Assembly (NCBI GenBank): GCA_027490225.1
Contig: JAIXYK010000027.1
Location: forward strand, 1 to 64,000
From: Bacteroidota bacterium
GTDB taxonomy: Bacteria; Bacteroidota; Bacteroidia; M30B66
Reading direction: 5' to 3'
DNA length: 64,000 nt
Shown: positions 1 to 64,000 of the stretch, one piece after another
Numbering within the stretch: position 1 is the stretch's first letter
How the letters are laid out: the number at the start of each line of letters is the position of its first letter
Translations under genes and position numbers: made by a program
Notes under the pieces: model-generated
What the model was told of the DNA's origin: nothing
Databases searched by the model: none
What the model saw: the letters and a program-made list of their open reading frames with translations, nothing else

Positions 1-1317
<1,317 letters not shown>

Positions 1318-1318
<1 letters not shown>

Positions 1319-2556
1319 TATGCTTTTTTTAAGTAATAAAGTGTGGTGCAATTTTCAGGACGAAGAATTTCTTTTGCCGCTTTGTGGATATCTGCAGCAG
1401 TTACAGCTTGTATACGATCAATTTCTTTGTTCACCATGTTTGCTTCGTCCAGCAGTTCTGCAAAAGCCAGATTCATTGCCTTATTCATAATGCCCAACTC
1501 TCCAAATACATGTGTAGATTCCGCCTTGTTTTTTACTTTTTGCACCTCTTGTTCAGGCAAAACTTCATTGCTCAATTGCTTCAAAACCAATTCAATCTCT
1601 TTATCAGCCATTTTATGGTCTACACTTTCATTTAACCGACCGTTTATTACCAGTAACCCTGGATCAAAACTTCCCATCAGGTGCGCACTAATCTCACTAA
1701 ACAAAGGTTTGTCCTTTACCAATGCCTGGTAAAGCCTTGCGCTATGTCCTCTGCCCAGTATGTCCGACAACAAATCAATCGCGTGGTAGCTTTTATCCAT
1801 TCTACCCGGCATATGATATACTTTATTTATTGAATCTGCTGGTACATCACGGTATACTGTTTCGTAATTAGCCGCTTTTTGTTTTGGTTCAGCAGGAAGG
1901 TTTCTTTGCACCTTTTCTCCACTTGGTATCGGACCAAACCACTTTTCTGCCAGCATTTTTACTGCAGCCGTTTTTACATTTCCGGTTACCACAAGTATGG
2001 CATTTGCAGGATGGTAGAATCGTTTAAAAAACGATTTCACATCATCTATTTGTGCATCCTCAATATGCTTTATCTCCTTGCCAATAGTAGCCCAGCGGTA
2101 GGGGTGAACCTTGTAAGCCAAAGGTCTTAAAAGCAACCATTCATCACCATAAGGTTGGTTAAGGTAGCGCTGTTTAAACTCTTCAATCACTACATTTCTT
2201 TGTACTTCTAGACTCTTTTCAGAAAATGCGAGGCTTAGCATTCTGTCCGATTCCAGCCAAAAACCAGTTTCAATATTTGCAGCCGGCAAAGTCAGGTAAT
2301 AATTCGTAACATCATTGTTTGTAAACGCATTGTTCTCACCACCAACCTCTTGCAAAGGGGTGTCGTAACTTGGTATATTCACAGAACCACCAAACATTAA
2401 GTGCTCAAATAAATGCGCAAAACCAGTTTGTTCCTCACTTTCGTCCCTTGCACCAACATCGTATAATATGTTCATACACACCAAAGGCGATGAAACATCC
2501 GTATGAACAATCACCCGCAAGCCATTGTCAAGCGTAAATTTGTCAAATTCAATCAT
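1318..2556 (-). CDS. M16 family zinc metallopeptidase, catalytic subunit
   Basis: This 412-residue M16B-type peptidase has the inverted zinc motif HLFEH at residues 48-52. The third zinc ligand is probably Glu126, in VIEEFKQRYLNQPYG. The family clamps peptides between two paired alpha/beta domains. Here the second domain is a separate gene coupled by a TAATG overlap, so the working enzyme is probably a heterodimer of the two products. No signal peptide is seen (MIEFDKFTLDNGLRVIV begins directly in the domain). A fused homologue with both halves in one chain is encoded at 53860-56694. The 218 bases upstream are A+T-rich with two short heptamer arrays. Substrate unknown. Confidence 0.92.
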
Positions 2557-2585
2557 GCCGCAAAACTACGTATTTAATGAATAAG

Positions 2586-2658
2586 TAATAATTAACAATT
2601 AATAATTATTGCATAGTGGTTAAATAATCATTTTAGTTAACAATTAAAAATTAATAAT
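2586..2658. repeat. Two short A+T heptamer arrays (TAAYAAT-type)
   Basis: Bases 2586-2606 read TAATAAT-TAACAAT-TAATAAT, and bases 2638-2658 read TAACAAT-TAAAAAT-TAATAAT. Each is three units in exact 7-bp register. They lie upstream of the M16 pair. Their sequence differs from the TACTTTC arrays, but the period is the same. Confidence 0.75.
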
Positions 2659-2772
2659 TGTTTCTTCCGAATAAAGTTATCTTTTTACAATTAATTGATT
2701 AATTCAAGCAAAGCCAATTAATTATAGTAATCAAAAAAATCATAAAATTCCCATTTTAATCTATAGAAATTT

Positions 2773-2795
2773 CATTATTCATTATTCATTATTAT
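2773..2795. repeat. Heptamer repeat (CATTATT)3
   Basis: CATTATT is repeated three times in 7-bp register and then degenerates. Read on the minus strand, the array encodes the final residues (MNNE) and the stop of the serine hydrolase gene. This is a second case of a heptamer array at the 3' end of a gene. Confidence 0.8.
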
Positions 2796-4091
2796 CTTTC
2801 TTTCTCCTGATTCTGTTATTAAATAATAAATCCCGTTTTCAATTCCATTTAAATTAATTTTGCTACAATTTTTATTTGTTAATATTTTTTTTCCTGTAAT
2901 ATCTAATAATTCCCAACTCCCTAAATAATCATTACCGTTAATTTTAATTGTTAGAAAATTTTTTGCAGGATTTGGATAAACAATTAATTCATTAATATTT
3001 ACATCATTTAATGAAGTAATTTCACAATTTATATTCGCCATTCTTTTCCAAATTTCATTTGCAAAAATAGTTGGCACCAAAGCCCCGTCGTTAGGCAAAT
3101 CCCCCATGCGAATCACAACCATGTTTAATGATGGAATTACAAAAACATATTGACCATTTTTACCCAATCCTGCAAATAAATCAGCTGGAGCATCTGGTAA
3201 TAAAAAACCGGGAAATACATTTTGCAAACCAGGCAGCATATAACTCTCCTTCCCATTTAACCACCATAAATATCCATAGCTTTTATTTAAATTTTGTGAA
3301 GTATTTACCATGTCATTAAAGTACTGCTGGTCAGTCATTAAGCTATCATTATTCCAAACACCATTATTTGAAATTAACAAGCCATAACGCGCCATGCTCC
3401 TGGCAGTCGAAAACATCACATTATTAGAACCAAGTGGTATATAAAACCCTGTCATTCCGGTTCTGCTTTTGATGCGCGTATTTAAAAACGAATTCATGCT
3501 TATTCCAGATGCATTACTTATTACACCATCTAATAATGTATAGGGTGCATTGTGATAAGCCCAGCGTGTGCCTGGATCTGCCAAGTAATTTAAACATGTA
3601 TCTATTGTACAATCCGCATCACCACTGCCATCATCCAACCCGCTTGTCATAGTTAATTGATTCCAGATTCTGATGTTTTGTTCTTCTTCTATACTGCAAT
3701 TTGTCCAGCCATTGCCAAGATATTGAGAACTAATATCATTAATATTCAGTAAGCCCTCTTGTTGTGCCATTCCAACCATAAAACTGGTGAGCGACTTTCC
3801 GGCAGAAGCCCAATACCAAAGACTATCCTGGGTAAATGTGCCATAATATTCTTCAACAGCTATTTTGCCATTTACCAATACAATAAAGGCCTTCGAGTTA
3901 TTCGCACCCACATAATCTACAACCTTTTGAACCGAATCTGCACACCAGCCCAAACTCTCGGTACTTACTGTTTCCCATTGATTGCCTGTTAAAGGCGGGA
4001 AATAAATAGATTGCGCTTTTATACATTGAATTAAAAAAAATGAAATAATAAATGAGAAATAAATCCTCTTTTGTCCTGATTTTGTTTTCAT
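2775..4091 (-). CDS. Secreted serine hydrolase (beta-lactamase/class C-like fold) with T9SS sorting domain
   Basis: This 438-residue protein starts with a signal peptide (hydrophobic residues about 10-26, likely cleaved after KAQ). It then has a beta-lactamase-related serine hydrolase domain (PF00144 type): SAGK at 96-99 is the SxxK nucleophile motif and YHN at 179-181 the YxN motif. The last ~80 residues form a type A T9SS C-terminal domain, with the VYPNPAKNFL signature and the G-I-Y-Y-L-I strand. It should pass through the inner membrane by Sec, the outer membrane by T9SS, and act outside or on the surface. Such enzymes include esterases, D-amino-acid amidases and transpeptidase-like hydrolases; the substrate cannot be told. 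The last four residues come from the CATTATT repeat. Confidence 0.88.
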   Translation of the reverse strand: MKTKSGQKRIYFSFIISFFLIQCIKAQSIYFPPLTGNQWETVSTESLGWCADSVQKVVDYVGANNSKAFIVLVNGKIAVEEYYGTFTQDSLWYWASAGKSLTSFMVGMAQQEGLLNINDISSQYLGNGWTNCSIEEEQNIRIWNQLTMTSGLDDGSGDADCTIDTCLNYLADPGTRWAYHNAPYTLLDGVISNASGISMNSFLNTRIKSRTGMTGFYIPLGSNNVMFSTARSMARYGLLISNNGVWNNDSLMTDQQYFNDMVNTSQNLNKSYGYLWWLNGKESYMLPGLQNVFPGFLLPDAPADLFAGLGKNGQYVFVIPSLNMVVIRMGDLPNDGALVPTIFANEIWKRMANINCEITSLNDVNINELIVYPNPAKNFLTIKINGNDYLGSWELLDITGKKILTNKNCSKINLNGIENGIYYLITESGERKIIMNNE

Positions 4092-4360
4092 GAATTTTAA
4101 ATAGCTATTTTTTTTGAGAATTATTTTTCATTGACATTTAATTAGTTTTAAAGGTTTAAAATAAATAAACAAATAAATACATATCGATAGTTATCAAATT
4201 TATTTTCATCAAAGCTAAGTATTCAAATTAACATTTTCCTTTTAAACTTTCTTGGTTCTTGATTCTTCGTTTGCGTGTTGCTTGTAATCCGTATTGCATT
4301 TTTTTATTAACAGCAATTCAAAAAAAAAGTTAAATAAAGTTTACCTACTCAAATATTACT

Positions 4361-4368
4361 TACCTTTG
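4361..4368 (+). promoter_or_regulatory. Candidate -7 promoter element TACCTTTG
   Basis: This is an exact match to the Bacteroidota -7 consensus TAnnTTTG, followed by C. It lies 68 bases before the ATG of the desaturase gene. No clear TTG/TTTG -33 box is seen at the usual distance, so the call rests on the -7 element and its position. Confidence 0.5.
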
Positions 4369-4436
4369 CACCCAGAATTTCGTACTTATTGATTTTCAGA
4401 CAGATAATCAAGGTCGAATCAACACTAAATACATAC

Positions 4437-5519
4437 ATGGCAGCTCCGAAATTTGCTTCTTCAAAATCACAAACATTCCATACCGAGTTAAAAAATCGCA
4501 TAACCCAATATTTTCAGGAAGTTGGTAAATCTGCTACAGGCAATTTCCAGCTTTTCTTAAAGGCTATCATATTGGTTTGTAGCTTTTTAGTAGTTTACAT
4601 TCACTTGGTTTTTTATACTCCATCTACAGTCTTTGCTTTGTTAGAATGCCTGCTTCTTGGTGGACTAACCGCATCAATTGGTTTCAACGTGATGCACGAT
4701 GGTGCGCATGGTAGTTTCAGCAAATATCCATGGATTAACAAGTTGGCTGGGCTTTCTTTGAATTTTTTGGGTGCTAATGTATTCATGTGGAACACAAAGC
4801 ACAATGTTATACATCATGCATATACAAACATAGACGGCATTGACGATGATATTGACGCCGGAGTTTTTCTTCGTTTATGTGAAACGCAACAACACAAGAA
4901 GCTTCATAAGTACCAGCACATTTACTTCTGGGGCGCCTATGCATTGTTGTATTTGTATTGGATATTCTTTACAGATTACAAGAAATATTTTACCAAGAAA
5001 GTAGGTTCAATGCCATTAAAAAGAATGGAATTGAAAGATCACCTTTCTTTCTGGATTTTTAAAGCAATTCACTTTGCAATATTTATAGTAGTACCGATTT
5101 ATACAATTGGATTCCTTCCTTGGGTAATTGGCTTCTCACTTTACGCAATGTTTGCAGGTGTTGTATTAAGTGTAGTGTTTCAGTTAGCGCATACTGTAGA
5201 AGAAACTCAATTTCCTGTACCGGTTGCCAATAAAATTGAAGACGAATGGGCAGTGCATCAATTAAAAACTACAGCAAACTTTGCAACACGCAACAGAGTT
5301 ATTTCTTGGTTAGTAGGCGGACTTAATTTCCAAATTGAGCACCATTTATTTCCTAAAATTTCACATGTGCATTACCCTGCAATTTCTAAAATTATCAAAG
5401 ATGCATGCGCAGAATATGGCATTCCTTACATTGAACATCGCCGCATGCGCCAAGCACTTAACTCGCATATCAATCACTTAAGACAGCTGGGACAAAACCA
5501 ACAAATGGCGCTGAATTAA
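4437..5519 (+). CDS. Membrane fatty-acid (acyl-lipid/acyl-CoA) desaturase
   Basis: This 360-residue integral membrane di-iron desaturase has three histidine boxes at the expected spacing: HDGAH (87-91), HNVIHH (122-127) and QIEHH (299-303). A Gln in place of the first His of the last box is typical of front-end or linoleoyl-CoA desaturase-like members. No cytochrome b5 domain is fused. Two pairs of hydrophobic segments flank the boxes. The enzyme should add a cis double bond to membrane fatty acids using O2 and an external electron donor, tuning fluidity. ATG 4437 is chosen over an in-frame TTG at 4389, because MAAPKF gives the compact family N-terminus and the promoter candidate lies upstream of both. 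The gene stands alone. Regiospecificity cannot be read from sequence. Confidence 0.92.
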   Translation: MAAPKFASSKSQTFHTELKNRITQYFQEVGKSATGNFQLFLKAIILVCSFLVVYIHLVFYTPSTVFALLECLLLGGLTASIGFNVMHDGAHGSFSKYPWINKLAGLSLNFLGANVFMWNTKHNVIHHAYTNIDGIDDDIDAGVFLRLCETQQHKKLHKYQHIYFWGAYALLYLYWIFFTDYKKYFTKKVGSMPLKRMELKDHLSFWIFKAIHFAIFIVVPIYTIGFLPWVIGFSLYAMFAGVVLSVVFQLAHTVEETQFPVPVANKIEDEWAVHQLKTTANFATRNRVISWLVGGLNFQIEHHLFPKISHVHYPAISKIIKDACAEYGIPYIEHRRMRQALNSHINHLRQLGQNQQMALN

Positions 5520-5532
5520 TTCTTGCACTGAG

Positions 5533-5850
5533 GTCACTGAGCTTGTTGATGTGAGCCTGTCAAAGTGTTCACTGCGCTTAAATTTATAGCACAGAGCACT
5601 CGGTGGTCACTGAGCTTGTCGAAGTGAGGTTGTTGCACAGAGCACACGGAGTTTTTATTTTCCGTTTTTATGTTTTGAGGAATCAAATTGTCACTCGCTT
5701 CGCTGCGCTCAATAATTTTTGCACAGAGAGCGCGGAGGTTGTGGCACGGAGGGCGCAGAGTTTTTGTTCGCTATGCTTAAATTTTATAGTTAGGAGCCCA
5801 CAGCGGTCACTGAGCTTGTCGAAGTGTTCGCTTAGCTCAATTTTTACAGA
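5533..5850. repeat. Composite dispersed repeat cluster A (plus orientation)
   Basis: This intergenic stretch between convergent genes holds three kinds of module. TCACTGAGCTTGTCGAAGTG or close variants occur at 5533-5553 (variant), 5606-5626 and 5806-5826. CACAGAG/CACGGAG-like units occur near 5590, 5635 and 5720-5763. CTTCGCTGCGCTCAATTTTT-like units occur near 5568, 5697, 5767 and 5829. No credible gene lies here. The same modules recur at four other places in the window. Confidence 0.85.
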
Positions 5851-5894
5851 ACGGAGCCAATAAAGATTATTCTGTTGCTTTCTTCCGAAGTTGT

Positions 5895-6275
5895 TTAAAG
5901 AATAAATCTTTTAATACCCTGCGTAAGAATTGTGGTGTTGAAGTTAAGTAATATCCCAAGCTTGTAGTTTCCAAGTCTTAAATAAGTAAGAACTTGGGCA
6001 GAATGAACATCATGCAAGGCTTCAACAGATTTAACTTCTATTACAATTTTGTTTTCAACTAATAAATCAATCCTGTAGCCATAATCGAGTTTAACTTCTT
6101 TGTAAACTAAAGGTAAAGACCTTTCTTTTATAACAAATAGTCCAGCTTTAGTAAGTTCGTAACATAAGCACTCTGTATACGCAGATTCCAATAAACCAGG
6201 GCCTAAATGTTTGTGAACTTCAATTGCACTCCCAATAATTAAATGAGATAGGTTGCTTTCGTAAATATTCTTCAT
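5895..6275 (-). CDS. GxxExxY family protein
   Basis: This 126-residue protein belongs to the GxxExxY family (TIGR04256). The signature is GLLESAY, with the usual upstream IIGSAIEVHKHLGPG. It is followed by a PD-(D/E)xK-like core, DLLVENKIVIEVKSVE, that resembles nuclease active sites, and an AQVLTYLRL helix and GILLNF strand typical of the family. The biochemical role is not established in the family as far as I know. Members are abundant in Bacteroidota and often sit in repeat-rich, variable intergenic positions. Here the gene stands alone between two clusters of the same composite repeat in opposite orientation. The start MKNIYESNLSHL fits the family N-terminus. Confidence 0.88.
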   Translation of the reverse strand: MKNIYESNLSHLIIGSAIEVHKHLGPGLLESAYTECLCYELTKAGLFVIKERSLPLVYKEVKLDYGYRIDLLVENKIVIEVKSVEALHDVHSAQVLTYLRLGNYKLGILLNFNTTILTQGIKRFIL

Positions 6276-6429
6276 AATAAATGTTTATTTAATTAATAAT
6301 GATTTTAATGTTATATAGGTATAATACATTTCAAAAGTAAATAAATAGAAATACAAAAAAAATATTTATCTCATCTAGTTTGCATCGATATTTGCAAGAA
6401 AAGAAGGACAAACTAACTGCTCTTCTTGA

Positions 6430-6735
6430 AAAAAAATAGCACAGAGCACACAAAGGAAAAAGCACAGAGTTCACAGAGAAAAAAAACTAAAACACAACCT
6501 CACTTCGACAAGCTCAGTGACCACCGTGCTCTCCGTGAAAAAATTTGAGCGCAGCGAAGCAAGCATACTCTTAGATACCTCTGTGCACTCCGTGAAAATA
6601 ACTGAGCACAGCGAAGTTAGGAGACTTAATAGTTAACCTCTGTGCTCTCCGTGCCACAACCTCACTTCGACAAGCTCAGTGACCACCGTGAACTCTGTGA
6701 AAACATCTTGAGCGCAGCGAAGCTAACATCCTCTT
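6430..6735. repeat. Composite dispersed repeat cluster B (minus orientation)
   Basis: This cluster has the same modules as cluster A, mostly reverse-complemented. CACTTCGACAAGCTCAGTGA occurs at 6501-6520 and 6663-6682. CTCTGTG..CTCCGTG units occur near 6522, 6578 and 6637. GAGCGCAGCGAAGC-like units occur near 6547, 6602 and 6709. It makes up most of the 577-base space between the GxxExxY gene and the next gene. The remaining bases, 6740-6852, show nothing I can name. Confidence 0.85.
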
Positions 6736-6852
6736 TTCAGCAATCTCCGAGCAAAAATAACAGAGTGCAGCGAATACAACACCCAACAAAAATCACCTCC
6801 TCCTTATCGGAATACTCAAATATTCCTCTAGATTTGCTTTTAAATTCATTTT

Positions 6853-7755
6853 ATGTCACAAATCCATACCATTTTAGGCGCTGGTGGTGCAATCGCAACC
6901 AATCTTCTTAAAGTGTTACAAGACGCCAACGAATCCGTTCGTCTTGTTTCCAGAAGTGGCAAAGAAGTTTTCGGGACCGAATCCAGAAAAGCAAACGTAC
7001 TTCAGAAAGACGAGCTCAGGGAAGCATTACAAGGCGCTGCAATAGTCTATTTTCTTATCGGTATTGAATATAAAATTGATATTTGGAAACGCGACTGGCC
7101 CATTATCATGCAAAACGTGATTGATGTTTGCGCGGAACTTAAAATCCCATTTATTTTTGTTGACAATGTTTATATGTATGGCCAGGTATCAGTTAACATG
7201 ACCGAAGCCACACCATTTAATCCTTGCAGCGAAAAAGGAAAGGTTAGGGCACAAATAGCCACCATGCTTTTAGAAGCAATAAGAACAGGTAAAGTAACCG
7301 CTACCATTGCCCGCAGTGCCGATTTTTATGGTCCAGGTTCATTTGAAGTAAGTTTCTTTCACCAATTGGTTACAAAAAATGTAAAAGCAGGTAAAAAAGC
7401 ACAATGGCTTTCCAATGCTAATTTACCACACTCCTTAACATACACTGTTGATATTGCGAAAGCGCTATACGTATTGGCCAAAGACCCAAGCTCTTTCAAC
7501 CAAACCTGGCATTTACCTACAGCATCTCCGGCATTAACAGGTAAAGAACTTACCCAGATGTCGGGTAGCACCAAGCAAGTGAGTGTATTGCCTAAATGGT
7601 TGCTTAAAATACTAGGTGTTTTCATACCTGTAATGAAAGAAACCGTTGAAATGGTTTACCAGTACGAACACCCTTATCATTTCGATTCTTCCAAATTCCA
7701 GCGCAAATACAATTTTACTCCAACATCTTATAGGGTTGGAGTGAACGTAAAGTAG
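6853..7755 (+). CDS. NAD(P)-binding SDR/epimerase-like protein
   Basis: This 300-residue extended-SDR/NAD-dependent epimerase-like protein has an N-terminal Rossmann strand and glycine loop (HTILGAGGAIATNLLKVL, about residues 4-21). DNVYMYG (about 110-116) sits where the active-site Tyr region lies in this fold. A SEKGKVRAQIATMLLEA helix carries the Lys expected about four residues on in a modified YxxxK arrangement. No signal peptide is present, so it is cytoplasmic. Members include sugar-nucleotide epimerases and plant-type progesterone reductase-like enzymes; the substrate cannot be deduced. It is preceded by repeat cluster B and followed by a separate hypothetical gene 75 bases later. Confidence 0.8.
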   Translation: MSQIHTILGAGGAIATNLLKVLQDANESVRLVSRSGKEVFGTESRKANVLQKDELREALQGAAIVYFLIGIEYKIDIWKRDWPIIMQNVIDVCAELKIPFIFVDNVYMYGQVSVNMTEATPFNPCSEKGKVRAQIATMLLEAIRTGKVTATIARSADFYGPGSFEVSFFHQLVTKNVKAGKKAQWLSNANLPHSLTYTVDIAKALYVLAKDPSSFNQTWHLPTASPALTGKELTQMSGSTKQVSVLPKWLLKILGVFIPVMKETVEMVYQYEHPYHFDSSKFQRKYNFTPTSYRVGVNVK

Positions 7756-7777
7756 AGGAATCTATTTTATTTTTTTA

Positions 7778-7785
7778 TACCTTCG
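7778..7785 (+). promoter_or_regulatory. Candidate -7 promoter element TACCTTCG
   Basis: The sequence matches TAnnTTTG in seven of eight positions and lies 44 bases upstream of the ATG at 7830, in the short gap after the SDR gene. No -33 box was recognised, so this is weak. Confidence 0.3.
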
Positions 7786-7829
7786 CCATCATAAACACAT
7801 TTTTTGTTATCTACTTACTTTATTAATAA

Positions 7830-8849
7830 ATGAGATTTCTTTCACCAAATCATTTTCTTTTTCACAACCGAACTAAATATTCTATTGTTGCTTTATTTTC
7901 TATGATTGTATTGCAGCTATTTTCAGTCAGTACACTCAAAGCGCAAGCGAGTATTTTTGGAGAAGGAGAAAAACCTAAAACTTGTTACGATTTCGTTAAA
8001 GATAAATTACCTTTTTACTTTTTTTCTTATGCACAAGGCGGAGCACTCGTTCCTCCTACCGATAGAGTAGAAGGCTTAGACTATGGTGATCAGTTAAGCC
8101 CAATTACAATGAATGCGAGGTGTAATATTGTTGCATTTCCCGTTTTAATAACAGGTGATGTTAATCAAGACCCCTATAGAATTTGGTCGGACGCTTTAAC
8201 CTTTGTAACTGATACATTAAAGCTAAGTGCTACAGAAAAAGAGGCAGAAAAGCAAAAATTATTACTTCTAAAAGCTGAAGAAGCGAATGCCAGAAAACTT
8301 GAGGCTGAAAGATTTAAAAAATTAAAAGCAGATGCGGCTGGTAAAACCCCTGAAGAATTTAAAGAAGATTCCATTCAACTTGCAGCCTTAATCGAAAAAG
8401 AAAAATTTACAGCTAAAGAAGAAAGCAAAAAAGAAGTACAATCCAATAGCGGCAGTTTTATAAATGAGGCCCAATTGAAATCTAAAGGCATTCCTGATTC
8501 TATCATTACAAAAATGAAATCTTTGGGAGATAAAAATGGGTTGCGCTGGTTATATGAGCAGCAGGTGTTAGCCGGAAATGTCCTCTTTTGTGTTGCAACT
8601 ACCAAAATTCCAATCTTCTTAATGAAAGACAAACAAGAACCGCTTGTTGAATACATGAAGGTACTCGAATTCTGGAAAACGAATTTTGCAGCTATTTATA
8701 TGAACTCTGCGCTCGACGAACATTTATCTATCAAAGAAGGAGCAGATAAATATTTTAATAAATATGGCAAAGCGAGTCTTTTGTTAAAAGACTTTGAGGA
8801 ACATAAGAAACAATACAACTTTGAAGTTTCTCAAGTTTATTTGAAGTAG
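7830..8849 (+). CDS. Exported hypothetical protein with charged helical middle
   Basis: This 339-residue protein is of unrecognised family. The N-terminus has a long basic lead and a hydrophobic stretch (about residues 20-38, SIVALFSMIVLQLFSVSTLKAQ) that looks like a signal peptide cleaved at KAQ. Residues about 130-210 are rich in Lys, Glu and Ala in heptad-like order (EKEAEKQKLLLLKAEEANARKL is typical), suggesting a coiled coil. The flanking parts are mixed alpha/beta and contain a few Cys. There is no T9SS sorting domain and no lipobox, so it is probably periplasmic. Its neighbours do not suggest a function. The long noncoding leader of the giant surface protein follows. Confidence 0.65.
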   Translation: MRFLSPNHFLFHNRTKYSIVALFSMIVLQLFSVSTLKAQASIFGEGEKPKTCYDFVKDKLPFYFFSYAQGGALVPPTDRVEGLDYGDQLSPITMNARCNIVAFPVLITGDVNQDPYRIWSDALTFVTDTLKLSATEKEAEKQKLLLLKAEEANARKLEAERFKKLKADAAGKTPEEFKEDSIQLAALIEKEKFTAKEESKKEVQSNSGSFINEAQLKSKGIPDSIITKMKSLGDKNGLRWLYEQQVLAGNVLFCVATTKIPIFLMKDKQEPLVEYMKVLEFWKTNFAAIYMNSALDEHLSIKEGADKYFNKYGKASLLLKDFEEHKKQYNFEVSQVYLK

Positions 8850-8939
8850 CTAATCTTATTATTTTACTCTTTTTTTGAACCTCAAACCTGAGGTGAAGGG
8901 TTTATTTACTAATTAAATTTTATTGGCATTATTCATTGA

Positions 8940-8955
8940 TTTATAGCACTATAAA
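8940..8955. repeat. Inverted repeat TTTATAG-N2-CTATAAA
   Basis: A perfect 7-bp inverted repeat with a two-base centre (CA) lies in the leader of the giant gene. It could be an operator half-site pair or merely an A+T-rich palindrome. Confidence 0.5.
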
Positions 8956-9358
8956 CAATGGATGTTTTATCCGTATGAGGAAGTATAGTTTATTTTCTTG
9001 TATGGATGTAACTTTTTATAAACACATTGAAAAAATTAATGTTTTTTAAAGTTTATTAACATTTTCTTACAACCAAATTACACCCATTTTTCGCAATATT
9101 CATCTTATTTCAGGGTATTTATAAACATAAAAACCAACAGGTTTAAAAATTATTTATTTAAATATCAGTAACTTATGTTTTATAATACCCAATGTTAACT
9201 GAATGTATAGAGATAATTACCTATTTGTTGTAAATTGCTCATTCCAATGTGAATGAAATCTTTCTTACATTAGATTAAAAATGAGTAAATCGATGTTTTT
9301 TACTTCAACTTATGTGCCATTTGAGGGTGTGTTATATGCACCTCAAAACTTTTTTGCT

Positions 9359-9376
9359 TATACATATATATGTATA
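9359..9376. repeat. 18-base perfect palindrome TATACATATATATGTATA
   Basis: The sequence equals its own reverse complement over 18 bases. It is the most symmetrical element in the 700-base leader and lies about 175 bases before the giant gene's start. It is a candidate binding site for a dimeric regulator. Confidence 0.6.
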
Positions 9377-9550
9377 GGTTATGTGCAATTTTCTGAAACA
9401 ACCTCAACTACCATAAACTAAATGAAAACAACCCCTCATCTACCACGGGCTGACCTAGACAGCCATTGTTGTTCATCGATGCATTTTTTTATCTTACTCA
9501 TCAATTAAATTCAAAATAAACCAAACAACAACTTAAATAAACCTCAATCA

Positions 9551-12500
9551 ATGCTTATGAAAAATAATTTACTCAAGGCAGGCGGAGTTTTCCTCAAAAA
9601 GGAGTCCCCTCCGTTTAAATGGCATATTTGGCTTGTAGCAATGTTCTTGCTCACCATAAATGTCATGATAGCGCAGCCTCTCATCACCAATTACACCTTT
9701 AGTACTACCACAACAGGTTCTTTAGATGACTTGTCGACAGGTGCTACTAATACTAATTTATTTGGTGCAGGTCCTTACGACGATAATGTGACATCAACTA
9801 GCTATCCAATTGGATGGACCTTTTACTTTATGGGTACACCCTATACACACTTCAGTGTAAACTCTAACGGTCAGCTAAAATTAAATACCTCTATAACCGA
9901 TGCAATCATCGGTTCAAATGTGGGTCCTACTGCAAATCAAGCTATCTTAGCGCCTTTTGTGGGCGATAATGAAACTGGAACAGGAATTAGATACAGAACA
10001 ACTGGAGCACCTGGTGCTCAAAAATTAGTTGTAGAATGGGTTGGTTTCTATGTAAATTTCGTTAATATCAGCAATGCTGGTAATATGCAATTGTGGATAG
10101 ATGAAGCCACAGGAGCAATAACATATGTATATGGAGAAATTTATAACTCAAGTAGTTTTTCTCAAACCAGAGCAATTGGTTTTAGTGCCAGCAACACAGT
10201 TACTACTTCTGGTTTTGTTACGATAGGAGCTTCTCCTACTTTTACACCTTCTGCAACTTGGACAACAAATACAATTGCAGCAGGTAATGGTACAGCAACT
10301 GCTGCCCCACTTATTGCAAACTTAGGTTCTGCAGCACAAGGTTCAAGAAGAACTTATACATGGACGCCAACTTGTACTGTTGCACCTGCTGCTGCAACTT
10401 CATTGACTTACCCAGCAACGGGTTCTGCTTCAATGACACTTCAGTGGTTAGACAATTCTACCTCAGAAGTAGCCTATGTTGTTCAAAGATCTTTAGATAA
10501 CATTACTTTTACCAACGTAGCAATCATTACTTCTACTACTTCAGGTACAACTGGAACTGCTTATACCAGCGCTCAAAGTGGTCTTTCACCTACTACATTA
10601 TATTACTGGAGAATTATTTCTGTTTGTGAATCTAAAGCTTCTACTGCATTAAGTGGTTCAAATTCTACACTTGGTGCACAAGCTATTTCTTCTACTGCAC
10701 AAGGTGGTCTTTGGAGCAGTCCTGCTACTTGGACTGGTGGTATTGTTCCTTCTAATTTCGATAATCCTACAATTACAGCAGGTTCAAGTGTTGCAATAGA
10801 TGTAGCTGTTGTGGCTAATAATTTAACTGTTGCCGGAACTCTTCAATGGGGCTCTGCAACCAATGCTTTAACAGTTACTGGTAACTTATTGATTAATGCT
10901 GGTGGTAATTTACAAGGTTTCTCTTCTGCTGGTGCTGGTCAAACAATTAACCTTTTTGGTAATTTCACCAATAATGGTAATGCAAATCTGCTTGTTTCTG
11001 CTTTAGTATTTACTGGTACTACCGCACAAACTTTTGGCGGTTCTGGTACATTTGTAAGTAACTCTGCTGGCAGAGCTTTATTGGCAGGTCTTACAATGCA
11101 AGGTACTGGAAGTTTAGCAATAAATGTTCCGGTTAACATTAGAACATTCAACCCACTTTTAGGTTCTATAACTGGAGGTGCAAATATTGAATTAGATAAT
11201 AATCTAAGTCAACTCTTTAACCAACCAACTTTAAATGGTTCAATTAATAATGTTATTGTAACTGCAATGGGTGCAGGTTATCCTGTTGCTCCAGTAGTAT
11301 TTGGTGCTGCAGTTACCCCTTGGTCTGCCATTACAGGTGTTTTAAATACCCGTTATTTTTCTGGTAACAATGTATATGTATGTACTGCTGCGGCTTCTAT
11401 AGGTGCTGTTGCGCCAACCCATACAGGTACTGCCATAGTAAATAATTTGTTATGGATTGGTACACTTGGTACTATAGGAAATCCTTTTGCAACAAGTGTT
11501 TTAGCTGGTACTCAGTATTTTTATGGAGGTAACTTGTATACTTGTACAGTTGGTGGAACAGCTTCTTTTGCAGCACCTCCTGTTCATACTTCATTTGGCT
11601 CTCCAGTTATTTCTGGAACTGCAAGATTTGCATACGTAGGAACACCTGCAACCGTAAGTTTAAATTACGATGCTACTAACTTAGTAGTGCGCAGTGCAAC
11701 TATCACTGCTGCTGGTAGCGGTTATTCTAATGGTTCTCCATCTATTGTAATTACACCATCTACTACACTTCCTACTACAGCTGCAGCAATTGCTACTGTA
11801 GGTTTACCTGCTGTAGCTGGTGCTGCGAATACTACAGTTAATAAAAATGCTGGAGTTACTATTACAGGAGCAATGTCTATCAATTGTAATCAGGGAATTA
11901 GCGTTCCAACTTCGGCAACTGGTGGGTTTTATGCTGTTGCACCAGGTGTGGCAGTTTCTGGTCCCACAGGTATTCCATTGAACATTACTTCAACAGCTAC
12001 TACTTATACAGGTGCACCTAGTGCAATAGCTATCACTGGTGGTACGCTTATAGCGGGCGCAACTGCATATGCATTAGGAGACTTTGCTTACGTGGTAGCT
12101 AATGGTAGATTGTTAAGTGTTACATTAACTAGCACTGCAGCGAAATATTCTACACCTCCTACTTCATTTTCATTAACTATTGCAGGCGGCGCTGCTGCGA
12201 CATTTGCTTTCCCAGCAGGTAGCTTTGCACGATTTACAGCGGCTTTAAACCCTGCAGGTCAGTTAACAAACTTTAACGTTGTTGATGCTGGTTTCGGTTA
12301 TATTGCAGCACCTACAGTTGCTTTAGCCACAGCCAATGCAGCTGCTTTCGAAACTGCAGCTGGAGCACCAACTGCTCGTGTAGGTTTGTATAACTTAACA
12401 CTTAACAATTTTGCAGCATCTGCAGTAAATGGTATTACAAACAATACAGTTTCTACATTCGCGCAACACAATGAAGGTACTAACCTTGCGGGCTTTATTC

Positions 12501-15500
12501 CTACAAACAGAAGAGTTAATATTTTAACAGTTGCTGGTGGCTTAGGTCTCGTGCTTGCAGGTAACCTTAATCTTCCACAAAGTGGAGCAACTTCTTTGGT
12601 TTTAACTTCTGGTATTGTTGATTTAGGTGGTAATACGCTTACGTATAATAACCCAACAGCTTTTGGTCAATCTGCTACAGCAGCAGGATTTATTGCCAAT
12701 GGAACTGTTGAGTTAAATTCTATCAATACAACTACTTTAATTAGAACGTTCCCATTTAGAGCATCAGGAGCAACTGGCGCAGTTCAATTAAACATTGGTG
12801 CTGGCTCAAACGCAACTGGTTCTGATATTACAAGACTTTCTTGTACCCAACTTGGAGCACCTTCTGGTGCATCTGCTAATGGCGGAGGTACTATGATAGG
12901 TACAAGAAGCTTTAGAATTAACATTTTAACAGGAACAGTTTTCGGAACTCCTGCTTCAAGCCCTACAGTTTTATTGGCTTGGGAAAGTTCTGATAATTTA
13001 GCTACAGACAATCCAAGTTTGTTCTTATCTCAGTCTAATACAGGTATTAGCAGTGGCTGGACAAATCGTTCAGTTGCAGGTGTTGCGGGTACATTAGCTG
13101 CAACAGGATCAAGAACTTCTGCTACAGCAACTGTTGGTCCTATCGTATTTGCAAGTACAATGTACTTTGCTTGGTCTACAACTTTTTCTACTCCAGCTCC
13201 ATTAAATTTTGTGGTAACAAGATCTACAAACGTTAATTATAATTCAATTGCTGAAGTATCAGCAGGTGGAGATGGTACAGGAACTGTTTACAACACACCT
13301 GGTGATGAGGGTGCTGCTGTACTAATTCCATTTACAGGTTTTACTTACCAAGGTTCTCCTGTAACAGGAATAAGACCACATGCCAATGGTTTAATTTACA
13401 TCAATAATGGTCTATTTACTTCAGCTGCAGGTAGCAATTGGGACAATACCTTTGCTGCTGCTGGAAATGGTTTTACTGGTACGTCACAATTCGATAAAAG
13501 GAACATAGTAGCTCCTTTCTACGATGATATGAATACAAACCCTACACTAACTGCCTTGTTTGGAGGTACTGTGCCTAGAGCTACAAGTATGTTCTACAAA
13601 GTTGTTGGTAATGTTTGTACTGTAGAATGGTTCAACTCAACTATTTATGGTTTGAGCGGTCCTCAATTGTTCTACCAAGTGGTATTAGATGGTTCTGATA
13701 ACAGTATCACTTTCAACTACGGTGATATCCAAGCTTTCAACGGAACACAAAATGTTCGTTGGTCATATTCTTGCGGTATGAGTGGTGCATTTGTTCAGGC
13801 TGTTCCTCAGGCTGGTCAAGTGTTTCAACAACAGTATGAAAACTCAACTTTCTTCACTCACGAAAATAGTGCTGTTGCTAGCTGGGGTGCAAATGGTTTA
13901 GCCATTGCTCCAGAGCCACATACAAGAATTAGATTTGTACCTGGAACTTATGTAGCAGTAGCTGCTCCGGGAACAACTCCTCCAGCTAATGATGAAGCTG
14001 GAAGTGCGATTACACTTACTCCGCAACCAACTTTCCCTTCAAATATTGCTTGGAATTACAATACCAATAGCAGTAATATTTTTACAACGCTTAATGCTAC
14101 TAATAGTCCTCAGACAATATGCGCTGGACCTACAGCAGCAAAAGATGTTTGGTTTACATTCAATGCTACAAACCCTGATATTACAGTAAGACTTTATGCT
14201 TCTGGAGGTTTCATTCCAAGAGTAGAAGTACTTGATGCATCTTTAAATCCATTACCTGCTCCAGCTTGCGTAGTTGGTACACAAGGTTTAACGGTTACAG
14301 CTGCTTTGAGTGGGCTAACAGTAACTGCTGATTATTATGTAAGAGTTTACCACGACAATACTGGTACAACAGCTTTAGCAACTGCTTTAGTTTCAAGTGG
14401 TTCAGTAAGTGGTTTAATCATTACTCCAGGTACTAATTACTCTGACCCAACTCCTGCCTTTGGTTGGACTCCTGCCAATAGAAATGCTGTATTTAGATTT
14501 TCTGGTGGTGGAGGTAGCGGCGCTGCTGCTGCTGTAACTACTGCTTTAACAGGTGGAGTTTTAACTGCTAGTAACGTTGCTATTTCTGGTGGTAGTGGTT
14601 ATACTTCTGCTCCAACAGTTACTGTAAACAGCCCAGATTTTGGTTTAACAGGTGAGTTTGGTATCGTTGTTTATGCTGCGGCTAAAAATGATGAGCCATC
14701 TACTGCAATTCTATTAACCAATACCAATAATGGTGCTTGTGTTACAGCTACTTCAGTTACAGATGTTAATCCATCTCCTGTAGTTACAGATTTGCAAGCT
14801 AATAACAACCAATTGGTTGGTGAGTTCTCTTCTGCTGCTTCTCAATCAGTTGTTGGTTATACTAACCCAGGAACTTTTGGAAATATTGACGATGATATTT
14901 GGTACAGATTTACAGTACCATCAGGTAATGACGTTGTTGAAATTACGATGTCTGCAACTGCTAGTACATTCGACCCTGCATTCATGGTTTACAACCAAAC
15001 TCCAATTGGAGCTCCTATAACGGGTGCTGCTGCGACCGGAGTTGGTGAAACTGAATTTGTTCGTTTTAGTGTTACTCCAGGTAGTACATATTTAATCAGA
15101 GCTTATTTCCAGGGTACTTCTACAGTATTCGATGGTTTCGATATTTGTGTAACAACTTTCGCAGGGCCAGTTAATAACAATTGTGTTGGAGCAACTAGCC
15201 TTTTAGCTCCTACTGGAGCTGCAGGGGCAGTAGTAAATGCGCCTATTGCTGATGCAAGTTTATCATTTGTTTCTGGTGCAACTACACTTACACCTTCTGT
15301 TTCTTTAGCTGCTTTTGCAAATCAGTCTGTAACTGTAGTAGGTGTTGGAATTCCTGCAAATACTATTGGATTAGTAAACGGTGCTGGAAATTCTATAAGC
15401 ATCTCTCCTGTTTTAACAACTGCTAACAGTGCTGGTTCTTACACGTATTTCATCAATGAGTTCCCTAGTGTTTCTACAAACACTTCAACTGGATCTGGTA

Positions 15501-18500
15501 ATCCTGTTGTTACTTGTGGTAATGCTGATGATGATGTTTGGTACACTTTCACTGGAAATGGTGGTCTTCAAGGAGTAACTGTTACAGGTTTAGGAACATT
15601 TAATCCTACCTTTACTGTTTATTCTGGGACATGTGGCGCTTTAGTTGAGTTGGATTGTATTAACAATACAGGTGCTGGAGGAGTTGAGAATTATTCTTTC
15701 ACTTCAACAAATGCAGTTCAGTATTTTGTAAGGGTTTATTCTAGGGGTACAACTGTAGCAGACCCACTTGGGTTTACAATTAGCTTAACCAATCCTACAC
15801 CTTCTTGTGTGGTTGCTCCTTCTGCACCTTCAAATGGTTCTACAATTTGTGTTTCTAGTGTACCAAATTTCTCATGGCCAGCAGCTACTTTTGCAACTAG
15901 CTATGATGTATTCTATAATTTTGGTGGTACTTTAACAGACGTAATCGCTGATAACGTTGTAGGAACTTCATTCACTCCAACAGGTGTTACAACTGATGGT
16001 ACTTGGTCTTGGAGAGTTGTTCCTAAGAATTCTAATGGTGATGCAGTAGGTTGTGCTACTTTCACATTCGTTCTTGAAGCACCAGCTCCAACCGGTACAA
16101 CTGCTGATACACGTTGTGGTTTTGGTCCATTATCTTTAGCAGCAACTGGTAGCAGCTTACAGTGGTGGGCAAATGCTACTGGAGGTGCTCCTTTAGGCTC
16201 GGGTTCACCATTTAATACAGGTAATATTGCAGCTACTACTACTTTCTATGTAAGTGCTGGTAGTGTTGCTTCTGGAGCTGTTACATCAGGCACAGGAACT
16301 TCACTGACTTCTACTACTAGTTATCCTACTGCTTTTGAAAATTATTGGTACCAAACATGGCAACAATATTTGTTCACAGCAGCTGAATTAACTTCATTTG
16401 GATTATCAGCTGGAAATATTACATCATTAACATTTAATATTTCATCTGTGCCAAGTCCTAATGGATTTATTACAGACTATAATATTAAAATTGCTCCTAC
16501 AGGAAGTACTGCACTTTCTACTTTTGTAACAACAGGATTAGTCAATGTATTTGGACCTGCTGCTTACACTCCTACAGTAGGAACAAATACCATTACTTTA
16601 AGCACCCCTTATAACTGGGATGGTGTATCTGGTATTGTAGTTGACTTGCGTCAAACAGGAGATTTTGGTAGTGCAAATGCGGCTACGTTTTTCACTACAA
16701 CAACTAATAATTCTGTTCTTTACGACTACTCAACTTTTGATGATCCTACATTTTGGACTTCACCTACATTTGAAACAACTTCAACTTCTAGACCTAATAT
16801 TACTTTTGCAGGACAAACAATTTGTCCAGGTATAAGAGTTCCAGTTGTAGCAACAGTTACCGCTCCAGTTGATCCATTAGGCTTACAAGTTTCTGGTACA
16901 CCAGTTTCTAGCCAGACAATTTGTGCTGGTACACCTTCAAATAACGTATTGTTGACCAATGCAATTGGTTCTTACGATACTTACACTTGGGTGCCAAACA
17001 CTGGTTTCACTGGTAATGGTACAGGTGGTACACCTTTCGTTTTCAACCCTTCTGCTACAACTAACTACACGTTAAATGTTTCCGATGCAGGTTCAGGTTG
17101 TACAGACCAAATTAACTTCACAGTAAACGTTAATCCATTACCAAACTTCACAGCAACAGTAGCGCCTGCTACAGTGTGTGAATTAGGTGCGACTAATTTA
17201 TCTGCTGCTAATAATGTTGCAATTTCACCAGCTAGTTACTCATTTACTACAGGTACAGGTGCTACTTTAGACCCAATGACAGGTGCTACTCAAATTTTGA
17301 ATCCTTCAAATGATGATAGCCCTTCTGGAGTTGCCAACATTGGTTTCACATTTAATTATGGTGGAGTAGATTACACGCAATTCTCTTTAACTCCTGATGG
17401 ATTTATTAAGTTAGGTGCTGTTGCTGCTGTAAGTCAATTTACAAACGCTATTAATAGTACTACTAATGTTCCTAAGATTTTCCCTTATTGGGATGATGTT
17501 GCTACAGGATTAGACGGAAATGTGCAATATTTAGTTACAGGAACCGCTCCTAACAGAATTATGAAAGTTCAGTGGTTTGTTACTATCCCAAGAAATACAA
17601 CAGGAGCTGCAAATTCAACTTTCCAACTTTGGTTGTATGAAACTACTAACGTAATTGAATTCCGTTATGGAACTATGGGAGTAGGAGCTATGAGTGCATC
17701 AGTTGGTATTAACGGCCCAACTTTGCCAGGTTCTAATTTCCAAAGTGTTACTGTTACAACAAATACGGCTAGTACTACTGTAATTAATAATGCAGTGGCA
17801 GACCAACCTGCTTCAGGCAGAAGGTACACATTTACACCACCTGCAGGTTTTACTTATGCATGGTCAACTACGCCTGCTAGTGCTTTCACTAGTACTGTAG
17901 AAGATCCAGGAAGTGTTGTGCCAGTATTAGGTACTACTAATTTCAACTTAGTTGTAACAAATGCTTTAACATCTTGTCCAAATACGTTCACGCGTGCTAT
18001 AACTGTAAATCCAATAGCTTTCTTAAATGGTACTACACAAACTTCTACAGTTTGTAGCGGTAGCCCATTCAGTGTTGCTTTGGTAGGTACAAATCCTGTA
18101 GGTACTACTTATTCTTGGACAGCTCCAGTATATGCACCAAATGGTGTAGGAATGTCTGGTGGTGCTGCAGCTACTAATCAGGCTACGTTAACACAAGTGG
18201 TTAATAACACAAGTGGAGTAATTAAAACGGCAACTTACACTGTTACACCAAGTACTGGTGGTTGCGCTGGTCCTGCATTTACACTTGTTGTAACTGTTTA
18301 CCCAGCTTTATTGCCTCCAAATATTACTTCATTCTCATTCTCTAGCCCTACTGCAGTTAATTTGCAATGGAATCCTGTAACTACTGCAACTAGTTACATT
18401 GTTTCAGCAAGTAATGCACCTGATATCACTTCAGGAACATATGTTGAAACAACTCCAGGTGTTTTCTTAAACAATTTTTCTGTTGTTAGTGCTCCACTTC

Positions 18501-20971
18501 CTGCAATTAACTTAGTAAGTAGTTCATTGTATTACTACAGAATACAATCAGTTAACGCTGTTTGTGGTGCTAGTCCAGTGTCAGATGTTACGCCGTTTAT
18601 TACTGATGTTAAAGTATGGGATGGTGACTTAGGTACAAATAGTCAAAATTGGAACCTTTCTGGAAACTGGTCACCTGCTGGTGTTCCGGTTGCAACAGAC
18701 AATGTTTTAATTCCAAGCCCTTCGGTAGTTGCGAGTCCAATTATTCAAACTTTAGACCCGGATGGTTTAGCAAATAACCTAATTTTATCTAGCAACGCGG
18801 TTATTACAATCCAAGCAAACAGAGCACTACAAGTGAGAAGTAACATAGCTTCTTCATCTCCTGGTGCAACGTTCAACGGACCTGGTAGAGTATTATTGAA
18901 TGGTACAGGTTTACAGAATCTAACTGGTGCAAATTCTTTTAACAATTTAACATTGAACAATGCTGCAGGGGCTATCTGTCCTTCTGGAGTAATTTCAATC
19001 AATGGTATAGCTACAATTAACAGCGGTACCTTAAATTCTAATGGAAATCTTCGTTTAGTTTCTAATGCAAGTACAACAGGTATTATTTCTGGTGCTAATG
19101 GAACAGGTAACGTAACAGGTAACGTACAAGTTAACAGGTTTATGCCTGGTGGACTTGGATACCGTTATGTATCTTCTCCAGTTACTGGTTTAAATACTTC
19201 AGATTTTGATGTTGCTTTAGTGGGTGCTAATGGCTTGGTTTGGAATCCTTTAGTTTCTATTCCTTCACCATTCCCTAATTGCTGGATTTATGATGAGACC
19301 ATTGATAATGTTTATGCTCAATATGGTTGGACTTCAGCAACAGGTGTTAGTGCTGTTCAGTTAGGAAGAGGTTATGCCTTAATTGCTCCTGCTAATCATA
19401 CTGCGTCTTTAGTTGGTCCGGTTAATAATGGTACTTTGACTAATGCAATTAATATTACAAGAACCGGAACATTCAATGGTGCAGGTGTTAACCTTTTGGG
19501 TAACCCTTATCCATCTCCAATTTCTTGGTCTAATTTCCGCAACGTAACAAATTCTCCTGCTGAGATTGCTGCTGTAGTAAAACGTTTCTCTGCAACTGGT
19601 CAATACTATGGTCAGTACATCGATTGGAATGGTACAGCTGGTACTGGCGGAGCTACTGATAACATCGCGCTAGGTCAAGCATTCTTTATCACTAAGATTA
19701 ACCCTGGTACTACAGGTGTTAACTTTGCTAACGCTGATCGTACAGATATCACAAGCACTTCATTCTATGAAGAACAAGAACAGCAAGTTTCTAATTTATT
19801 GCGTATGCAGTTAATTGGTGGTGCTGGTGCAGATGAGTTTGTGTTGTACTTCGATCAAAACGCTACTAACGACTACGATGTAAATTATGACGCGGTTAAA
19901 TTCTTGTCAGAAACTGCAGGTATTCCTAACATTTACACCAATATTGATTCATTAAAAGTAAGTATCAACGTACTTAACTCATTGAATCATGACATGGTTA
20001 TTCCAATGGGAATTGTTGCAAAAACTGCTGGTAACTACCAAGTTAATGTGTTAGAACAAGCAAATTTTGCTTCTACTTCTATGTTATTCTTAGAAGACCG
20101 TACTTTAGGTATCTGGTCTGACCTTAGAACTACTAATCAGTATACAGTAAACTTACCTGTAGGTGAGCACAATGGTCGTTTCTTCTTACATTTCCGCCCT
20201 GCGGTTAATGTTCAAGTTGCTAATGAAACTTGTCAACAAGCAGATGGTTCAGTTGTAATTTCTAATAATTCTACAGAGCAACAATGGACTGCAAGTTTAT
20301 TGAACACTGCTGGTCAGGTTGTAGCTCAGTCTTCTGGTGCTAACATCACTTTCAATAACTTAAATGATGGTACTTACACTTTAAGATTAACAGATGCTAA
20401 TGGTTTCATAGTTGATCAATCTGTATCAATTGAGGCGGGTATCAATGTAGAAGCAGTTATCGCACCTTTATCTAGTTCACATTACTACACTTCAGATGTG
20501 ATTGAAGCATCTGTTCAAAATGTAGTTTCTGGTGCAACTTATGAGTGGTACTTAAATGGAGTTCTTAAAGGAACAGGAGTAAATATTTCAATGAATGTTG
20601 CAGAAGCAGGTGTTTACACACTTACTTTGAAAATGTACGGCTCTAGCTGTGTATTCGAAAACAACACAAGTTTCTCTGTTACTCAAGAATCTACAGTAGG
20701 TATTGAAACTGCAATTGATGCTTCTGGTTTCATTGTGTATCCAAATCCTATGCGTGATGTATTGAATGTAAAAATTAACGATAAAATCGGATTTACTACA
20801 CTTTCAATTCATGATGCTTCAGGAAGATTGATTCACACTGAAGTATTGAATGGTGTAAAAGGTGAGCAAGTTATTCAAGTACAAATGAGTGACTACGCTG
20901 CTGGCTTATATCAGATTACTTTAGAAGGTGATCAGAAAAGAAGCGTTGCTAAATTCAGCAAAACAAAATAA
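9551..20971 (+). CDS. Giant (3806-residue) multidomain T9SS-secreted surface protein
   Basis: One uninterrupted 11.4-kb reading frame. A long signal peptide (hydrophobic about 28-42, cleavage near MIAQ) is followed by several recognisable parts. There is an Fn3-like domain (about 270-367) and a solenoid-like GLWSSPATWTGG module from about 380. Two W/Y-rich GNNVYVCT/GGNLYTCT repeats lie at about 589-697, with GSGYTSAPTV-type repeats nearby and again later. Three pre-peptidase-C-terminal-like jelly-rolls begin near 1478, 1711 and 1875 (NDEAGSAITL, NDEPSTAILL, NNNCVGATSLL). Ig/Fn3-like domains follow (about 2083 and 2920-3014), then a VWDGDLGTNSQNWN module (about 3020) and a YRYVSSPV...LLGNPYPSPISW module (about 3194-3320). 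A tail module runs from about 3413, and a T9SS type A sorting domain (VYPNPMRDVL, about 3725-3806) closes the chain. It is very rich in Thr, Ala, Gly, Asn and Ser. Likely a surface adhesin or matrix protein. The start could instead be the ATG two codons later. Confidence 0.9.
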   Translation: MLMKNNLLKAGGVFLKKESPPFKWHIWLVAMFLLTINVMIAQPLITNYTFSTTTTGSLDDLSTGATNTNLFGAGPYDDNVTSTSYPIGWTFYFMGTPYTHFSVNSNGQLKLNTSITDAIIGSNVGPTANQAILAPFVGDNETGTGIRYRTTGAPGAQKLVVEWVGFYVNFVNISNAGNMQLWIDEATGAITYVYGEIYNSSSFSQTRAIGFSASNTVTTSGFVTIGASPTFTPSATWTTNTIAAGNGTATAAPLIANLGSAAQGSRRTYTWTPTCTVAPAAATSLTYPATGSASMTLQWLDNSTSEVAYVVQRSLDNITFTNVAIITSTTSGTTGTAYTSAQSGLSPTTLYYWRIISVCESKASTALSGSNSTLGAQAISSTAQGGLWSSPATWTGGIVPSNFDNPTITAGSSVAIDVAVVANNLTVAGTLQWGSATNALTVTGNLLINAGGNLQGFSSAGAGQTINLFGNFTNNGNANLLVSALVFTGTTAQTFGGSGTFVSNSAGRALLAGLTMQGTGSLAINVPVNIRTFNPLLGSITGGANIELDNNLSQLFNQPTLNGSINNVIVTAMGAGYPVAPVVFGAAVTPWSAITGVLNTRYFSGNNVYVCTAAASIGAVAPTHTGTAIVNNLLWIGTLGTIGNPFATSVLAGTQYFYGGNLYTCTVGGTASFAAPPVHTSFGSPVISGTARFAYVGTPATVSLNYDATNLVVRSATITAAGSGYSNGSPSIVITPSTTLPTTAAAIATVGLPAVAGAANTTVNKNAGVTITGAMSINCNQGISVPTSATGGFYAVAPGVAVSGPTGIPLNITSTATTYTGAPSAIAITGGTLIAGATAYALGDFAYVVANGRLLSVTLTSTAAKYSTPPTSFSLTIAGGAAATFAFPAGSFARFTAALNPAGQLTNFNVVDAGFGYIAAPTVALATANAAAFETAAGAPTARVGLYNLTLNNFAASAVNGITNNTVSTFAQHNEGTNLAGFIPTNRRVNILTVAGGLGLVLAGNLNLPQSGATSLVLTSGIVDLGGNTLTYNNPTAFGQSATAAGFIANGTVELNSINTTTLIRTFPFRASGATGAVQLNIGAGSNATGSDITRLSCTQLGAPSGASANGGGTMIGTRSFRINILTGTVFGTPASSPTVLLAWESSDNLATDNPSLFLSQSNTGISSGWTNRSVAGVAGTLAATGSRTSATATVGPIVFASTMYFAWSTTFSTPAPLNFVVTRSTNVNYNSIAEVSAGGDGTGTVYNTPGDEGAAVLIPFTGFTYQGSPVTGIRPHANGLIYINNGLFTSAAGSNWDNTFAAAGNGFTGTSQFDKRNIVAPFYDDMNTNPTLTALFGGTVPRATSMFYKVVGNVCTVEWFNSTIYGLSGPQLFYQVVLDGSDNSITFNYGDIQAFNGTQNVRWSYSCGMSGAFVQAVPQAGQVFQQQYENSTFFTHENSAVASWGANGLAIAPEPHTRIRFVPGTYVAVAAPGTTPPANDEAGSAITLTPQPTFPSNIAWNYNTNSSNIFTTLNATNSPQTICAGPTAAKDVWFTFNATNPDITVRLYASGGFIPRVEVLDASLNPLPAPACVVGTQGLTVTAALSGLTVTADYYVRVYHDNTGTTALATALVSSGSVSGLIITPGTNYSDPTPAFGWTPANRNAVFRFSGGGGSGAAAAVTTALTGGVLTASNVAISGGSGYTSAPTVTVNSPDFGLTGEFGIVVYAAAKNDEPSTAILLTNTNNGACVTATSVTDVNPSPVVTDLQANNNQLVGEFSSAASQSVVGYTNPGTFGNIDDDIWYRFTVPSGNDVVEITMSATASTFDPAFMVYNQTPIGAPITGAAATGVGETEFVRFSVTPGSTYLIRAYFQGTSTVFDGFDICVTTFAGPVNNNCVGATSLLAPTGAAGAVVNAPIADASLSFVSGATTLTPSVSLAAFANQSVTVVGVGIPANTIGLVNGAGNSISISPVLTTANSAGSYTYFINEFPSVSTNTSTGSGNPVVTCGNADDDVWYTFTGNGGLQGVTVTGLGTFNPTFTVYSGTCGALVELDCINNTGAGGVENYSFTSTNAVQYFVRVYSRGTTVADPLGFTISLTNPTPSCVVAPSAPSNGSTICVSSVPNFSWPAATFATSYDVFYNFGGTLTDVIADNVVGTSFTPTGVTTDGTWSWRVVPKNSNGDAVGCATFTFVLEAPAPTGTTADTRCGFGPLSLAATGSSLQWWANATGGAPLGSGSPFNTGNIAATTTFYVSAGSVASGAVTSGTGTSLTSTTSYPTAFENYWYQTWQQYLFTAAELTSFGLSAGNITSLTFNISSVPSPNGFITDYNIKIAPTGSTALSTFVTTGLVNVFGPAAYTPTVGTNTITLSTPYNWDGVSGIVVDLRQTGDFGSANAATFFTTTTNNSVLYDYSTFDDPTFWTSPTFETTSTSRPNITFAGQTICPGIRVPVVATVTAPVDPLGLQVSGTPVSSQTICAGTPSNNVLLTNAIGSYDTYTWVPNTGFTGNGTGGTPFVFNPSATTNYTLNVSDAGSGCTDQINFTVNVNPLPNFTATVAPATVCELGATNLSAANNVAISPASYSFTTGTGATLDPMTGATQILNPSNDDSPSGVANIGFTFNYGGVDYTQFSLTPDGFIKLGAVAAVSQFTNAINSTTNVPKIFPYWDDVATGLDGNVQYLVTGTAPNRIMKVQWFVTIPRNTTGAANSTFQLWLYETTNVIEFRYGTMGVGAMSASVGINGPTLPGSNFQSVTVTTNTASTTVINNAVADQPASGRRYTFTPPAGFTYAWSTTPASAFTSTVEDPGSVVPVLGTTNFNLVVTNALTSCPNTFTRAITVNPIAFLNGTTQTSTVCSGSPFSVALVGTNPVGTTYSWTAPVYAPNGVGMSGGAAATNQATLTQVVNNTSGVIKTATYTVTPSTGGCAGPAFTLVVTVYPALLPPNITSFSFSSPTAVNLQWNPVTTATSYIVSASNAPDITSGTYVETTPGVFLNNFSVVSAPLPAINLVSSSLYYYRIQSVNAVCGASPVSDVTPFITDVKVWDGDLGTNSQNWNLSGNWSPAGVPVATDNVLIPSPSVVASPIIQTLDPDGLANNLILSSNAVITIQANRALQVRSNIASSSPGATFNGPGRVLLNGTGLQNLTGANSFNNLTLNNAAGAICPSGVISINGIATINSGTLNSNGNLRLVSNASTTGIISGANGTGNVTGNVQVNRFMPGGLGYRYVSSPVTGLNTSDFDVALVGANGLVWNPLVSIPSPFPNCWIYDETIDNVYAQYGWTSATGVSAVQLGRGYALIAPANHTASLVGPVNNGTLTNAINITRTGTFNGAGVNLLGNPYPSPISWSNFRNVTNSPAEIAAVVKRFSATGQYYGQYIDWNGTAGTGGATDNIALGQAFFITKINPGTTGVNFANADRTDITSTSFYEEQEQQVSNLLRMQLIGGAGADEFVLYFDQNATNDYDVNYDAVKFLSETAGIPNIYTNIDSLKVSINVLNSLNHDMVIPMGIVAKTAGNYQVNVLEQANFASTSMLFLEDRTLGIWSDLRTTNQYTVNLPVGEHNGRFFLHFRPAVNVQVANETCQQADGSVVISNNSTEQQWTASLLNTAGQVVAQSSGANITFNNLNDGTYTLRLTDANGFIVDQSVSIEAGINVEAVIAPLSSSHYYTSDVIEASVQNVVSGATYEWYLNGVLKGTGVNISMNVAEAGVYTLTLKMYGSSCVFENNTSFSVTQESTVGIETAIDASGFIVYPNPMRDVLNVKINDKIGFTTLSIHDASGRLIHTEVLNGVKGEQVIQVQMSDYAAGLYQITLEGDQKRSVAKFSKTK

Positions 20972-20995
20972 GCTTCGGTTTATTAAAATCTGAAA

Positions 20996-21026
20996 GGGGC
21001 GTCTCATTGAGACGCCCCTTTTTTTT
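20996..21026 (+). terminator. Strong intrinsic terminator of the giant gene
   Basis: A perfect 10-bp stem GGGGCGTCTC/GAGACGCCCC with a three-base loop is followed directly by eight T. It lies 24 bases after the stop codon of the giant gene. Confidence 0.93.
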
Positions 21027-21034
21027 GCTTGTTC

Positions 21035-21412
21035 TTCACGGAAGCCATGGAGTTTTTTTTATGATTGTCCACTCAGCACACTGTGGTCACTGAGCTTGTT
21101 GAAGTGTTGGCGGATACGAATTTTGACACGGAGCACACGGTGGTCACTGAACTTGTCGAAGTGAGGTTGTGGCACAGAGCGCACGAGTTTTTTACAGATT
21201 ATTTTTTTGAACTAAGCTCACAGAGTTTTTACTTCATTTTTTTGTTTTCCTCTGTGAATCTCCGTGCAACAACCTCTGTGGACTCAGTGCTAAAAAATTG
21301 AGCGCAGCGAAGCTAACCGTCTAATTCCGGAAACAGATTTCTACATGGAATACATGAAAATCACTGTGGTCACTGAGCTTGTCGAAGAGCGGTCACTGAG
21401 CTTGTCGAAGTG
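21035..21412. repeat. Composite dispersed repeat cluster C (plus orientation)
   Basis: Four copies of TCACTGAGCTTGTCGAAGTG or close variants occur at 21086-21106, 21143-21163, 21369-21387 (3' end missing) and 21392-21412. They are interspersed with CACGGAG/CACAGAG units (near 21035, 21125, 21171 and 21250) and one GAGCGCAGCGAAGC unit (near 21300). It fills the gap between the giant gene's terminator and the convergent rlmB gene. No credible gene lies here. Confidence 0.85.
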
Positions 21413-21455
21413 TTGGCAGATGATTACTTAATCAATAGTGCAAATAAGAAAGTAA

Positions 21456-22211
21456 TCAATTTTTTCCCTTATATACTTCATACATAACAATTGCCGCGGC
21501 AACTGAAACATTCAATGAACTGGTTTTGCCAACCATTGGGATTTTTACTTTTCGGTCGCACTTTTTGAGATACTCTGGACTAATGCCATCTTCTTCGGAC
21601 CCCATTATAATGCATGTTGGACCTGAGAATGATGAATCATAAATATAAGTATCTGTTTTTTCTGTGCATGCAACAAGTTGAATACCAGAGTTCTTAAGAT
21701 AGTCTAATGTGTCTTTAAGGTTGAACGAGCGACAAATATTCATGTTTAATAATGCACCGGCAGATGTTTTTACAGCATCACCTCCTATCCGTGCACTTCC
21801 TCTTGCAGGTACAATTACAGCATCTATACCTACACATTCCGCAGTACGGCAAATTGCTCCAAAGTTTCTAACGTCGGTAACTCTGTCGAGTACCAAAAGG
21901 AACGGGTCTCTTCCAGCTTCATATACTTGTTGCAAGATTTCTTCTAATGGAACAAATACAACAGGACTCACAAATCCTATAATGCCCTGGTGGTTGCTTC
22001 TGGTAATGCGCGCTAACTTTTCTTGTGGCACAATTTGAACAGGAATTTCTCGCTCTGTTAACATTCTTTTTAGGTCCTGAATGTGTGGAGATTTAATCCC
22101 TGCTTGAATTATAACTTTATCAATTTCAATGTCTTTATTTAAGGCTTCTAATAGAGGATGTATGCCGAAGATAAATTCGTTGTTATTGCTTTTATTGTGT
22201 ATAGGATTCAT
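21456..22211 (-). CDS. rlmB: 23S rRNA 2'-O-ribose methyltransferase RlmB-like (SpoU family)
   Basis: This 251-residue SPOUT/TrmH-family RNA methyltransferase has a short N-terminal substrate-binding domain starting FIFGIHPLLEAL, then the catalytic knot. The three SpoU motifs are present: NFGAICRTAE (motif 1), IIMGSEEDGIS (motif 2) and SLNVSVAAAIVMYE (motif 3). RlmB methylates a guanosine ribose in 23S rRNA using SAM; TrmH or other paralogues cannot be fully excluded from sequence alone. Its ATG overlaps the TGA of the upstream gene by four bases (ATGA), so the two are translationally coupled. Confidence 0.9.
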   Translation of the reverse strand: MNPIHNKSNNNEFIFGIHPLLEALNKDIEIDKVIIQAGIKSPHIQDLKRMLTEREIPVQIVPQEKLARITRSNHQGIIGFVSPVVFVPLEEILQQVYEAGRDPFLLVLDRVTDVRNFGAICRTAECVGIDAVIVPARGSARIGGDAVKTSAGALLNMNICRSFNLKDTLDYLKNSGIQLVACTEKTDTYIYDSSFSGPTCIIMGSEEDGISPEYLKKCDRKVKIPMVGKTSSLNVSVAAAIVMYEVYKGKN

Positions 22212-23647
22212 CGTTTAAGTTTTGCTGCAACAGCCAAGTCGGCAGCTTTTAATTTAAGCCAGACTAAATCTGCAGCAGGCTTGGTTTGATTTACTTCATC
22301 ATATAAGGCCCAGCTCATAACATTTTTTCCCAACTTTATTTTCATCAATTTATTAATCAACAATATAAAATTATGGTAGGTTTCTCTTTGAAAGTCTGAA
22401 ATGAATTTGTTTCTGCGCAAGTATATCTTAAAAGCATCTATCAAAGAAAAGAATGCATCATACTCGTTCATTTCAAAATATACTTTCATAAGCAATGATT
22501 TTGAGTCTAGGTGATAGTACACATCATTAAACTCTACCTTCAATAACATGCGCAATGCTTTATCGTATTCTTTTTTGTTAAAATGCACCCAAGCCATTGA
22601 ATATGTAAAAGCATTCTCGCTAAATTCAGGATTTAACTTCGATTTGTAATCTTCAATAAAATTATTTACCCAATCTACTTCATTTAGTCTCAATCCTGTG
22701 GTAACAATATTCTTAAAATCGGGTTGAGAAACATAATTTCCTTCGTAAATAAGACCATGCTCTACCATTTTTTGATACAACATAAATATCTCTTCTAAAG
22801 CAGCTGGCTCTCCTTGATTAATCCTTTTGATGCAATAGTTCTGAGCAAAAACGTACATTCCTCTTTGCTCTTTTTGGCTAAAAAGTCTTCCATTTTTTTC
22901 GAGCGCATTTAATAAAGCTTTGTAATTCTCCTGGTCGTTATGGTTGGTGAGTGTAATGTAAATCAACCTGTAAATGTGAACCGCAGGAATATCATCAAAA
23001 GAACCGTTTTGAAGGTATTGCACCATTTGGTCGAAGAAACTGAGGTTGTATGAAACTTGTAGAATATTTCTTCTGTTTATCATTTCGCAATAGTATTTAA
23101 AACCTTTTGCCAAATATGTAATCTCCAGATTATCAATTACCTCTTGTAATGATGAGTCGAAAGCCCTGTTTCTTTTCTCTGAGGTGAAATCGTAAGAGAT
23201 TTCGTTGATGTTATGCTGGTTGAAATAGTAATTGCTATCTCTAAATGGATTGCTATTACTCAGTTTTTTTATGACTTCTAAGTCCTGCAAAAAATACTTG
23301 TCTTGGTTTCTTTTGTTCAAACCCTGTAAAAGAAAGTATTTCTGCTGGAAATTATTATTCCTGTATTCCACGAAAGCTATAAACTCTTCCAGCAGAATTG
23401 TTAAATCAGAGAGTAAATATCTAAACTTCTGTTCTTCATAAACTTCACCTTTATAGTGCTTTTTAAAGAATGTCTCTTTATCTAATTGGTCAGATTCAAA
23501 ATCTTGTTGATAAGGAATTAAATAGGATAGAAACTTACTGATTTGCTCATTTTTATTGAAAAACTCTGAATTTGTAAATTGCTGAAACTCTTTCATTTCC
23601 TTCTTGGAAAGTGTTTTTAATAGTTGAATGAGTTTGCTGGATTGCAT
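22208..23647 (-). CDS. Conserved hypothetical helical-repeat protein, coupled to rlmB
   Basis: This 479-residue cytoplasmic protein has no signal peptide. It appears almost wholly alpha-helical and is rich in Lys, Glu, Phe, Tyr and Asn. The N-terminus LLKTLSKKEMKEFQQFTNSEFF resembles a set of Bacteroidota proteins of unknown function. The C-terminal half (KKEYDKALRMLLKVEF, MNEYDAFFSLIDAF) looks like degenerate TPR-type hairpins. It is the first gene of a two-gene unit with rlmB, joined by an ATGA overlap, which hints at a link to RNA or ribosome metabolism without proving one. No catalytic motif is seen. Confidence 0.75.
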   Translation of the reverse strand: MQSSKLIQLLKTLSKKEMKEFQQFTNSEFFNKNEQISKFLSYLIPYQQDFESDQLDKETFFKKHYKGEVYEEQKFRYLLSDLTILLEEFIAFVEYRNNNFQQKYFLLQGLNKRNQDKYFLQDLEVIKKLSNSNPFRDSNYYFNQHNINEISYDFTSEKRNRAFDSSLQEVIDNLEITYLAKGFKYYCEMINRRNILQVSYNLSFFDQMVQYLQNGSFDDIPAVHIYRLIYITLTNHNDQENYKALLNALEKNGRLFSQKEQRGMYVFAQNYCIKRINQGEPAALEEIFMLYQKMVEHGLIYEGNYVSQPDFKNIVTTGLRLNEVDWVNNFIEDYKSKLNPEFSENAFTYSMAWVHFNKKEYDKALRMLLKVEFNDVYYHLDSKSLLMKVYFEMNEYDAFFSLIDAFKIYLRRNKFISDFQRETYHNFILLINKLMKIKLGKNVMSWALYDEVNQTKPAADLVWLKLKAADLAVAAKLKR

Positions 23648-23901
23648 TTAATAATATTCAGAATTGAGAATTACACAAAAATAGGAGTTATTAGTTCGGT
23701 TTTACCATTCCATATTTTTTATATCAAAGAATGTTTCCGACAAAATCTATATTTTGAAATTTTGGTAACTCTTGATTTTACTGACAAACTGAGAATTTAA
23801 TCAATAAATGTGATTAAAAAAAAGTCGATAAACATAAAAACATGTATGCTTGTTATGCAAATGCGATTGCTTACTTTTACAATAAGTTAATCTTCTGCCT
23901 T

Positions 23902-24732
23902 ATGAAAATACTACAAGTACTTCGACTTAGCGCTTTGCTTTTACTTGCTATTACTCCAAAATTTGTGTCAGCAAATAAAGAAAGTGGCTCATTCCCAATT
24001 GTTTTAACTATACCAAATACCGTTAAAACTTCAACAAGTTCTATTATTCATGTGCATGCTAATGTTGGCTTTCCGCAGGGATTAGAAATGAGACAATTTA
24101 CGCCATCGGCCCCTAAAGGCTTTGGAGAGCCAATCTCAATCAGAACTACTGTTGCCAGAGATGGAAAAGTAGATGTTGATATCATTATTAGAACAGAATA
24201 TTATTCAACTAAATTTCAACCTTTTACAAATGAACCAAACATTAGAATTGAAGTTGGAATTATGAGTTTTATTACAGTAGATAATATTTCTGGAGTATTT
24301 CAAAATGGCTCTGGAGTAGGTCAAAATCCTGCACATCTGCAAAATATTTCAGTTTTTATTGATGACCAGAACGACGAAAACCATTCAGATAATAATATTA
24401 CTAACGAAAGTAGCTTAAATCTTGGTGATTTCCAGTTAAATGAGATAAACTCCATTCAACCTGTAAAAAACCAATTTGATGAAGTAACACTTTTCCCCAA
24501 TCCTGTTAACGGTTCATTATTAAATATTGCTACTAAATCTGAGTTTGATGGAATTACTGAGATTGTAATTCACAATGCCATTGGAAACTTGGTTAAAAAA
24601 CAAAATACAATTCAAAACAATGCCAGCAATACAATACAAATAAATGTCGATGAATTAAGCAGTGGCATTTATTTCTTAACTGTAAGTAATGCTTCCGGAA
24701 AAACGGTTAAAAAATTTACTGTAGCTCATTAA
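23902..24732 (+). CDS. Small T9SS-sorted secreted protein
   Basis: This 276-residue protein starts at ATG 23902. The longer ORF start at 23842 would put 20 extra residues before a normal signal peptide (MKILQVLRLSALLLLAITPKFVSA). The mature middle (about 25-170) looks all-beta and contains no catalytic motif I recognise. A polar Asn/Asp-rich linker (DDQNDENHSDNN) precedes a type A T9SS sorting domain with TLFPNPVNGS and ending SGIYFLTVSNASGKTVKKFTV. It should be exported and anchored or released at the surface; the function of the beta domain is unknown. A hairpin terminator follows. Confidence 0.8.
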   Translation: MKILQVLRLSALLLLAITPKFVSANKESGSFPIVLTIPNTVKTSTSSIIHVHANVGFPQGLEMRQFTPSAPKGFGEPISIRTTVARDGKVDVDIIIRTEYYSTKFQPFTNEPNIRIEVGIMSFITVDNISGVFQNGSGVGQNPAHLQNISVFIDDQNDENHSDNNITNESSLNLGDFQLNEINSIQPVKNQFDEVTLFPNPVNGSLLNIATKSEFDGITEIVIHNAIGNLVKKQNTIQNNASNTIQINVDELSSGIYFLTVSNASGKTVKKFTVAH

Positions 24733-24757
24733 AGAAACTTTTTATATAAATTTTCGA

Positions 24758-24789
24758 AGCGCGCCCCTAAATTGGAGTGCGCTTTTTTT
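24758..24789 (+). terminator. Intrinsic terminator
   Basis: An imperfect hairpin (AGCGC...GCGCT outer stem, CC/GG inner pairs) is followed by seven T, 25 bases after the stop of the small T9SS protein gene. Confidence 0.75.
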
Positions 24790-24849
24790 GTTTTATTATT
24801 CTAATGTTTTATATCATTTTTCTTTTTAAAATATTGAGTTAATATTTTC

Positions 24850-24857
24850 TAATTTTG
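24850..24857 (+). promoter_or_regulatory. Candidate -7 promoter element TAATTTTG very close to a start codon
   Basis: This exact TAnnTTTG match ends only eight bases before the ATG at 24866. If used, transcription would begin at or within a few bases of the start codon, giving a leaderless or nearly leaderless mRNA. Alternatively the match is fortuitous or a later start codon is used. Confidence 0.35.
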
Positions 24858-24865
24858 GGGCTGAA

Positions 24866-25447
24866 ATGGAAAAGCAAATTGGTGCTGTAATATCAACTCT
24901 CATATTTACTTTTGTGATTGTTTCTTGTAATGAAAACAATGCAACTTGTGGAAAAGTCATTTTAAGCACTCCAATAGCATATAATGATTTTATTGTTGAC
25001 CGACAGAATGAGATTATACAGAAAATGGTAAAACTCAATAAGTTGTATGCTGAAGGGACCAATAAAGAAATTAGCTGGCATTACAAAGAACTTATTGCCT
25101 GCACTGATAGCAACCTCAATAAAATCAAAATTTTAACACCTTACGAAAACGACTCAACGTTGAAGCTAAAGGCATTAAATTTAATTGCTTATTACAGTAA
25201 AATATTCCACAATGAATATAAAGAAGTGGTTGACATTTTCTTAGAAGGATATAGCCCTTCGGATGCTGAGATGGACAGAATATATAATATTATCCAAGAT
25301 GTTAAAAAAAATGAAACAGAGCTAAATACTCAACTTACACAAGCTCAATTAGCTTTTGCAAAAAAACATGGCTTCGAGTTTTCAAATGATACAGGCCTCA
25401 ATCCTCCAGATGTAAATGAGTTAAAAGAAACCACAGAAAGTCAATAA
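24866..25447 (+). CDS. Hypothetical lipoprotein
   Basis: This 193-residue protein has a lipoprotein signal: a hydrophobic segment (residues 5-19) ends in IVSC with the lipidated Cys at position 21, followed by NENN. The mature part is mostly helical and charged, with evenly spaced Leu, Ile and Lys. The first half (NEIIQKMVKLNKLYAEG, LKALNLIAYYSKIFHNEYKEVVDIF) looks like a helical bundle, and the C-terminus is acidic. No family is recognised with confidence. It is probably attached to the inner leaflet of the outer membrane or to the inner membrane. The heptamer-rich gap and the receptor gene follow in the same direction. Confidence 0.7.
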   Translation: MEKQIGAVISTLIFTFVIVSCNENNATCGKVILSTPIAYNDFIVDRQNEIIQKMVKLNKLYAEGTNKEISWHYKELIACTDSNLNKIKILTPYENDSTLKLKALNLIAYYSKIFHNEYKEVVDIFLEGYSPSDAEMDRIYNIIQDVKKNETELNTQLTQAQLAFAKKHGFEFSNDTGLNPPDVNELKETTESQ

Positions 25448-25481
25448 TCAGTTTGCTTTATATTATTTCTCTTTAAATAGT

Positions 25482-25588
25482 TCTCCACTTTCCACTTTCT
25501 CCTTTCCACTTTTCACTTTATACTTTCCACTTTATACTTTCCCCTTTCAACTTTCCCCTTTCAACTTTCCACTTTATACTTCCCACTC
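25482..25588. repeat. Degenerate heptamer array (YACTTTC-type, about 14 units)
   Basis: The tract is pyrimidine-rich on the plus strand and has a 7-bp period. Units such as CACTTTC, TACTTTC, AACTTTC, CCCTTTC and CACTTTA continue to the start codon of the downstream receptor. The consensus NACTTTC is that of the perfect array at 1-49, in the same strand orientation. It occupies the usual place of promoter leader and translation-start region. Confidence 0.85.
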
Positions 25589-25589
25589 C

Positions 25590-27977
25590 TTGTCATTTAG
25601 ATTTCTCCTTGCATTTTGCTTTCTTTTTGTATTTAAAGTAAACGCTCAAATTTCTGTTAAAGTAGTTGATTCAGAAGGAAAACAAGTGCCTTTCGCTGTA
25701 GTTTCATTAATTAATGCTAAAGACTCTTCTTTAATAAAAGTTTCATTAACAGATACATTAGGATTTGCCAGATTTGCTGAAACCCAATCGGGCGACCAAT
25801 TGCTGCAGACGCAATTAATTGGATTTATTACCAATTATTCTGCAATAACCAGCGATACGGTTATTGTTACCCTAGCTTCCTCTGCCGTAAAACTGAAAGA
25901 ATTTTCTATAGAAGCAACAAGGTCATTAGTAGAAGTCCAAGCAGATAAGGTTGTATTGAATGTTGCTGGAACCATGAATGCAAGTTCTAATGATGCATTT
26001 GAATTGTTACGAAAAGCTCCTGGCGTAGTGATAGACAATAATGATAATATAATTGTACAAGGAAAACAGGGTATTCGATTTTATGTTGATGGACGACAGC
26101 TTCCTATATCTGGGGCCGATTTAGTAGCATATTTAAAATCAATTCCTGCTGCACAGATAGATGCAATTGAAATCATTACACAGCCGTCTGCCCGATTTGA
26201 TGCTGCAGGAAATGCTGGTATTATCAATATTAAACTTAAAAAAGATCTTTCCTTGGGTCTGAACGGTAATTATGCGGTTGGTGGCAATTTTGGAGTGTAT
26301 CCTAAATGGAATCAAAGTATTAGTGGAAATTACAGAAATAAAAGAGTAAGTATTTTTGGTACTTATAATTGGAACAGAGGGCGTTTTATTAGTAATAATC
26401 ATTTTTACAGAGAGCAATCAGATAGTATTTTCGACCAGCGTAATATAAATCGTTCAACAAATGGAACACACACGGCAAAAGCAGGTGCTGATTGGTATGT
26501 GAATCAAAAAAATACTATTGGAATTCTATATAACTTAAGTATCAATGATGAGTTAAATAATGTAGAAAGCCTTACTCCAATTAAACAAAGAGATGCTATT
26601 GTACCTTTAAAATATTTATCTGCAAAAAATATAAGCGAAAACCACAGACAAAACCAAAATTTTAACCTAAACTGGGCTTGGAAAGATACTTTAAACCGTT
26701 CGGCTACAACAGACTTTGATTATGGTTTCTTTGACAATGTTTCGTACAATTATTTGCCCAACACCTACTTTTCTAGCAATCAGGAAACTGTTTTGAGTGA
26801 GAATAATTATAGAATGAAAACGCCCTTGCGCATTGATATTGCCAGCATAAAAACAGATTTTTCATTGCCATTTTTTAAAGGAACAATCAATACTGGTTAT
26901 AAAGTCTCTCATGTAATAACAAAGAATCGTTTCGATTTTTATAATGTCATAAATGGAGTGGATACTTTGAATTTATTGAGGAGTAATCAATTTGACCTCA
27001 CAGAAACCATTGCAGCAATTTATGCCCAGTATATTCGGAAATTTAAAAAATGGGACCTGCAGTTTGGCTTAAGAAACGAATACACGCAGACTATAGGAAA
27101 GCTTACCAGCGTTTTTCCGCAAGAGGATGGAAGTGTGAGAAGAAAATATAACAATCTTTTTCCCACTGTAGGAATCTCTTTCAAAATAAATCAAAAAAAT
27201 AGTTTAGGCTTGAGTGCCGGTCGCAGAATAGATCGCCCAAGTTATGCTGATTTAAATCCATTTGAAAGTCAATTAGATGAATTATCGTATTTTAAAGGAA
27301 ATGCGTTTTTACAACCTCAATATTCTACTAATGTGCAACTTACGCACACTTATGCTTATATGCTAAACACGAGTATTGGTTATAGTTATACTAATAATTT
27401 TTTCACGGAGGTTACTGATACTACTCAAAGCAACAAGAGTTTTTTAATAACTAAAAATGTGGGCACCCGAAATTTGTTGAGTATAAATTCGAGTTTACCG
27501 TTTCAACTTACTAAAAAATGGAGTGGTTTTTTTACAGTTGGAGCGCTTCAAGCTAAAAATAAAGGTTCATTTGGTGAGGGACGAGATTTTGAGTTACAGC
27601 GGTTTTCATGGAACTTTTATGCACAGCAATCTTATTTAGTTACTAAGCATCTGAGTGTTGAAGTTTCAGGATTTTACAATTCTCCCGATATTTGGGGCGC
27701 AACATTTAAGAATAGAGAAATGTGGGGCATGGATGCTGGTTTAAAATTACAGATTTTAAAGGACAAAGGTTCATTGAATATTAGTGTCTCTGATGTTTTT
27801 AGATCGATGCGCTGGAGGGGAATTAGTAACTTTTCTGGTTTGTATATGGATGCAAGCGGCACATGGGAGAGTCATCAATTGCGATTTAATTTCACTTACA
27901 GATTCGGAAATGAACAAGTAAAAGGAACACGCAATCGCAAGACTGGCGCGGAAGACGAGATGAATCGTGTGAAATAA
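25590..27977 (+). CDS. TonB-dependent receptor-like outer-membrane protein (OMP_b-brl_3 type)
   Basis: About 795 residues. A signal peptide ([18 protein letters not shown]) is followed by a carboxypeptidase-regulatory-like/CarbopepD_reg domain (about 20-95). A plug domain (about 105-215) carries [20 protein letters not shown] and the [24 protein letters not shown] signature. The rest is a long beta-barrel typical of PF14905 outer-membrane proteins, ending in a polar tail. Family members import or sense small ligands across the outer membrane; the ligand is unknown. No ATG begins the reading frame before the signal peptide. The only usable start is TTG at 25590, immediately after a 107-base heptamer array. 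Either TTG is the true start, or the repeat has expanded over the original ATG. Confidence 0.85.
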
Positions 27978-28049
27978 TTATTTTTATTTAACAAACCTCA
28001 TATTTGGACAGAAATTTCTCTTAATTTCGCGCTCGATTTCAGGGACTAA

Positions 28050-29585
<1,536 letters not shown>

Positions 29586-29596
29586 TACCACAGAAT

Positions 29597-29833
29597 ATGC
29601 ATTTAGAAATTATTACTCCGGATAAAAAATTGTTTGAAGATGAGGTGCAATATATCTCGTTGCCAGGCATTGATGGAGGATTTGGTATTTTAGACAAACA
29701 TGCTCCTTTAATCTCAGCACTAAAAAAAGGTACTGTTCAGGTTACTGATAAGCTATCTGCAAAACACAATTTTGAAATAAATGGTGGAGTAGTGGAAGTT
29801 CTGAATAACAAAGTGGTGGTTTTGGCCGAATAA
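29597..29833 (+). CDS. atpC: F1Fo ATP synthase subunit epsilon (short form)
   Basis: This 78-residue epsilon subunit consists only of the N-terminal beta-sandwich (HLEIITPDKKLFEDEV, LPGIDGGFGILDKHAPLISAL). The C-terminal helical hairpin that inhibits ATP hydrolysis in E. coli-type epsilon (about 135 residues) is absent. This short form is common in Bacteroidota. It binds gamma and couples F1 to the c-ring. The gene starts 11 bases after atpD and ends before a good terminator. Confidence 0.95.
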   Translation: MHLEIITPDKKLFEDEVQYISLPGIDGGFGILDKHAPLISALKKGTVQVTDKLSAKHNFEINGGVVEVLNNKVVVLAE

Positions 29834-29853
29834 TATTTGAAATACAATAACTG

Positions 29854-29885
29854 AAAAGGGAAGTCAATTTGGCTTCCCTTTTTTT
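29854..29885 (+). terminator. Intrinsic terminator of atpD-atpC
   Basis: The stem AAAAGGGAAG/CTTCCCTTTT, extended by two inner pairs around an AATTT loop, is followed by further T residues, 20 bases after the atpC stop codon. Confidence 0.9.
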
Positions 29886-29967
29886 GTGGATTTTTTTTAA
29901 AAAATTGCAAGAAAACTCAGAGGGAAAATTTAAGTAGAATCTTTGCAATTTCTGAGTAAAAAATAAT

Positions 29968-30215
29968 GACACAGAGAACGCAGAGGTTGTGGCACGGAGA
30001 ACACAGAGAAAAAACAAATTTTCTTTATAAAAACTCCTTGATCTTTGTGCCACGACCTCCGTGCACCCGTTAAATAAAATCATCAGCAAACACTTCGACA
30101 AGAAAACTCAGTGACCTCAGTGCCACGACCTCCGTGCGTTCTGTGCTATAAAATCATCAGCAGACACTTCGGCAAGCTCAGTGGACAACAGGACCACAGT
30201 GATCTCAGTGCCATA
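29968..30215. repeat. Composite dispersed repeat cluster D (minus orientation)
   Basis: CACAGAG/CACGGAG units occur at 29969-30010. CTCCGTGC and CTCAGTGCC units run from 30045 onward. Two diverged CACTTCG(A/G)CAAG...CTCAGTG copies occur at 30091-30116 (with an insertion) and 30165-30186. The cluster lies between the atpC terminator and the convergent tail-module gene. No gene is supported in 29886-30258. Confidence 0.8.
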
Positions 30216-30258
30216 ATATCAGCAGCAAAGAATCAAACTTCGAGCAACAACATCTGTT

Positions 30259-31599
30259 TTACTTCTGTTTGGTAAATTTTGCAGTACTTCTGCTATTATT
30301 CCCCTCCAGGATTACTTGATAAATTCCAGGATTTAAATCGTTTAGCGGCAATTGAATAGCTTGCTGGCCTTGGGCGTTACTTAACTTTTCATTATGTACC
30401 AATCTCCCAGAAGCATCATACACAGTAAGCATTGTAAATCCAATTTTACGGTTTAACTGAATGTTAAGAACATCTCTAGCAGGATTTGGGTAAAGAATAA
30501 AACCAGAAGCGCTTTCTGATGTTTCGATACCTACCGTTGCAGCTTGAGTAACTGTAAAAGTTGTACTGGTTTCAAATTCACAATTTACGGCGTTTATGCG
30601 CAATTTTAAGGTATACATTCCTTGTGAAGTAATGTTTAAAGAGATTTCAGGACCGGTTCCAGCCAATAAATCATTTAAGTACCATGAGTACTGGTTATTT
30701 ATATCTGGTTGATCAGCAAAAGCTTCAATAACATCGGTTGTAAAATATGAATTGCTGCTCATTGGTTGAATACTTCCATAAACGGGATCAGCACCCGCAA
30801 TGTTTATCAATTCTTCAACAAGATAACTTTCGGAGTTAATCATTCTTAAGCGATATGTACCTTCATCAAGATTGTTGAAAACTGCGCTTTGAAGCGAAGA
30901 ATTTCCAATTGCACCGCCATTTAAATTTAATAAACTGCAATTCCAAGTTAATGAAGAAGCATTTGTTACTGTAACTCGCCCATCAGACTGCAAACAAGTT
31001 TCATTGTTAACTTCAACATTTAAACCTGGGTAAAGATGTAGTTTAAAACGTTGATTAAATTCACCAACAGCCAGGTTTAAAGCAATTTGGTTTGTTGTTC
31101 TTAGATTTACCCTTGTTCCTGTTACTAAATCTTCGAAATAAATTCCAGCTGTAGGAGCAAAAGATGTAAGGTCTATGACATTAATGAGATAATTACCAGC
31201 AATTTTTGCTCTTAAGCCAACTGGAATTGTTAAACTTTGCCCCATCGACTGCATCACATTGATGCTTACTTTAAATGTATCTGCATAAGTATATATATTG
31301 GGAACACCTGCTGCATCTGACATGTATTTTACAGCATCGAATTGAGGATTGTATTCATTTTGAGCTGTTGGGTCAAAATAGACTACAAATTCATCGGCTC
31401 CGGTTCCCCCAACTAATTGTATCCTCAGCAAGTTATCTACTTGTTGTTGGTCGGTTATTAAAGGATTTTTACACAAAAAATTATTTTCGCTATTGCAAGC
31501 GTATTCATCATTTTCTGCATAATTAACTCCAAAACCAATAGTTTGGAAATTAAAAAGCAGCACAATTAAGAAAAGAAAATTTGGTAGTATTTTTTTCAT
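30259..31599 (-). CDS. Free-standing T9SS protein homologous to the tail of the giant surface protein
   Basis: This 446-residue protein has a signal peptide (MKKILPNFLFLIVLLFNFQTIGFG). After a short linker, the whole mature chain aligns with about the last 395 residues of the 3806-residue protein. For example, NLLRIQLVGGTGADEFVVYF here matches NLLRMQLIGGAGADEFVLYF there. The shared blocks PNIYT, NETC.QSDG, YSWYLND, VGIET and FILYPNPARDVLNI are in the same order. It ends in a type A T9SS sorting domain (TAKFTKQK). It therefore contains a tail module without the adhesive repeats. It could be a competitor, assembly partner or remnant. The gene is separated from hisS by 89 bases and has its own strand context, so it is probably transcribed alone. 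Confidence 0.9.
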   Translation of the reverse strand: MKKILPNFLFLIVLLFNFQTIGFGVNYAENDEYACNSENNFLCKNPLITDQQQVDNLLRIQLVGGTGADEFVVYFDPTAQNEYNPQFDAVKYMSDAAGVPNIYTYADTFKVSINVMQSMGQSLTIPVGLRAKIAGNYLINVIDLTSFAPTAGIYFEDLVTGTRVNLRTTNQIALNLAVGEFNQRFKLHLYPGLNVEVNNETCLQSDGRVTVTNASSLTWNCSLLNLNGGAIGNSSLQSAVFNNLDEGTYRLRMINSESYLVEELINIAGADPVYGSIQPMSSNSYFTTDVIEAFADQPDINNQYSWYLNDLLAGTGPEISLNITSQGMYTLKLRINAVNCEFETSTTFTVTQAATVGIETSESASGFILYPNPARDVLNIQLNRKIGFTMLTVYDASGRLVHNEKLSNAQGQQAIQLPLNDLNPGIYQVILEGNNSRSTAKFTKQK

Positions 31600-31688
31600 T
31601 TGTGGTTTGTTTGTTCAGTGATGCACTCAATTCACTTCAAAACGGTATTAATTCACAAATGGTTTCGTTACCAATACTTTTATTTATG

Positions 31689-33062
31689 TTAGAAATAACT
31701 CTTAAATGCAAGAATTTTATCTTTCGGAATGCTTACTTGAACGCCAGATTTCAGGTTTTTTACAGTCACAATTTGTTGGGTAATTTCTTGTTCCCCATAT
31801 ATCATTAGAAAAGTAATTCCTTTTTTATCTGCATATTCGAATTGCTTTTTGAGTTTGGCAGATTCATGGTAAATCTCAGCTGAAATTCCTGCTTGTCTCA
31901 ATATGTCTAGAAGTGGTAAAGCTGCTTTTTCTTCTATAGCACTGAAATTTGCAAAAAGTATTTCAGTGCCTTCTATTGCATTTTCTGGAAATAATTGTTG
32001 CGCTAAAAGCACATCATAAATTCTATCTGCCCCAAATGAAATTCCTACACCTGCTGCATTTGGTAAGCCAAAAATGCCTGTTAAGTTATCATATCTTCCA
32101 CCTCCACCAATACTTCCAAATTCAATGTTTTTGGCTTTTACTTCTAAAATAGTTCCTGTGTAATAATTTAAACCCCGAGCCAAGGTTAAATCGAGTTGAA
32201 TTTCAGATTCATTTAATTCGAAAGCATTTTCGCCATTAAAGTAAGCTAATACAGCTTCCGTCTCGGCAATTCCTTGTAGGGCTTCAGTTGATTGACCTAA
32301 GAAACTTTTTAGGAAATTGAGTTTTTCTATGGTGTTTCCTTTAAATGCCATTAATGGCTGAATGGCTTCTACTGCTTTTTGAGGAATGCCCTTTTCCAGC
32401 ATTTCTGCATTTACTTTATCAATCCCAATTTTATCTAACTTATCTAAAGCAACGGTTAAATCAATTAAAAAATCAGGAGCTCCAGCAACTTCAGCTAGTC
32501 CACTAAGTATCTTTCTATTATTGATTAAAATCACAACAGGAAGTTGTAAAGCAGTAAATACCCTGTCGTAGATTTGAATTAATTCTGCTTCATTAAGCAT
32601 TGACGTGCTGCCTACAACATCGGCATCGCACTGCCAAAATTCTCTATAACGACCTTTTTGCGGCCTGTCTGCTCTCCAAACAGGTTGAATTTGAAAGCGT
32701 TTAAATGGAAAAGTAATTTTATCGCGGTTCATTGCAACATACCTTGCAAAAGGAACCGTTAAGTCATATCGCAAAGCTTTTTCGCTTATGAGCGGAAGTA
32801 CTTTATTGGGCAATGATAAATCGGTATTTTCTTCTCTTATTTTCTTAGTAAAATCGCCTGAGTTAAGAATTTTAAAAATAAGTCTGTCTCCTTCTTCTCC
32901 GTATTTTCCTGTTAAAGTACTAAGATTTTCCATGGCTGGAGTTTCAATACTTTGATAACCAAAAGTTTTAAAAACAGCCTTTATGGTATCGAAAATATAA
33001 TTCCTTCGGGTGGTTTCTATTGGTGAAAAATCGCGTGTTCCCTGAGGAAGAGAAGGTTTCAT
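31689..33062 (-). CDS. hisS: Histidyl-tRNA synthetase
   Basis: This 457-residue class II aminoacyl-tRNA synthetase has the family N-terminus LPQGTRDFSP, motif 2 around FQIQPVWRADRPQKGRYREFWQCDADVVG, the HisRS histidine-binding motifs LARGLNYYTGTILEV and GGGGRYDNLTGIFG, motif 3 GVGISFGADRI, and a C-terminal anticodon-binding domain. It charges tRNA-His. It is the last gene of a minus-strand unit mscL - DUF3078 - hisS, with three-base gaps between the genes. Confidence 0.97.
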   Translation of the reverse strand: MKPSLPQGTRDFSPIETTRRNYIFDTIKAVFKTFGYQSIETPAMENLSTLTGKYGEEGDRLIFKILNSGDFTKKIREENTDLSLPNKVLPLISEKALRYDLTVPFARYVAMNRDKITFPFKRFQIQPVWRADRPQKGRYREFWQCDADVVGSTSMLNEAELIQIYDRVFTALQLPVVILINNRKILSGLAEVAGAPDFLIDLTVALDKLDKIGIDKVNAEMLEKGIPQKAVEAIQPLMAFKGNTIEKLNFLKSFLGQSTEALQGIAETEAVLAYFNGENAFELNESEIQLDLTLARGLNYYTGTILEVKAKNIEFGSIGGGGRYDNLTGIFGLPNAAGVGISFGADRIYDVLLAQQLFPENAIEGTEILFANFSAIEEKAALPLLDILRQAGISAEIYHESAKLKKQFEYADKKGITFLMIYGEQEITQQIVTVKNLKSGVQVSIPKDKILAFKSYF

Positions 33063-33065
33063 TTA

Positions 33066-34022
33066 TTAGAATTTAAAAGAAAGTCCGATTCCAAGCACTT
33101 CTTTAAATTGCGTGCGAGGTCCTGTGCTATTAACTTCAACACCATCTACAGTGCGTTTTACTGGCACCTGTACATCGTGATCGTAAATTAAGTTGGTAAA
33201 GATACTTGTTGTTAGCCACTTATTTGCCTTGATTAGAATAAGATTTTCCCAATTCACATCAATATTGGCACGTTGCCCTGCAATTGGATCAGAGTAATTA
33301 TTAAATAACTGCAAGTTTGAAACGACAGTAATATTCTTAGCAACATCTTTTTGCAAACGCGCTCTCAAATAAGCACCAAATTCCCATCTTACATTTTTTC
33401 CTTCTGTAACAACATTCCCAATGGAGTCTAAAATTGCTTTTTCTACACCAAACTGACCAGCATTGGCGAGGGTTTGATCGAAAACAAATGTAGCACGTCC
33501 TGTAGCCGGAGAGATAAATGCCGAAAACCAATCGTTTGGTTTGTAGTTTAAACCTGCAGCAACTGATAAAAAGCCTGGTGCTAAGAATCTTGAAATTACA
33601 GTTGTATCATTTGGAAAATCAAAACCGGGAGCGAATTGGGTTCTAAAATTGAGCATTGATGCATAGTAGAATTTTCCTTTTGCCTTTTTGCCAGCATTAA
33701 TGTTAAGCTCAATTTTATCTTCGTTTTTTCGAAGAGATTGAGACTTTGTGGTAATAAAACCGAAGCCAGCATCAAAAATTGTTTCGAAATAAGTATCGTT
33801 TTTTCTGTATTTGGCAAAAGCATTTAACAATACGGTTGAAGAAAGGGCACTTTCACCTCCAGCGGCCCAGTTAAGTAAGGCAACTTGGTTGATGTTCATT
33901 GCAAAAAATCCACCTTTTTTCCAACCATTAACGGTTGTGTCTTCTTTTATTGTAATCTGACCAAATGCAGTATTGCATTGTAAAATTGCTACAAATATTG
34001 TGAGTGTAAAAATTCTCCTCAT
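33066..34022 (-). CDS. DUF3078 outer-membrane beta-barrel protein
   Basis: This 318-residue protein has a signal peptide (cleavage near AFGQ). The mature chain matches the Bacteroidota DUF3078 family: GWKKGGFFAMNINQVALLNWAAGGESALS at the start, alternating aromatic and polar strands throughout, and a terminal Phe (GIGLSFKF), typical of outer-membrane barrels. The function of the family is unknown; the fold suggests an outer-membrane barrel of about 12-14 strands. It lies between mscL and hisS with three-base gaps on both sides, so it is almost certainly co-transcribed with them. Confidence 0.88.
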   Translation of the reverse strand: MRRIFTLTIFVAILQCNTAFGQITIKEDTTVNGWKKGGFFAMNINQVALLNWAAGGESALSSTVLLNAFAKYRKNDTYFETIFDAGFGFITTKSQSLRKNEDKIELNINAGKKAKGKFYYASMLNFRTQFAPGFDFPNDTTVISRFLAPGFLSVAAGLNYKPNDWFSAFISPATGRATFVFDQTLANAGQFGVEKAILDSIGNVVTEGKNVRWEFGAYLRARLQKDVAKNITVVSNLQLFNNYSDPIAGQRANIDVNWENLILIKANKWLTTSIFTNLIYDHDVQVPVKRTVDGVEVNSTGPRTQFKEVLGIGLSFKF

Positions 34023-34025
34023 AAA

Positions 34026-34412
34026 TTATTTCTGTTGTTTCAGAATATCTCGGATTTCACCTAATAGTTTTTCTTCTTTTGTTGGTTCTGGTGCTGCTGC
34101 AGGTGCTTCAACTTCATTTTTCTTAGCAGCGTTCATTCCTTTAATTATCAAAAACAACACAAAAGCAACGATGATAAAATTGATAGTGGCAGAAAGGAAA
34201 TTACCATATTTAACACTTCCCATAATTGTTAAATCTTCAATCTTGGTTAAATGCGCCGCTTCTAAAGCAGGTTTTAAAAATAAGGGTGTTATTACATCAT
34301 CAATTAATGACGATACAATTTTACCAAATGCGCCACCAATGATTACCCCAATTGCAAGGTCTACAACATTACCGCGCATTGCGAAGTCTTTAAATTCTTT
34401 AATAAAGCCCAT
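34026..34412 (-). CDS. mscL: Large-conductance mechanosensitive channel
   Basis: This 128-residue MscL has N-terminal helix FIKEFKDFAMRGNVVDLAIGVIIGGAFGKIVSSLIDDVI (helix S1 and TM1), a periplasmic loop, TM2 FLSATINFIIVAFVLFLIIKGMN and a cytoplasmic helix KEEKLLGEIRDILKQ. The homopentamer opens under membrane tension to release solutes during hypo-osmotic shock. It is the first gene of the mscL-DUF3078-hisS unit, and a good -7 element lies just upstream. Confidence 0.97.
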   Translation of the reverse strand: MGFIKEFKDFAMRGNVVDLAIGVIIGGAFGKIVSSLIDDVITPLFLKPALEAAHLTKIEDLTIMGSVKYGNFLSATINFIIVAFVLFLIIKGMNAAKKNEVEAPAAAPEPTKEEKLLGEIRDILKQQK

Positions 34413-34435
34413 GATTTTTTAAGATTTGTGAGGGG

Positions 34436-34443
34436 CAAATATA
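34436..34443 (-). promoter_or_regulatory. Candidate -7 promoter element TATATTTG for mscL operon
   Basis: An exact TAnnTTTG match followed by C on the minus strand ends 23 bases before the mscL ATG, leaving a short leader. No clear -33 TTG is seen at 17-23 bases, so the call depends on the -7 element. Confidence 0.5.
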
Positions 34444-34504
34444 TAAAGTTGATTTGATTTTGCCTTTCTTAGGCAATAAAGTTATCATACGGGTCTTTCT
34501 TAAA

Positions 34505-34790
34505 CACTTTGACAAACTCAGTAAACAAAGCCATCTCTGTAAAAAGTAGCACAATGAAAAGTTACGTGGACTTTGTTTCCAAGTTAACTGTCAAGCTTCG
34601 CTTTGCTCAAGTTTATAGCACTGAGCTCACGGAGGTTTCAGCACAGCGTTTCAAAGAGGAAAAACAAAAAAACTCTGTGTACTCAATTAAAAAAATATCC
34701 GCAAAAAACTCAGTGAGCTCCGTGCAACAACCTCCGCGCTCTCTGTGTAAAAAATAACATCCGCAAACACTTAAAAAAACTCAGTGACCA
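34505..34790. repeat. Composite dispersed repeat cluster E (diverged)
   Basis: Decayed copies of the core repeat occur at 34505-34526 (CACTTTGACAAACTCAGTAA) and 34768-34789. They are interspersed with CTGAGCTCACGGAGG (near 34622), CTTCGCTTTGCTCAAGTTTA (near 34598) and GTGCAACAACCTCCGCGCTC (near 34722) units. It lies upstream of the mscL promoter and downstream of the 1403-residue gene. Copies here are more diverged than in clusters A-C, suggesting an older insertion. No gene is supported in 34444-34837. Confidence 0.7.
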
Positions 34791-34837
34791 GTTGCTGCAA
34801 TGGTATAGAAAAACAGTTCAAGTTATCTTTCTATAAA

Positions 34838-34873
34838 ACAAAAAAGAGCCTTCTCAATGCAGAAAAGGCTCTT
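34838..34873 (-). terminator. Intrinsic terminator of the 1403-residue gene
   Basis: On the minus strand, the stem AAGAGCCTT/AAGGCTCTT with a 12-base loop is followed by a T-rich run (TTTTTTGTTTT). It starts 21 bases beyond the stop codon of the beta-solenoid protein gene. Confidence 0.88.
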
Positions 34874-34894
34874 CAATTATTAAATATTTTAAGG

Positions 34895-37800
34895 TTATTG
34901 GATTGTTAATCGCTCGTTAAACATTGTTTTTTGACCTTGCCAGATAACAGCGTACATGCCTTTTGCCAGATGAGAAAGCGATTGTAACTGAACAGAAACT
35001 TGTTTTGAAGAAACAGTTTGTGAATGAACAACATTTCCAAATAAATCTGTTATTGTTAAATTACCTTGGTCTTCAGCATCTAGAACTACTTTGAAGTTAC
35101 TTCCATTTCCTGGATTTGGGTAAACACGCGCATGTTGTAGCCCTGATTTATAAGTGCTGTTTTTATTGATAAGTATACTAAAACGAGCATTTCCTTCTGA
35201 TGGCTCGTTATCACTTAATTCTATTTCGATGTTGTTATCGTTTACCAATTTATGAATTTTTTGTGTTAAGGCGTCTTCTAAATAGAATGTATAATCAGAA
35301 GAGAACGACTCTAACTGTTTAGCTGAGAACGAGTAAATTCCGTTTGCACCTTTGATCGACAATGGAATCCTTTTACCCTCTTTTGCAATTCCATCTGCAT
35401 TAAAAGTGTGAACACTTAACTTGTCGCCATTTATATTCAAAGCTGCCATTTTCAATTCAACTCCGGGGAAATCAACTTTATATACATCTTTTCCTTCTTC
35501 ATATTCTTCTTTAGCAACGACATCAAAACCTATTAAAGTTTCATCTTGAATTTCTAATTCTTTGTTTTCAATGATTAAACTTAATTGTTCTTTAGGAGCT
35601 TCTAACTTAAATAACAATGTGTCAGGAAACTGCATTGCTTTGATTCTTTCGGTTGCTGTTAAAACAGGGTTGTTAGCAGTTGATCTTAAGAAGAATGATT
35701 GCCCTGGGCCAATGTAACGAGAACCACCGTTTGTAGCTATACCAGGATTTCCTGATGTATATGATGCATATTGGTTAATTCGCGGATTCCAGATGAAAAT
35801 AGTACTTGAAACACCACTTCTAATCCAATCTGGTGAATCCCAATCAATTGGTGATGCATAAGGATTAGCTAATAAAGCCCATCCATTTCCATTGTCTATC
35901 TCAGAACAGCCACCTGTGCATGCAATTGGTAAATCTATATTTCCTTGATTTGGAACTCCTTTAAAATCAATTACTACTGCATTAGGAACAGTTCCATTTT
36001 GAATTGGAGCTTGGTTTCTGTCTCCCAAATGAAACAATACAAGACCTTTTCCTTTAGGGATAACCGAAGATATAAAAGGAGGTCTGGTCCATTCCGTTCC
36101 GTTAGGTTTATTTTCTTCGTAAGTATTCAAATTTGAAGTAAAAACGGTTGCAGGGTCAAATCCGGCTCCTGAACCAAAGCACAGAACATTATCTCTTAGC
36201 TGACGGAAAGTAATTCCATTAGTGGTGTCTACGGGAGATCCTAAAAATCTATTTGAACGAATGCCTCCTCTTGTCCAACGCTGAGCAGTTACATTTCCTA
36301 TAATACTTCCACCTTGCAAGATAGGAGCAATAGAAGCTGTTTGTGATTGATTAGATAATAATGTAAAAACTCTGTTGTTATTTGCTCCATCTGCATCTAA
36401 GATTGCAGAATTACTTACTGTTAAAGTTTTCTTTATACTCGCATTACCCAACATTGTTTTTTGGCCTGAGCGAGAAACTGTTAAGTTGTTATAAGCAAAA
36501 CCAGGAACTTGTTGATTTCCACTTCTTGCAAAATTTATTGTATTGTTAGTAGTGATATATGAATTACTTGTATTTGGTGTAAATCCATCTATTTCAGCTC
36601 CAATTTTAATTTCTCCACTTTGCATTGTAATTAATCTTCCAGTTCCTGCAATATTTAATTTGTTGTAAAATAATGCAGGAATTGTTTGTGGGCCAATACC
36701 ATTAAAGTTAATAGTTCCTTCATTTCTGAAGAATAAGCCATTTAATGTAAGCGTTCTTCCAATATTTAATGATCCGCTTTGAGCGTCAAATAAACCTGCA
36801 TCTTGAATATAGTCTTGTGTAATCGAAATGTTTCCTACACCTAAATTTCCGTTTAAAGTTCCTCCAGTTTGAGAAATACTCCCATTAATTGCAACCACAC
36901 CGCTATTACCGCTAAATGTTCCACCAGAAATTAATAAGGTTCCTAAGATATTAACCTGTCCTTGATTACATGCAAAAATTCCTGATTCTTGTTGAATGCC
37001 TTGAAGCGCATTCACAGCACCAAGATTAGCGCTAAATGCACCTCTGTTTACAAAACTTCCACTTGCGTTAAAAGTTCCATTGTAATTTAAAAAAGAACCT
37101 TCATTTAGAAATGTTCCAGAAACATTAACCAGATTATCTAAATTGTTAAGCAATCCATTAGACGAAACTTCAAAATTGTTTAGAACAAGAAGGTTGCTCC
37201 TTAAATCGGCAGTTCCCAGAACTTTTACAGTTGGAATTAACAATGCTCCGAAATTGAATTCACCTCCTATAAGACAAATAACAGAATTTTCGGAAATATC
37301 AATACTTGAATCGAAAACATTTAATCCATTTCCGAAATTGTAAATTCCATTCATTGTAAATACACCACCATTTTTATCTACCTCGATTTTAGGAAGCACG
37401 CATATAGATTCTGAAGCAGGTAAACCAACTATAGTTTGGCTCGAACCTCCGATAAATCTTAAAAATCCATTGCCAGAAGCTGTCTGAGATGTTCTATAAT
37501 TGTTTACACTGAAATTGTTGGCTAATTGTATAAAACCATTCTCAATAAGAATTGCACGGCTTGCTGCTGAGCCATTGTCAAAAGTTAAAATATTTTCAAC
37601 AAGTATATTTCCGAAAATCTCAATCTTTTTATTATCAATTCCGCTTAGGTTTTGAATTTCCATTTTGTAAAAAGTTGGAAATCCAAGAATAGTGTATGTT
37701 ACAGTGCTACTTCCAACAAAACGAATGGTTCCTAACTGGTGATTAAATGTTCCAGAGATATTCCTAAAATTTCCTTTTAATTCGATAAAACTGCTTGGGG

Positions 37801-39106
37801 CATTAAATACTGCATCATTATTTAATTCTAAAGTTCCATTTAAATAAAGGGGACAAGTTCCAAATTGAATTTGAGCTCCGTTTATAGTTAAATTCCCTGT
37901 TGTTACGCTTGAACAAGTAGAAAAATTAACAGTTGAATTTTGTATCAGTGCTCCACCCTCAGCTGATAAGTTTACAAATCCACCATTTTTTATTAATGTA
38001 CTTGAATCGCTTAAATAGAAACCAGAAGCAGCATTAAAAGTGCCATTTCCAATGGTTAAATCAGATTGTGTTGCGTTTACAACACCAATATTCAACAAAC
38101 CATTTCCATGTGTAAATGTGGAGTTGTTTATTTGAAAAGTGTTGCCAACCGAATATCTTGCATCTCCACTTGATTTGTTAATTGTAGAATTGTTGAAAGT
38201 TGTAGTTGTTTCCACAAACATTGCTCCACTGCCTAATTGCAAAGTTGAACCTGCAGCATTTAAAGATTTTAAGTTAACTACAGCAGATGTTAATGTAAAT
38301 GTTGTATTTGTTAGGCTAAGTGTATTGTTGTTATTGTATATGAAGCCAGAGTTCTTTGTAAATGTTCCATTTTGAAGACTTGCATTATTTGTAAAATAGA
38401 TTGAATTTGTTCCACCATCAAATGTTCCACCGGTTTGATTAAAATTACCAAAGCTTACAGCAGTATTATTACAATTAAAATTACCCTCGCTGATTGCAAC
38501 TGTATTGGATGTCGATAAATATAAAAAGCCTCCTGATTTAGAAAAAGTTCCTCCAGATTGGGTATAATTCCCAGTTACTGAAAAATTGCTTGTCCCAATT
38601 GTAATGCTTCCATTTGATAAGTTAAAATTACCAGAAATTGCAGTTGATGCATTTCCTATTTGAGAAAGCCCTCCATTTTGAAAATAATTGTTCAACGATA
38701 ATATTCCTGTAATACCTTTTACAAAGGTTCCTCCATTTACAATAAAGTTACCTGAAACTTTTAATCTGGAACGATTCATATTTAAAGTTCCTCCGTTCAA
38801 ATTGATTCCTTCAATAACTGTAAGAATTCTGTTAGGATTGTCTGCTCCAAACAATGTTCCTGTATAATTAGATTCAATTGTTATAGATTTTGCTGATTTG
38901 TTAGTACTTAACTGACAATTTATACTGCTCACTTCTCCATTAAAAAAGACGTCATCGTTTGCAGTTGGAACACCAGATGGCTGCCAATTATTTGATTCGT
39001 TCCAACTATTACTTACCGAACCTGTCCAGGTTTTGGTTGCAGCTGATAATTCCTGGAAATAACTTCCAAAGAGTAACAGAATGAATGTGTAAAGTAAGGA
39101 TTTCAT
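34895..39106 (-). CDS. Large (1403-residue) beta-solenoid T9SS surface protein
   Basis: A signal peptide (cleavage near LSAA) is followed by a TKTWTGSVSNSWNESNNW module with a GVPTANDDVFF strand. Then about 800 residues of short degenerate repeats rich in NGGTF, NNST and SGNF fit a right-handed beta-solenoid. About 940-1100 is a second module (NRFLGSPVD ... LANPYASPIDWDSPDW) that is also present in the giant 3806-residue protein. A beta-rich domain (about 1150-1310) and a type A T9SS sorting domain (VYPNPGNGSNFKV ... NERLTIQ) close the chain. Likely an adhesin, matrix or glycan-contacting surface protein; no catalytic residues are evident. The gene stands alone with its own promoter candidate and terminator. 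Confidence 0.88.
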   Translation of the reverse strand: MKSLLYTFILLLFGSYFQELSAATKTWTGSVSNSWNESNNWQPSGVPTANDDVFFNGEVSSINCQLSTNKSAKSITIESNYTGTLFGADNPNRILTVIEGINLNGGTLNMNRSRLKVSGNFIVNGGTFVKGITGILSLNNYFQNGGLSQIGNASTAISGNFNLSNGSITIGTSNFSVTGNYTQSGGTFSKSGGFLYLSTSNTVAISEGNFNCNNTAVSFGNFNQTGGTFDGGTNSIYFTNNASLQNGTFTKNSGFIYNNNNTLSLTNTTFTLTSAVVNLKSLNAAGSTLQLGSGAMFVETTTTFNNSTINKSSGDARYSVGNTFQINNSTFTHGNGLLNIGVVNATQSDLTIGNGTFNAASGFYLSDSSTLIKNGGFVNLSAEGGALIQNSTVNFSTCSSVTTGNLTINGAQIQFGTCPLYLNGTLELNNDAVFNAPSSFIELKGNFRNISGTFNHQLGTIRFVGSSTVTYTILGFPTFYKMEIQNLSGIDNKKIEIFGNILVENILTFDNGSAASRAILIENGFIQLANNFSVNNYRTSQTASGNGFLRFIGGSSQTIVGLPASESICVLPKIEVDKNGGVFTMNGIYNFGNGLNVFDSSIDISENSVICLIGGEFNFGALLIPTVKVLGTADLRSNLLVLNNFEVSSNGLLNNLDNLVNVSGTFLNEGSFLNYNGTFNASGSFVNRGAFSANLGAVNALQGIQQESGIFACNQGQVNILGTLLISGGTFSGNSGVVAINGSISQTGGTLNGNLGVGNISITQDYIQDAGLFDAQSGSLNIGRTLTLNGLFFRNEGTINFNGIGPQTIPALFYNKLNIAGTGRLITMQSGEIKIGAEIDGFTPNTSNSYITTNNTINFARSGNQQVPGFAYNNLTVSRSGQKTMLGNASIKKTLTVSNSAILDADGANNNRVFTLLSNQSQTASIAPILQGGSIIGNVTAQRWTRGGIRSNRFLGSPVDTTNGITFRQLRDNVLCFGSGAGFDPATVFTSNLNTYEENKPNGTEWTRPPFISSVIPKGKGLVLFHLGDRNQAPIQNGTVPNAVVIDFKGVPNQGNIDLPIACTGGCSEIDNGNGWALLANPYASPIDWDSPDWIRSGVSSTIFIWNPRINQYASYTSGNPGIATNGGSRYIGPGQSFFLRSTANNPVLTATERIKAMQFPDTLLFKLEAPKEQLSLIIENKELEIQDETLIGFDVVAKEEYEEGKDVYKVDFPGVELKMAALNINGDKLSVHTFNADGIAKEGKRIPLSIKGANGIYSFSAKQLESFSSDYTFYLEDALTQKIHKLVNDNNIEIELSDNEPSEGNARFSILINKNSTYKSGLQHARVYPNPGNGSNFKVVLDAEDQGNLTITDLFGNVVHSQTVSSKQVSVQLQSLSHLAKGMYAVIWQGQKTMFNERLTIQ

Positions 39107-39482
39107 GTAATTTGAATTTATGTGATTTTTGATATTTTTATTATTGATTCAAAACTACATGCGTATCTCGAGCCTATTTTTTATGTTTTAACTGAAATCT
39201 AATACATGCAAGAACTGGCAGGTTTTGGGATGTTTATTTTTTCGAAAGCCCTTATTTTACTGAGAAATTTAAATTCAGCCCTAAAGGCATCAATGTAATT
39301 TTTAATCTTCTTTATAATTTTATGACGGATTATGACATGAAATTCGTTTTTCTTCAAAAGACTTTATTGAACATTGTTTTCATAAATGAAGCCTTAGCTA
39401 AATAAATTACCTTTTCGAACTACATTATTTGATGGCTTATTTGAAAGTATAAAACCTTATATTAGCTAACTGATATTTTCTT
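39107..39482. other. Divergent intergenic region
   Basis: This 376-base spacer lies between two divergently transcribed surface-protein genes. Apart from the minus-strand -7 candidate at 39150-39157 and a weak plus-strand TATATTAG at 39458-39465, I see no gene, RNA or repeat. Confidence 0.5.
39150..39157 (-). promoter_or_regulatory. Candidate -7 promoter element TAGTTTTG
   Basis: This exact TAnnTTTG match on the minus strand lies 43 bases before the ATG of the 1403-residue surface protein. No -33 box is evident. Confidence 0.45.
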
Positions 39483-42400
39483 ATGAAAGTTAAAATTTTC
39501 CAAGTAGCCATTTTTGTTCTTCTGTCTGCAGGTATTTTAAATGCGCAGCAAAACGAAATTTCTTTAATCAACTCTTCTGCTGATTATTCATCAAGCAGTA
39601 TCTTAATAAGCGTGAATGATTTCACTTTAAAAAATGTGAATACTTCTTTAGGAGAAGAAAAAGTTTTAATAGCTAATTCTGCAACACCTATTTTAAGAGC
39701 AGGAGCTCCCGACTTACCAAAGTTTACTAAATCTTTAATTATTCCAGATTTAGCCAGCATGGAAGTTGAAATTCTTTCAGACGAATATACTGATTATGAG
39801 AATGTTTCTATTGCACCATCTTTGGGTAATTTCAGTAGAACCATCTTACTAAATGATAGTAATAGAACAAAAGGTGCTGTTTACCAACAAAATGAATTTT
39901 ATCCTTCACAAATTGCAACTTTAAGAAATCCTTATATAATCAATGATTTTCGAGGGTCAACAATTACCTTTTACCCATTTCAATACAATCCGGTAACACG
40001 AATTTTGAGAGTTCATACACAAATTACTGTTCGAGTAAAACAAAATTCTTTGGCTCCAATCAATGTTTTCAATCGTATCAAGCCTATTGCAATTACAAAT
40101 GAGTCAACTCAGATGTATGCAAGACAATTTTTGAATTATTCAAGTGCTCGTTATGCTGCTTTAGAAGAAGATGGTGAGTTACTTATTATTGCGCATGGGC
40201 CATTTATGAATGCGATGCTTCCTTTTATAAAATGGAAAAATGCAAAAGGAATAAAAACAACTATGGTAAATATTGCTGATATCGGAAATAACAGCAACAA
40301 CATTAAAAATTATATCGCTAATTATTATCAAAATCATACGCTTGCTTATGTAATATTGGTTGGCGACATTGCTCAAATTGCCTCACCTACGCTTTCTGGA
40401 GGGAAATCGGATCCATCATATGGTTATATTTCTGGAAATGATTCATATCCAGAGGTTATTGTAGGTAGAATCTCTGCTGAAACTGAAGCGCATGTTACTA
40501 CTCAGGTTCAAAAGTTTATTCAATATGAAAAAAATCCTGATGCTTCTTCATTTTATACCAAAACAATGGGCGTTGCATCAAATGAAGGACCTGGAGATGA
40601 CAATGAAATGGATTGGGAACATATTCGTAATATTCAAGGTAAACTTTTAGAATATACTTATTCTGAAAGGTTTGAGTTTTATGATGGCTCTCAAGGCGAA
40701 CAAGATGCCTCCGGTAACCCTAGTTCTAATACCATACAACCAACATTAAACACAGGTGTGGGTGTAATTACTTATTGTGGCCATGGTTCATGCACCTCTT
40801 GGGGCTCAAGTGGTTTTAATACATCTGATGTAAGTCAATTAACAAACACAAACAAATTACCATTTATATGGTCGGTTGCATGTGTAAACGGAGAATTCGA
40901 CAATGGAACCTGCTATGGAGAAGCTTGGCTTAGGGCAAATAATAATGGCAATTTAACTGGTGCAGTTGGTGCGTTTATGTCTTCAATTAACCAAAGTTGG
41001 AATCCGCCAATGGCTGCTCAAGATGAAATGGTAGATATTTTAACTGAAAATATTTTAGGTGTTAATACACGTACTTTTGGAGGAATCAGTATAAGTGGAT
41101 GCTTAAAAATGAATGATGAATATGGTGCTGCAGGCGACGAAATGACAGATACATGGCATATTTTCGGAGACCCAACAATGATGGTGAGAACCGCTCAACC
41201 TCTTGCCCTGCAAGTAAATCATGCAACTTCTACGAATCTCGGTGGGGTAGTTTTTCCTGTAAATGTGAATATAGAAAATGCTTTGGTTGCTATCTCACAA
41301 AATGGAGTACTTCTAGGAAAAGCGAATGTTGCTGGAAGCGTTGCCATTGTGAACTTTGAAGCTATTAATAGCCTTGATTCTTTAACAGTTACTGTTACTG
41401 CATTTAACCGAATTCCTTATCAAGGAAAAGTGGCAATAATTCAGCCTACAGAAGCTTTTGTTGTGGTAAACTCTGCTCCATTAAACGACCCACTGGGAAA
41501 CCAGAATCAATTGGCAGATTATAACGAAACTGTAAATCTTGGTTTAGCCTTGATTAATCAAGGAGAAACTGCTACAGGAGAAATTTTAGCAACGGTTTCT
41601 ACTACTTCTTCGGAAATTTCATTGTTATCTAGCACTTGTCAAATTTCTTCAATTGCTCCAGGAGAAAGTTTCGATATCGCTTCTTGTATTCAATTTGTGG
41701 TAAGTGATGAAATAGAAGATCAAACTATTGTAAATTTTGATGTACTCGTTACTGACAATAATGGAAACCAATGGAATAATGTTGTTCCTGTTATCATTCA
41801 AGCCCCAAAAATTGTTATTTCGGGTTATGAGATTTCAGATGCAGCAGGAAACAACAACAATAGATTAGATGTTGGAGAAAGCGCAACAATTACAGTTAAT
41901 TACAAGAATATTGGACATAGTAAAGCTTTATATGGGAATGGACTTATTACAGCAAGCTCATTTATCGCTCCTTTAACTAATGCTCAGAATTTGCTTGATT
42001 TAGATGTGAATGCTGAAAATTCTAATAGCTTTTCGTTTCAAGTTAACTCAGATGCTCCTATTGGAAGTAATGTTGAATTTAATTTCCTAAACGAATTTGG
42101 TTTTTACACGGCAAATTTATCTGCAATAGAAAAAATTGGTTTAATTGTGGAAGATGCTGAATCGGCTGATTTTACTCATTTTCCTTGGTTGAATCAAAGT
42201 AATATTCCATGGGAGATTGATGCTGTAAACAAATTTCAAGGTGATAACAGTTTTATATCTGGTAATATCAGCGATAGTGAAATTTCGGAATTGGTAATAA
42301 ATTATACGGTTCTTGCAGATGACTCTTTGAGTTTTGTTAGAAAAGTATCTTGTGAGGAAGGGTATGACTTTTTGAGATTTTATTTGGACGATGTTTTAAT

Positions 42401-42854
42401 GGCCGAGTGGACTGGGACTTCAGATTGGTTGAAAGAGAATTTTGTAATCTCTGCTGGAGCACATTCTTTAAAATGGGCATTCGAAAAAGATGACATGGTT
42501 TCTGCCGGTGAAGACGCAGTTTGGATAGACTGGATTACGTTTCCAAATGGAAATTTTACTGATAATCCAAATGGATTTAATGTTTTAGAAAAAAAGCAAG
42601 TAGTTCAAATATTCCCAAATCCTGCAAGCGATGTTTTTACTATTTCTTTAAATACAACGATTCAAGATGTTTGTGCTGTTTCATTGTTTGATTTATCAGG
42701 AAGAAGAATCTATTCATTGGGCGATATTGATTTGCAAAAAGGCTTAAATACTGCTACATTTCAAGTTCCGGCTTCTATTGCTAATGGATATTATTTTCTC
42801 CAATTTTCCGGAAACGAGCAGTTAACTTGTGAGAAAATTTCTATTTTTCGTTAG
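39483..42854 (+). CDS. Gingipain-like (C25 family) cysteine peptidase with T9SS sorting domain
   Basis: This 1123-residue protein has a signal peptide (cleavage near NAQQ). A beta-rich propeptide-like region (about 20-210) contains the ATPILRAGAPDLPKFTKSL pattern of gingipain prodomains. The C25 catalytic domain (about 220-570) has the active-site His434 in ITYCGHGS and Cys467 in WSVACVNGEFD. Beta-sandwich domains follow (about 590-1020), and a T9SS type A sorting domain closes the chain (QIFPNPASDVFTIS ... CEKISIFR). In Porphyromonas, C25 enzymes are Arg- or Lys-specific surface proteases. PorU, the T9SS sortase, also belongs to C25 but lacks a sorting domain, so this is a cargo protease rather than PorU. 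Specificity cannot be assigned. Confidence 0.93.
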   Translation: MKVKIFQVAIFVLLSAGILNAQQNEISLINSSADYSSSSILISVNDFTLKNVNTSLGEEKVLIANSATPILRAGAPDLPKFTKSLIIPDLASMEVEILSDEYTDYENVSIAPSLGNFSRTILLNDSNRTKGAVYQQNEFYPSQIATLRNPYIINDFRGSTITFYPFQYNPVTRILRVHTQITVRVKQNSLAPINVFNRIKPIAITNESTQMYARQFLNYSSARYAALEEDGELLIIAHGPFMNAMLPFIKWKNAKGIKTTMVNIADIGNNSNNIKNYIANYYQNHTLAYVILVGDIAQIASPTLSGGKSDPSYGYISGNDSYPEVIVGRISAETEAHVTTQVQKFIQYEKNPDASSFYTKTMGVASNEGPGDDNEMDWEHIRNIQGKLLEYTYSERFEFYDGSQGEQDASGNPSSNTIQPTLNTGVGVITYCGHGSCTSWGSSGFNTSDVSQLTNTNKLPFIWSVACVNGEFDNGTCYGEAWLRANNNGNLTGAVGAFMSSINQSWNPPMAAQDEMVDILTENILGVNTRTFGGISISGCLKMNDEYGAAGDEMTDTWHIFGDPTMMVRTAQPLALQVNHATSTNLGGVVFPVNVNIENALVAISQNGVLLGKANVAGSVAIVNFEAINSLDSLTVTVTAFNRIPYQGKVAIIQPTEAFVVVNSAPLNDPLGNQNQLADYNETVNLGLALINQGETATGEILATVSTTSSEISLLSSTCQISSIAPGESFDIASCIQFVVSDEIEDQTIVNFDVLVTDNNGNQWNNVVPVIIQAPKIVISGYEISDAAGNNNNRLDVGESATITVNYKNIGHSKALYGNGLITASSFIAPLTNAQNLLDLDVNAENSNSFSFQVNSDAPIGSNVEFNFLNEFGFYTANLSAIEKIGLIVEDAESADFTHFPWLNQSNIPWEIDAVNKFQGDNSFISGNISDSEISELVINYTVLADDSLSFVRKVSCEEGYDFLRFYLDDVLMAEWTGTSDWLKENFVISAGAHSLKWAFEKDDMVSAGEDAVWIDWITFPNGNFTDNPNGFNVLEKKQVVQIFPNPASDVFTISLNTTIQDVCAVSLFDLSGRRIYSLGDIDLQKGLNTATFQVPASIANGYYFLQFSGNEQLTCEKISIFR

Positions 42855-42864
42855 CCGATTTCTA

Positions 42865-42892
42865 TTGCGCATCGTTTATTTTGTGCAATTTG
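42865..42892 (+). promoter_or_regulatory. Candidate promoter for hutH (TTG-N17-GCAATTTG)
   Basis: TTG at 42865-42867 is separated by 17 bases from GCAATTTG at 42885-42892, which matches TAnnTTTG in six of eight positions. It lies in the 65-base gap between the peptidase stop and the hutH ATG. The spacing is good and the -7 match is partial. Confidence 0.3.
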
Positions 42893-42919
42893 CGGCTCCA
42901 AATTTAAATCACCAACACA

Positions 42920-44422
42920 ATGCTGGGTACACCAATTACGCCCGAGTTCCATTCTATTGAAGAGTTTGCTCAAATCATTCAATCTAAAGTTCAAATTCAA
43001 CTTTCAGCCATCACCAGCCAAAAAATACTTGATGGAAGAAATTTTTTAGACCATAAATTAAAGAAGGCTACCCAGCCAATTTACGGAATCAATACTGGTT
43101 TCGGCGCTTTGTGCGACGTTAAAATTGAAGAAGAATTCCTTGTTGAATTGCAGGAAAATTTGGTGCGCTCACATGCATGTGGTTTAGGAGAAACTGTTCC
43201 TGATGAGGTGGTGAAATGGATGTTACTGCTTAAGATTCAATCGCTTTCCTATGGTTTATCAGGCGTTCAATTAAAAACAGTTCAAAGACTTGTAGATTTT
43301 TTTAATGCAGATTTCCTTCCAGTTATTTATCAGCAAGGTTCTTTAGGAGCTTCAGGAGATTTGGCTCCACTCGCACATTTATCGTTACCTTTAATAGGCG
43401 AAGGTGAAATAATTGCACAAGGTATTAAGTTAAGCACCGCGGAACTTAACAAAAAAATGAATTGGGAATCTATAAAGCTCCAATCAAAAGAAGGTCTTGC
43501 TTTGCTCAATGGTACCCAGTTTATGGCTGCATACGGAGCATTTCTAATAACTAAGTTTGAAAGGATTATTGAATGGGCCGTTGCAGTTGCTGCTATTAGC
43601 ATTGAGGCTTTTGATGCACGTTTAGATCCATTTCATCCAAGTCTTCATACGATTCGACATCACAAAGGTCAACAGGTAATTGCTTTACAAATTAGGAAAT
43701 GGCTCAAAGGCAGTGAGCTCATTAATCAGCCTAAAAAAGCGGTACAAGATCCTTACTCATTCCGCTGCATTCCCCAAGTTATTGGTGCATCTTGGGATGT
43801 TTTGCAACACGTAAAACAAGTATTTACCAATGAAATAAATGCCGTTACCGATAATCCAACAATTTTTCCTGATGAAGACCTCATACTTTCCGGTGGGAAT
43901 TTTCACGGTCAACCATTAGCAATGGCATTAGATTATTTAAGCATTGCCATGCATGAGTTGGGTAGTATTTCTGAAAGAAGGGTGTATCAATTAATTTCTG
44001 GAAAAAGAGATTTACCTCCGTTTTTGGTTGCAAACCCTGGACTAAATTCAGGTTTAATGATTCCGCAATACACTGCCGCTTCTATTGTGAGTCAAAACAA
44101 ACAGCTTTGCACACCTGCTTCTATTGATACAATCGACTCTTCTGCCGGACAGGAAGATCATGTGAGTATGGGAGCAAATGCAGCAACAAAAGCATACAGA
44201 ATCTTTGAAAATTTAGAAAAGCTTCTTGCAATAGAACTTTTTACTGCGACCCAAGCACTTCACTTTAGGAAAAACGCTGCAACATCACCTCAAATTCAAC
44301 AGTTGGTAAATGACTACCGACAAAAGGTAAGTTTCGTAGAAAACGACAGGGTGTTGCATATTGACCTATTAAATAGTATTAAATTTTTGCAGGAATATTC
44401 ACTGAAATTAGATAATGAATAG
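42920..44422 (+). CDS. hutH: Histidine ammonia-lyase
   Basis: This 500-residue member of the MIO-dependent aromatic amino acid lyase family has the self-cyclising triad Ala144-Ser145-Gly146 in GSLGASGDLAPLAHLSL. Other family motifs are YGINTGFGALCDV, the NGTQFMAAYGAF region, QDPYSFRCIPQVIGA, TDNPTIFPDEDLILSGGNFHGQPLA and SSAGQEDHVSMGANA. It converts L-histidine to urocanate and ammonia, the first step of histidine degradation. HutH is favoured over PAL or TAL by overall similarity and the QDPYSFRC block. The other hut genes are not in this window. Confidence 0.93.
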   Translation: MLGTPITPEFHSIEEFAQIIQSKVQIQLSAITSQKILDGRNFLDHKLKKATQPIYGINTGFGALCDVKIEEEFLVELQENLVRSHACGLGETVPDEVVKWMLLLKIQSLSYGLSGVQLKTVQRLVDFFNADFLPVIYQQGSLGASGDLAPLAHLSLPLIGEGEIIAQGIKLSTAELNKKMNWESIKLQSKEGLALLNGTQFMAAYGAFLITKFERIIEWAVAVAAISIEAFDARLDPFHPSLHTIRHHKGQQVIALQIRKWLKGSELINQPKKAVQDPYSFRCIPQVIGASWDVLQHVKQVFTNEINAVTDNPTIFPDEDLILSGGNFHGQPLAMALDYLSIAMHELGSISERRVYQLISGKRDLPPFLVANPGLNSGLMIPQYTAASIVSQNKQLCTPASIDTIDSSAGQEDHVSMGANAATKAYRIFENLEKLLAIELFTATQALHFRKNAATSPQIQQLVNDYRQKVSFVENDRVLHIDLLNSIKFLQEYSLKLDNE

Positions 44423-44594
44423 ATGTTTTTTTGCTTTAAATAATCTACTTTATCTATTGGGATTATTAAAAGCTATCCTAAATTAGTTTCACAGTTTTTT
44501 TGTAATATTGCGGCAAATTTTGGTTTTAGGCAATACTTTCGGAATAATAAAATTATATATCTGTTTCATTTTAAAGGTTTCTCCTAATTAATTT

Positions 44595-45029
44595 ATGAAT
44601 TTGTTTAGATTTAAAGTGATTAGCCTTCTTTTAAAAAGTAAAACAGATAATTTATTTGTGCAGATTTTCCGATATACTTTTGTAGGCGGAGTTGCCTTTA
44701 TAGTTGATTTTTCATTATTATATTTATTAACAGATTTATTCAAGATACACTATTTAGTTTCCGCTGGAATTTCTTTTATTTTCGGGCTTTTAGTAAATTA
44801 TTTATTAAGTATTCTTTGGGTTTTCAATTCTAGGAAAATAAAGAATGTATTGAATGAATTTTTATTTTTCACTCTAATTGGACTTTTTGGATTAGGCATC
44901 ACAGAAGTCTTGTTATGGATGCTTACAGATTTATTTGCATTATATTATTTATACTCCAAAATAATCACAACGGTTATAGTTTATTTTTGGAATTTCTTTG
45001 CAAGGAAATATTTACTTTTTAATAAATAA
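44595..45029 (+). CDS. GtrA-like membrane protein
   Basis: This 144-residue protein has four predicted transmembrane helices. It matches the GtrA/DPMS family: FRYTFVGGVAFIVDFSLLYLLTDLF, YLVSAGISFIFGLLVNYLLSILWVF, FTLIGLFGLGITEVLLWMLTDLF and ITTVIVYFWNFFARKYLLF. Such proteins are thought to help move polyprenyl-phosphate-linked sugars across the inner membrane. It is the first gene of a three-gene cluster with an FAD oxidoreductase 12 bases on and a GT39-like glycosyltransferase. A weak TAATATTG -7 candidate (44503-44510) lies upstream. Confidence 0.87.
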   Translation: MNLFRFKVISLLLKSKTDNLFVQIFRYTFVGGVAFIVDFSLLYLLTDLFKIHYLVSAGISFIFGLLVNYLLSILWVFNSRKIKNVLNEFLFFTLIGLFGLGITEVLLWMLTDLFALYYLYSKIITTVIVYFWNFFARKYLLFNK

Positions 45030-45041
45030 AAACAATATAGA

Positions 45042-46628
45042 ATGACTAAAACAGCTATAATAATTGGTGCTGGTCCAGCGGGATTAACCGCGGCATATGA
45101 ATTAGTTACAAGGACTGATATTAAACCAATAATTATTGAAAGATCTAATGATATTGGCGGTATTTCAAAAACCGTTGTTCACAATGGAAATAGAATTGAT
45201 ATTGGCGGACATAGATTTTTCTCTAAATCTGATAAAGTTATGAAATGGTGGCAAGAAATATTGCCAATTCAAGGTTCAGACTCCAAGGATGATATTCTCA
45301 AAGAGATTTATTACAGAAAGAAAAAAACGCAAGTTAAGTTATCTCCTAATGGACCAGATCCTGAGAAAACAGATAAAGTAATGCTTATCAGAAGTAGGCT
45401 GTCTAGAATTTTCTTTTTAAGGAAGTTCTTTGATTATCCTATCTCTCTCAATTTGGAAACTATTTCTAAACTTGGAGTAGGCAGAATTATTAAGATAGGG
45501 TGGACTTATATGTGGATTCAGATTTTTCCTGTTAAGAATGTAAAATCCCTAGAAGATTTTTTTATAAGTCGCTTTGGAACAGAGTTATATAAAACGTTTT
45601 TCAAAGATTACACAGAAAAAGTTTGGGGAGTTCCTTGTACAGAAATAGCTGCAGATTGGGGGGCTCAAAGAATTAAACAACTATCTATTTCAAGAGCTTT
45701 ATTGCATGCTTTGAAGTCAATATTTAGAAGTGAAAAATCAATTGAACAAAAAAATACGGATACTAGTCTTATAGAACAATTTATGTATCCAAAGCTTGGT
45801 CCAGGCCAAATGTGGGAAACAGTAGCTAAAATTGTAGAAGAGAAGGGTGCCGTGATTATAAAAAATGCCCAAGTTGTAGAACTAAATTTATCAAATAATC
45901 AGGTAAATGAAATTACATACGTTAATAACTCTACCAAAGAGAAAACAGTTTTAAAAGGTGATTATTTCTTTTCAACTATGCCCATTAAAGAGTTAATGAT
46001 TGCCATGGGCGATGTTGTTCCAAAAACTGTTCTAGATATCAGTAATGGATTGCAATACCGCGATTTTATTACAGTTGGTTTGCTTCTCAACAAACTGAAA
46101 ATTCAAAATGAAACAAAAATAGATACGCTTAATGGTTTAGTACCTGATAGTTGGATTTATATTCAGGAAAGAGATGTGAAAGTAGGTAGGCTTCAAATTT
46201 TTAATAATTGGTCGCCTTACATGGTTTCAGATATTAATAAGGCATGGATTGGATTAGAGTACTTTTGTAATGAAGGTGATGAGCTTTGGGAGAAAAAAGA
46301 CGATGAATTCATAAAATTTGCAATCGACGAATTACACAGTATAGATATTATTGATAAAAGTGAGGTAATTGATAGCACAATAATTAGAGTTCCAAAGACA
46401 TATCCAGCATATTTTGGAACCTATTCTCAGTTTAGTGTAATATCTGATTACACGGATACAATAGAGAATCTCTTTTTAGTTGGAAGAAATGGAATGCATA
46501 AGTATAATAATCAAGACCATTCAATGCTTACTGCAATAACTGCTGTAAACAACATTATTTCTGGCGAGAAATCCAAAAGTAATATTTGGAGTATAAATAC
46601 AGAAGAGGATTATCACGAAGAAAAATAG
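45042..46628 (+). CDS. FAD-dependent oxidoreductase (UDP-galactopyranose mutase/protoporphyrinogen-oxidase-like)
   Basis: This 528-residue cytoplasmic flavoprotein has the dinucleotide-binding motif [13 protein letters not shown] at residues 9-21, followed by [12 protein letters not shown], and [13 protein letters not shown] (about 50-62), a hallmark of this amine-oxidase/UGM-like group. [23 protein letters not shown] and the C-terminal [21 protein letters not shown] (FAD-contacting) also belong to it. Such proteins occur in polysaccharide loci of Bacteroidota. The substrate could be a nucleotide- or polyprenyl-linked sugar, but that is inferred from neighbours. It lies between GtrA and a GT39-like transferase and is surely co-transcribed. 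Confidence 0.85.
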
Positions 46629-46639
46629 TTTATGACTTT

Positions 46640-47923
46640 ATGAAAAAAGGTATTGTTGAACTATTCGTAAAATATTTCCCATATATTTTATTCATAACTT
46701 GTCTTATTGTATATTCTTTCATTGTTTTAGTTTTTCAAGATTTCCATTTGATTGGAGACGAGAATAGGTATATCAGACATGCTCAATGCATCGCAAAAGG
46801 AATATTTACTCCTCCAGATAATGATATGTGGCTTTGGAATGGACCAGGTTATCCACTTTTAATTTTACCAATTATACAGCTTTTCGACAATTATATAACA
46901 CCAATTAGATTACTCAATGTTATTTTATTGTCAGTTTCTTTAGTTGTATTTTATAAAACATTATTGAAAATAAATACTATTAGAACTTCAATAATAGCAA
47001 CAATTGCATTTGCATGTTATATATTAATTTGGAAAAGTTTGCCTTTAATTATGACTGAAATTGCAACAATATTTTTCTTAGTCTTGATACTTTTCTATGT
47101 TGTAGATAATAATAAATCATGGAAAAGGGTATTCTTATTAGCTTTTCTGCTATCTTTTCTTTGCATGATTAAAATTGTATTCGGATATATATTTTGTTTA
47201 ATGTGCTTGTTAATTTTGGGATATGAGTATTTTAATAAAAATAATGAAACGTTAAAATTTTTAAGAAAATCTCTTTTATTGTGCTTATTGTTTTGTACTC
47301 CTTGGTTAACGTATACTTATATTAAATCAGGAAAGATTTTTTACTGGGGGGCTTCTGGTGGTTTAAACTTATATTGGATGTCTAATCCTAGCCCTAATGA
47401 ATTAGGAGAATACATGGACTTTTCATTTGAGTCAGCGCTTGGCGTACCTAATGCTAAAATTGGATTTCAAAAAAGTCATGGAGAAGAAATTAATAGAATA
47501 ATCAATAATTTTAAATATGAAAAAAGAGATGATGAATTTAAAAGAGTTGCAATAAAAAATATAAAAGAACATCCAACAAGCTTCTTGAAAAATGTTTGGT
47601 GTAATATTGGGCGCTTCTTTTTTAATTATCCTTATTCTTATTATCCACAGCAGCCATCCACTTTAATAAATATATTAATTAATGGACCAATAGTTGGATT
47701 TATTATTTTTCTTTCTATTCATGCAATATTGTTCTTTAGGCGATATCCTATTTCAATTCAATTTACATTGGTAACTATTGCATTTTATTTATTTATCAAT
47801 TTTCCTTTGAGCTCGCTAATCAGAATGTTTTATGTAATAATTCCGTTTTTGTTTTTTTGGTTTGCGTTTGTTTTTGATAGAATCAATTTTAAACTGGAGC
47901 CCAAATTAAAGACCCTTAATTAA
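46640..47923 (+). CDS. GT39-like membrane glycosyltransferase (ArnT/PMT-type)
   Basis: This 427-residue multispanning protein has about ten hydrophobic helices. The first extracytoplasmic loop holds the acidic pair Asp40-Glu41 (HLIGDENRY), as in GT39/ArnT family enzymes that transfer sugars from polyprenyl phosphates. ATG 46640 is chosen because the longer ORF start at 46586 would overlap the preceding gene by 43 bases and add a charged 18-residue lead, whereas MKKGIVELFVKYFPYILF begins properly. Together with GtrA and the flavoenzyme it suggests decoration of a lipid, glycan or protein on the periplasmic face. Its last eight bases overlap the convergent next gene. Confidence 0.82.
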   Translation: MKKGIVELFVKYFPYILFITCLIVYSFIVLVFQDFHLIGDENRYIRHAQCIAKGIFTPPDNDMWLWNGPGYPLLILPIIQLFDNYITPIRLLNVILLSVSLVVFYKTLLKINTIRTSIIATIAFACYILIWKSLPLIMTEIATIFFLVLILFYVVDNNKSWKRVFLLAFLLSFLCMIKIVFGYIFCLMCLLILGYEYFNKNNETLKFLRKSLLLCLLFCTPWLTYTYIKSGKIFYWGASGGLNLYWMSNPSPNELGEYMDFSFESALGVPNAKIGFQKSHGEEINRIINNFKYEKRDDEFKRVAIKNIKEHPTSFLKNVWCNIGRFFFNYPYSYYPQQPSTLINILINGPIVGFIIFLSIHAILFFRRYPISIQFTLVTIAFYLFINFPLSSLIRMFYVIIPFLFFWFAFVFDRINFKLEPKLKTLN

Positions 47924-48593
47924 TATTTTCACTATAATTAATTTTATACATCAGCTCTTTTGCTTCACCATCATTAGGAGAAATTTCTAACCATTTATTT
48001 ACGAAAAGTAAAGCGCTGTCTTTTTTACCTAACGCTTCGTAAGTGATGCAAGCATTAATATAACCTAACCTGGCTTCAGGATACTTATCTCTAATTTGTT
48101 CAAGCGTAATTAATGATGCCCTGTAATTTGCAGTTTCATATTCACCCTGAGCTTTTTGCAACATTTTTTCTAGTTGCTGGTAATCGTACCATTTATAAGC
48201 AAATAAACTTATAACGATAGTAATTGTAAACAGGACGGATAACAAGGCTGGCTTCAATAAAGATTCAACCTGGTGCTCTTCATTTTCATCTAAATACCTT
48301 CTGTATAATGGATATTGAATGGCTGCAATGCTTATAGAAGTTATAATTACACCAATTGAAATTGCAGTGTCGAAATTCTCTGGAGCAAGCAAGAGAATGG
48401 CAATAAACAATATAAACAATGCAAACCCAATGATGTAAGTTGGTTTCTCAAGATTAGGCCTGCCAAGCTTTTTGTAATTTTTCCCTAATAAGATAAATCC
48501 GGGCAACAGTAAACAAAAGAAACTGATAACTCCAATGTAAAGCGGGCTCCAAACTTTTGAAGAAGGATTTTCTAATGGCTTTTCGTTTTTCAT
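47916..48593 (-). CDS. Membrane protein with C-terminal TPR-like region
   Basis: This 225-residue protein has four transmembrane helices (about 17-38, 49-70, 76-95 and 112-132), then a soluble C-terminal part with two TPR-like hairpins (YQQLEKMLQKAQGEYETANYRASLITLEQI, GYINACITYEALGKKDSALLFVNKWLEISPND). The family is not recognised. It is three bases downstream of the beta-propeller lipoprotein gene and so may be the last gene of the cobalamin operon, although its function need not be related. It converges with, and overlaps by eight bases, the GT39-like gene. Confidence 0.72.
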   Translation of the reverse strand: MKNEKPLENPSSKVWSPLYIGVISFFCLLLPGFILLGKNYKKLGRPNLEKPTYIIGFALFILFIAILLLAPENFDTAISIGVIITSISIAAIQYPLYRRYLDENEEHQVESLLKPALLSVLFTITIVISLFAYKWYDYQQLEKMLQKAQGEYETANYRASLITLEQIRDKYPEARLGYINACITYEALGKKDSALLFVNKWLEISPNDGEAKELMYKINYSENIN

Positions 48594-48596
48594 AAC

Positions 48597-49637
48597 TCAG
48601 TAAAAATAAAAACCGGAAGGTATAATCCCAACTGAATAATTTTTTTGTTCTACACCAGTTGAACTATACTGATATACTTTTCCATTTTGAACAAAATCTT
48701 TTGCATCGCTCACCCAAATGCTATTGTCTGATGGATGGATTCCCAAACCATAAAAAATTCGGCCATTTTCAGCAATAATTGGAGAAGTCCTCAATGCTGT
48801 TTCAGCGATATCTAATTTATAAACTCCTCCGTTTAGGTAATATAAATCATTGCCCGTTTTATCTATACGCAATCTTTTGGGATGATTAGTTGGTGATGGA
48901 AGTGTGAAATGTACAATTTCAGTGCTGTTTTGGGGATTAATTTTCCATATGCTTCCTGCTGTTTCATTGGGTGGTAAATTGCCCTCGCAAAGTGCCCAAA
49001 TATTGCCATTTTTATCTTTTATAATACTTGTCGGACTATCGCCCACTTGCACAGAATCTACTATTTGGTCGGTGGTTACGTTTATGGCGTACAATTTATT
49101 TCGCCTCACATTACACACCCAAGCCAATCCATTGCTAAGTATCATTTCTTCTGTCCAGCCCGAGCATGAAATTTCGCCTGTTTTGGAAGCATTCACTGGA
49201 TTTATTATATGAATTGCATTGGCGTGTAAATCACTCACATACACTTTGTTTTCGGCTACTTGCAAGGCATATCTTGGAGATGGTAAATTGTTAATTACAC
49301 CCAAAGAAGCAAATGTTTTATTGTTAATTCTTTCAATTTTTTGGGAATTGTTTACAATCATCCATAGCTCCTCTTTATATGGAAAAATTGACTGAAAAAC
49401 ATCACCCAAAGGCCTATTATTGGCTGTTGTAAAAACATCGTTTTCTACACTTGAATGTAAAGTTGAGATAGCACTTAAAGAAGCGTTTCCCCAATTAAAA
49501 GTGCCTTCATTAATAACCAAAGTTGTGTGTCCTGTTTCTGGTGGTGTTATTACACTCTTTTTTATTTCTTCCTTTTTACAAGAAGAAAAAAACAAAAGAT
49601 AAATTGCTAAAAAACGAATCAATGTGCTACAATGCAT
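48597..49637 (-). CDS. Beta-propeller surface lipoprotein, BtuG-like (DUF5074/YncE-like)
   Basis: This 346-residue protein has a lipoprotein signal (RFLAIYLLFFSSC, lipidated Cys20), then a chain of about 300 residues with repeated four-strand blades: VYVSDLHANAIHIINP, LAWVCNVRRNKLYAINVTTDQIVDSVQVG, IWALCEGN, IWVSDAKDF. This is a seven-bladed YncE/DUF5074-type beta-propeller. In Bacteroides, BtuG proteins of this fold are surface lipoproteins that bind cobalamin very tightly and hand it to BtuB. The riboswitch-BtuB context here supports that role, but ligand binding is inferred. ATG 49637 is used (MHCSTLIRF); the longer start adds 12 polar residues before the signal. It overlaps the upstream gene by 19 bases. 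Confidence 0.8.
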   Translation of the reverse strand: MHCSTLIRFLAIYLLFFSSCKKEEIKKSVITPPETGHTTLVINEGTFNWGNASLSAISTLHSSVENDVFTTANNRPLGDVFQSIFPYKEELWMIVNNSQKIERINNKTFASLGVINNLPSPRYALQVAENKVYVSDLHANAIHIINPVNASKTGEISCSGWTEEMILSNGLAWVCNVRRNKLYAINVTTDQIVDSVQVGDSPTSIIKDKNGNIWALCEGNLPPNETAGSIWKINPQNSTEIVHFTLPSPTNHPKRLRIDKTGNDLYYLNGGVYKLDIAETALRTSPIIAENGRIFYGLGIHPSDNSIWVSDAKDFVQNGKVYQYSSTGVEQKNYSVGIIPSGFYFY

Positions 49638-50602
49638 GGTATTATTGCTTTGTTGTTTTTCAGTTGGATGCACATATAATATGTTCCATTCTGCAAAGTT
49701 GAGGTATTTATTTGAAAACCTTGCTGGTTCTGCAACACGATTGCACCGGCTACTTTGCGGCCTGCAATACTTAGGAGTGTAAAGTTGATTATCTCATCTT
49801 GAATAACAACTTGCTGAAATACATCGGCTGGTTGCGGATAAACTTGATACTTTGAACAAGGAACTTCTTGCGTTGCAGCCGGGTCATTATGATGAATCAC
49901 GCCAACTGCATCTAAATCAAAACCACAACTGGGAAATGGAGTAGGCCATGGGTCCAATATTTTTCTCCCTCCAGCATCGCGCGAACAAAACTCATTTTGG
50001 TTACTTCCAACAACATCTACCAAACGAACATGCGTTATTGCATTTACATTTAATTCTGGAAATGAAGACAGCTCTTCCAGGTCGAAAGGTGTTCCGAAAC
50101 CTGCTTTATACTTCCCAGCTAGGTTGTTTAATTTAGTTGCTTCTAAATAATCAAAAGGACCAATTGTCCATGTTGTGTCGGTTAGCGATGTTGCTGGAAA
50201 GCGCACATAATTTTCACCATCTGAACTTACTTCAACAAAGGCCAATTCAAGAAAAATACCATCAAAGCTATTTTCAAAAACGGCAAAGTCGTAACCTGGT
50301 CCATTTTTTATTGAAAACGGAAAAGTAAGAATGGCTTGTCCACCATCACCTAAACTCACCAAACCATTGCTCAAAGCGGCGCCTGTGGCTAATTCAGGTT
50401 CTCCTGCACTTGCAACTCCTAATGAATCTGCACCCACTTGCAATGGTCCTCGAAAAATTTCAGCACCTGTTGCCCACGCTTTAAAAATGGTACTGTCTTT
50501 CCAAATAGCAGTAGAACCTGGCTCGCCCGCTGCAGGAGCAAATTGAGCGCTGCCAGTATTCCACAGTAAAAACAAAATTGAGAGTAATGAAAAACGCAAC
50601 AT
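49619..50602 (-). CDS. T9SS-sorted cell-surface protein of the cobalamin locus
   Basis: This 327-residue protein has a signal peptide (cleavage near GSAQ) and a beta-rich domain of about 215 residues. That domain has the blocks FAPAAGEPGSTAIWKDSTIF, LGDGGQAILTFPFSIKNGPGYDFAVFENSF, FLELAFVEVSSDGENYVRFPA, HVRLVDVVG and FDLDAVGVI. I recognise this as a Bacteroidota surface-protein family often found with cobalamin TonB receptors, from memory only. The last ~75 residues look like a T9SS sorting domain with a variant YPQPAD in place of YPNPA. Position between the DUF4465 and propeller genes supports a role in corrinoid capture at the surface. Its start directly abuts the stop of the DUF4465 gene. 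Confidence 0.75.
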   Translation of the reverse strand: MLRFSLLSILFLLWNTGSAQFAPAAGEPGSTAIWKDSTIFKAWATGAEIFRGPLQVGADSLGVASAGEPELATGAALSNGLVSLGDGGQAILTFPFSIKNGPGYDFAVFENSFDGIFLELAFVEVSSDGENYVRFPATSLTDTTWTIGPFDYLEATKLNNLAGKYKAGFGTPFDLEELSSFPELNVNAITHVRLVDVVGSNQNEFCSRDAGGRKILDPWPTPFPSCGFDLDAVGVIHHNDPAATQEVPCSKYQVYPQPADVFQQVVIQDEIINFTLLSIAGRKVAGAIVLQNQQGFQINTSTLQNGTYYMCIQLKNNKAIIPCIVAH

Positions 50603-51577
50603 TTATTTTGAAAGAATGAACTTATTGATGTAAATATTCTTTGGTGTTGTTAATCTCACAAAGTAAACACCATCTATTAAATTTTCAATGTTTATCTGCT
50701 TTGCTTCATTTATAGAAATATCAGAAATTACTACCCTTCCAGCTGCATCTATTATATCAAGTGTTCCATTTTTTTCTTTTGGTAAATCAATGGTAATTGC
50801 ACCAATGCTCGGATTGGGATAAACTATTATTGCTCCATCATCAACAAGTGAATTTACACTGTTAATATAGCTTTCATAGGAAATATTATCTATACAAAAC
50901 TGCAAGGGTGTATTAATTCCAAAACCTCCAACATCTGAAGAAGCAAATGAGTATACAACACTATCGAAAGTTGCAAGTGGGTTTAAGTTTATTTCTTCCC
51001 AATCTAATTGTATGTAATCTTGAGAGTTGTCTTCAAATCTAAAATCGGCCAGGTAATGCACTACAGAATCGGTGCTACTTGGAATTCCTGCTCTGTAGCC
51101 TTTAAAAACAACATAGAAATAATCGGGGTCGTTTCCTGTTTCTCCACCAAATTTCTTTGCGAATCCATCTCCATCGCGCATGCTGTTGTAAGCATAAGTT
51201 CCATTGCTAATAGAGAGATTCAACATGAATGTTGGAAATCCATTTGATACTGCAGATTTAAAATAACCGTTACCTAATGCAACTGCATAATTTGAGGAAT
51301 TGTTCGCACCTTTTCCTGCTTTGCTTGCATATAGATTTCCGTAACCAGAAGTTATTGAGTCTGTTACATTAGAATATGCAAAGCCTCCTTCCCAATAGGA
51401 GAATTCTGAATTGTAGTTTGTTGGAAAATACAAACCCCCACTCTCAAAACCCGTAGCAGTTAAATCTGCTCCGTCCCAAAACGTATCAGGGGCAAGTGTC
51501 AATTCTTCGAAAGTTGCTGTTTGAGTAGCTCCAATAAAATGGATTGAAAGAAGTAAAAAGGTGAAAAAGTATCTCAT
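50603..51577 (-). CDS. DUF4465 protein with T9SS sorting domain (cobalamin locus)
   Basis: This 324-residue protein has a signal peptide (cleavage near GATQ) and a DUF4465 domain (about 20-240: ATFEELTLAPDTFWDG, YWEGGFAYSNVTD, DPDYFYVVFKGYRAG, FCIDNISYES). A type A T9SS sorting domain with IVYPNPSIGAITIDL follows, ending NIYINKFILSK. In Bacteroides, DUF4465-type proteins are encoded in corrinoid-uptake loci as surface lipoproteins and have been linked to B12 binding. Here the lipid anchor is replaced by T9SS sorting. The gene lies three bases downstream of the BtuB-like receptor. Confidence 0.85.
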   Translation of the reverse strand: MRYFFTFLLLSIHFIGATQTATFEELTLAPDTFWDGADLTATGFESGGLYFPTNYNSEFSYWEGGFAYSNVTDSITSGYGNLYASKAGKGANNSSNYAVALGNGYFKSAVSNGFPTFMLNLSISNGTYAYNSMRDGDGFAKKFGGETGNDPDYFYVVFKGYRAGIPSSTDSVVHYLADFRFEDNSQDYIQLDWEEINLNPLATFDSVVYSFASSDVGGFGINTPLQFCIDNISYESYINSVNSLVDDGAIIVYPNPSIGAITIDLPKEKNGTLDIIDAAGRVVISDISINEAKQINIENLIDGVYFVRLTTPKNIYINKFILSK

Positions 51578-51580
51578 GGT

Positions 51581-53434
51581 TTATTTTTTTGAAATTGTAA
51601 TGCGCAATCCTGTTTGAAACCAGCGTAATGGCATCGCGCGCCAAGCAATTACCTGATAAGTAGTGTTGAAAATATTATTGATATTGATAAAGAAATTTCC
51701 CGAAAAAGCTTTGTGATGTAAAGCTTTAGAAAGCTGAATGTTTGATACAAAATACCCTGGCAATGAAGTTATATTATCTGTTGTAATAAAACTGCTGCCT
51801 GTATAATGTGTTTGAAATGAAGCATCAATGCCTTTCCATTCTATACCTATGGTTTGGTTTGCAGATAAATTGGGGCTGTAAATCAATTGCATTTTGTTCT
51901 TTTCTGTTTCGCAATATTGTGCTTGAATACTTGCAAATAATCGAACTTTACGCATGTTTTTACTCCAATTGAATTGTATAGAAACACCTTTGCTTATTAC
52001 ATTGTCGATATTATGAGGCGACCAGTAATTATTACCAGGAACCCATTGAATCCAATCCTGTATATCATTGTAAAATCCAGTGATAATAAATTGCATTTTC
52101 TTAAATTCAATTACTCCAGAAATTTCCGAGCAGATTCCAGATTCCGATTTTAAATTTTCATTTCCTCCAGGAATCCAGTACAAATCATTTAATGTTGGAA
52201 TTCTATAGGTTTTGGCAACCTGCCCTTTTACTTGAAGTGTATTATTTACAATGTATTTGAACGAAAATGAAGGTGCAAACCCCAACAGTTTCCCATTCAA
52301 TTGTTCTTGTCTTGCCGATGCTAAAACATTCAATTTATTCTGAAAAAATAAACTTCTAATCGAAGCAAAAATTGCAGTTCGGGCTTGCGCATGCTGATGT
52401 CCAGCAAACCCATCTGCGCTTGCAAATATTCTTGTATCATTCAAGCCTATTTGAAATGTTGTTTGTTTTAAACGGTATGAAAAATCGGCATCTTGAATAT
52501 AAGTTTTGGAGCGATTGGTTGAGTGAATATTTGAAATTGAATCGTTGTATAAAATCGTTTCATCAAAAAAGCCACTCTTCATTTGAATTAAGAACCTTTC
52601 TGCCTCATATTTCCATTGGGCAGTAATTCTCAAGATATCGTCTTGTTGGGCCGCATTCGATGTTGGAACTGTCATTATTGGAGGAAGTTCCCTGTTCGAT
52701 TTTTGATACCAAGTGGCAATTTTAATTGATTGTTTTTTGCTTGGAAGAATATTCAATTCCTGCATCAATCCTCCAAATTTTACTTCGGCATTCAGTTGCT
52801 TCCTCACGGGACTTCCAAACTCAGTTGTATTTTGAAAGTTGAATCTATTACTTGATTGATATTGGAAAGCCTTAACGCTCAATGACCATAATTTCCTTGA
52901 AACACCTGCGCTAATTGCTGTCCTTTGCTGGTTCCAACTTCCCAACATTTGTTCAACCGAAACATGGTTTTCAATTTTTGAGGGTTGTAAAAAAATAGTT
53001 GCTCCGATGGCGCCGCTTCCCCAATTAGCAGCGTTGGCGCCTTCTTGAAGAGAAATTGATCCAAATAAAAATCCAGGTATCAGATTCAAATCTAATTGAC
53101 CATTCATGCCATTTTGTAGATTAAACCCATTCCATACAGTTGCGGTATGCGCTGCCCCTGTTCCTCTAAAACCAGGCGAAGCCAATGCTCCCGGGCTATA
53201 TTGTTTAATAAATCCTGCAGAGTTTCTTTGTAAAATATCAGAAGCTGTTAAAATAGATTGTTGAGGTTTTGATAAATCAATTTGGATGATTTGTAAACCT
53301 GGCTGAGTTTCCGGAATTCTATTGCTTTGAATTTCTATTTCTTTTATCAATAAAGTAGTATCTAAAAGCTGTTGCGCTTTTACATTTACCGACCAAATCA
53401 GTAAAAAAAACAGATATTTAATTTTGCACCTCAT
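51581..53434 (-). CDS. btuB: TonB-dependent cobalamin (BtuB-like) receptor
   Basis: This 617-residue outer-membrane receptor has a signal peptide (cleavage near VKAQ). A TonB-box-like segment and plug domain (about 35-160) contain TASDILQRNSAGFIKQYSPGALASPGFRGTGAAHTATVWNG and the LQEGANAANWGSGAIGATIFL end. About 450 residues of beta-barrel follow, ending in GLRITISKK. There is no carboxypeptidase-like N-terminal extension, so it resembles classical BtuB/FepA-size receptors rather than SusC. The upstream cobalamin riboswitch makes B12 or another corrinoid the likely ligand, and three surface-protein genes follow in the same operon. The symbol btuB is used in this functional sense. Confidence 0.88.
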   Translation of the reverse strand: MRCKIKYLFFLLIWSVNVKAQQLLDTTLLIKEIEIQSNRIPETQPGLQIIQIDLSKPQQSILTASDILQRNSAGFIKQYSPGALASPGFRGTGAAHTATVWNGFNLQNGMNGQLDLNLIPGFLFGSISLQEGANAANWGSGAIGATIFLQPSKIENHVSVEQMLGSWNQQRTAISAGVSRKLWSLSVKAFQYQSSNRFNFQNTTEFGSPVRKQLNAEVKFGGLMQELNILPSKKQSIKIATWYQKSNRELPPIMTVPTSNAAQQDDILRITAQWKYEAERFLIQMKSGFFDETILYNDSISNIHSTNRSKTYIQDADFSYRLKQTTFQIGLNDTRIFASADGFAGHQHAQARTAIFASIRSLFFQNKLNVLASARQEQLNGKLLGFAPSFSFKYIVNNTLQVKGQVAKTYRIPTLNDLYWIPGGNENLKSESGICSEISGVIEFKKMQFIITGFYNDIQDWIQWVPGNNYWSPHNIDNVISKGVSIQFNWSKNMRKVRLFASIQAQYCETEKNKMQLIYSPNLSANQTIGIEWKGIDASFQTHYTGSSFITTDNITSLPGYFVSNIQLSKALHHKAFSGNFFININNIFNTTYQVIAWRAMPLRWFQTGLRITISKK

Positions 53435-53532
53435 TTTCTGTGTGGTACATTCTTAAAAAAAGTAAAAAATAGGAAATGCTCCTTCAACAAGTGACGAGCT
53501 TTGAAAACCTATTCTCTGCCTTTCTTCCCGAA

Positions 53533-53718
53533 AGCACCGAATTAATATGCAGCTGGCAGGTCTTCTGACTCGCTCTAACTTAACACCTTCCCATCTTTAC
53601 AGACAGTGGTTTTTTTGTTAAGTCTCTTTTAAGAGCTCACAGCAGCGGGAACTGTCTCGGATTCGCACCGAATTCCCTTTTAATTGTAGTTGTAAAGGCT
53701 ACAAACCAAATGCGGTGC
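53533..53718 (-). promoter_or_regulatory. Cobalamin (B12) riboswitch
   Basis: Read on the minus strand, the leader contains the conserved cobalamin aptamer elements in order: GGGAATTCGGTGCGAATCCG, GACAGTTCCCGCTGCTGTGA, CCACTG, GGGAAGG, and the B12 box AGTCAGAAGACCTGCC. GCACCG at the 5' end (53713-53718 region) can pair with CGGTGC at 53533-53538 as the closing P1 stem. It lies 98 bases upstream of the BtuB-like receptor. Binding of adenosyl- or other cobalamin should lower expression of the whole downstream operon. The remaining bases of the 53435-53859 gap show no gene. Confidence 0.95.
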
Positions 53719-53832
53719 AAACTTAAACAAATTATTTGTGATTCATCAACTTAACAATTTTAAATGGTTTGTTAAAAATTGATTATTTGACCTTTTTACC
53801 CGAAAATCATAAAATATGTAACGCAATCTCCT

Positions 53833-53840
53833 TAACATTG
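53833..53840 (+). promoter_or_regulatory. Candidate -7 promoter element TAACATTG
   Basis: It matches TAnnTTTG in seven of eight positions, is followed by C, and lies 19 bases before the M16 gene start. No clear -33 box is present. Confidence 0.35.
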
Positions 53841-53859
53841 CAAAAAATTTCATTTTCTT

Positions 53860-56694
53860 ATGATGTTAAAACAAATTGTAGGTGCAGCATTTTTGCTTTT
53901 TGCAAGTGGAAATATTGTTAATGCTCAGGCCAGATTAATTGAAAAAGTTGTAAAAAAAGGCGACGAAATAGTTATTCCTTATGAGAAACACGTTTTGCCA
54001 AACGGCTTAAAAGTTTTAATTCACGTTGATAAAAGTGACCCAATCGTACACGTAGATGTGACTTACCACGTTGGTTCTGCTCGTGAAGAATTAGGCCGTT
54101 CTGGTTTTGCACATTTCTTCGAACACATGATGTTTCAAGGTTCAGATAATGTGGGCGATGAGCAGCACTTCAAAATTATTTCTGAAGCAGGAGGAACATT
54201 AAATGGTACTACAAATTTAGACCGTACAAATTACTTTGAAACGCTTCCAAGCAACCAGTTAGAAACTGCACTTTGGTTAGAATCAGATAGAATGGGCTTT
54301 CTGTTAAATGCAGTAACACAGCAGAAATTTGAAATTCAACGCGCTACAGTGAAAAACGAACGAGGTCAGAATTACGACAATCGTCCTTACGGCTTGGTAA
54401 ACGAAAAAACTTACGAAGCTTTATATCCTTTTGGTCACCCTTATTCATGGCCAACAATCGGTTATTTAAAGGATTTAGATCGCGTTACAGTGGAAGATTT
54501 AAAACGTTTCTTCTTGCGTTGGTATGGTCCTAATAATGCTGTTTTAACTGTTTCCGGTGATGTTGATCCTGAACAAGTGTTGAAATTGGCGAACAAATAT
54601 TTTGGCAGCATTCCCCGCGGACCAGAAGTAAAGGCAATGCCTAAAATGCCAACTGTGTTAACAGCCGATAGATACATTTCATATGAAGACAATATTCGTT
54701 TCCCAATGCTTCAGTTTACGTATCCAACGGTTGAAGGCGGAAATCCTGACGAATTGCCGTTAGATTTATTAAGCGAAATTATTGGAGGTGATAACAATTC
54801 AATTTTATATCAAACTTTTGTTAAAACTGATGTGGCTTTGCAAGCAAGAGCTTACAATCCTGCAACTGAATTGGCTGGTTCTTTCGTAATCAATGTGTTA
54901 CCTTATCCAGGGAAAACATTAGCAGAAATGGATAAACTAATCAGAGATGCTATTGCAACTTTCGAAACTAGAGGAGTTACAGACGATGACATTACTAAAT
55001 TTAAAAATTCACGCGAAGCATCTCTTATTGAAGGCCTAGAAAGTGTTTCTGGTAAAGCTTCTAAATTGGCATTTAACGAAACGTTTTATGGAAATCCAAA
55101 TTTCATAAAAGAAGAAATTAGCAGGTTAAATGCATTGAAAAAAGAAGATGTAATCCGTGTTTATAACCAATATATTAAAGGTAAATTTGCAGTAGTTTTA
55201 AGTGTTGTACCAAAAGGTCAATCGGCAATTATTGCAAAAATTGACAACATTGCCCCTAAGAAATCTAGCGATACCGAAGGTGTTGAAGGTGCCGAATATA
55301 AAAACCTTTCTTACAACAAGGCAAAAGATACATTCGACAGAAGCAAACAACCCGCTCCTGGTCCAAATCCAGTAGTTAAATTACCAGCATACTACCAAGA
55401 AAAATTCCCTAATGGAACTAAAGTTATCGGTACAGTAGATAACGATTTACCGATCGTTTCAATTTTAATTTCTTTTCCAGCAGGTCACGTTGTAGAAAGT
55501 TTAAACCAATCTGGAATTGCTAATTTATTGAGCGATATGCTCAACGAATCTTCTCAGAAATATACAACCGAGGAAATTACCAATGAATTAGGAAAACTTG
55601 GTTCGGATATTTCTTTTGGAACTGACGATGAGAATATCACTGTAAATGTGTTTTCTCTAAAGAAAAACCTCGATGCGACTTTAAAATTATTAGAAGAAAG
55701 ATTATTTCGTCCGCGCTTCGATACTACAGAATTCGCAACGGCTCAATCTCAAAATCTTGCTTCCATTTCTAATAATGCAACCCGCGCAACAGCTATTGCT
55801 GGCAATGTTTATGGGAAATTATTATTCGGTCAGCATATCTTCTCTACACCTGTAATTGGTACGAAAGAAAGCGTTGAGAAAATTACAAACGAAGATGTGA
55901 AAGCATTTTACAAAAAGCACATCGTTCCTTCAAAAGCGCAGATTGTTATTGTTGGTCAAGTAGAACAAGCTGAAATTCTTGGAAAACTTGGTTTCTTAAA
56001 AACATGGACAGGTACCGCTCCTGAAAATGCTGTGCTTCCTGCATTCCCAGCAATTGATAAAACTAAAATTTACTTTGTAAATAAAGACAAAGCCCCACAA
56101 TCTGAAATCAGAATTGGCTACATGTCTTTACCATACGATGCAGATGGCGAATATTACCGCGCAGGAATCATGAATTACCAATTAGGTGGAAACTTTAACA
56201 GCCGTATCAACCTTACTTTAAGAGAAAAGAAAGGCTACACGTATGGCGCGCGTTCTGGTTTTAATGGAACAAAATTCCCTGGCCCATACACTGCATCTGC
56301 TGGTGTAAAAGCTGAAAAAACGGATAGCTCTTTAATGGATTTCTTCTCCGAAATGGCAACATACCGTGCAGGTGGAATAACGCCCGAAGAATTGAGCTTT
56401 ACTAAGTCTTCACTTGGTCAGCGTGATGCCCTAAAATACGAAACACCTTTCCAAAAAGCTTCATTCCTTTCTCGCATCTTGACCTACAACTTAGATAAAG
56501 ATTTCATTTCTCGCCAGAATGCTATTTTACAAGGTATCACCAAAAACGACATCGATGGTCTTGCTAAGCGATATCTTCCATTAGAAAAAATGATAGTAGT
56601 AGTGGTTGGTGACAAGAATCAAAACCTGGAACCAGTTAAGAAATTAGGCTACGAAGTAGTAGAATTAGATATAGATGGGAATCCAGTAAAGTAG
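53860..56694 (+). CDS. Secreted/periplasmic M16 peptidase, fused catalytic and non-catalytic domains
   Basis: This 944-residue protein has a signal peptide (cleavage near VNAQ). The N-terminal M16 half (about 35-480) has HFFEH at 85-89 with Glu88, and a downstream ligand Glu167 in KNERGQNYDNRPYG. The C-terminal half (about 505-940) lacks HxxEH but keeps LREKKGYTYGARSGF, the Arg/Tyr substrate-contact region. This is the two-domain PqqL/pitrilysin-like layout in which both halves enclose the substrate peptide. It is exported, unlike the split M16 pair at the window start, so it probably degrades peptides in the periplasm. Either of two adjacent ATG codons could be the start. A strong hairpin follows the gene. 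Confidence 0.93.
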   Translation: MMLKQIVGAAFLLFASGNIVNAQARLIEKVVKKGDEIVIPYEKHVLPNGLKVLIHVDKSDPIVHVDVTYHVGSAREELGRSGFAHFFEHMMFQGSDNVGDEQHFKIISEAGGTLNGTTNLDRTNYFETLPSNQLETALWLESDRMGFLLNAVTQQKFEIQRATVKNERGQNYDNRPYGLVNEKTYEALYPFGHPYSWPTIGYLKDLDRVTVEDLKRFFLRWYGPNNAVLTVSGDVDPEQVLKLANKYFGSIPRGPEVKAMPKMPTVLTADRYISYEDNIRFPMLQFTYPTVEGGNPDELPLDLLSEIIGGDNNSILYQTFVKTDVALQARAYNPATELAGSFVINVLPYPGKTLAEMDKLIRDAIATFETRGVTDDDITKFKNSREASLIEGLESVSGKASKLAFNETFYGNPNFIKEEISRLNALKKEDVIRVYNQYIKGKFAVVLSVVPKGQSAIIAKIDNIAPKKSSDTEGVEGAEYKNLSYNKAKDTFDRSKQPAPGPNPVVKLPAYYQEKFPNGTKVIGTVDNDLPIVSILISFPAGHVVESLNQSGIANLLSDMLNESSQKYTTEEITNELGKLGSDISFGTDDENITVNVFSLKKNLDATLKLLEERLFRPRFDTTEFATAQSQNLASISNNATRATAIAGNVYGKLLFGQHIFSTPVIGTKESVEKITNEDVKAFYKKHIVPSKAQIVIVGQVEQAEILGKLGFLKTWTGTAPENAVLPAFPAIDKTKIYFVNKDKAPQSEIRIGYMSLPYDADGEYYRAGIMNYQLGGNFNSRINLTLREKKGYTYGARSGFNGTKFPGPYTASAGVKAEKTDSSLMDFFSEMATYRAGGITPEELSFTKSSLGQRDALKYETPFQKASFLSRILTYNLDKDFISRQNAILQGITKNDIDGLAKRYLPLEKMIVVVVGDKNQNLEPVKKLGYEVVELDIDGNPVK

Positions 56695-56716
56695 TCGCGT
56701 AATTTATTCGCATAGT

Positions 56717-56765
56717 TTAAATCCGCCATTCAATGTTAATTTCTGGCATTGAATGGCGGATTTAA
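56717..56765 (+). terminator. Long hairpin terminator after the M16 gene
   Basis: A perfect 19-bp stem (TTAAATCCGCCATTCAATG with its complement at 56747-56765) with an 11-base loop starts 22 bases after the stop codon. The tail is A/T-rich (TTTTA) rather than a pure T run, so it may act partly by structure and could work in both directions for the convergent mpl gene. Confidence 0.8.
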
Positions 56766-56795
56766 TTTTATATACCAGTTATTAATCAATTTTTT

Positions 56796-56872
56796 GGGCG
56801 CCCGGGCGGGTGCTACGCGCTACACGGTAGCTTGCTTCGCCCCCTGGCGCAGCAGCAGTCTCCAAGGGGTGG
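56796..56872. repeat. G+C-rich structured island in convergent spacer
   Basis: This 77-base block is very G+C-rich in A+T-rich surroundings. It starts with GGGCGCCC (self-complementary) overlapping CCCGGG, followed by GGGCGGGTGCTACGCGCTAC and CTTCGCCCCCTGGCGC, which can form GGGCG/CGCCC hairpins. It follows a run of six T. It resembles, from memory, recurrent GGGCG...-type intergenic elements seen in many Bacteroidota genomes. No gene is encoded. Confidence 0.55.
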
Positions 56873-56895
56873 TATTATTGTTACCAACGAAATTT

Positions 56896-58257
56896 TCAAC
56901 TCAACCCAATAATCCCGGCCAATTCTTCAAATTTCAACCCATCAAAATTACCAGAACTCATCATCAGCAAATTGGCATTCTCCCAATTTTTGGCTTTTAA
57001 TTCTGAAATTATCTCGCTTGCATTGGTATACACGCGAAGGTTATTTCCGCCAAATGCAGCAGCCACTCTCGCAGGGTCAATGTCATTCAGTTTTTTATGT
57101 GCAACTGTATGCGGATTAAAATAAATAATAGCCTCGTCTGCCTGCGCCATCGAACTTGCATATTCATCTAGGAATGCATCATTCAAACTGCTAAACGTAT
57201 GCAATTCCATACATGCAATCAATTTGCGTTTCGGGAACTGCTCTTTTACTGCACTTGTAGTTGCTTTAAGTTTTGATGGTGAATGCGCAAAATCTTTGTA
57301 AATATTGGTCTGCGCATTTTTAAACACCAATTCCAATCGCTTGGCAGCACCAGAAAAGCTTTGAATAGCGGTAAAAAAATCAGCTTTTGAAACTCCCACT
57401 TTCAAACAAACCTGCAAAGCAGCATTGAGGTTTTGTAAGTTATGCTGACCAAAAATTTGTAAAGACGTTTTTCCAATATCAGAAACTAATGTTGTTTCAC
57501 CATTTATCACCTCCGAATCGTGCGCCCCATAAGGAATGTATTGAATATCTTTTCTGCCTTTTTGTGCTATTTTCTTCAATTCATCATCTCCTTCAAAATA
57601 AATCAAAGTTCCGTTTGGTTCTATTTTATCTGCAAAAATTTGAAACTGCTCCACATACATTTCAAATGTTGGAAACACGTTAATATGGTCCCAAGCTACG
57701 CCGCTCAACACAGCAATATGCGGGTGATACAAATGAAATTTAGGAACGCGCTCAATCGGAGAAGCCAAATATTCATCACCTTCTAACAAAATATATTTTG
57801 CATTTTCGGTAATGCGCACCATCGTATCAAAACCCTTCAATTGCGCCCCAACCAGATAATCACAATCAATGTTTACAGCATTCAACACATGTAAAATCAT
57901 GGCGGTGATACTGGTTTTACCATGACTTCCTCCAATTACTATTCGAGTTTTTTCCTTGCTCTGCTCATAAATGTAACCTGGATAAGAAAATACTTTTAAA
58001 CCAATTTCTTGTGCTTTTAGAAGTTCAGGATTGTCAATCCGTGCGTGCATTCCCAGAATTATTGCATCTATATCAGCAGTAATTTTCTCTGGAAACCAGC
58101 CTTCTGCTTTGGGCAATAATCCAGCATTTTGCAACCTTGTTTTAGATGGTTCTACTATTTCATCATCCGAACCTGTAACCAAATATCCTTTCTTGTGCAT
58201 CGCCAAAGCTAAATTGTGCATCGCACTTCCCCCAATTGCAATAAAATGAACACGCAT
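56896..58257 (-). CDS. mpl: UDP-N-acetylmuramate:tripeptide ligase-like Mur ligase (Mpl)
   Basis: This 453-residue Mur ligase family protein has an N-terminal Rossmann domain (VHFIAIGGSAMHNLALAMHKKGYLVTGSD), ATP-binding loop GGSHGKTS at 109-116, the central-domain LLEGDEYLASPIERVPKFHLYHPHIAVLSGVAWDHINVFPTF, and a C-terminal domain with DFAHSPSKLKATTSAV. The sequence fits Mpl, which reattaches the recovered L-Ala-gamma-D-Glu-diaminopimelate tripeptide to UDP-MurNAc in peptidoglycan recycling, better than MurC (shorter N-terminus and SHGKTS loop). It is divergent from the MBL gene and shares a 78-base promoter region that contains the palindrome TAAATTTA (58274-58281). Confidence 0.88.
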   Translation of the reverse strand: MRVHFIAIGGSAMHNLALAMHKKGYLVTGSDDEIVEPSKTRLQNAGLLPKAEGWFPEKITADIDAIILGMHARIDNPELLKAQEIGLKVFSYPGYIYEQSKEKTRIVIGGSHGKTSITAMILHVLNAVNIDCDYLVGAQLKGFDTMVRITENAKYILLEGDEYLASPIERVPKFHLYHPHIAVLSGVAWDHINVFPTFEMYVEQFQIFADKIEPNGTLIYFEGDDELKKIAQKGRKDIQYIPYGAHDSEVINGETTLVSDIGKTSLQIFGQHNLQNLNAALQVCLKVGVSKADFFTAIQSFSGAAKRLELVFKNAQTNIYKDFAHSPSKLKATTSAVKEQFPKRKLIACMELHTFSSLNDAFLDEYASSMAQADEAIIYFNPHTVAHKKLNDIDPARVAAAFGGNNLRVYTNASEIISELKAKNWENANLLMMSSGNFDGLKFEELAGIIGLS

Positions 58258-58335
58258 ATTCTAAATTTTCCGGTAAATTTAGCGGCTTGAATTATTCATT
58301 TTTCAACCGCTTCACCATTTTGCTAACAAACCACT

Positions 58336-59175
58336 ATGAAGTTACATACCATTAACACCGGACATTTTAAATTAGACGGAGGCGCTATGTTTGGCGTTGT
58401 TCCCAAATCTATGTGGAGCAAAGTTTATCCTGCCGACGATAATAACATGTGCTCATGGGCCATGCGTTGTTTATTAATTGAAGATGGCAAAAGACTCATG
58501 CTGATAGATACCGGAATGGGCAACAAACAAGAGCAAAAATTCTTTGCGCATTATTTTCTTCATGGAGATGATTCTTTGGATAAATCCCTTCAAAATCTCG
58601 GTTTTCACCGCGACGATATTACAGATGTATTTCTTACACATTTGCATTTCGACCATTGTGGTGGAGCCATCGAATACAACAATGAAAAATCAGGTTTTCG
58701 TCCTGCTTTTAAAAATGCAGTTTACTGGAGCAATCAAAAGCACTGGGAATGGGCTGTAAATCCTAATCCAAGAGAGAAAGCATCTTTTTTAAAAGAGAAC
58801 ATTTTGCCCATCCAAGAAAGTGGACAATTAAAATTCGTGGAAACAGAAACAATACCTTATCCTATTTCTATAGAATATGTTTTCGGACATACTGAAGCCA
58901 TGATGCTTCCGTTAATTCATATCAATAACCACAAAATATTATACGTTGCAGATTTACTCCCTTCGCCAGTGCACATTCCTTTGCCTTGGGTAATGGGCTA
59001 CGACATGCGACCACTGGAAACACTTATTGAAAAAGAACGCATTTTAAAACAATGCCTCGATCAAAACATTATACTTTATTTCGAACACGACAAATCAATA
59101 GAATGCGCTACCATCCAACAAACAGAAAAAGGAATTCGCTTAAAAGAAACGTTTTCGCTTTCGGAACTTTTCTGA
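58336..59175 (+). CDS. MBL-fold metallo-hydrolase
   Basis: This 279-residue metallo-beta-lactamase-fold protein has the metal motif HLHFDH (H102, H104, D106, H107). Further ligands are in VFGHTEAMMLPLI, in VADLLPSPVHIPLPW (Asp) and in ILYFEHDKSIEC (His). It has no signal peptide and is cytoplasmic. The family includes lactonases, RNases, glyoxalases and phosphoesterases; this compact form resembles quorum-quenching lactonase/hydrolase-type members, without firm substrate evidence. Its 3' end overlaps the WG-repeat gene in another frame by 73 bases. Confidence 0.87.
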   Translation: MKLHTINTGHFKLDGGAMFGVVPKSMWSKVYPADDNNMCSWAMRCLLIEDGKRLMLIDTGMGNKQEQKFFAHYFLHGDDSLDKSLQNLGFHRDDITDVFLTHLHFDHCGGAIEYNNEKSGFRPAFKNAVYWSNQKHWEWAVNPNPREKASFLKENILPIQESGQLKFVETETIPYPISIEYVFGHTEAMMLPLIHINNHKILYVADLLPSPVHIPLPWVMGYDMRPLETLIEKERILKQCLDQNIILYFEHDKSIECATIQQTEKGIRLKETFSLSELF

Positions 59176-60242
59176 TATACTTTTATGGATGTTTATCAGC
59201 ACAAACATTAATTGTAAAAGGTGAAAATGCACCTTTCGAGTTATCAGTTTTAGGCACAGACAATCAGTTTGTTGCCAATGTAGATTCGTTTATTGTGTTG
59301 AGTAAAACCCGCATTGCCATTAGGAAGAAAGATGACATTGGCTTTCAATTATATAATTACAAATTGAATTTATTGGGCAATGCAAAAGTATCTGCTGCTA
59401 AACGCCAAATGAATGATATAATTCCATTTGCAATTGGCAAAGAATGGGGAATTGCAGATTCTAATGGTGTATTAATAATTAAACCAAAATTTGAAGAGGT
59501 TTTATGGGTTAATGCAGATAAAATTGGTGTTAAAATCGACAACAAATTTGCAATTGTAGGCAAAAATGGAAAATGGATAATGAAACCAGGAATGCCGCTA
59601 GATCAATTTGAAAAGTACACTGAAACTAGTAATTGCGGAAAGTTGAAAAGTTTGGAAAATCAATTTGATAAGATATTTTTAGAAGACACAGGTAACATTA
59701 AAAGAATCCAAAAAGATGGCTTTTATGGATATATAAATTGTAAAACTGAAAGGGTAATAGCTAGTCCGAAGTTTATGAAGGCAGAGCCTTTTTTGCAGGA
59801 TAAAGCTGTTGTTAAAATTTCCAAGGGATATAATTTGATAAACATTGAAGGCGCTATTTGTGAACTTCAATATTTTGATTCAATCGTAAGTAGCCCAAAT
59901 AAAAACCTGGTTTTTTACGCTGGAAAAGGTGATGATAGTTGGATGGGTTTACTCTCAGATAATTGCGAAATTGTAGTTCCTGGAACGTATAAATTCATTG
60001 ACCATTTTTCTGGAGAATATGCAGTTTGTTCTAAAAATGGAAATGGCAAAAACTATCTTTCAAACGAGGGCGATGATGTTTTTCCTAAAATGTCTTTTGA
60101 GCAAGCAGAGCCTGTTGTTGGAGGTTTTGGTGTGGTTAGATTTAACAATGCATTTCATGTGTTAGATGTGAAATCGGCCAATCCAAGGTCATTATTTTTA
60201 AGTGAAAACAGAAAATCGTTTCGACTTGTAGCCTTAGAATAA
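59103..60242 (+). CDS. WG-repeat exported protein
   Basis: About 379 residues. Residues from about 18 form a hydrophobic signal-like segment (FAFGTFLIYFYGCLSAQ) after a basic lead (RKRNSLKRN). The mature chain has at least three WG/KWG-type repeats: EWGIADSNGVLIIKPKFEEVLWV, FYGYINCKTERVIASPKFMKAEPF and SWMGLLSDNCEIVVPGTYKFID, plus degenerate copies. WG repeats form beta-propeller-like or scaffold structures of uncertain function. The start is uncertain: ATG 59103 lies inside the MBL gene (73-base overlap) and 59052 would overlap it more. No ATG exists after the MBL stop codon before the signal segment, so the overlap seems real. Confidence 0.72.
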   Translation: MRYHPTNRKRNSLKRNVFAFGTFLIYFYGCLSAQTLIVKGENAPFELSVLGTDNQFVANVDSFIVLSKTRIAIRKKDDIGFQLYNYKLNLLGNAKVSAAKRQMNDIIPFAIGKEWGIADSNGVLIIKPKFEEVLWVNADKIGVKIDNKFAIVGKNGKWIMKPGMPLDQFEKYTETSNCGKLKSLENQFDKIFLEDTGNIKRIQKDGFYGYINCKTERVIASPKFMKAEPFLQDKAVVKISKGYNLINIEGAICELQYFDSIVSSPNKNLVFYAGKGDDSWMGLLSDNCEIVVPGTYKFIDHFSGEYAVCSKNGNGKNYLSNEGDDVFPKMSFEQAEPVVGGFGVVRFNNAFHVLDVKSANPRSLFLSENRKSFRLVALE

Positions 60243-60602
60243 ACGAGAAACCTTTTTCTCAATTCCAATATAAATTCCTGTTTCCCTAATTTCTACAGGG
60301 TAAAGTTGAATGTTGTTTTCTCGCTTTTCGACTTCTCTGCCGCTTTTTAAATTCCATGCGTACCTGTGAAACGGACAAACAATGGTTCCGTCTTCGCAAA
60401 ATCCACCTCTAGAAATAGGCAAACCTTGGTGAGGACATTTTTCATCGGTTGCGAAATAACCTTTATCTGTTCTCGCAAAACAAAGTCTTTTCGTGTCAAT
60501 CTCAACCGCAACCAAGCGATTCATTGGAATTGCCCTTTCTGCTTCTTCTAAAGAAGCAAAAACCCGATACCAGGTAGTTACATTTTTGCTAAAAAATCCC
60601 AT
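60234..60602 (-). CDS. Rieske [2Fe-2S] ferredoxin-like protein
   Basis: This 122-residue soluble Rieske domain protein binds its cluster through Cys56-x-His58 and Cys76-x2-His79 (CPHQGLPISRGGFCEDGTIVCPFH). Segments before and after give the usual three-sheet fold. It lacks a membrane anchor, so it is probably a stand-alone cytoplasmic electron carrier, for example for an oxygenase or nitrite-reductase-type partner; that partner is not in the window. Its ATG overlaps the TAA of the lipid-kinase gene (TAATG), so the two are translationally coupled. The 3' end overlaps the convergent WG-repeat gene by nine bases. Confidence 0.92.
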   Translation of the reverse strand: MGFFSKNVTTWYRVFASLEEAERAIPMNRLVAVEIDTKRLCFARTDKGYFATDEKCPHQGLPISRGGFCEDGTIVCPFHRYAWNLKSGREVEKRENNIQLYPVEIRETGIYIGIEKKVSRLF

Positions 60603-61525
60603 TATCCAATTATAACTTTTATTGCATTTGGAATTAAAGTGATATGCAAAGGTGCTTTTCCCATAGATTCTCCATCTGCTTGAAAATAAATATCACTTTT
60701 TGATGAAATCGAAAATTCCGTTCCCTGATAAACAGAAACTTCTTTTAATCCTAAAAACTTTCCATTGAACAATTTTGGAAAATTCCTAATAACCTTCCAG
60801 GGAGAAATTTTCTGAGCCAAGGTAATATCAAACAATCCATCATTTGGAATTGCATTCGGAACTAATTTCATTTTGTTACCAGCAAATTTTCCTATCCCAA
60901 CAAGCACAGCAAATAGTTGTGTTTTAACGGTCTTCCCATTTATAGTAATTTGGCATTCAACAGGTTCGTACTTAAAAAGTGTGTAAACCAACTGTTTAAT
61001 ATATGTAAGCACTCCCGAATTACCCTTTTCTTTTTCTTTGTTTGCAGCATATGCAACTGCCGCATCAAAGCCACATCCGGCTACATTAATAAACCAAATT
61101 TTACTGTCGGGTTTATGTTCAAATTTAACCAAACCAACATCTTGTATGGCTGTTTTTCCATTTTGCAAAATAGTAATCGACGTTTTGATGTTTCGAGATA
61201 AATTCCAGGTTCTGCCCCAGTCATTGCCAGTTCCCACGGGAATTAAACCAATCGTTATTTCTTGATTTGGAACTAAATCCTGATTCATTATTCCGTTTAC
61301 AATTTCATTTAAAGTTCCATCACCGCCACAAACCAAGATTTTTCTATATCCAGCTTCGAGTGCAGTTGTCACTACCTTTTCCCCTTCTCCAGCAGCCGAT
61401 GTTTTGAATGTTCTAAATGCAATACCTTTTTTAGTAAGTAATTCGGCAATTTGAGGATACTTTTTTTCCGCTTTGCCGCCTCCGGCCATTGGATTCAGAA
61501 TAAGGTACCATGCGGTTTGTTCCAT
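60602..61525 (-). CDS. YegS/DgkB-type lipid (diacylglycerol) kinase
   Basis: This 307-residue protein has a diacylglycerol-kinase catalytic domain: NPMAGGGKAEKKYPQI at the N-terminus, nucleotide-binding GGDGTLNEIVNGI (GGDG at 67-70), VGTGNDWGRTWNL, and FINVAGCGFDAAVA leading into the C-terminal beta-sandwich. It phosphorylates a lipid alcohol such as diacylglycerol, or a sphingolipid-type substrate, using ATP at the inner membrane. It is cytoplasmic with no signal. It is coupled to the Rieske gene downstream by a TAATG overlap and separated from hsp20 upstream by a terminator. Confidence 0.92.
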   Translation of the reverse strand: MEQTAWYLILNPMAGGGKAEKKYPQIAELLTKKGIAFRTFKTSAAGEGEKVVTTALEAGYRKILVCGGDGTLNEIVNGIMNQDLVPNQEITIGLIPVGTGNDWGRTWNLSRNIKTSITILQNGKTAIQDVGLVKFEHKPDSKIWFINVAGCGFDAAVAYAANKEKEKGNSGVLTYIKQLVYTLFKYEPVECQITINGKTVKTQLFAVLVGIGKFAGNKMKLVPNAIPNDGLFDITLAQKISPWKVIRNFPKLFNGKFLGLKEVSVYQGTEFSISSKSDIYFQADGESMGKAPLHITLIPNAIKVIIG

Positions 61526-61551
61526 TTTTCAAACATACCAATCCTTATGGC

Positions 61552-61583
61552 AAAAAAAAAGCGCTTTCTTTCGAAAACGCCTT
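61552..61583 (-). terminator. Intrinsic terminator of hsp20 with GAAA tetraloop
   Basis: On the minus strand, AAGGCGTTTTC-GAAA-GAAAGCGCTT forms a stem with one bulged G and one G-U pair closed by a GAAA tetraloop, followed by nine T. It lies 21 bases after the hsp20 stop codon. Confidence 0.75.
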
Positions 61584-61603
61584 TTCAATCAAACAACCTA
61601 AAC

Positions 61604-62050
61604 TTACTTTAATTCAATTTTTATAGTTTCTGCAACTACTTCTTGTTTTTTTGGTAAATGAATTTTTACAATTCCATTCTCAAAACTTGCCTCAATCTTT
61701 TCTTTATCAACTTGTTCGGTTAATGTAAATTTACGTTTGAAGTTGTTGTACGTAAATTCTTTTCTGTGAAATTTCTTTTCAACAGTCGTTTCTTCGGTTT
61801 TCTTCTCACCAGAAATTATCAATGTATCTTTCTCAATTTGCAATGTAATTTCCTCTTTGCTAAATCCTGCAGCAGATAGCTCCAATTCAAAGCCTTGTTC
61901 ATTTTCAACAATGTTTACTGCCGGTAATGCTGTGCCTCCATCGTAATTTCTGCTTTCTGGAAATTTAACATTTTCCATTAAATCGTTAATTAAATGGTTA
62001 ATAGAACCTGATGTTCTAAATGCTGGTCTGTTCATTTTTATAAAAGTCAT
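61604..62050 (-). CDS. Hsp20/alpha-crystallin small heat-shock protein
   Basis: This 148-residue protein starts at ATG 62050. The alternative ATG at 62125 would add 25 residues and lie inside a palindromic box. The alpha-crystallin domain (about 45-140) has LPAVNIVENEQGFELELSAAGFSKEEITLQIEKDTLIISGEKK, KEFTYNNFKRKFTLTEQVDKEKIEASFENGIVKIHLPKK, and a short C-terminal tail with an IKIEL-type motif. It forms oligomers that hold unfolding proteins during heat stress. Two TGNCAAAATGNCA boxes exactly 31 bp apart lie just upstream and may control it. Confidence 0.95.
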   Translation of the reverse strand: MTFIKMNRPAFRTSGSINHLINDLMENVKFPESRNYDGGTALPAVNIVENEQGFELELSAAGFSKEEITLQIEKDTLIISGEKKTEETTVEKKFHRKEFTYNNFKRKFTLTEQVDKEKIEASFENGIVKIHLPKKQEVVAETIKIELK

Positions 62051-62111
62051 TTTATTTAGTTTTTTATTTGTTTCAACCCGCTTTTCAATAGAAATGCCAG
62101 TTACAAATAAA

Positions 62112-62155
62112 TGACAAAATGGCATATATATTTAAATTAAAATGTCAAAATGACA
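62112..62155. promoter_or_regulatory. Paired palindromic boxes upstream of hsp20
   Basis: TGACAAAATGGCA (62112-62124) and TGTCAAAATGACA (62143-62155) share the pattern TGNCA-AAA-TGNCA. The second is a perfect 5-bp inverted repeat around AAA. The offset is exactly 31 bp, about three helical turns, so two dimers could bind the same DNA face. They lie 62 to 105 bases before the hsp20 start. They do not match CIRCE (TTAGCACTC). Confidence 0.55.
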
Positions 62156-62255
62156 CCAGCCTTTGTTTTAATTACCCATTTATGACTGAATTCAGTGTTC
62201 CAAGCCTTTATTTAAGTTTTGATTCTAAATTTAATGTGTAATGAATTGACAATAA

Positions 62256-62285
62256 TCTTTACATAATAATGTTGCTATGTAAAGA
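62256..62285. repeat. 10-bp inverted repeat TCTTTACATA/TATGTAAAGA
   Basis: A perfect 10-bp stem with a 10-base loop lies 138 bases beyond the stop of the DUF3052-like gene and upstream of hsp20. It has no T run, so it is a weak terminator candidate or an operator. The rest of the 297-base gap shows nothing else apart from the hsp20 boxes. Confidence 0.45.
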
Positions 62286-62422
62286 ATTTTCAATTTTCTA
62301 TTCATACTAAAGTTGATATGTATAGATTTTTAGATTTTCTAATCAATTACAGAAAATTATAAAATGATTTAGATTTATTACCGCATCAAAGATTCAAGAC
62401 TTTAACTATTGGCTAATTAGAA

Positions 62423-62884
62423 TCAAATCTTTGTTGTTCTTTTCTTTCCTTCTTCTGAAATAGCAATCTTAGGATTTCTAGTCAGTTTCTTAATAAATTC
62501 TGTTTTTCTAAAACGTAATGCACTCCAATCTTCATCAATAGCCACTTGTCTTACTCCTTCTAAATTGTATTTCCCCAAAATTTCCCAACCATTATCTCTG
62601 TTAAATTCACATTTGTATTTTTTAGATGTTGCTTTCGGGTAACAATACCAAAGAATAGCATCTCCAGCTAACTTCGGGAAAATTTCTTCAATTGAATATT
62701 CAATTTCCTTTTGGGTCTTCACAAACAAAATAATAAAATCTATGCTAGCTTCTGAATTGACTTCTTTTGTAACTTCAGTAAACTTTCTCATTTCAACTAT
62801 TTCATTGTTAAAAGATTCGGGAACATTCATCGCGTAAACTTTAAAAGGAAGTTTAAAATTGAGTTTTTTAAAAAGGTTTGTCAT
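62423..62884 (-). CDS. DUF3052-like small protein
   Basis: This 153-residue cytoplasmic protein has the core FIILFVKTQKEIEYSIEEIFPKLAGDAILWYCYPKATSKKYKCEFNRDNGWEIL, followed by VRQVAIDEDWSALRFRK. It strongly resembles proteins annotated DUF3052/YdeI-like (a 'yPK.tSk....D..R..gw' and 'iDetWSAlRfR' signature, recalled from the family). Function is unknown. The C-terminus is basic. It is a single gene with the best-matching promoter in the window. Confidence 0.75.
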   Translation of the reverse strand: MTNLFKKLNFKLPFKVYAMNVPESFNNEIVEMRKFTEVTKEVNSEASIDFIILFVKTQKEIEYSIEEIFPKLAGDAILWYCYPKATSKKYKCEFNRDNGWEILGKYNLEGVRQVAIDEDWSALRFRKTEFIKKLTRNPKIAISEEGKKRTTKI

Positions 62885-62930
62885 TGCAGTTAAAATTAAA
62901 AGGGAGTACTTAATTTTCGGAAACTAATTT

Positions 62931-62960
62931 CAAAAGTAAATGATTTCAATTCAAACAAAA
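62931..62960 (-). promoter_or_regulatory. Promoter with -33 TTG and -7 TACTTTTG, 17-base spacer
   Basis: On the minus strand, TTTTG (62960-62956) is followed by 17 bases and an exact TAnnTTTG match, TACTTTTG (62938-62931). This fits the flavobacterial/Bacteroides housekeeping consensus. It lies 47 bases upstream of the DUF3052-like gene. Confidence 0.6.
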
Positions 62961-63080
62961 GCGAATTGTTAATTCTAACCATTTCCTGCCAACTTTGCAT
63001 TGCTCACTGACAAAATGAAACAATTTTGAAATGGGAATGTCGTTTGACTAAGGCGAATACTGTTAAAACAAAATAAAAAA

Positions 63081-63758
63081 ATGGGTATCTATATCATTAT
63101 GATTCTTATGATGGCTGCAAGTTGGTTTGTAAGCTATCGTCTTAAAAGTAAATTCAAACAATATTCGGAAGTTCCTTTAGACGCTGGTTTGAGCGGTAAG
63201 GAAGTTGCCGAAAAAATGCTGCGCGATAATCAGATTTATGACGTGAAGGTTGTTTCCGTTGAAGGTTTTTTAACCGACCACTACAATCCTCAAAACAAAA
63301 CTGTAAACCTGAGTCCAGAAGTGTATAACGGAAGAAGCGTAGCATCAGCTGCAATTGCAGCACACGAATGCGGGCACGCGGTGCAGCATGCTAATGCTTA
63401 TTCTTGGCTAACAATGCGTTCTCAGTTAGTACCTATTGTACAGGTTTCATCTAATGTAGTACAGTGGGTTTTACTTGGTGGGGTATTATTGTTGAATGTA
63501 TTTCCAGGGTTGCTATTTATTGGAATTGTGCTATTTGCAATTACAACACTTTTCAGTTTTATTACACTTCCTGTTGAATATGATGCTTCAAACCGTGCAT
63601 TAGCTTGGATGGAAAGCACTAATTTATCTTATGGCCAAGAGCATGAAAAAGCAAAAGATGCTTTGAGTTGGGCTGCTTTAACTTATGTGGTAGCTGCAAT
63701 TGGTTCATTAGCCACTTTGTTGTATTACCTATCAATTTACTTAGGTAGAAGAGATTAA
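63081..63758 (+). CDS. YugP-type membrane zinc metallopeptidase
   Basis: This 225-residue protein of the Zn_peptidase_2 family (PF04298) has an N-terminal transmembrane helix (IYIIMILMMAASWFVSY). DHYNPQNKTVNLSPEVYNGRSVASAAIAAHECGHAVQ carries the zinc motif HECGH at 95-99. Two hydrophobic helices (about 124-160) and a C-terminal helix pair (LSWAALTYVVAAIGSLATLLYYLSIYL) follow. It is an inner-membrane protease of largely unknown substrate. The start ATGGGTATC is well supported by length. It converges on the ABM gene. Confidence 0.93.
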   Translation: MGIYIIMILMMAASWFVSYRLKSKFKQYSEVPLDAGLSGKEVAEKMLRDNQIYDVKVVSVEGFLTDHYNPQNKTVNLSPEVYNGRSVASAAIAAHECGHAVQHANAYSWLTMRSQLVPIVQVSSNVVQWVLLGGVLLLNVFPGLLFIGIVLFAITTLFSFITLPVEYDASNRALAWMESTNLSYGQEHEKAKDALSWAALTYVVAAIGSLATLLYYLSIYLGRRD

Positions 63759-63770
63759 CTTGGAATTTAT

Positions 63771-63800
63771 ACAGTGCAATCAATAGTCTGGTTGCACTGT
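63771..63800. repeat. 9-bp inverted repeat between convergent genes
   Basis: ACAGTGCAA/TTGCACTGT with a 12-base loop starts 12 bases after the YugP-type gene's stop and contains the stop codon of the convergent ABM gene. It may act as a bidirectional terminator, but no T run follows on either strand. Confidence 0.5.
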
Positions 63801-64000
63801 GCTCCAAGCTTCAGCAGGTGCATCGAACAAAGGTTTAGTTCTTGCCCAAGTTGATTTGAACAATTCAGAATTTCTGTAATTTTCTAATGCTGCTTCGTTT
63901 TCCCAATGGCTGTAAGTGAAATACCTACAATTGTCGTTTATATCATTCAATAAATGAACATGAGAACAGCCATTAAATGCTCGAATTTTTGGGGCACTTT
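63780..64000 (-). CDS. Antibiotic-biosynthesis-monooxygenase (ABM) domain protein, partial
   Basis: The C-terminal 72 residues are visible; the 5' part lies beyond the window edge. The frame reads CSHVHLLNDIND, then CRYFTYSHWENEAALENYRNS, LFKSTWARTKPLFDAPAEAWS and ends TVQPDY. 'YSHWENEAALENYRNSELFK' is the hallmark of the ABM/dimeric alpha-beta barrel family (quinol monooxygenase YgiN-like or heme-degrading HmoA-like). It is usually about 95-105 residues, so roughly 30 residues are missing. Function within the family is uncertain. It is convergent with the YugP-type gene. Confidence 0.85.
   Translation of the reverse strand, partial: SAPKIRAFNGCSHVHLLNDINDNCRYFTYSHWENEAALENYRNSELFKSTWARTKPLFDAPAEAWSTVQPDY

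Follow-up and report, generated by a model that had tools for sequence, protein, structure and literature searches.

A cobalamin-riboswitch operon of Bacteroidota in which candidate B12-capture proteins carry type IX sorting domains beside a lipoprotein BtuG

The window (the whole stretch of 64,000 nucleotides from a Bacteroidota bacterium that was analysed here) carries on its minus strand, to which all window coordinates below refer, a cobalamin riboswitch and five co-oriented open reading frames, which encode in this order a BtuB-like receptor, a DUF4465 protein, a protein of 327 residues (hereafter P327), a BtuG-like protein and a TM-TPR protein. Riboswitches were called with covariance models, and the aptamer at 53538-53725 matched the cobalamin family RF00174 with 109 bits (E = 2.2e-26; curated threshold 31.5 bits) over the full-length model (model positions 1-189), as the single RF00174 match of the host genome. 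The sequence-only reading followed up in this study had placed a full riboswitch at 53533-53718; it is indeed full-length, and its boundaries were off by a few bases. A weak candidate for the expression platform, a long hairpin (AAUAGG...CCUAUU) with a U-rich stretch behind it, was noted at 53468-53513; the leader fold gave z = -2.61, with 5 of 200 shuffled sequences folding equally well, and a consensus terminator scan of the leader did not flag this hairpin. The first open reading frame starts 103 nt downstream of the riboswitch, the spacings along the operon are 3 nt, 0 nt, an overlap and 3 nt, in good agreement with the proposed five-gene operon with gaps of three bases or less, and the gene beyond the operon end is convergent with it. 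This arrangement is not due to chance, since dozens of genomes share both the gene set and the anchors. The host genome also encodes SprA, the translocon of the type IX secretion system (T9SS; 2554 bits), and the B12-dependent methionine synthase MetH.

The product of the first gene (51581-53434; 617 residues) is a TonB-dependent receptor with both PF00593 and PF07715 domains. Its PDB matches at E <= 1e-10 were exclusively BtuB proteins, the best being the B. theta proteins BtuB3 (8p98/8p97, E = 2e-42), BtuB2 (8bmx, 2e-38) and BtuB1 (8blw, 1.5e-13), while its score is far under the cut-off of the E. coli-type BtuB equivalog. The fourth gene (48597-49637) encodes a seven-bladed propeller of the DUF5074 family (PF16819, 84.7 bits), for which the best PDB matches were BtuG structures (BtuG3 8p97_B, E = 1.6e-51). 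The longest reading frame of this gene begins at GTG 49673 (358 residues), and the in-frame ATG at 49637 (346 residues) is the likelier start since it results in a normal signal peptide. The N-terminus thus obtained, LLFFSS^CKKEE, is a lipobox, as the sequence-only reading had seen, and its C-K-K-E-E fits the motif C-X-K-(D/E)2-X that directs surface-lipoprotein export in Capnocytophaga (PMC5080379).

The second gene (50603-51577; 324 residues) encodes a DUF4465 protein of BtuJ type (PF14717, 137 bits, cut-off 25), the only DUF4465 gene in the host genome. This B12-capture candidate is close to the solved B12-binding members (9hmu, E = 4e-16; 9qpm, 4e-13; BtuJ1 9fct, 1e-12), and it ends with a type A T9SS sorting domain at residues 252-321 (50615-50824), which was recognized by both TIGR04183 (49.1 bits, cut-off 23) and PF18962 (48.7 bits, cut-off 27). 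DUF4465 proteins bind B12 across phyla, Fluviicola among them, and binding has been described for those of six further bacteria, the HI-loop tyrosine being kept in 97% of the homologues (PMC13398666). The HI-loop of the window protein, NTPLQF (50897-50914), carries Gln at this Tyr/Phe site; Tyr or Phe was found in 39 of the 41 motifs of the surveyed loci, and Gln in the window copy only. Both the domain and the tail of the T9SS-sorted corrinoid-capture component proposed earlier were thus found, the conserved aromatic residue of the B12 pocket being absent, and the B12 affinity of this particular copy may be reduced. The survey of the DUF4465 family published in 2026 described its members as lipoproteins or as proteins with periplasmic-targeting signals, T9SS being unmentioned (PMC13398666); in contrast, T9SS tails were carried by 39 of the 41 DUF4465 neighbours surveyed here.

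The third gene (49619-50602) encodes P327, of which residues 254-319 (49646-49843) form a second type A sorting domain, starting with the variant motif YPQP that had been pointed out before. Its scores, 27.8 bits for TIGR04183 (cut-off 23) and 27.4 bits for PF18962 (cut-off 27, barely passed), are above the curated thresholds. Both the DUF4465 protein and P327 thus have the properties of type A T9SS cargo, i.e. a signal peptide, a C-terminal Ig-like sorting domain scoring above cut-off and an SprA-bearing genome, in support of the proposal that the surface-capture proteins of this operon are partly T9SS cargo; unlike known cargo of this type, they would constitute a nutrient-capture module.

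The recurrence of this organization was examined with a sample composed of the P327 loci of 149 related genomes and 80 named loci drawn from the genomes of GTDB species, the latter set being biased to close relatives of the window P327. Strong homologues of P327 (E < 1e-50) were found in 46 of the 149 genomes, and removal of duplicates left 118 distinct P327 loci for the whole sample. A total of 77 loci were linked to btuB (70 loci), btuG (68) or the DUF4465 gene (46), so that the co-occurrence proposed by the sequence-only reading was found and an absence of these families from other loci was not. Within the 149 genomes, P327 was present in 33 of the 38 genomes with DUF4465 and in 13 of the 111 others (Fisher p = 2e-17, relatedness of the genomes being ignored). 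With a local HMM, the T9SS tail was detected on 114 of the 118 P327 proteins, and the independent check with NCBIfam detected it in 38 of 44; a lipobox was recognized with a purpose-made pattern in 60 of the 68 BtuG proteins of these loci. Five loci (L043, L093, L104, L120 and L129) encode DUF4465-P327 fusions, and the DUF4465 proteins are long or doubled in three others (L072, L074 and L137). The mixed anchoring of T9SS cargo alongside a lipoprotein BtuG, which had been taken for the solution of one lineage, is supported by these signals and is widespread, and not peculiar to the lineage of the window.

Other capture proteins with T9SS tails were also found. A T9SS-tailed protein of 420-450 residues is the product of the first gene in many operons with a cobalamin riboswitch, and in 17 aligned operons (L044, L049, L050, L055, L096, L117, L130, L139, L142, L145, L147, L149, L152, L153, L156 and L159 are such loci, and also L234, L235 and L241). 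Since the profile of this protein matches BtuG propellers (3dsm, E = 4e-5; 8blw, 1e-4), it seems to be a BtuG-like protein with T9SS sorting in most of the 17 operons; one sequence (L090) aligns badly and may be a different protein. The operons with this opener mostly retain a separate lipoprotein BtuG adjoining BtuB. In other Bacteroidota, proteins with a canonical BtuH domain carry T9SS tails rather than lipoprotein anchors (L164, L170, L184, L187 and L190). As judged from these sorting signals, swaps between lipoprotein and T9SS anchors are recurrent among B12-capture proteins.

Apart from the tail, P327 gave no family match in Pfam, a search of the PDB with the single sequence using phmmer gave nothing useful, and weak matches to the Leptospira lipoprotein family LIC_13355 were noted for 18 of 44 P327 proteins. 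The Foldseek search with full-length P327 included no BtuH among the 50 matches listed; because the Ig-like tail made two-domain beta matches dominate this search, the P327 domain was modelled alone with AF2 from an alignment of 44 sequences. The model is confident (pLDDT 91, pTM 0.91), and when it was compared with 350,542 PDB chains the top three matches were BtuH2 (7biz, two chains) and BtuG1/BtuGH (8blw), with E values from 1.3e-4 to 2.1e-3 and TM scores of about 0.48. Sequence profiles gave the same direction: the best non-tail match of the P327 profile in the PDB was the BtuH domain of 8blw (E = 0.001 and 0.006), the best matches of P327 in two B12-riboswitch-rich genomes were BtuG-BtuH fusion proteins, and profile-profile comparison with 29 BtuH domains scored 55.9, while none of 60 column-shuffled controls exceeded 24.2. 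The two share the predicted fold, the strand motif SLGxGG...DFxVxxNxF and an Asn which in BtuH2 (Asn399) contacts the phosphate/nucleotide loop of B12 (PMC8941943). The numbering of BtuH2 Asn399 holds, because the chain sequence has the expected residue at each of the positions His476, Tyr510, Trp511 and Trp577. The corresponding residue of P327, Asn111 (codon at 50270-50272), is Asn in 44 of 44 aligned P327 proteins and in 28 of 29 BtuH domains.

The relationship with BtuH is, however, not the closest one of P327. The family of the window harbors many T9SS proteins per genome with tandem repeats similar to P327 and BtuH (motif SLGFGG...VFETSF...ADGYDVDGV; loci L193 [G000:C45:74500-81000], L194, L195 and L205-L225), apparently outside B12 loci. 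P327 matches this generic surface repeat with E = 4e-18 and BtuH with E = 1e-7, whereas BtuH is about equidistant from both. The view that P327 is a BtuH orthologue was rejected on this comparison, and the function of P327 is not transferable by homology alone, because the generic repeat is nearer than BtuH. Of the 44 generic repeats that are readable at the site of Asn111, 42 carry Thr or Ser and none carries Asn. On this alignment evidence P327 and BtuH belong to a single superfamily of surface domains, as separate branches that have the ligand-contacting Asn in common, so that the claim of a hitherto undescribed 327-residue family stands as to its absence from Pfam but not as to its fold and key Asn, which place it in the BtuH superfamily. 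The match remains remote and local (35 columns), the contacts by His476, Tyr510, Trp511 and Trp577 cannot be mapped on P327, and P327 differs from BtuH in having no PKD or propeller partner domain; P327 would most likely bind corrinoid through its BtuH-superfamily beta-sandwich.

Of the 118 P327 loci, 41 are without a btuB, btuG or DUF4465 neighbour. For 39 of these stand-alone loci, in which the upstream sequence was long enough for the test, a cobalamin or AdoCbl riboswitch above the gathering score was identified just upstream and on the same strand in 20, while one more (L057) has a sub-threshold riboswitch of 42 bits with a DUF6580 gene between it and P327, and none was detected for the other 18. 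Since most relatives carry one or two cobalamin riboswitches per genome, the association for 20 of 39 genes is far beyond chance; the B12 link is therefore strong, though not universal, as indicated by the 18 genes without a riboswitch. At one P327 locus (L060, G121:C77), the P327 gene follows a cobalamin riboswitch and lies directly upstream of cobT, cobS and a phosphoglycerate-mutase-like cobC, as identified by eye.

The operon resembles the cobamide uptake loci of B. theta (PMC8941943, PMC10404256, PMC12751083), in which a riboswitch, BtuB, a BtuG lipoprotein, a DUF4465 protein and a BtuH-fold protein are likewise combined in one operon. It differs in that all the surface binders of B. theta are lipoproteins while the DUF4465 and BtuH-fold proteins here are T9SS cargo, that P327 forms a branch separate from BtuH, and that btuFCD is missing from the operon, a FecCD permease not being found in the genome either. 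The P327-bearing operon is probably an outer-membrane system for corrinoid scavenging under repression by B12. The mechanism that we propose builds on the gene order, the riboswitch, the sorting signals, the T9SS translocon and the recurrence in many genomes, all of which were observed. When B12 is scarce, the riboswitch would let transcription proceed into btuB-btuJ-P327-btuG. BtuG would be lipidated, flipped to the surface and seated as a lid on BtuB, while the DUF4465 protein and P327 would cross the outer membrane via T9SS, lose their tails, and then be fixed to surface LPS or released. Both proteins would bind corrinoid at a distance from BtuB and then deliver it to BtuG/BtuB. The transporter-docked lid would thus be a lipoprotein and the free capture proteins T9SS cargo, a rule which fits the finding in B. 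theta that BtuG, unlike BtuH, is stably associated with BtuB (PMC10404256). The mixed-anchor capture complex proposed by the sequence-only reading is, as a physical assembly, a putative one. Beyond the observed features, we infer the repression by B12, the binding of B12 by P327, the choice between anchoring and release, and the hand-over; taken together, the mechanism of T9SS-displayed or released DUF4465 protein and P327, a lipoprotein BtuG lid and a B12-repressed operon appears probable.

As to the fate of the exported proteins, T9SS cargo is known both to be anchored to LPS and to be freely released (PMC10202324), and the tails do not discriminate between the two fates. The T9SS-sorted proteins could then be released instead of being displayed, and serve as diffusible carriers of B12, comparable to the vesicle-borne BtuJ of B. 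theta (PMC12751083). Release in a dilute environment would, however, benefit the neighbours, and we regard exclusive release as rather unlikely. About as unlikely is that P327 does not bind corrinoid but serves at the surface in structure or docking, or binds another ligand, and is co-regulated with B12 uptake. The greater closeness of its domain to the generic repeats, many per genome and apparently outside B12 loci, is in line with such a role, as are the 18 stand-alone genes without a detected riboswitch; against it count the riboswitch in front of the 20 other testable stand-alone genes, the five proteins in which P327 is fused to the DUF4465 domain that binds B12, and the BtuH2-type phosphate-contacting Asn, invariant in P327 but Thr or Ser in most generic repeats. 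That the sorting domains are inert remnants, the proteins being periplasmic or lipid-anchored through misread N-termini, might be suggested by the weak and variant tail of the window P327 and by the four P327 proteins without a detectable tail, but it is very improbable in view of the retention of tails on 114 of 118 P327 and 39 of 41 DUF4465 proteins across divergent genomes, the presence of SprA, and the signal-peptide-like N-termini without lipobox of both window proteins.

Capture at the surface followed by BtuB transport leaves the step at the inner membrane. We found no BtuC-type FecCD permease in the host genome but weak matches only, which were rejected as BtuC because by eye they resemble permeases of the ABC-3 metal type, next to an ABC ATPase; FecCD is also absent from 88 of the 131 riboswitch-bearing relatives. 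The last gene of the operon (47916-48593; 225 residues), which had been counted as a part of the capture machinery, encodes a membrane-type protein with a hydrophobic N-terminal half and a TPR-like C-terminus (TPR matches below cut-off). Only in the family of the window (f1) was it found, immediately downstream of btuG, so that neither its assignment as a general part of the system nor a general role in inner-membrane import could be retained. Replacement of BtuCD by this protein was set aside, as genomes without it are also without FecCD, and DUF6580 fits better. This small membrane protein (PF20221) was found in 99 of 149 Bacteroidia genomes and FecCD in 46, with both in only 4 and neither in 8, a near-perfect complementarity with p = 3e-24, in which independence is overstated since the genomes are related. 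In 16 genomes the DUF6580 gene lies within 6 kb downstream of a riboswitch, and its neighbours in the loci fetched include the genes for a TonB receptor, a periplasmic binding protein, DUF71, CobU and CobT. Copies were noted at L057 (8488-9057, minus strand), at L234-L251 and, outside the operon, in the host genome (G000:C57:22843-23364). No relative of DUF6580, BtuM included, was found in the PDB, and no report on it was found among the open-access papers searched. From its distribution and gene neighbourhood, DUF6580 is a strong candidate for the inner-membrane B12 importer in place of the BtuC-type permeases.

BtuB, BtuG, BtuH and BtuJ are already known from Bacteroides. The arrangement of mixed lipoprotein and T9SS B12-capture proteins in dozens of non-gut Bacteroidota seems undescribed; among the open-access papers searched, no report of T9SS-sorted B12-capture proteins was found. 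In the most inclusive reading, P327 would be a family of its own that binds corrinoid and was recruited from a generic surface repeat of T9SS proteins, environmental Bacteroidota would display or release a T9SS B12-capture layer composed of BtuJ-type proteins, P327 and a second BtuG-like protein, only the BtuB-docked BtuG would be lipid-anchored, and DUF6580 would replace BtuCD; the conjunction of all these parts is possible, though its chance is somewhat less than even.

The picture of B12 capture in Bacteroidota has been built largely on gut Bacteroides, of which the binders are lipoproteins. The survey presented here indicates that many environmental Bacteroidota use type IX secretion to export the greater part of the capture set, and suggests the rule that the docked lid is a lipoprotein while the free binders are T9SS cargo. 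It also exposes a missing step at the inner membrane, for which DUF6580 is the strong candidate. If this is true, one unnamed but widespread B12-linked family, P327, would be added, and T9SS would serve as a route of vitamin acquisition, besides the export of enzymes and adhesins.
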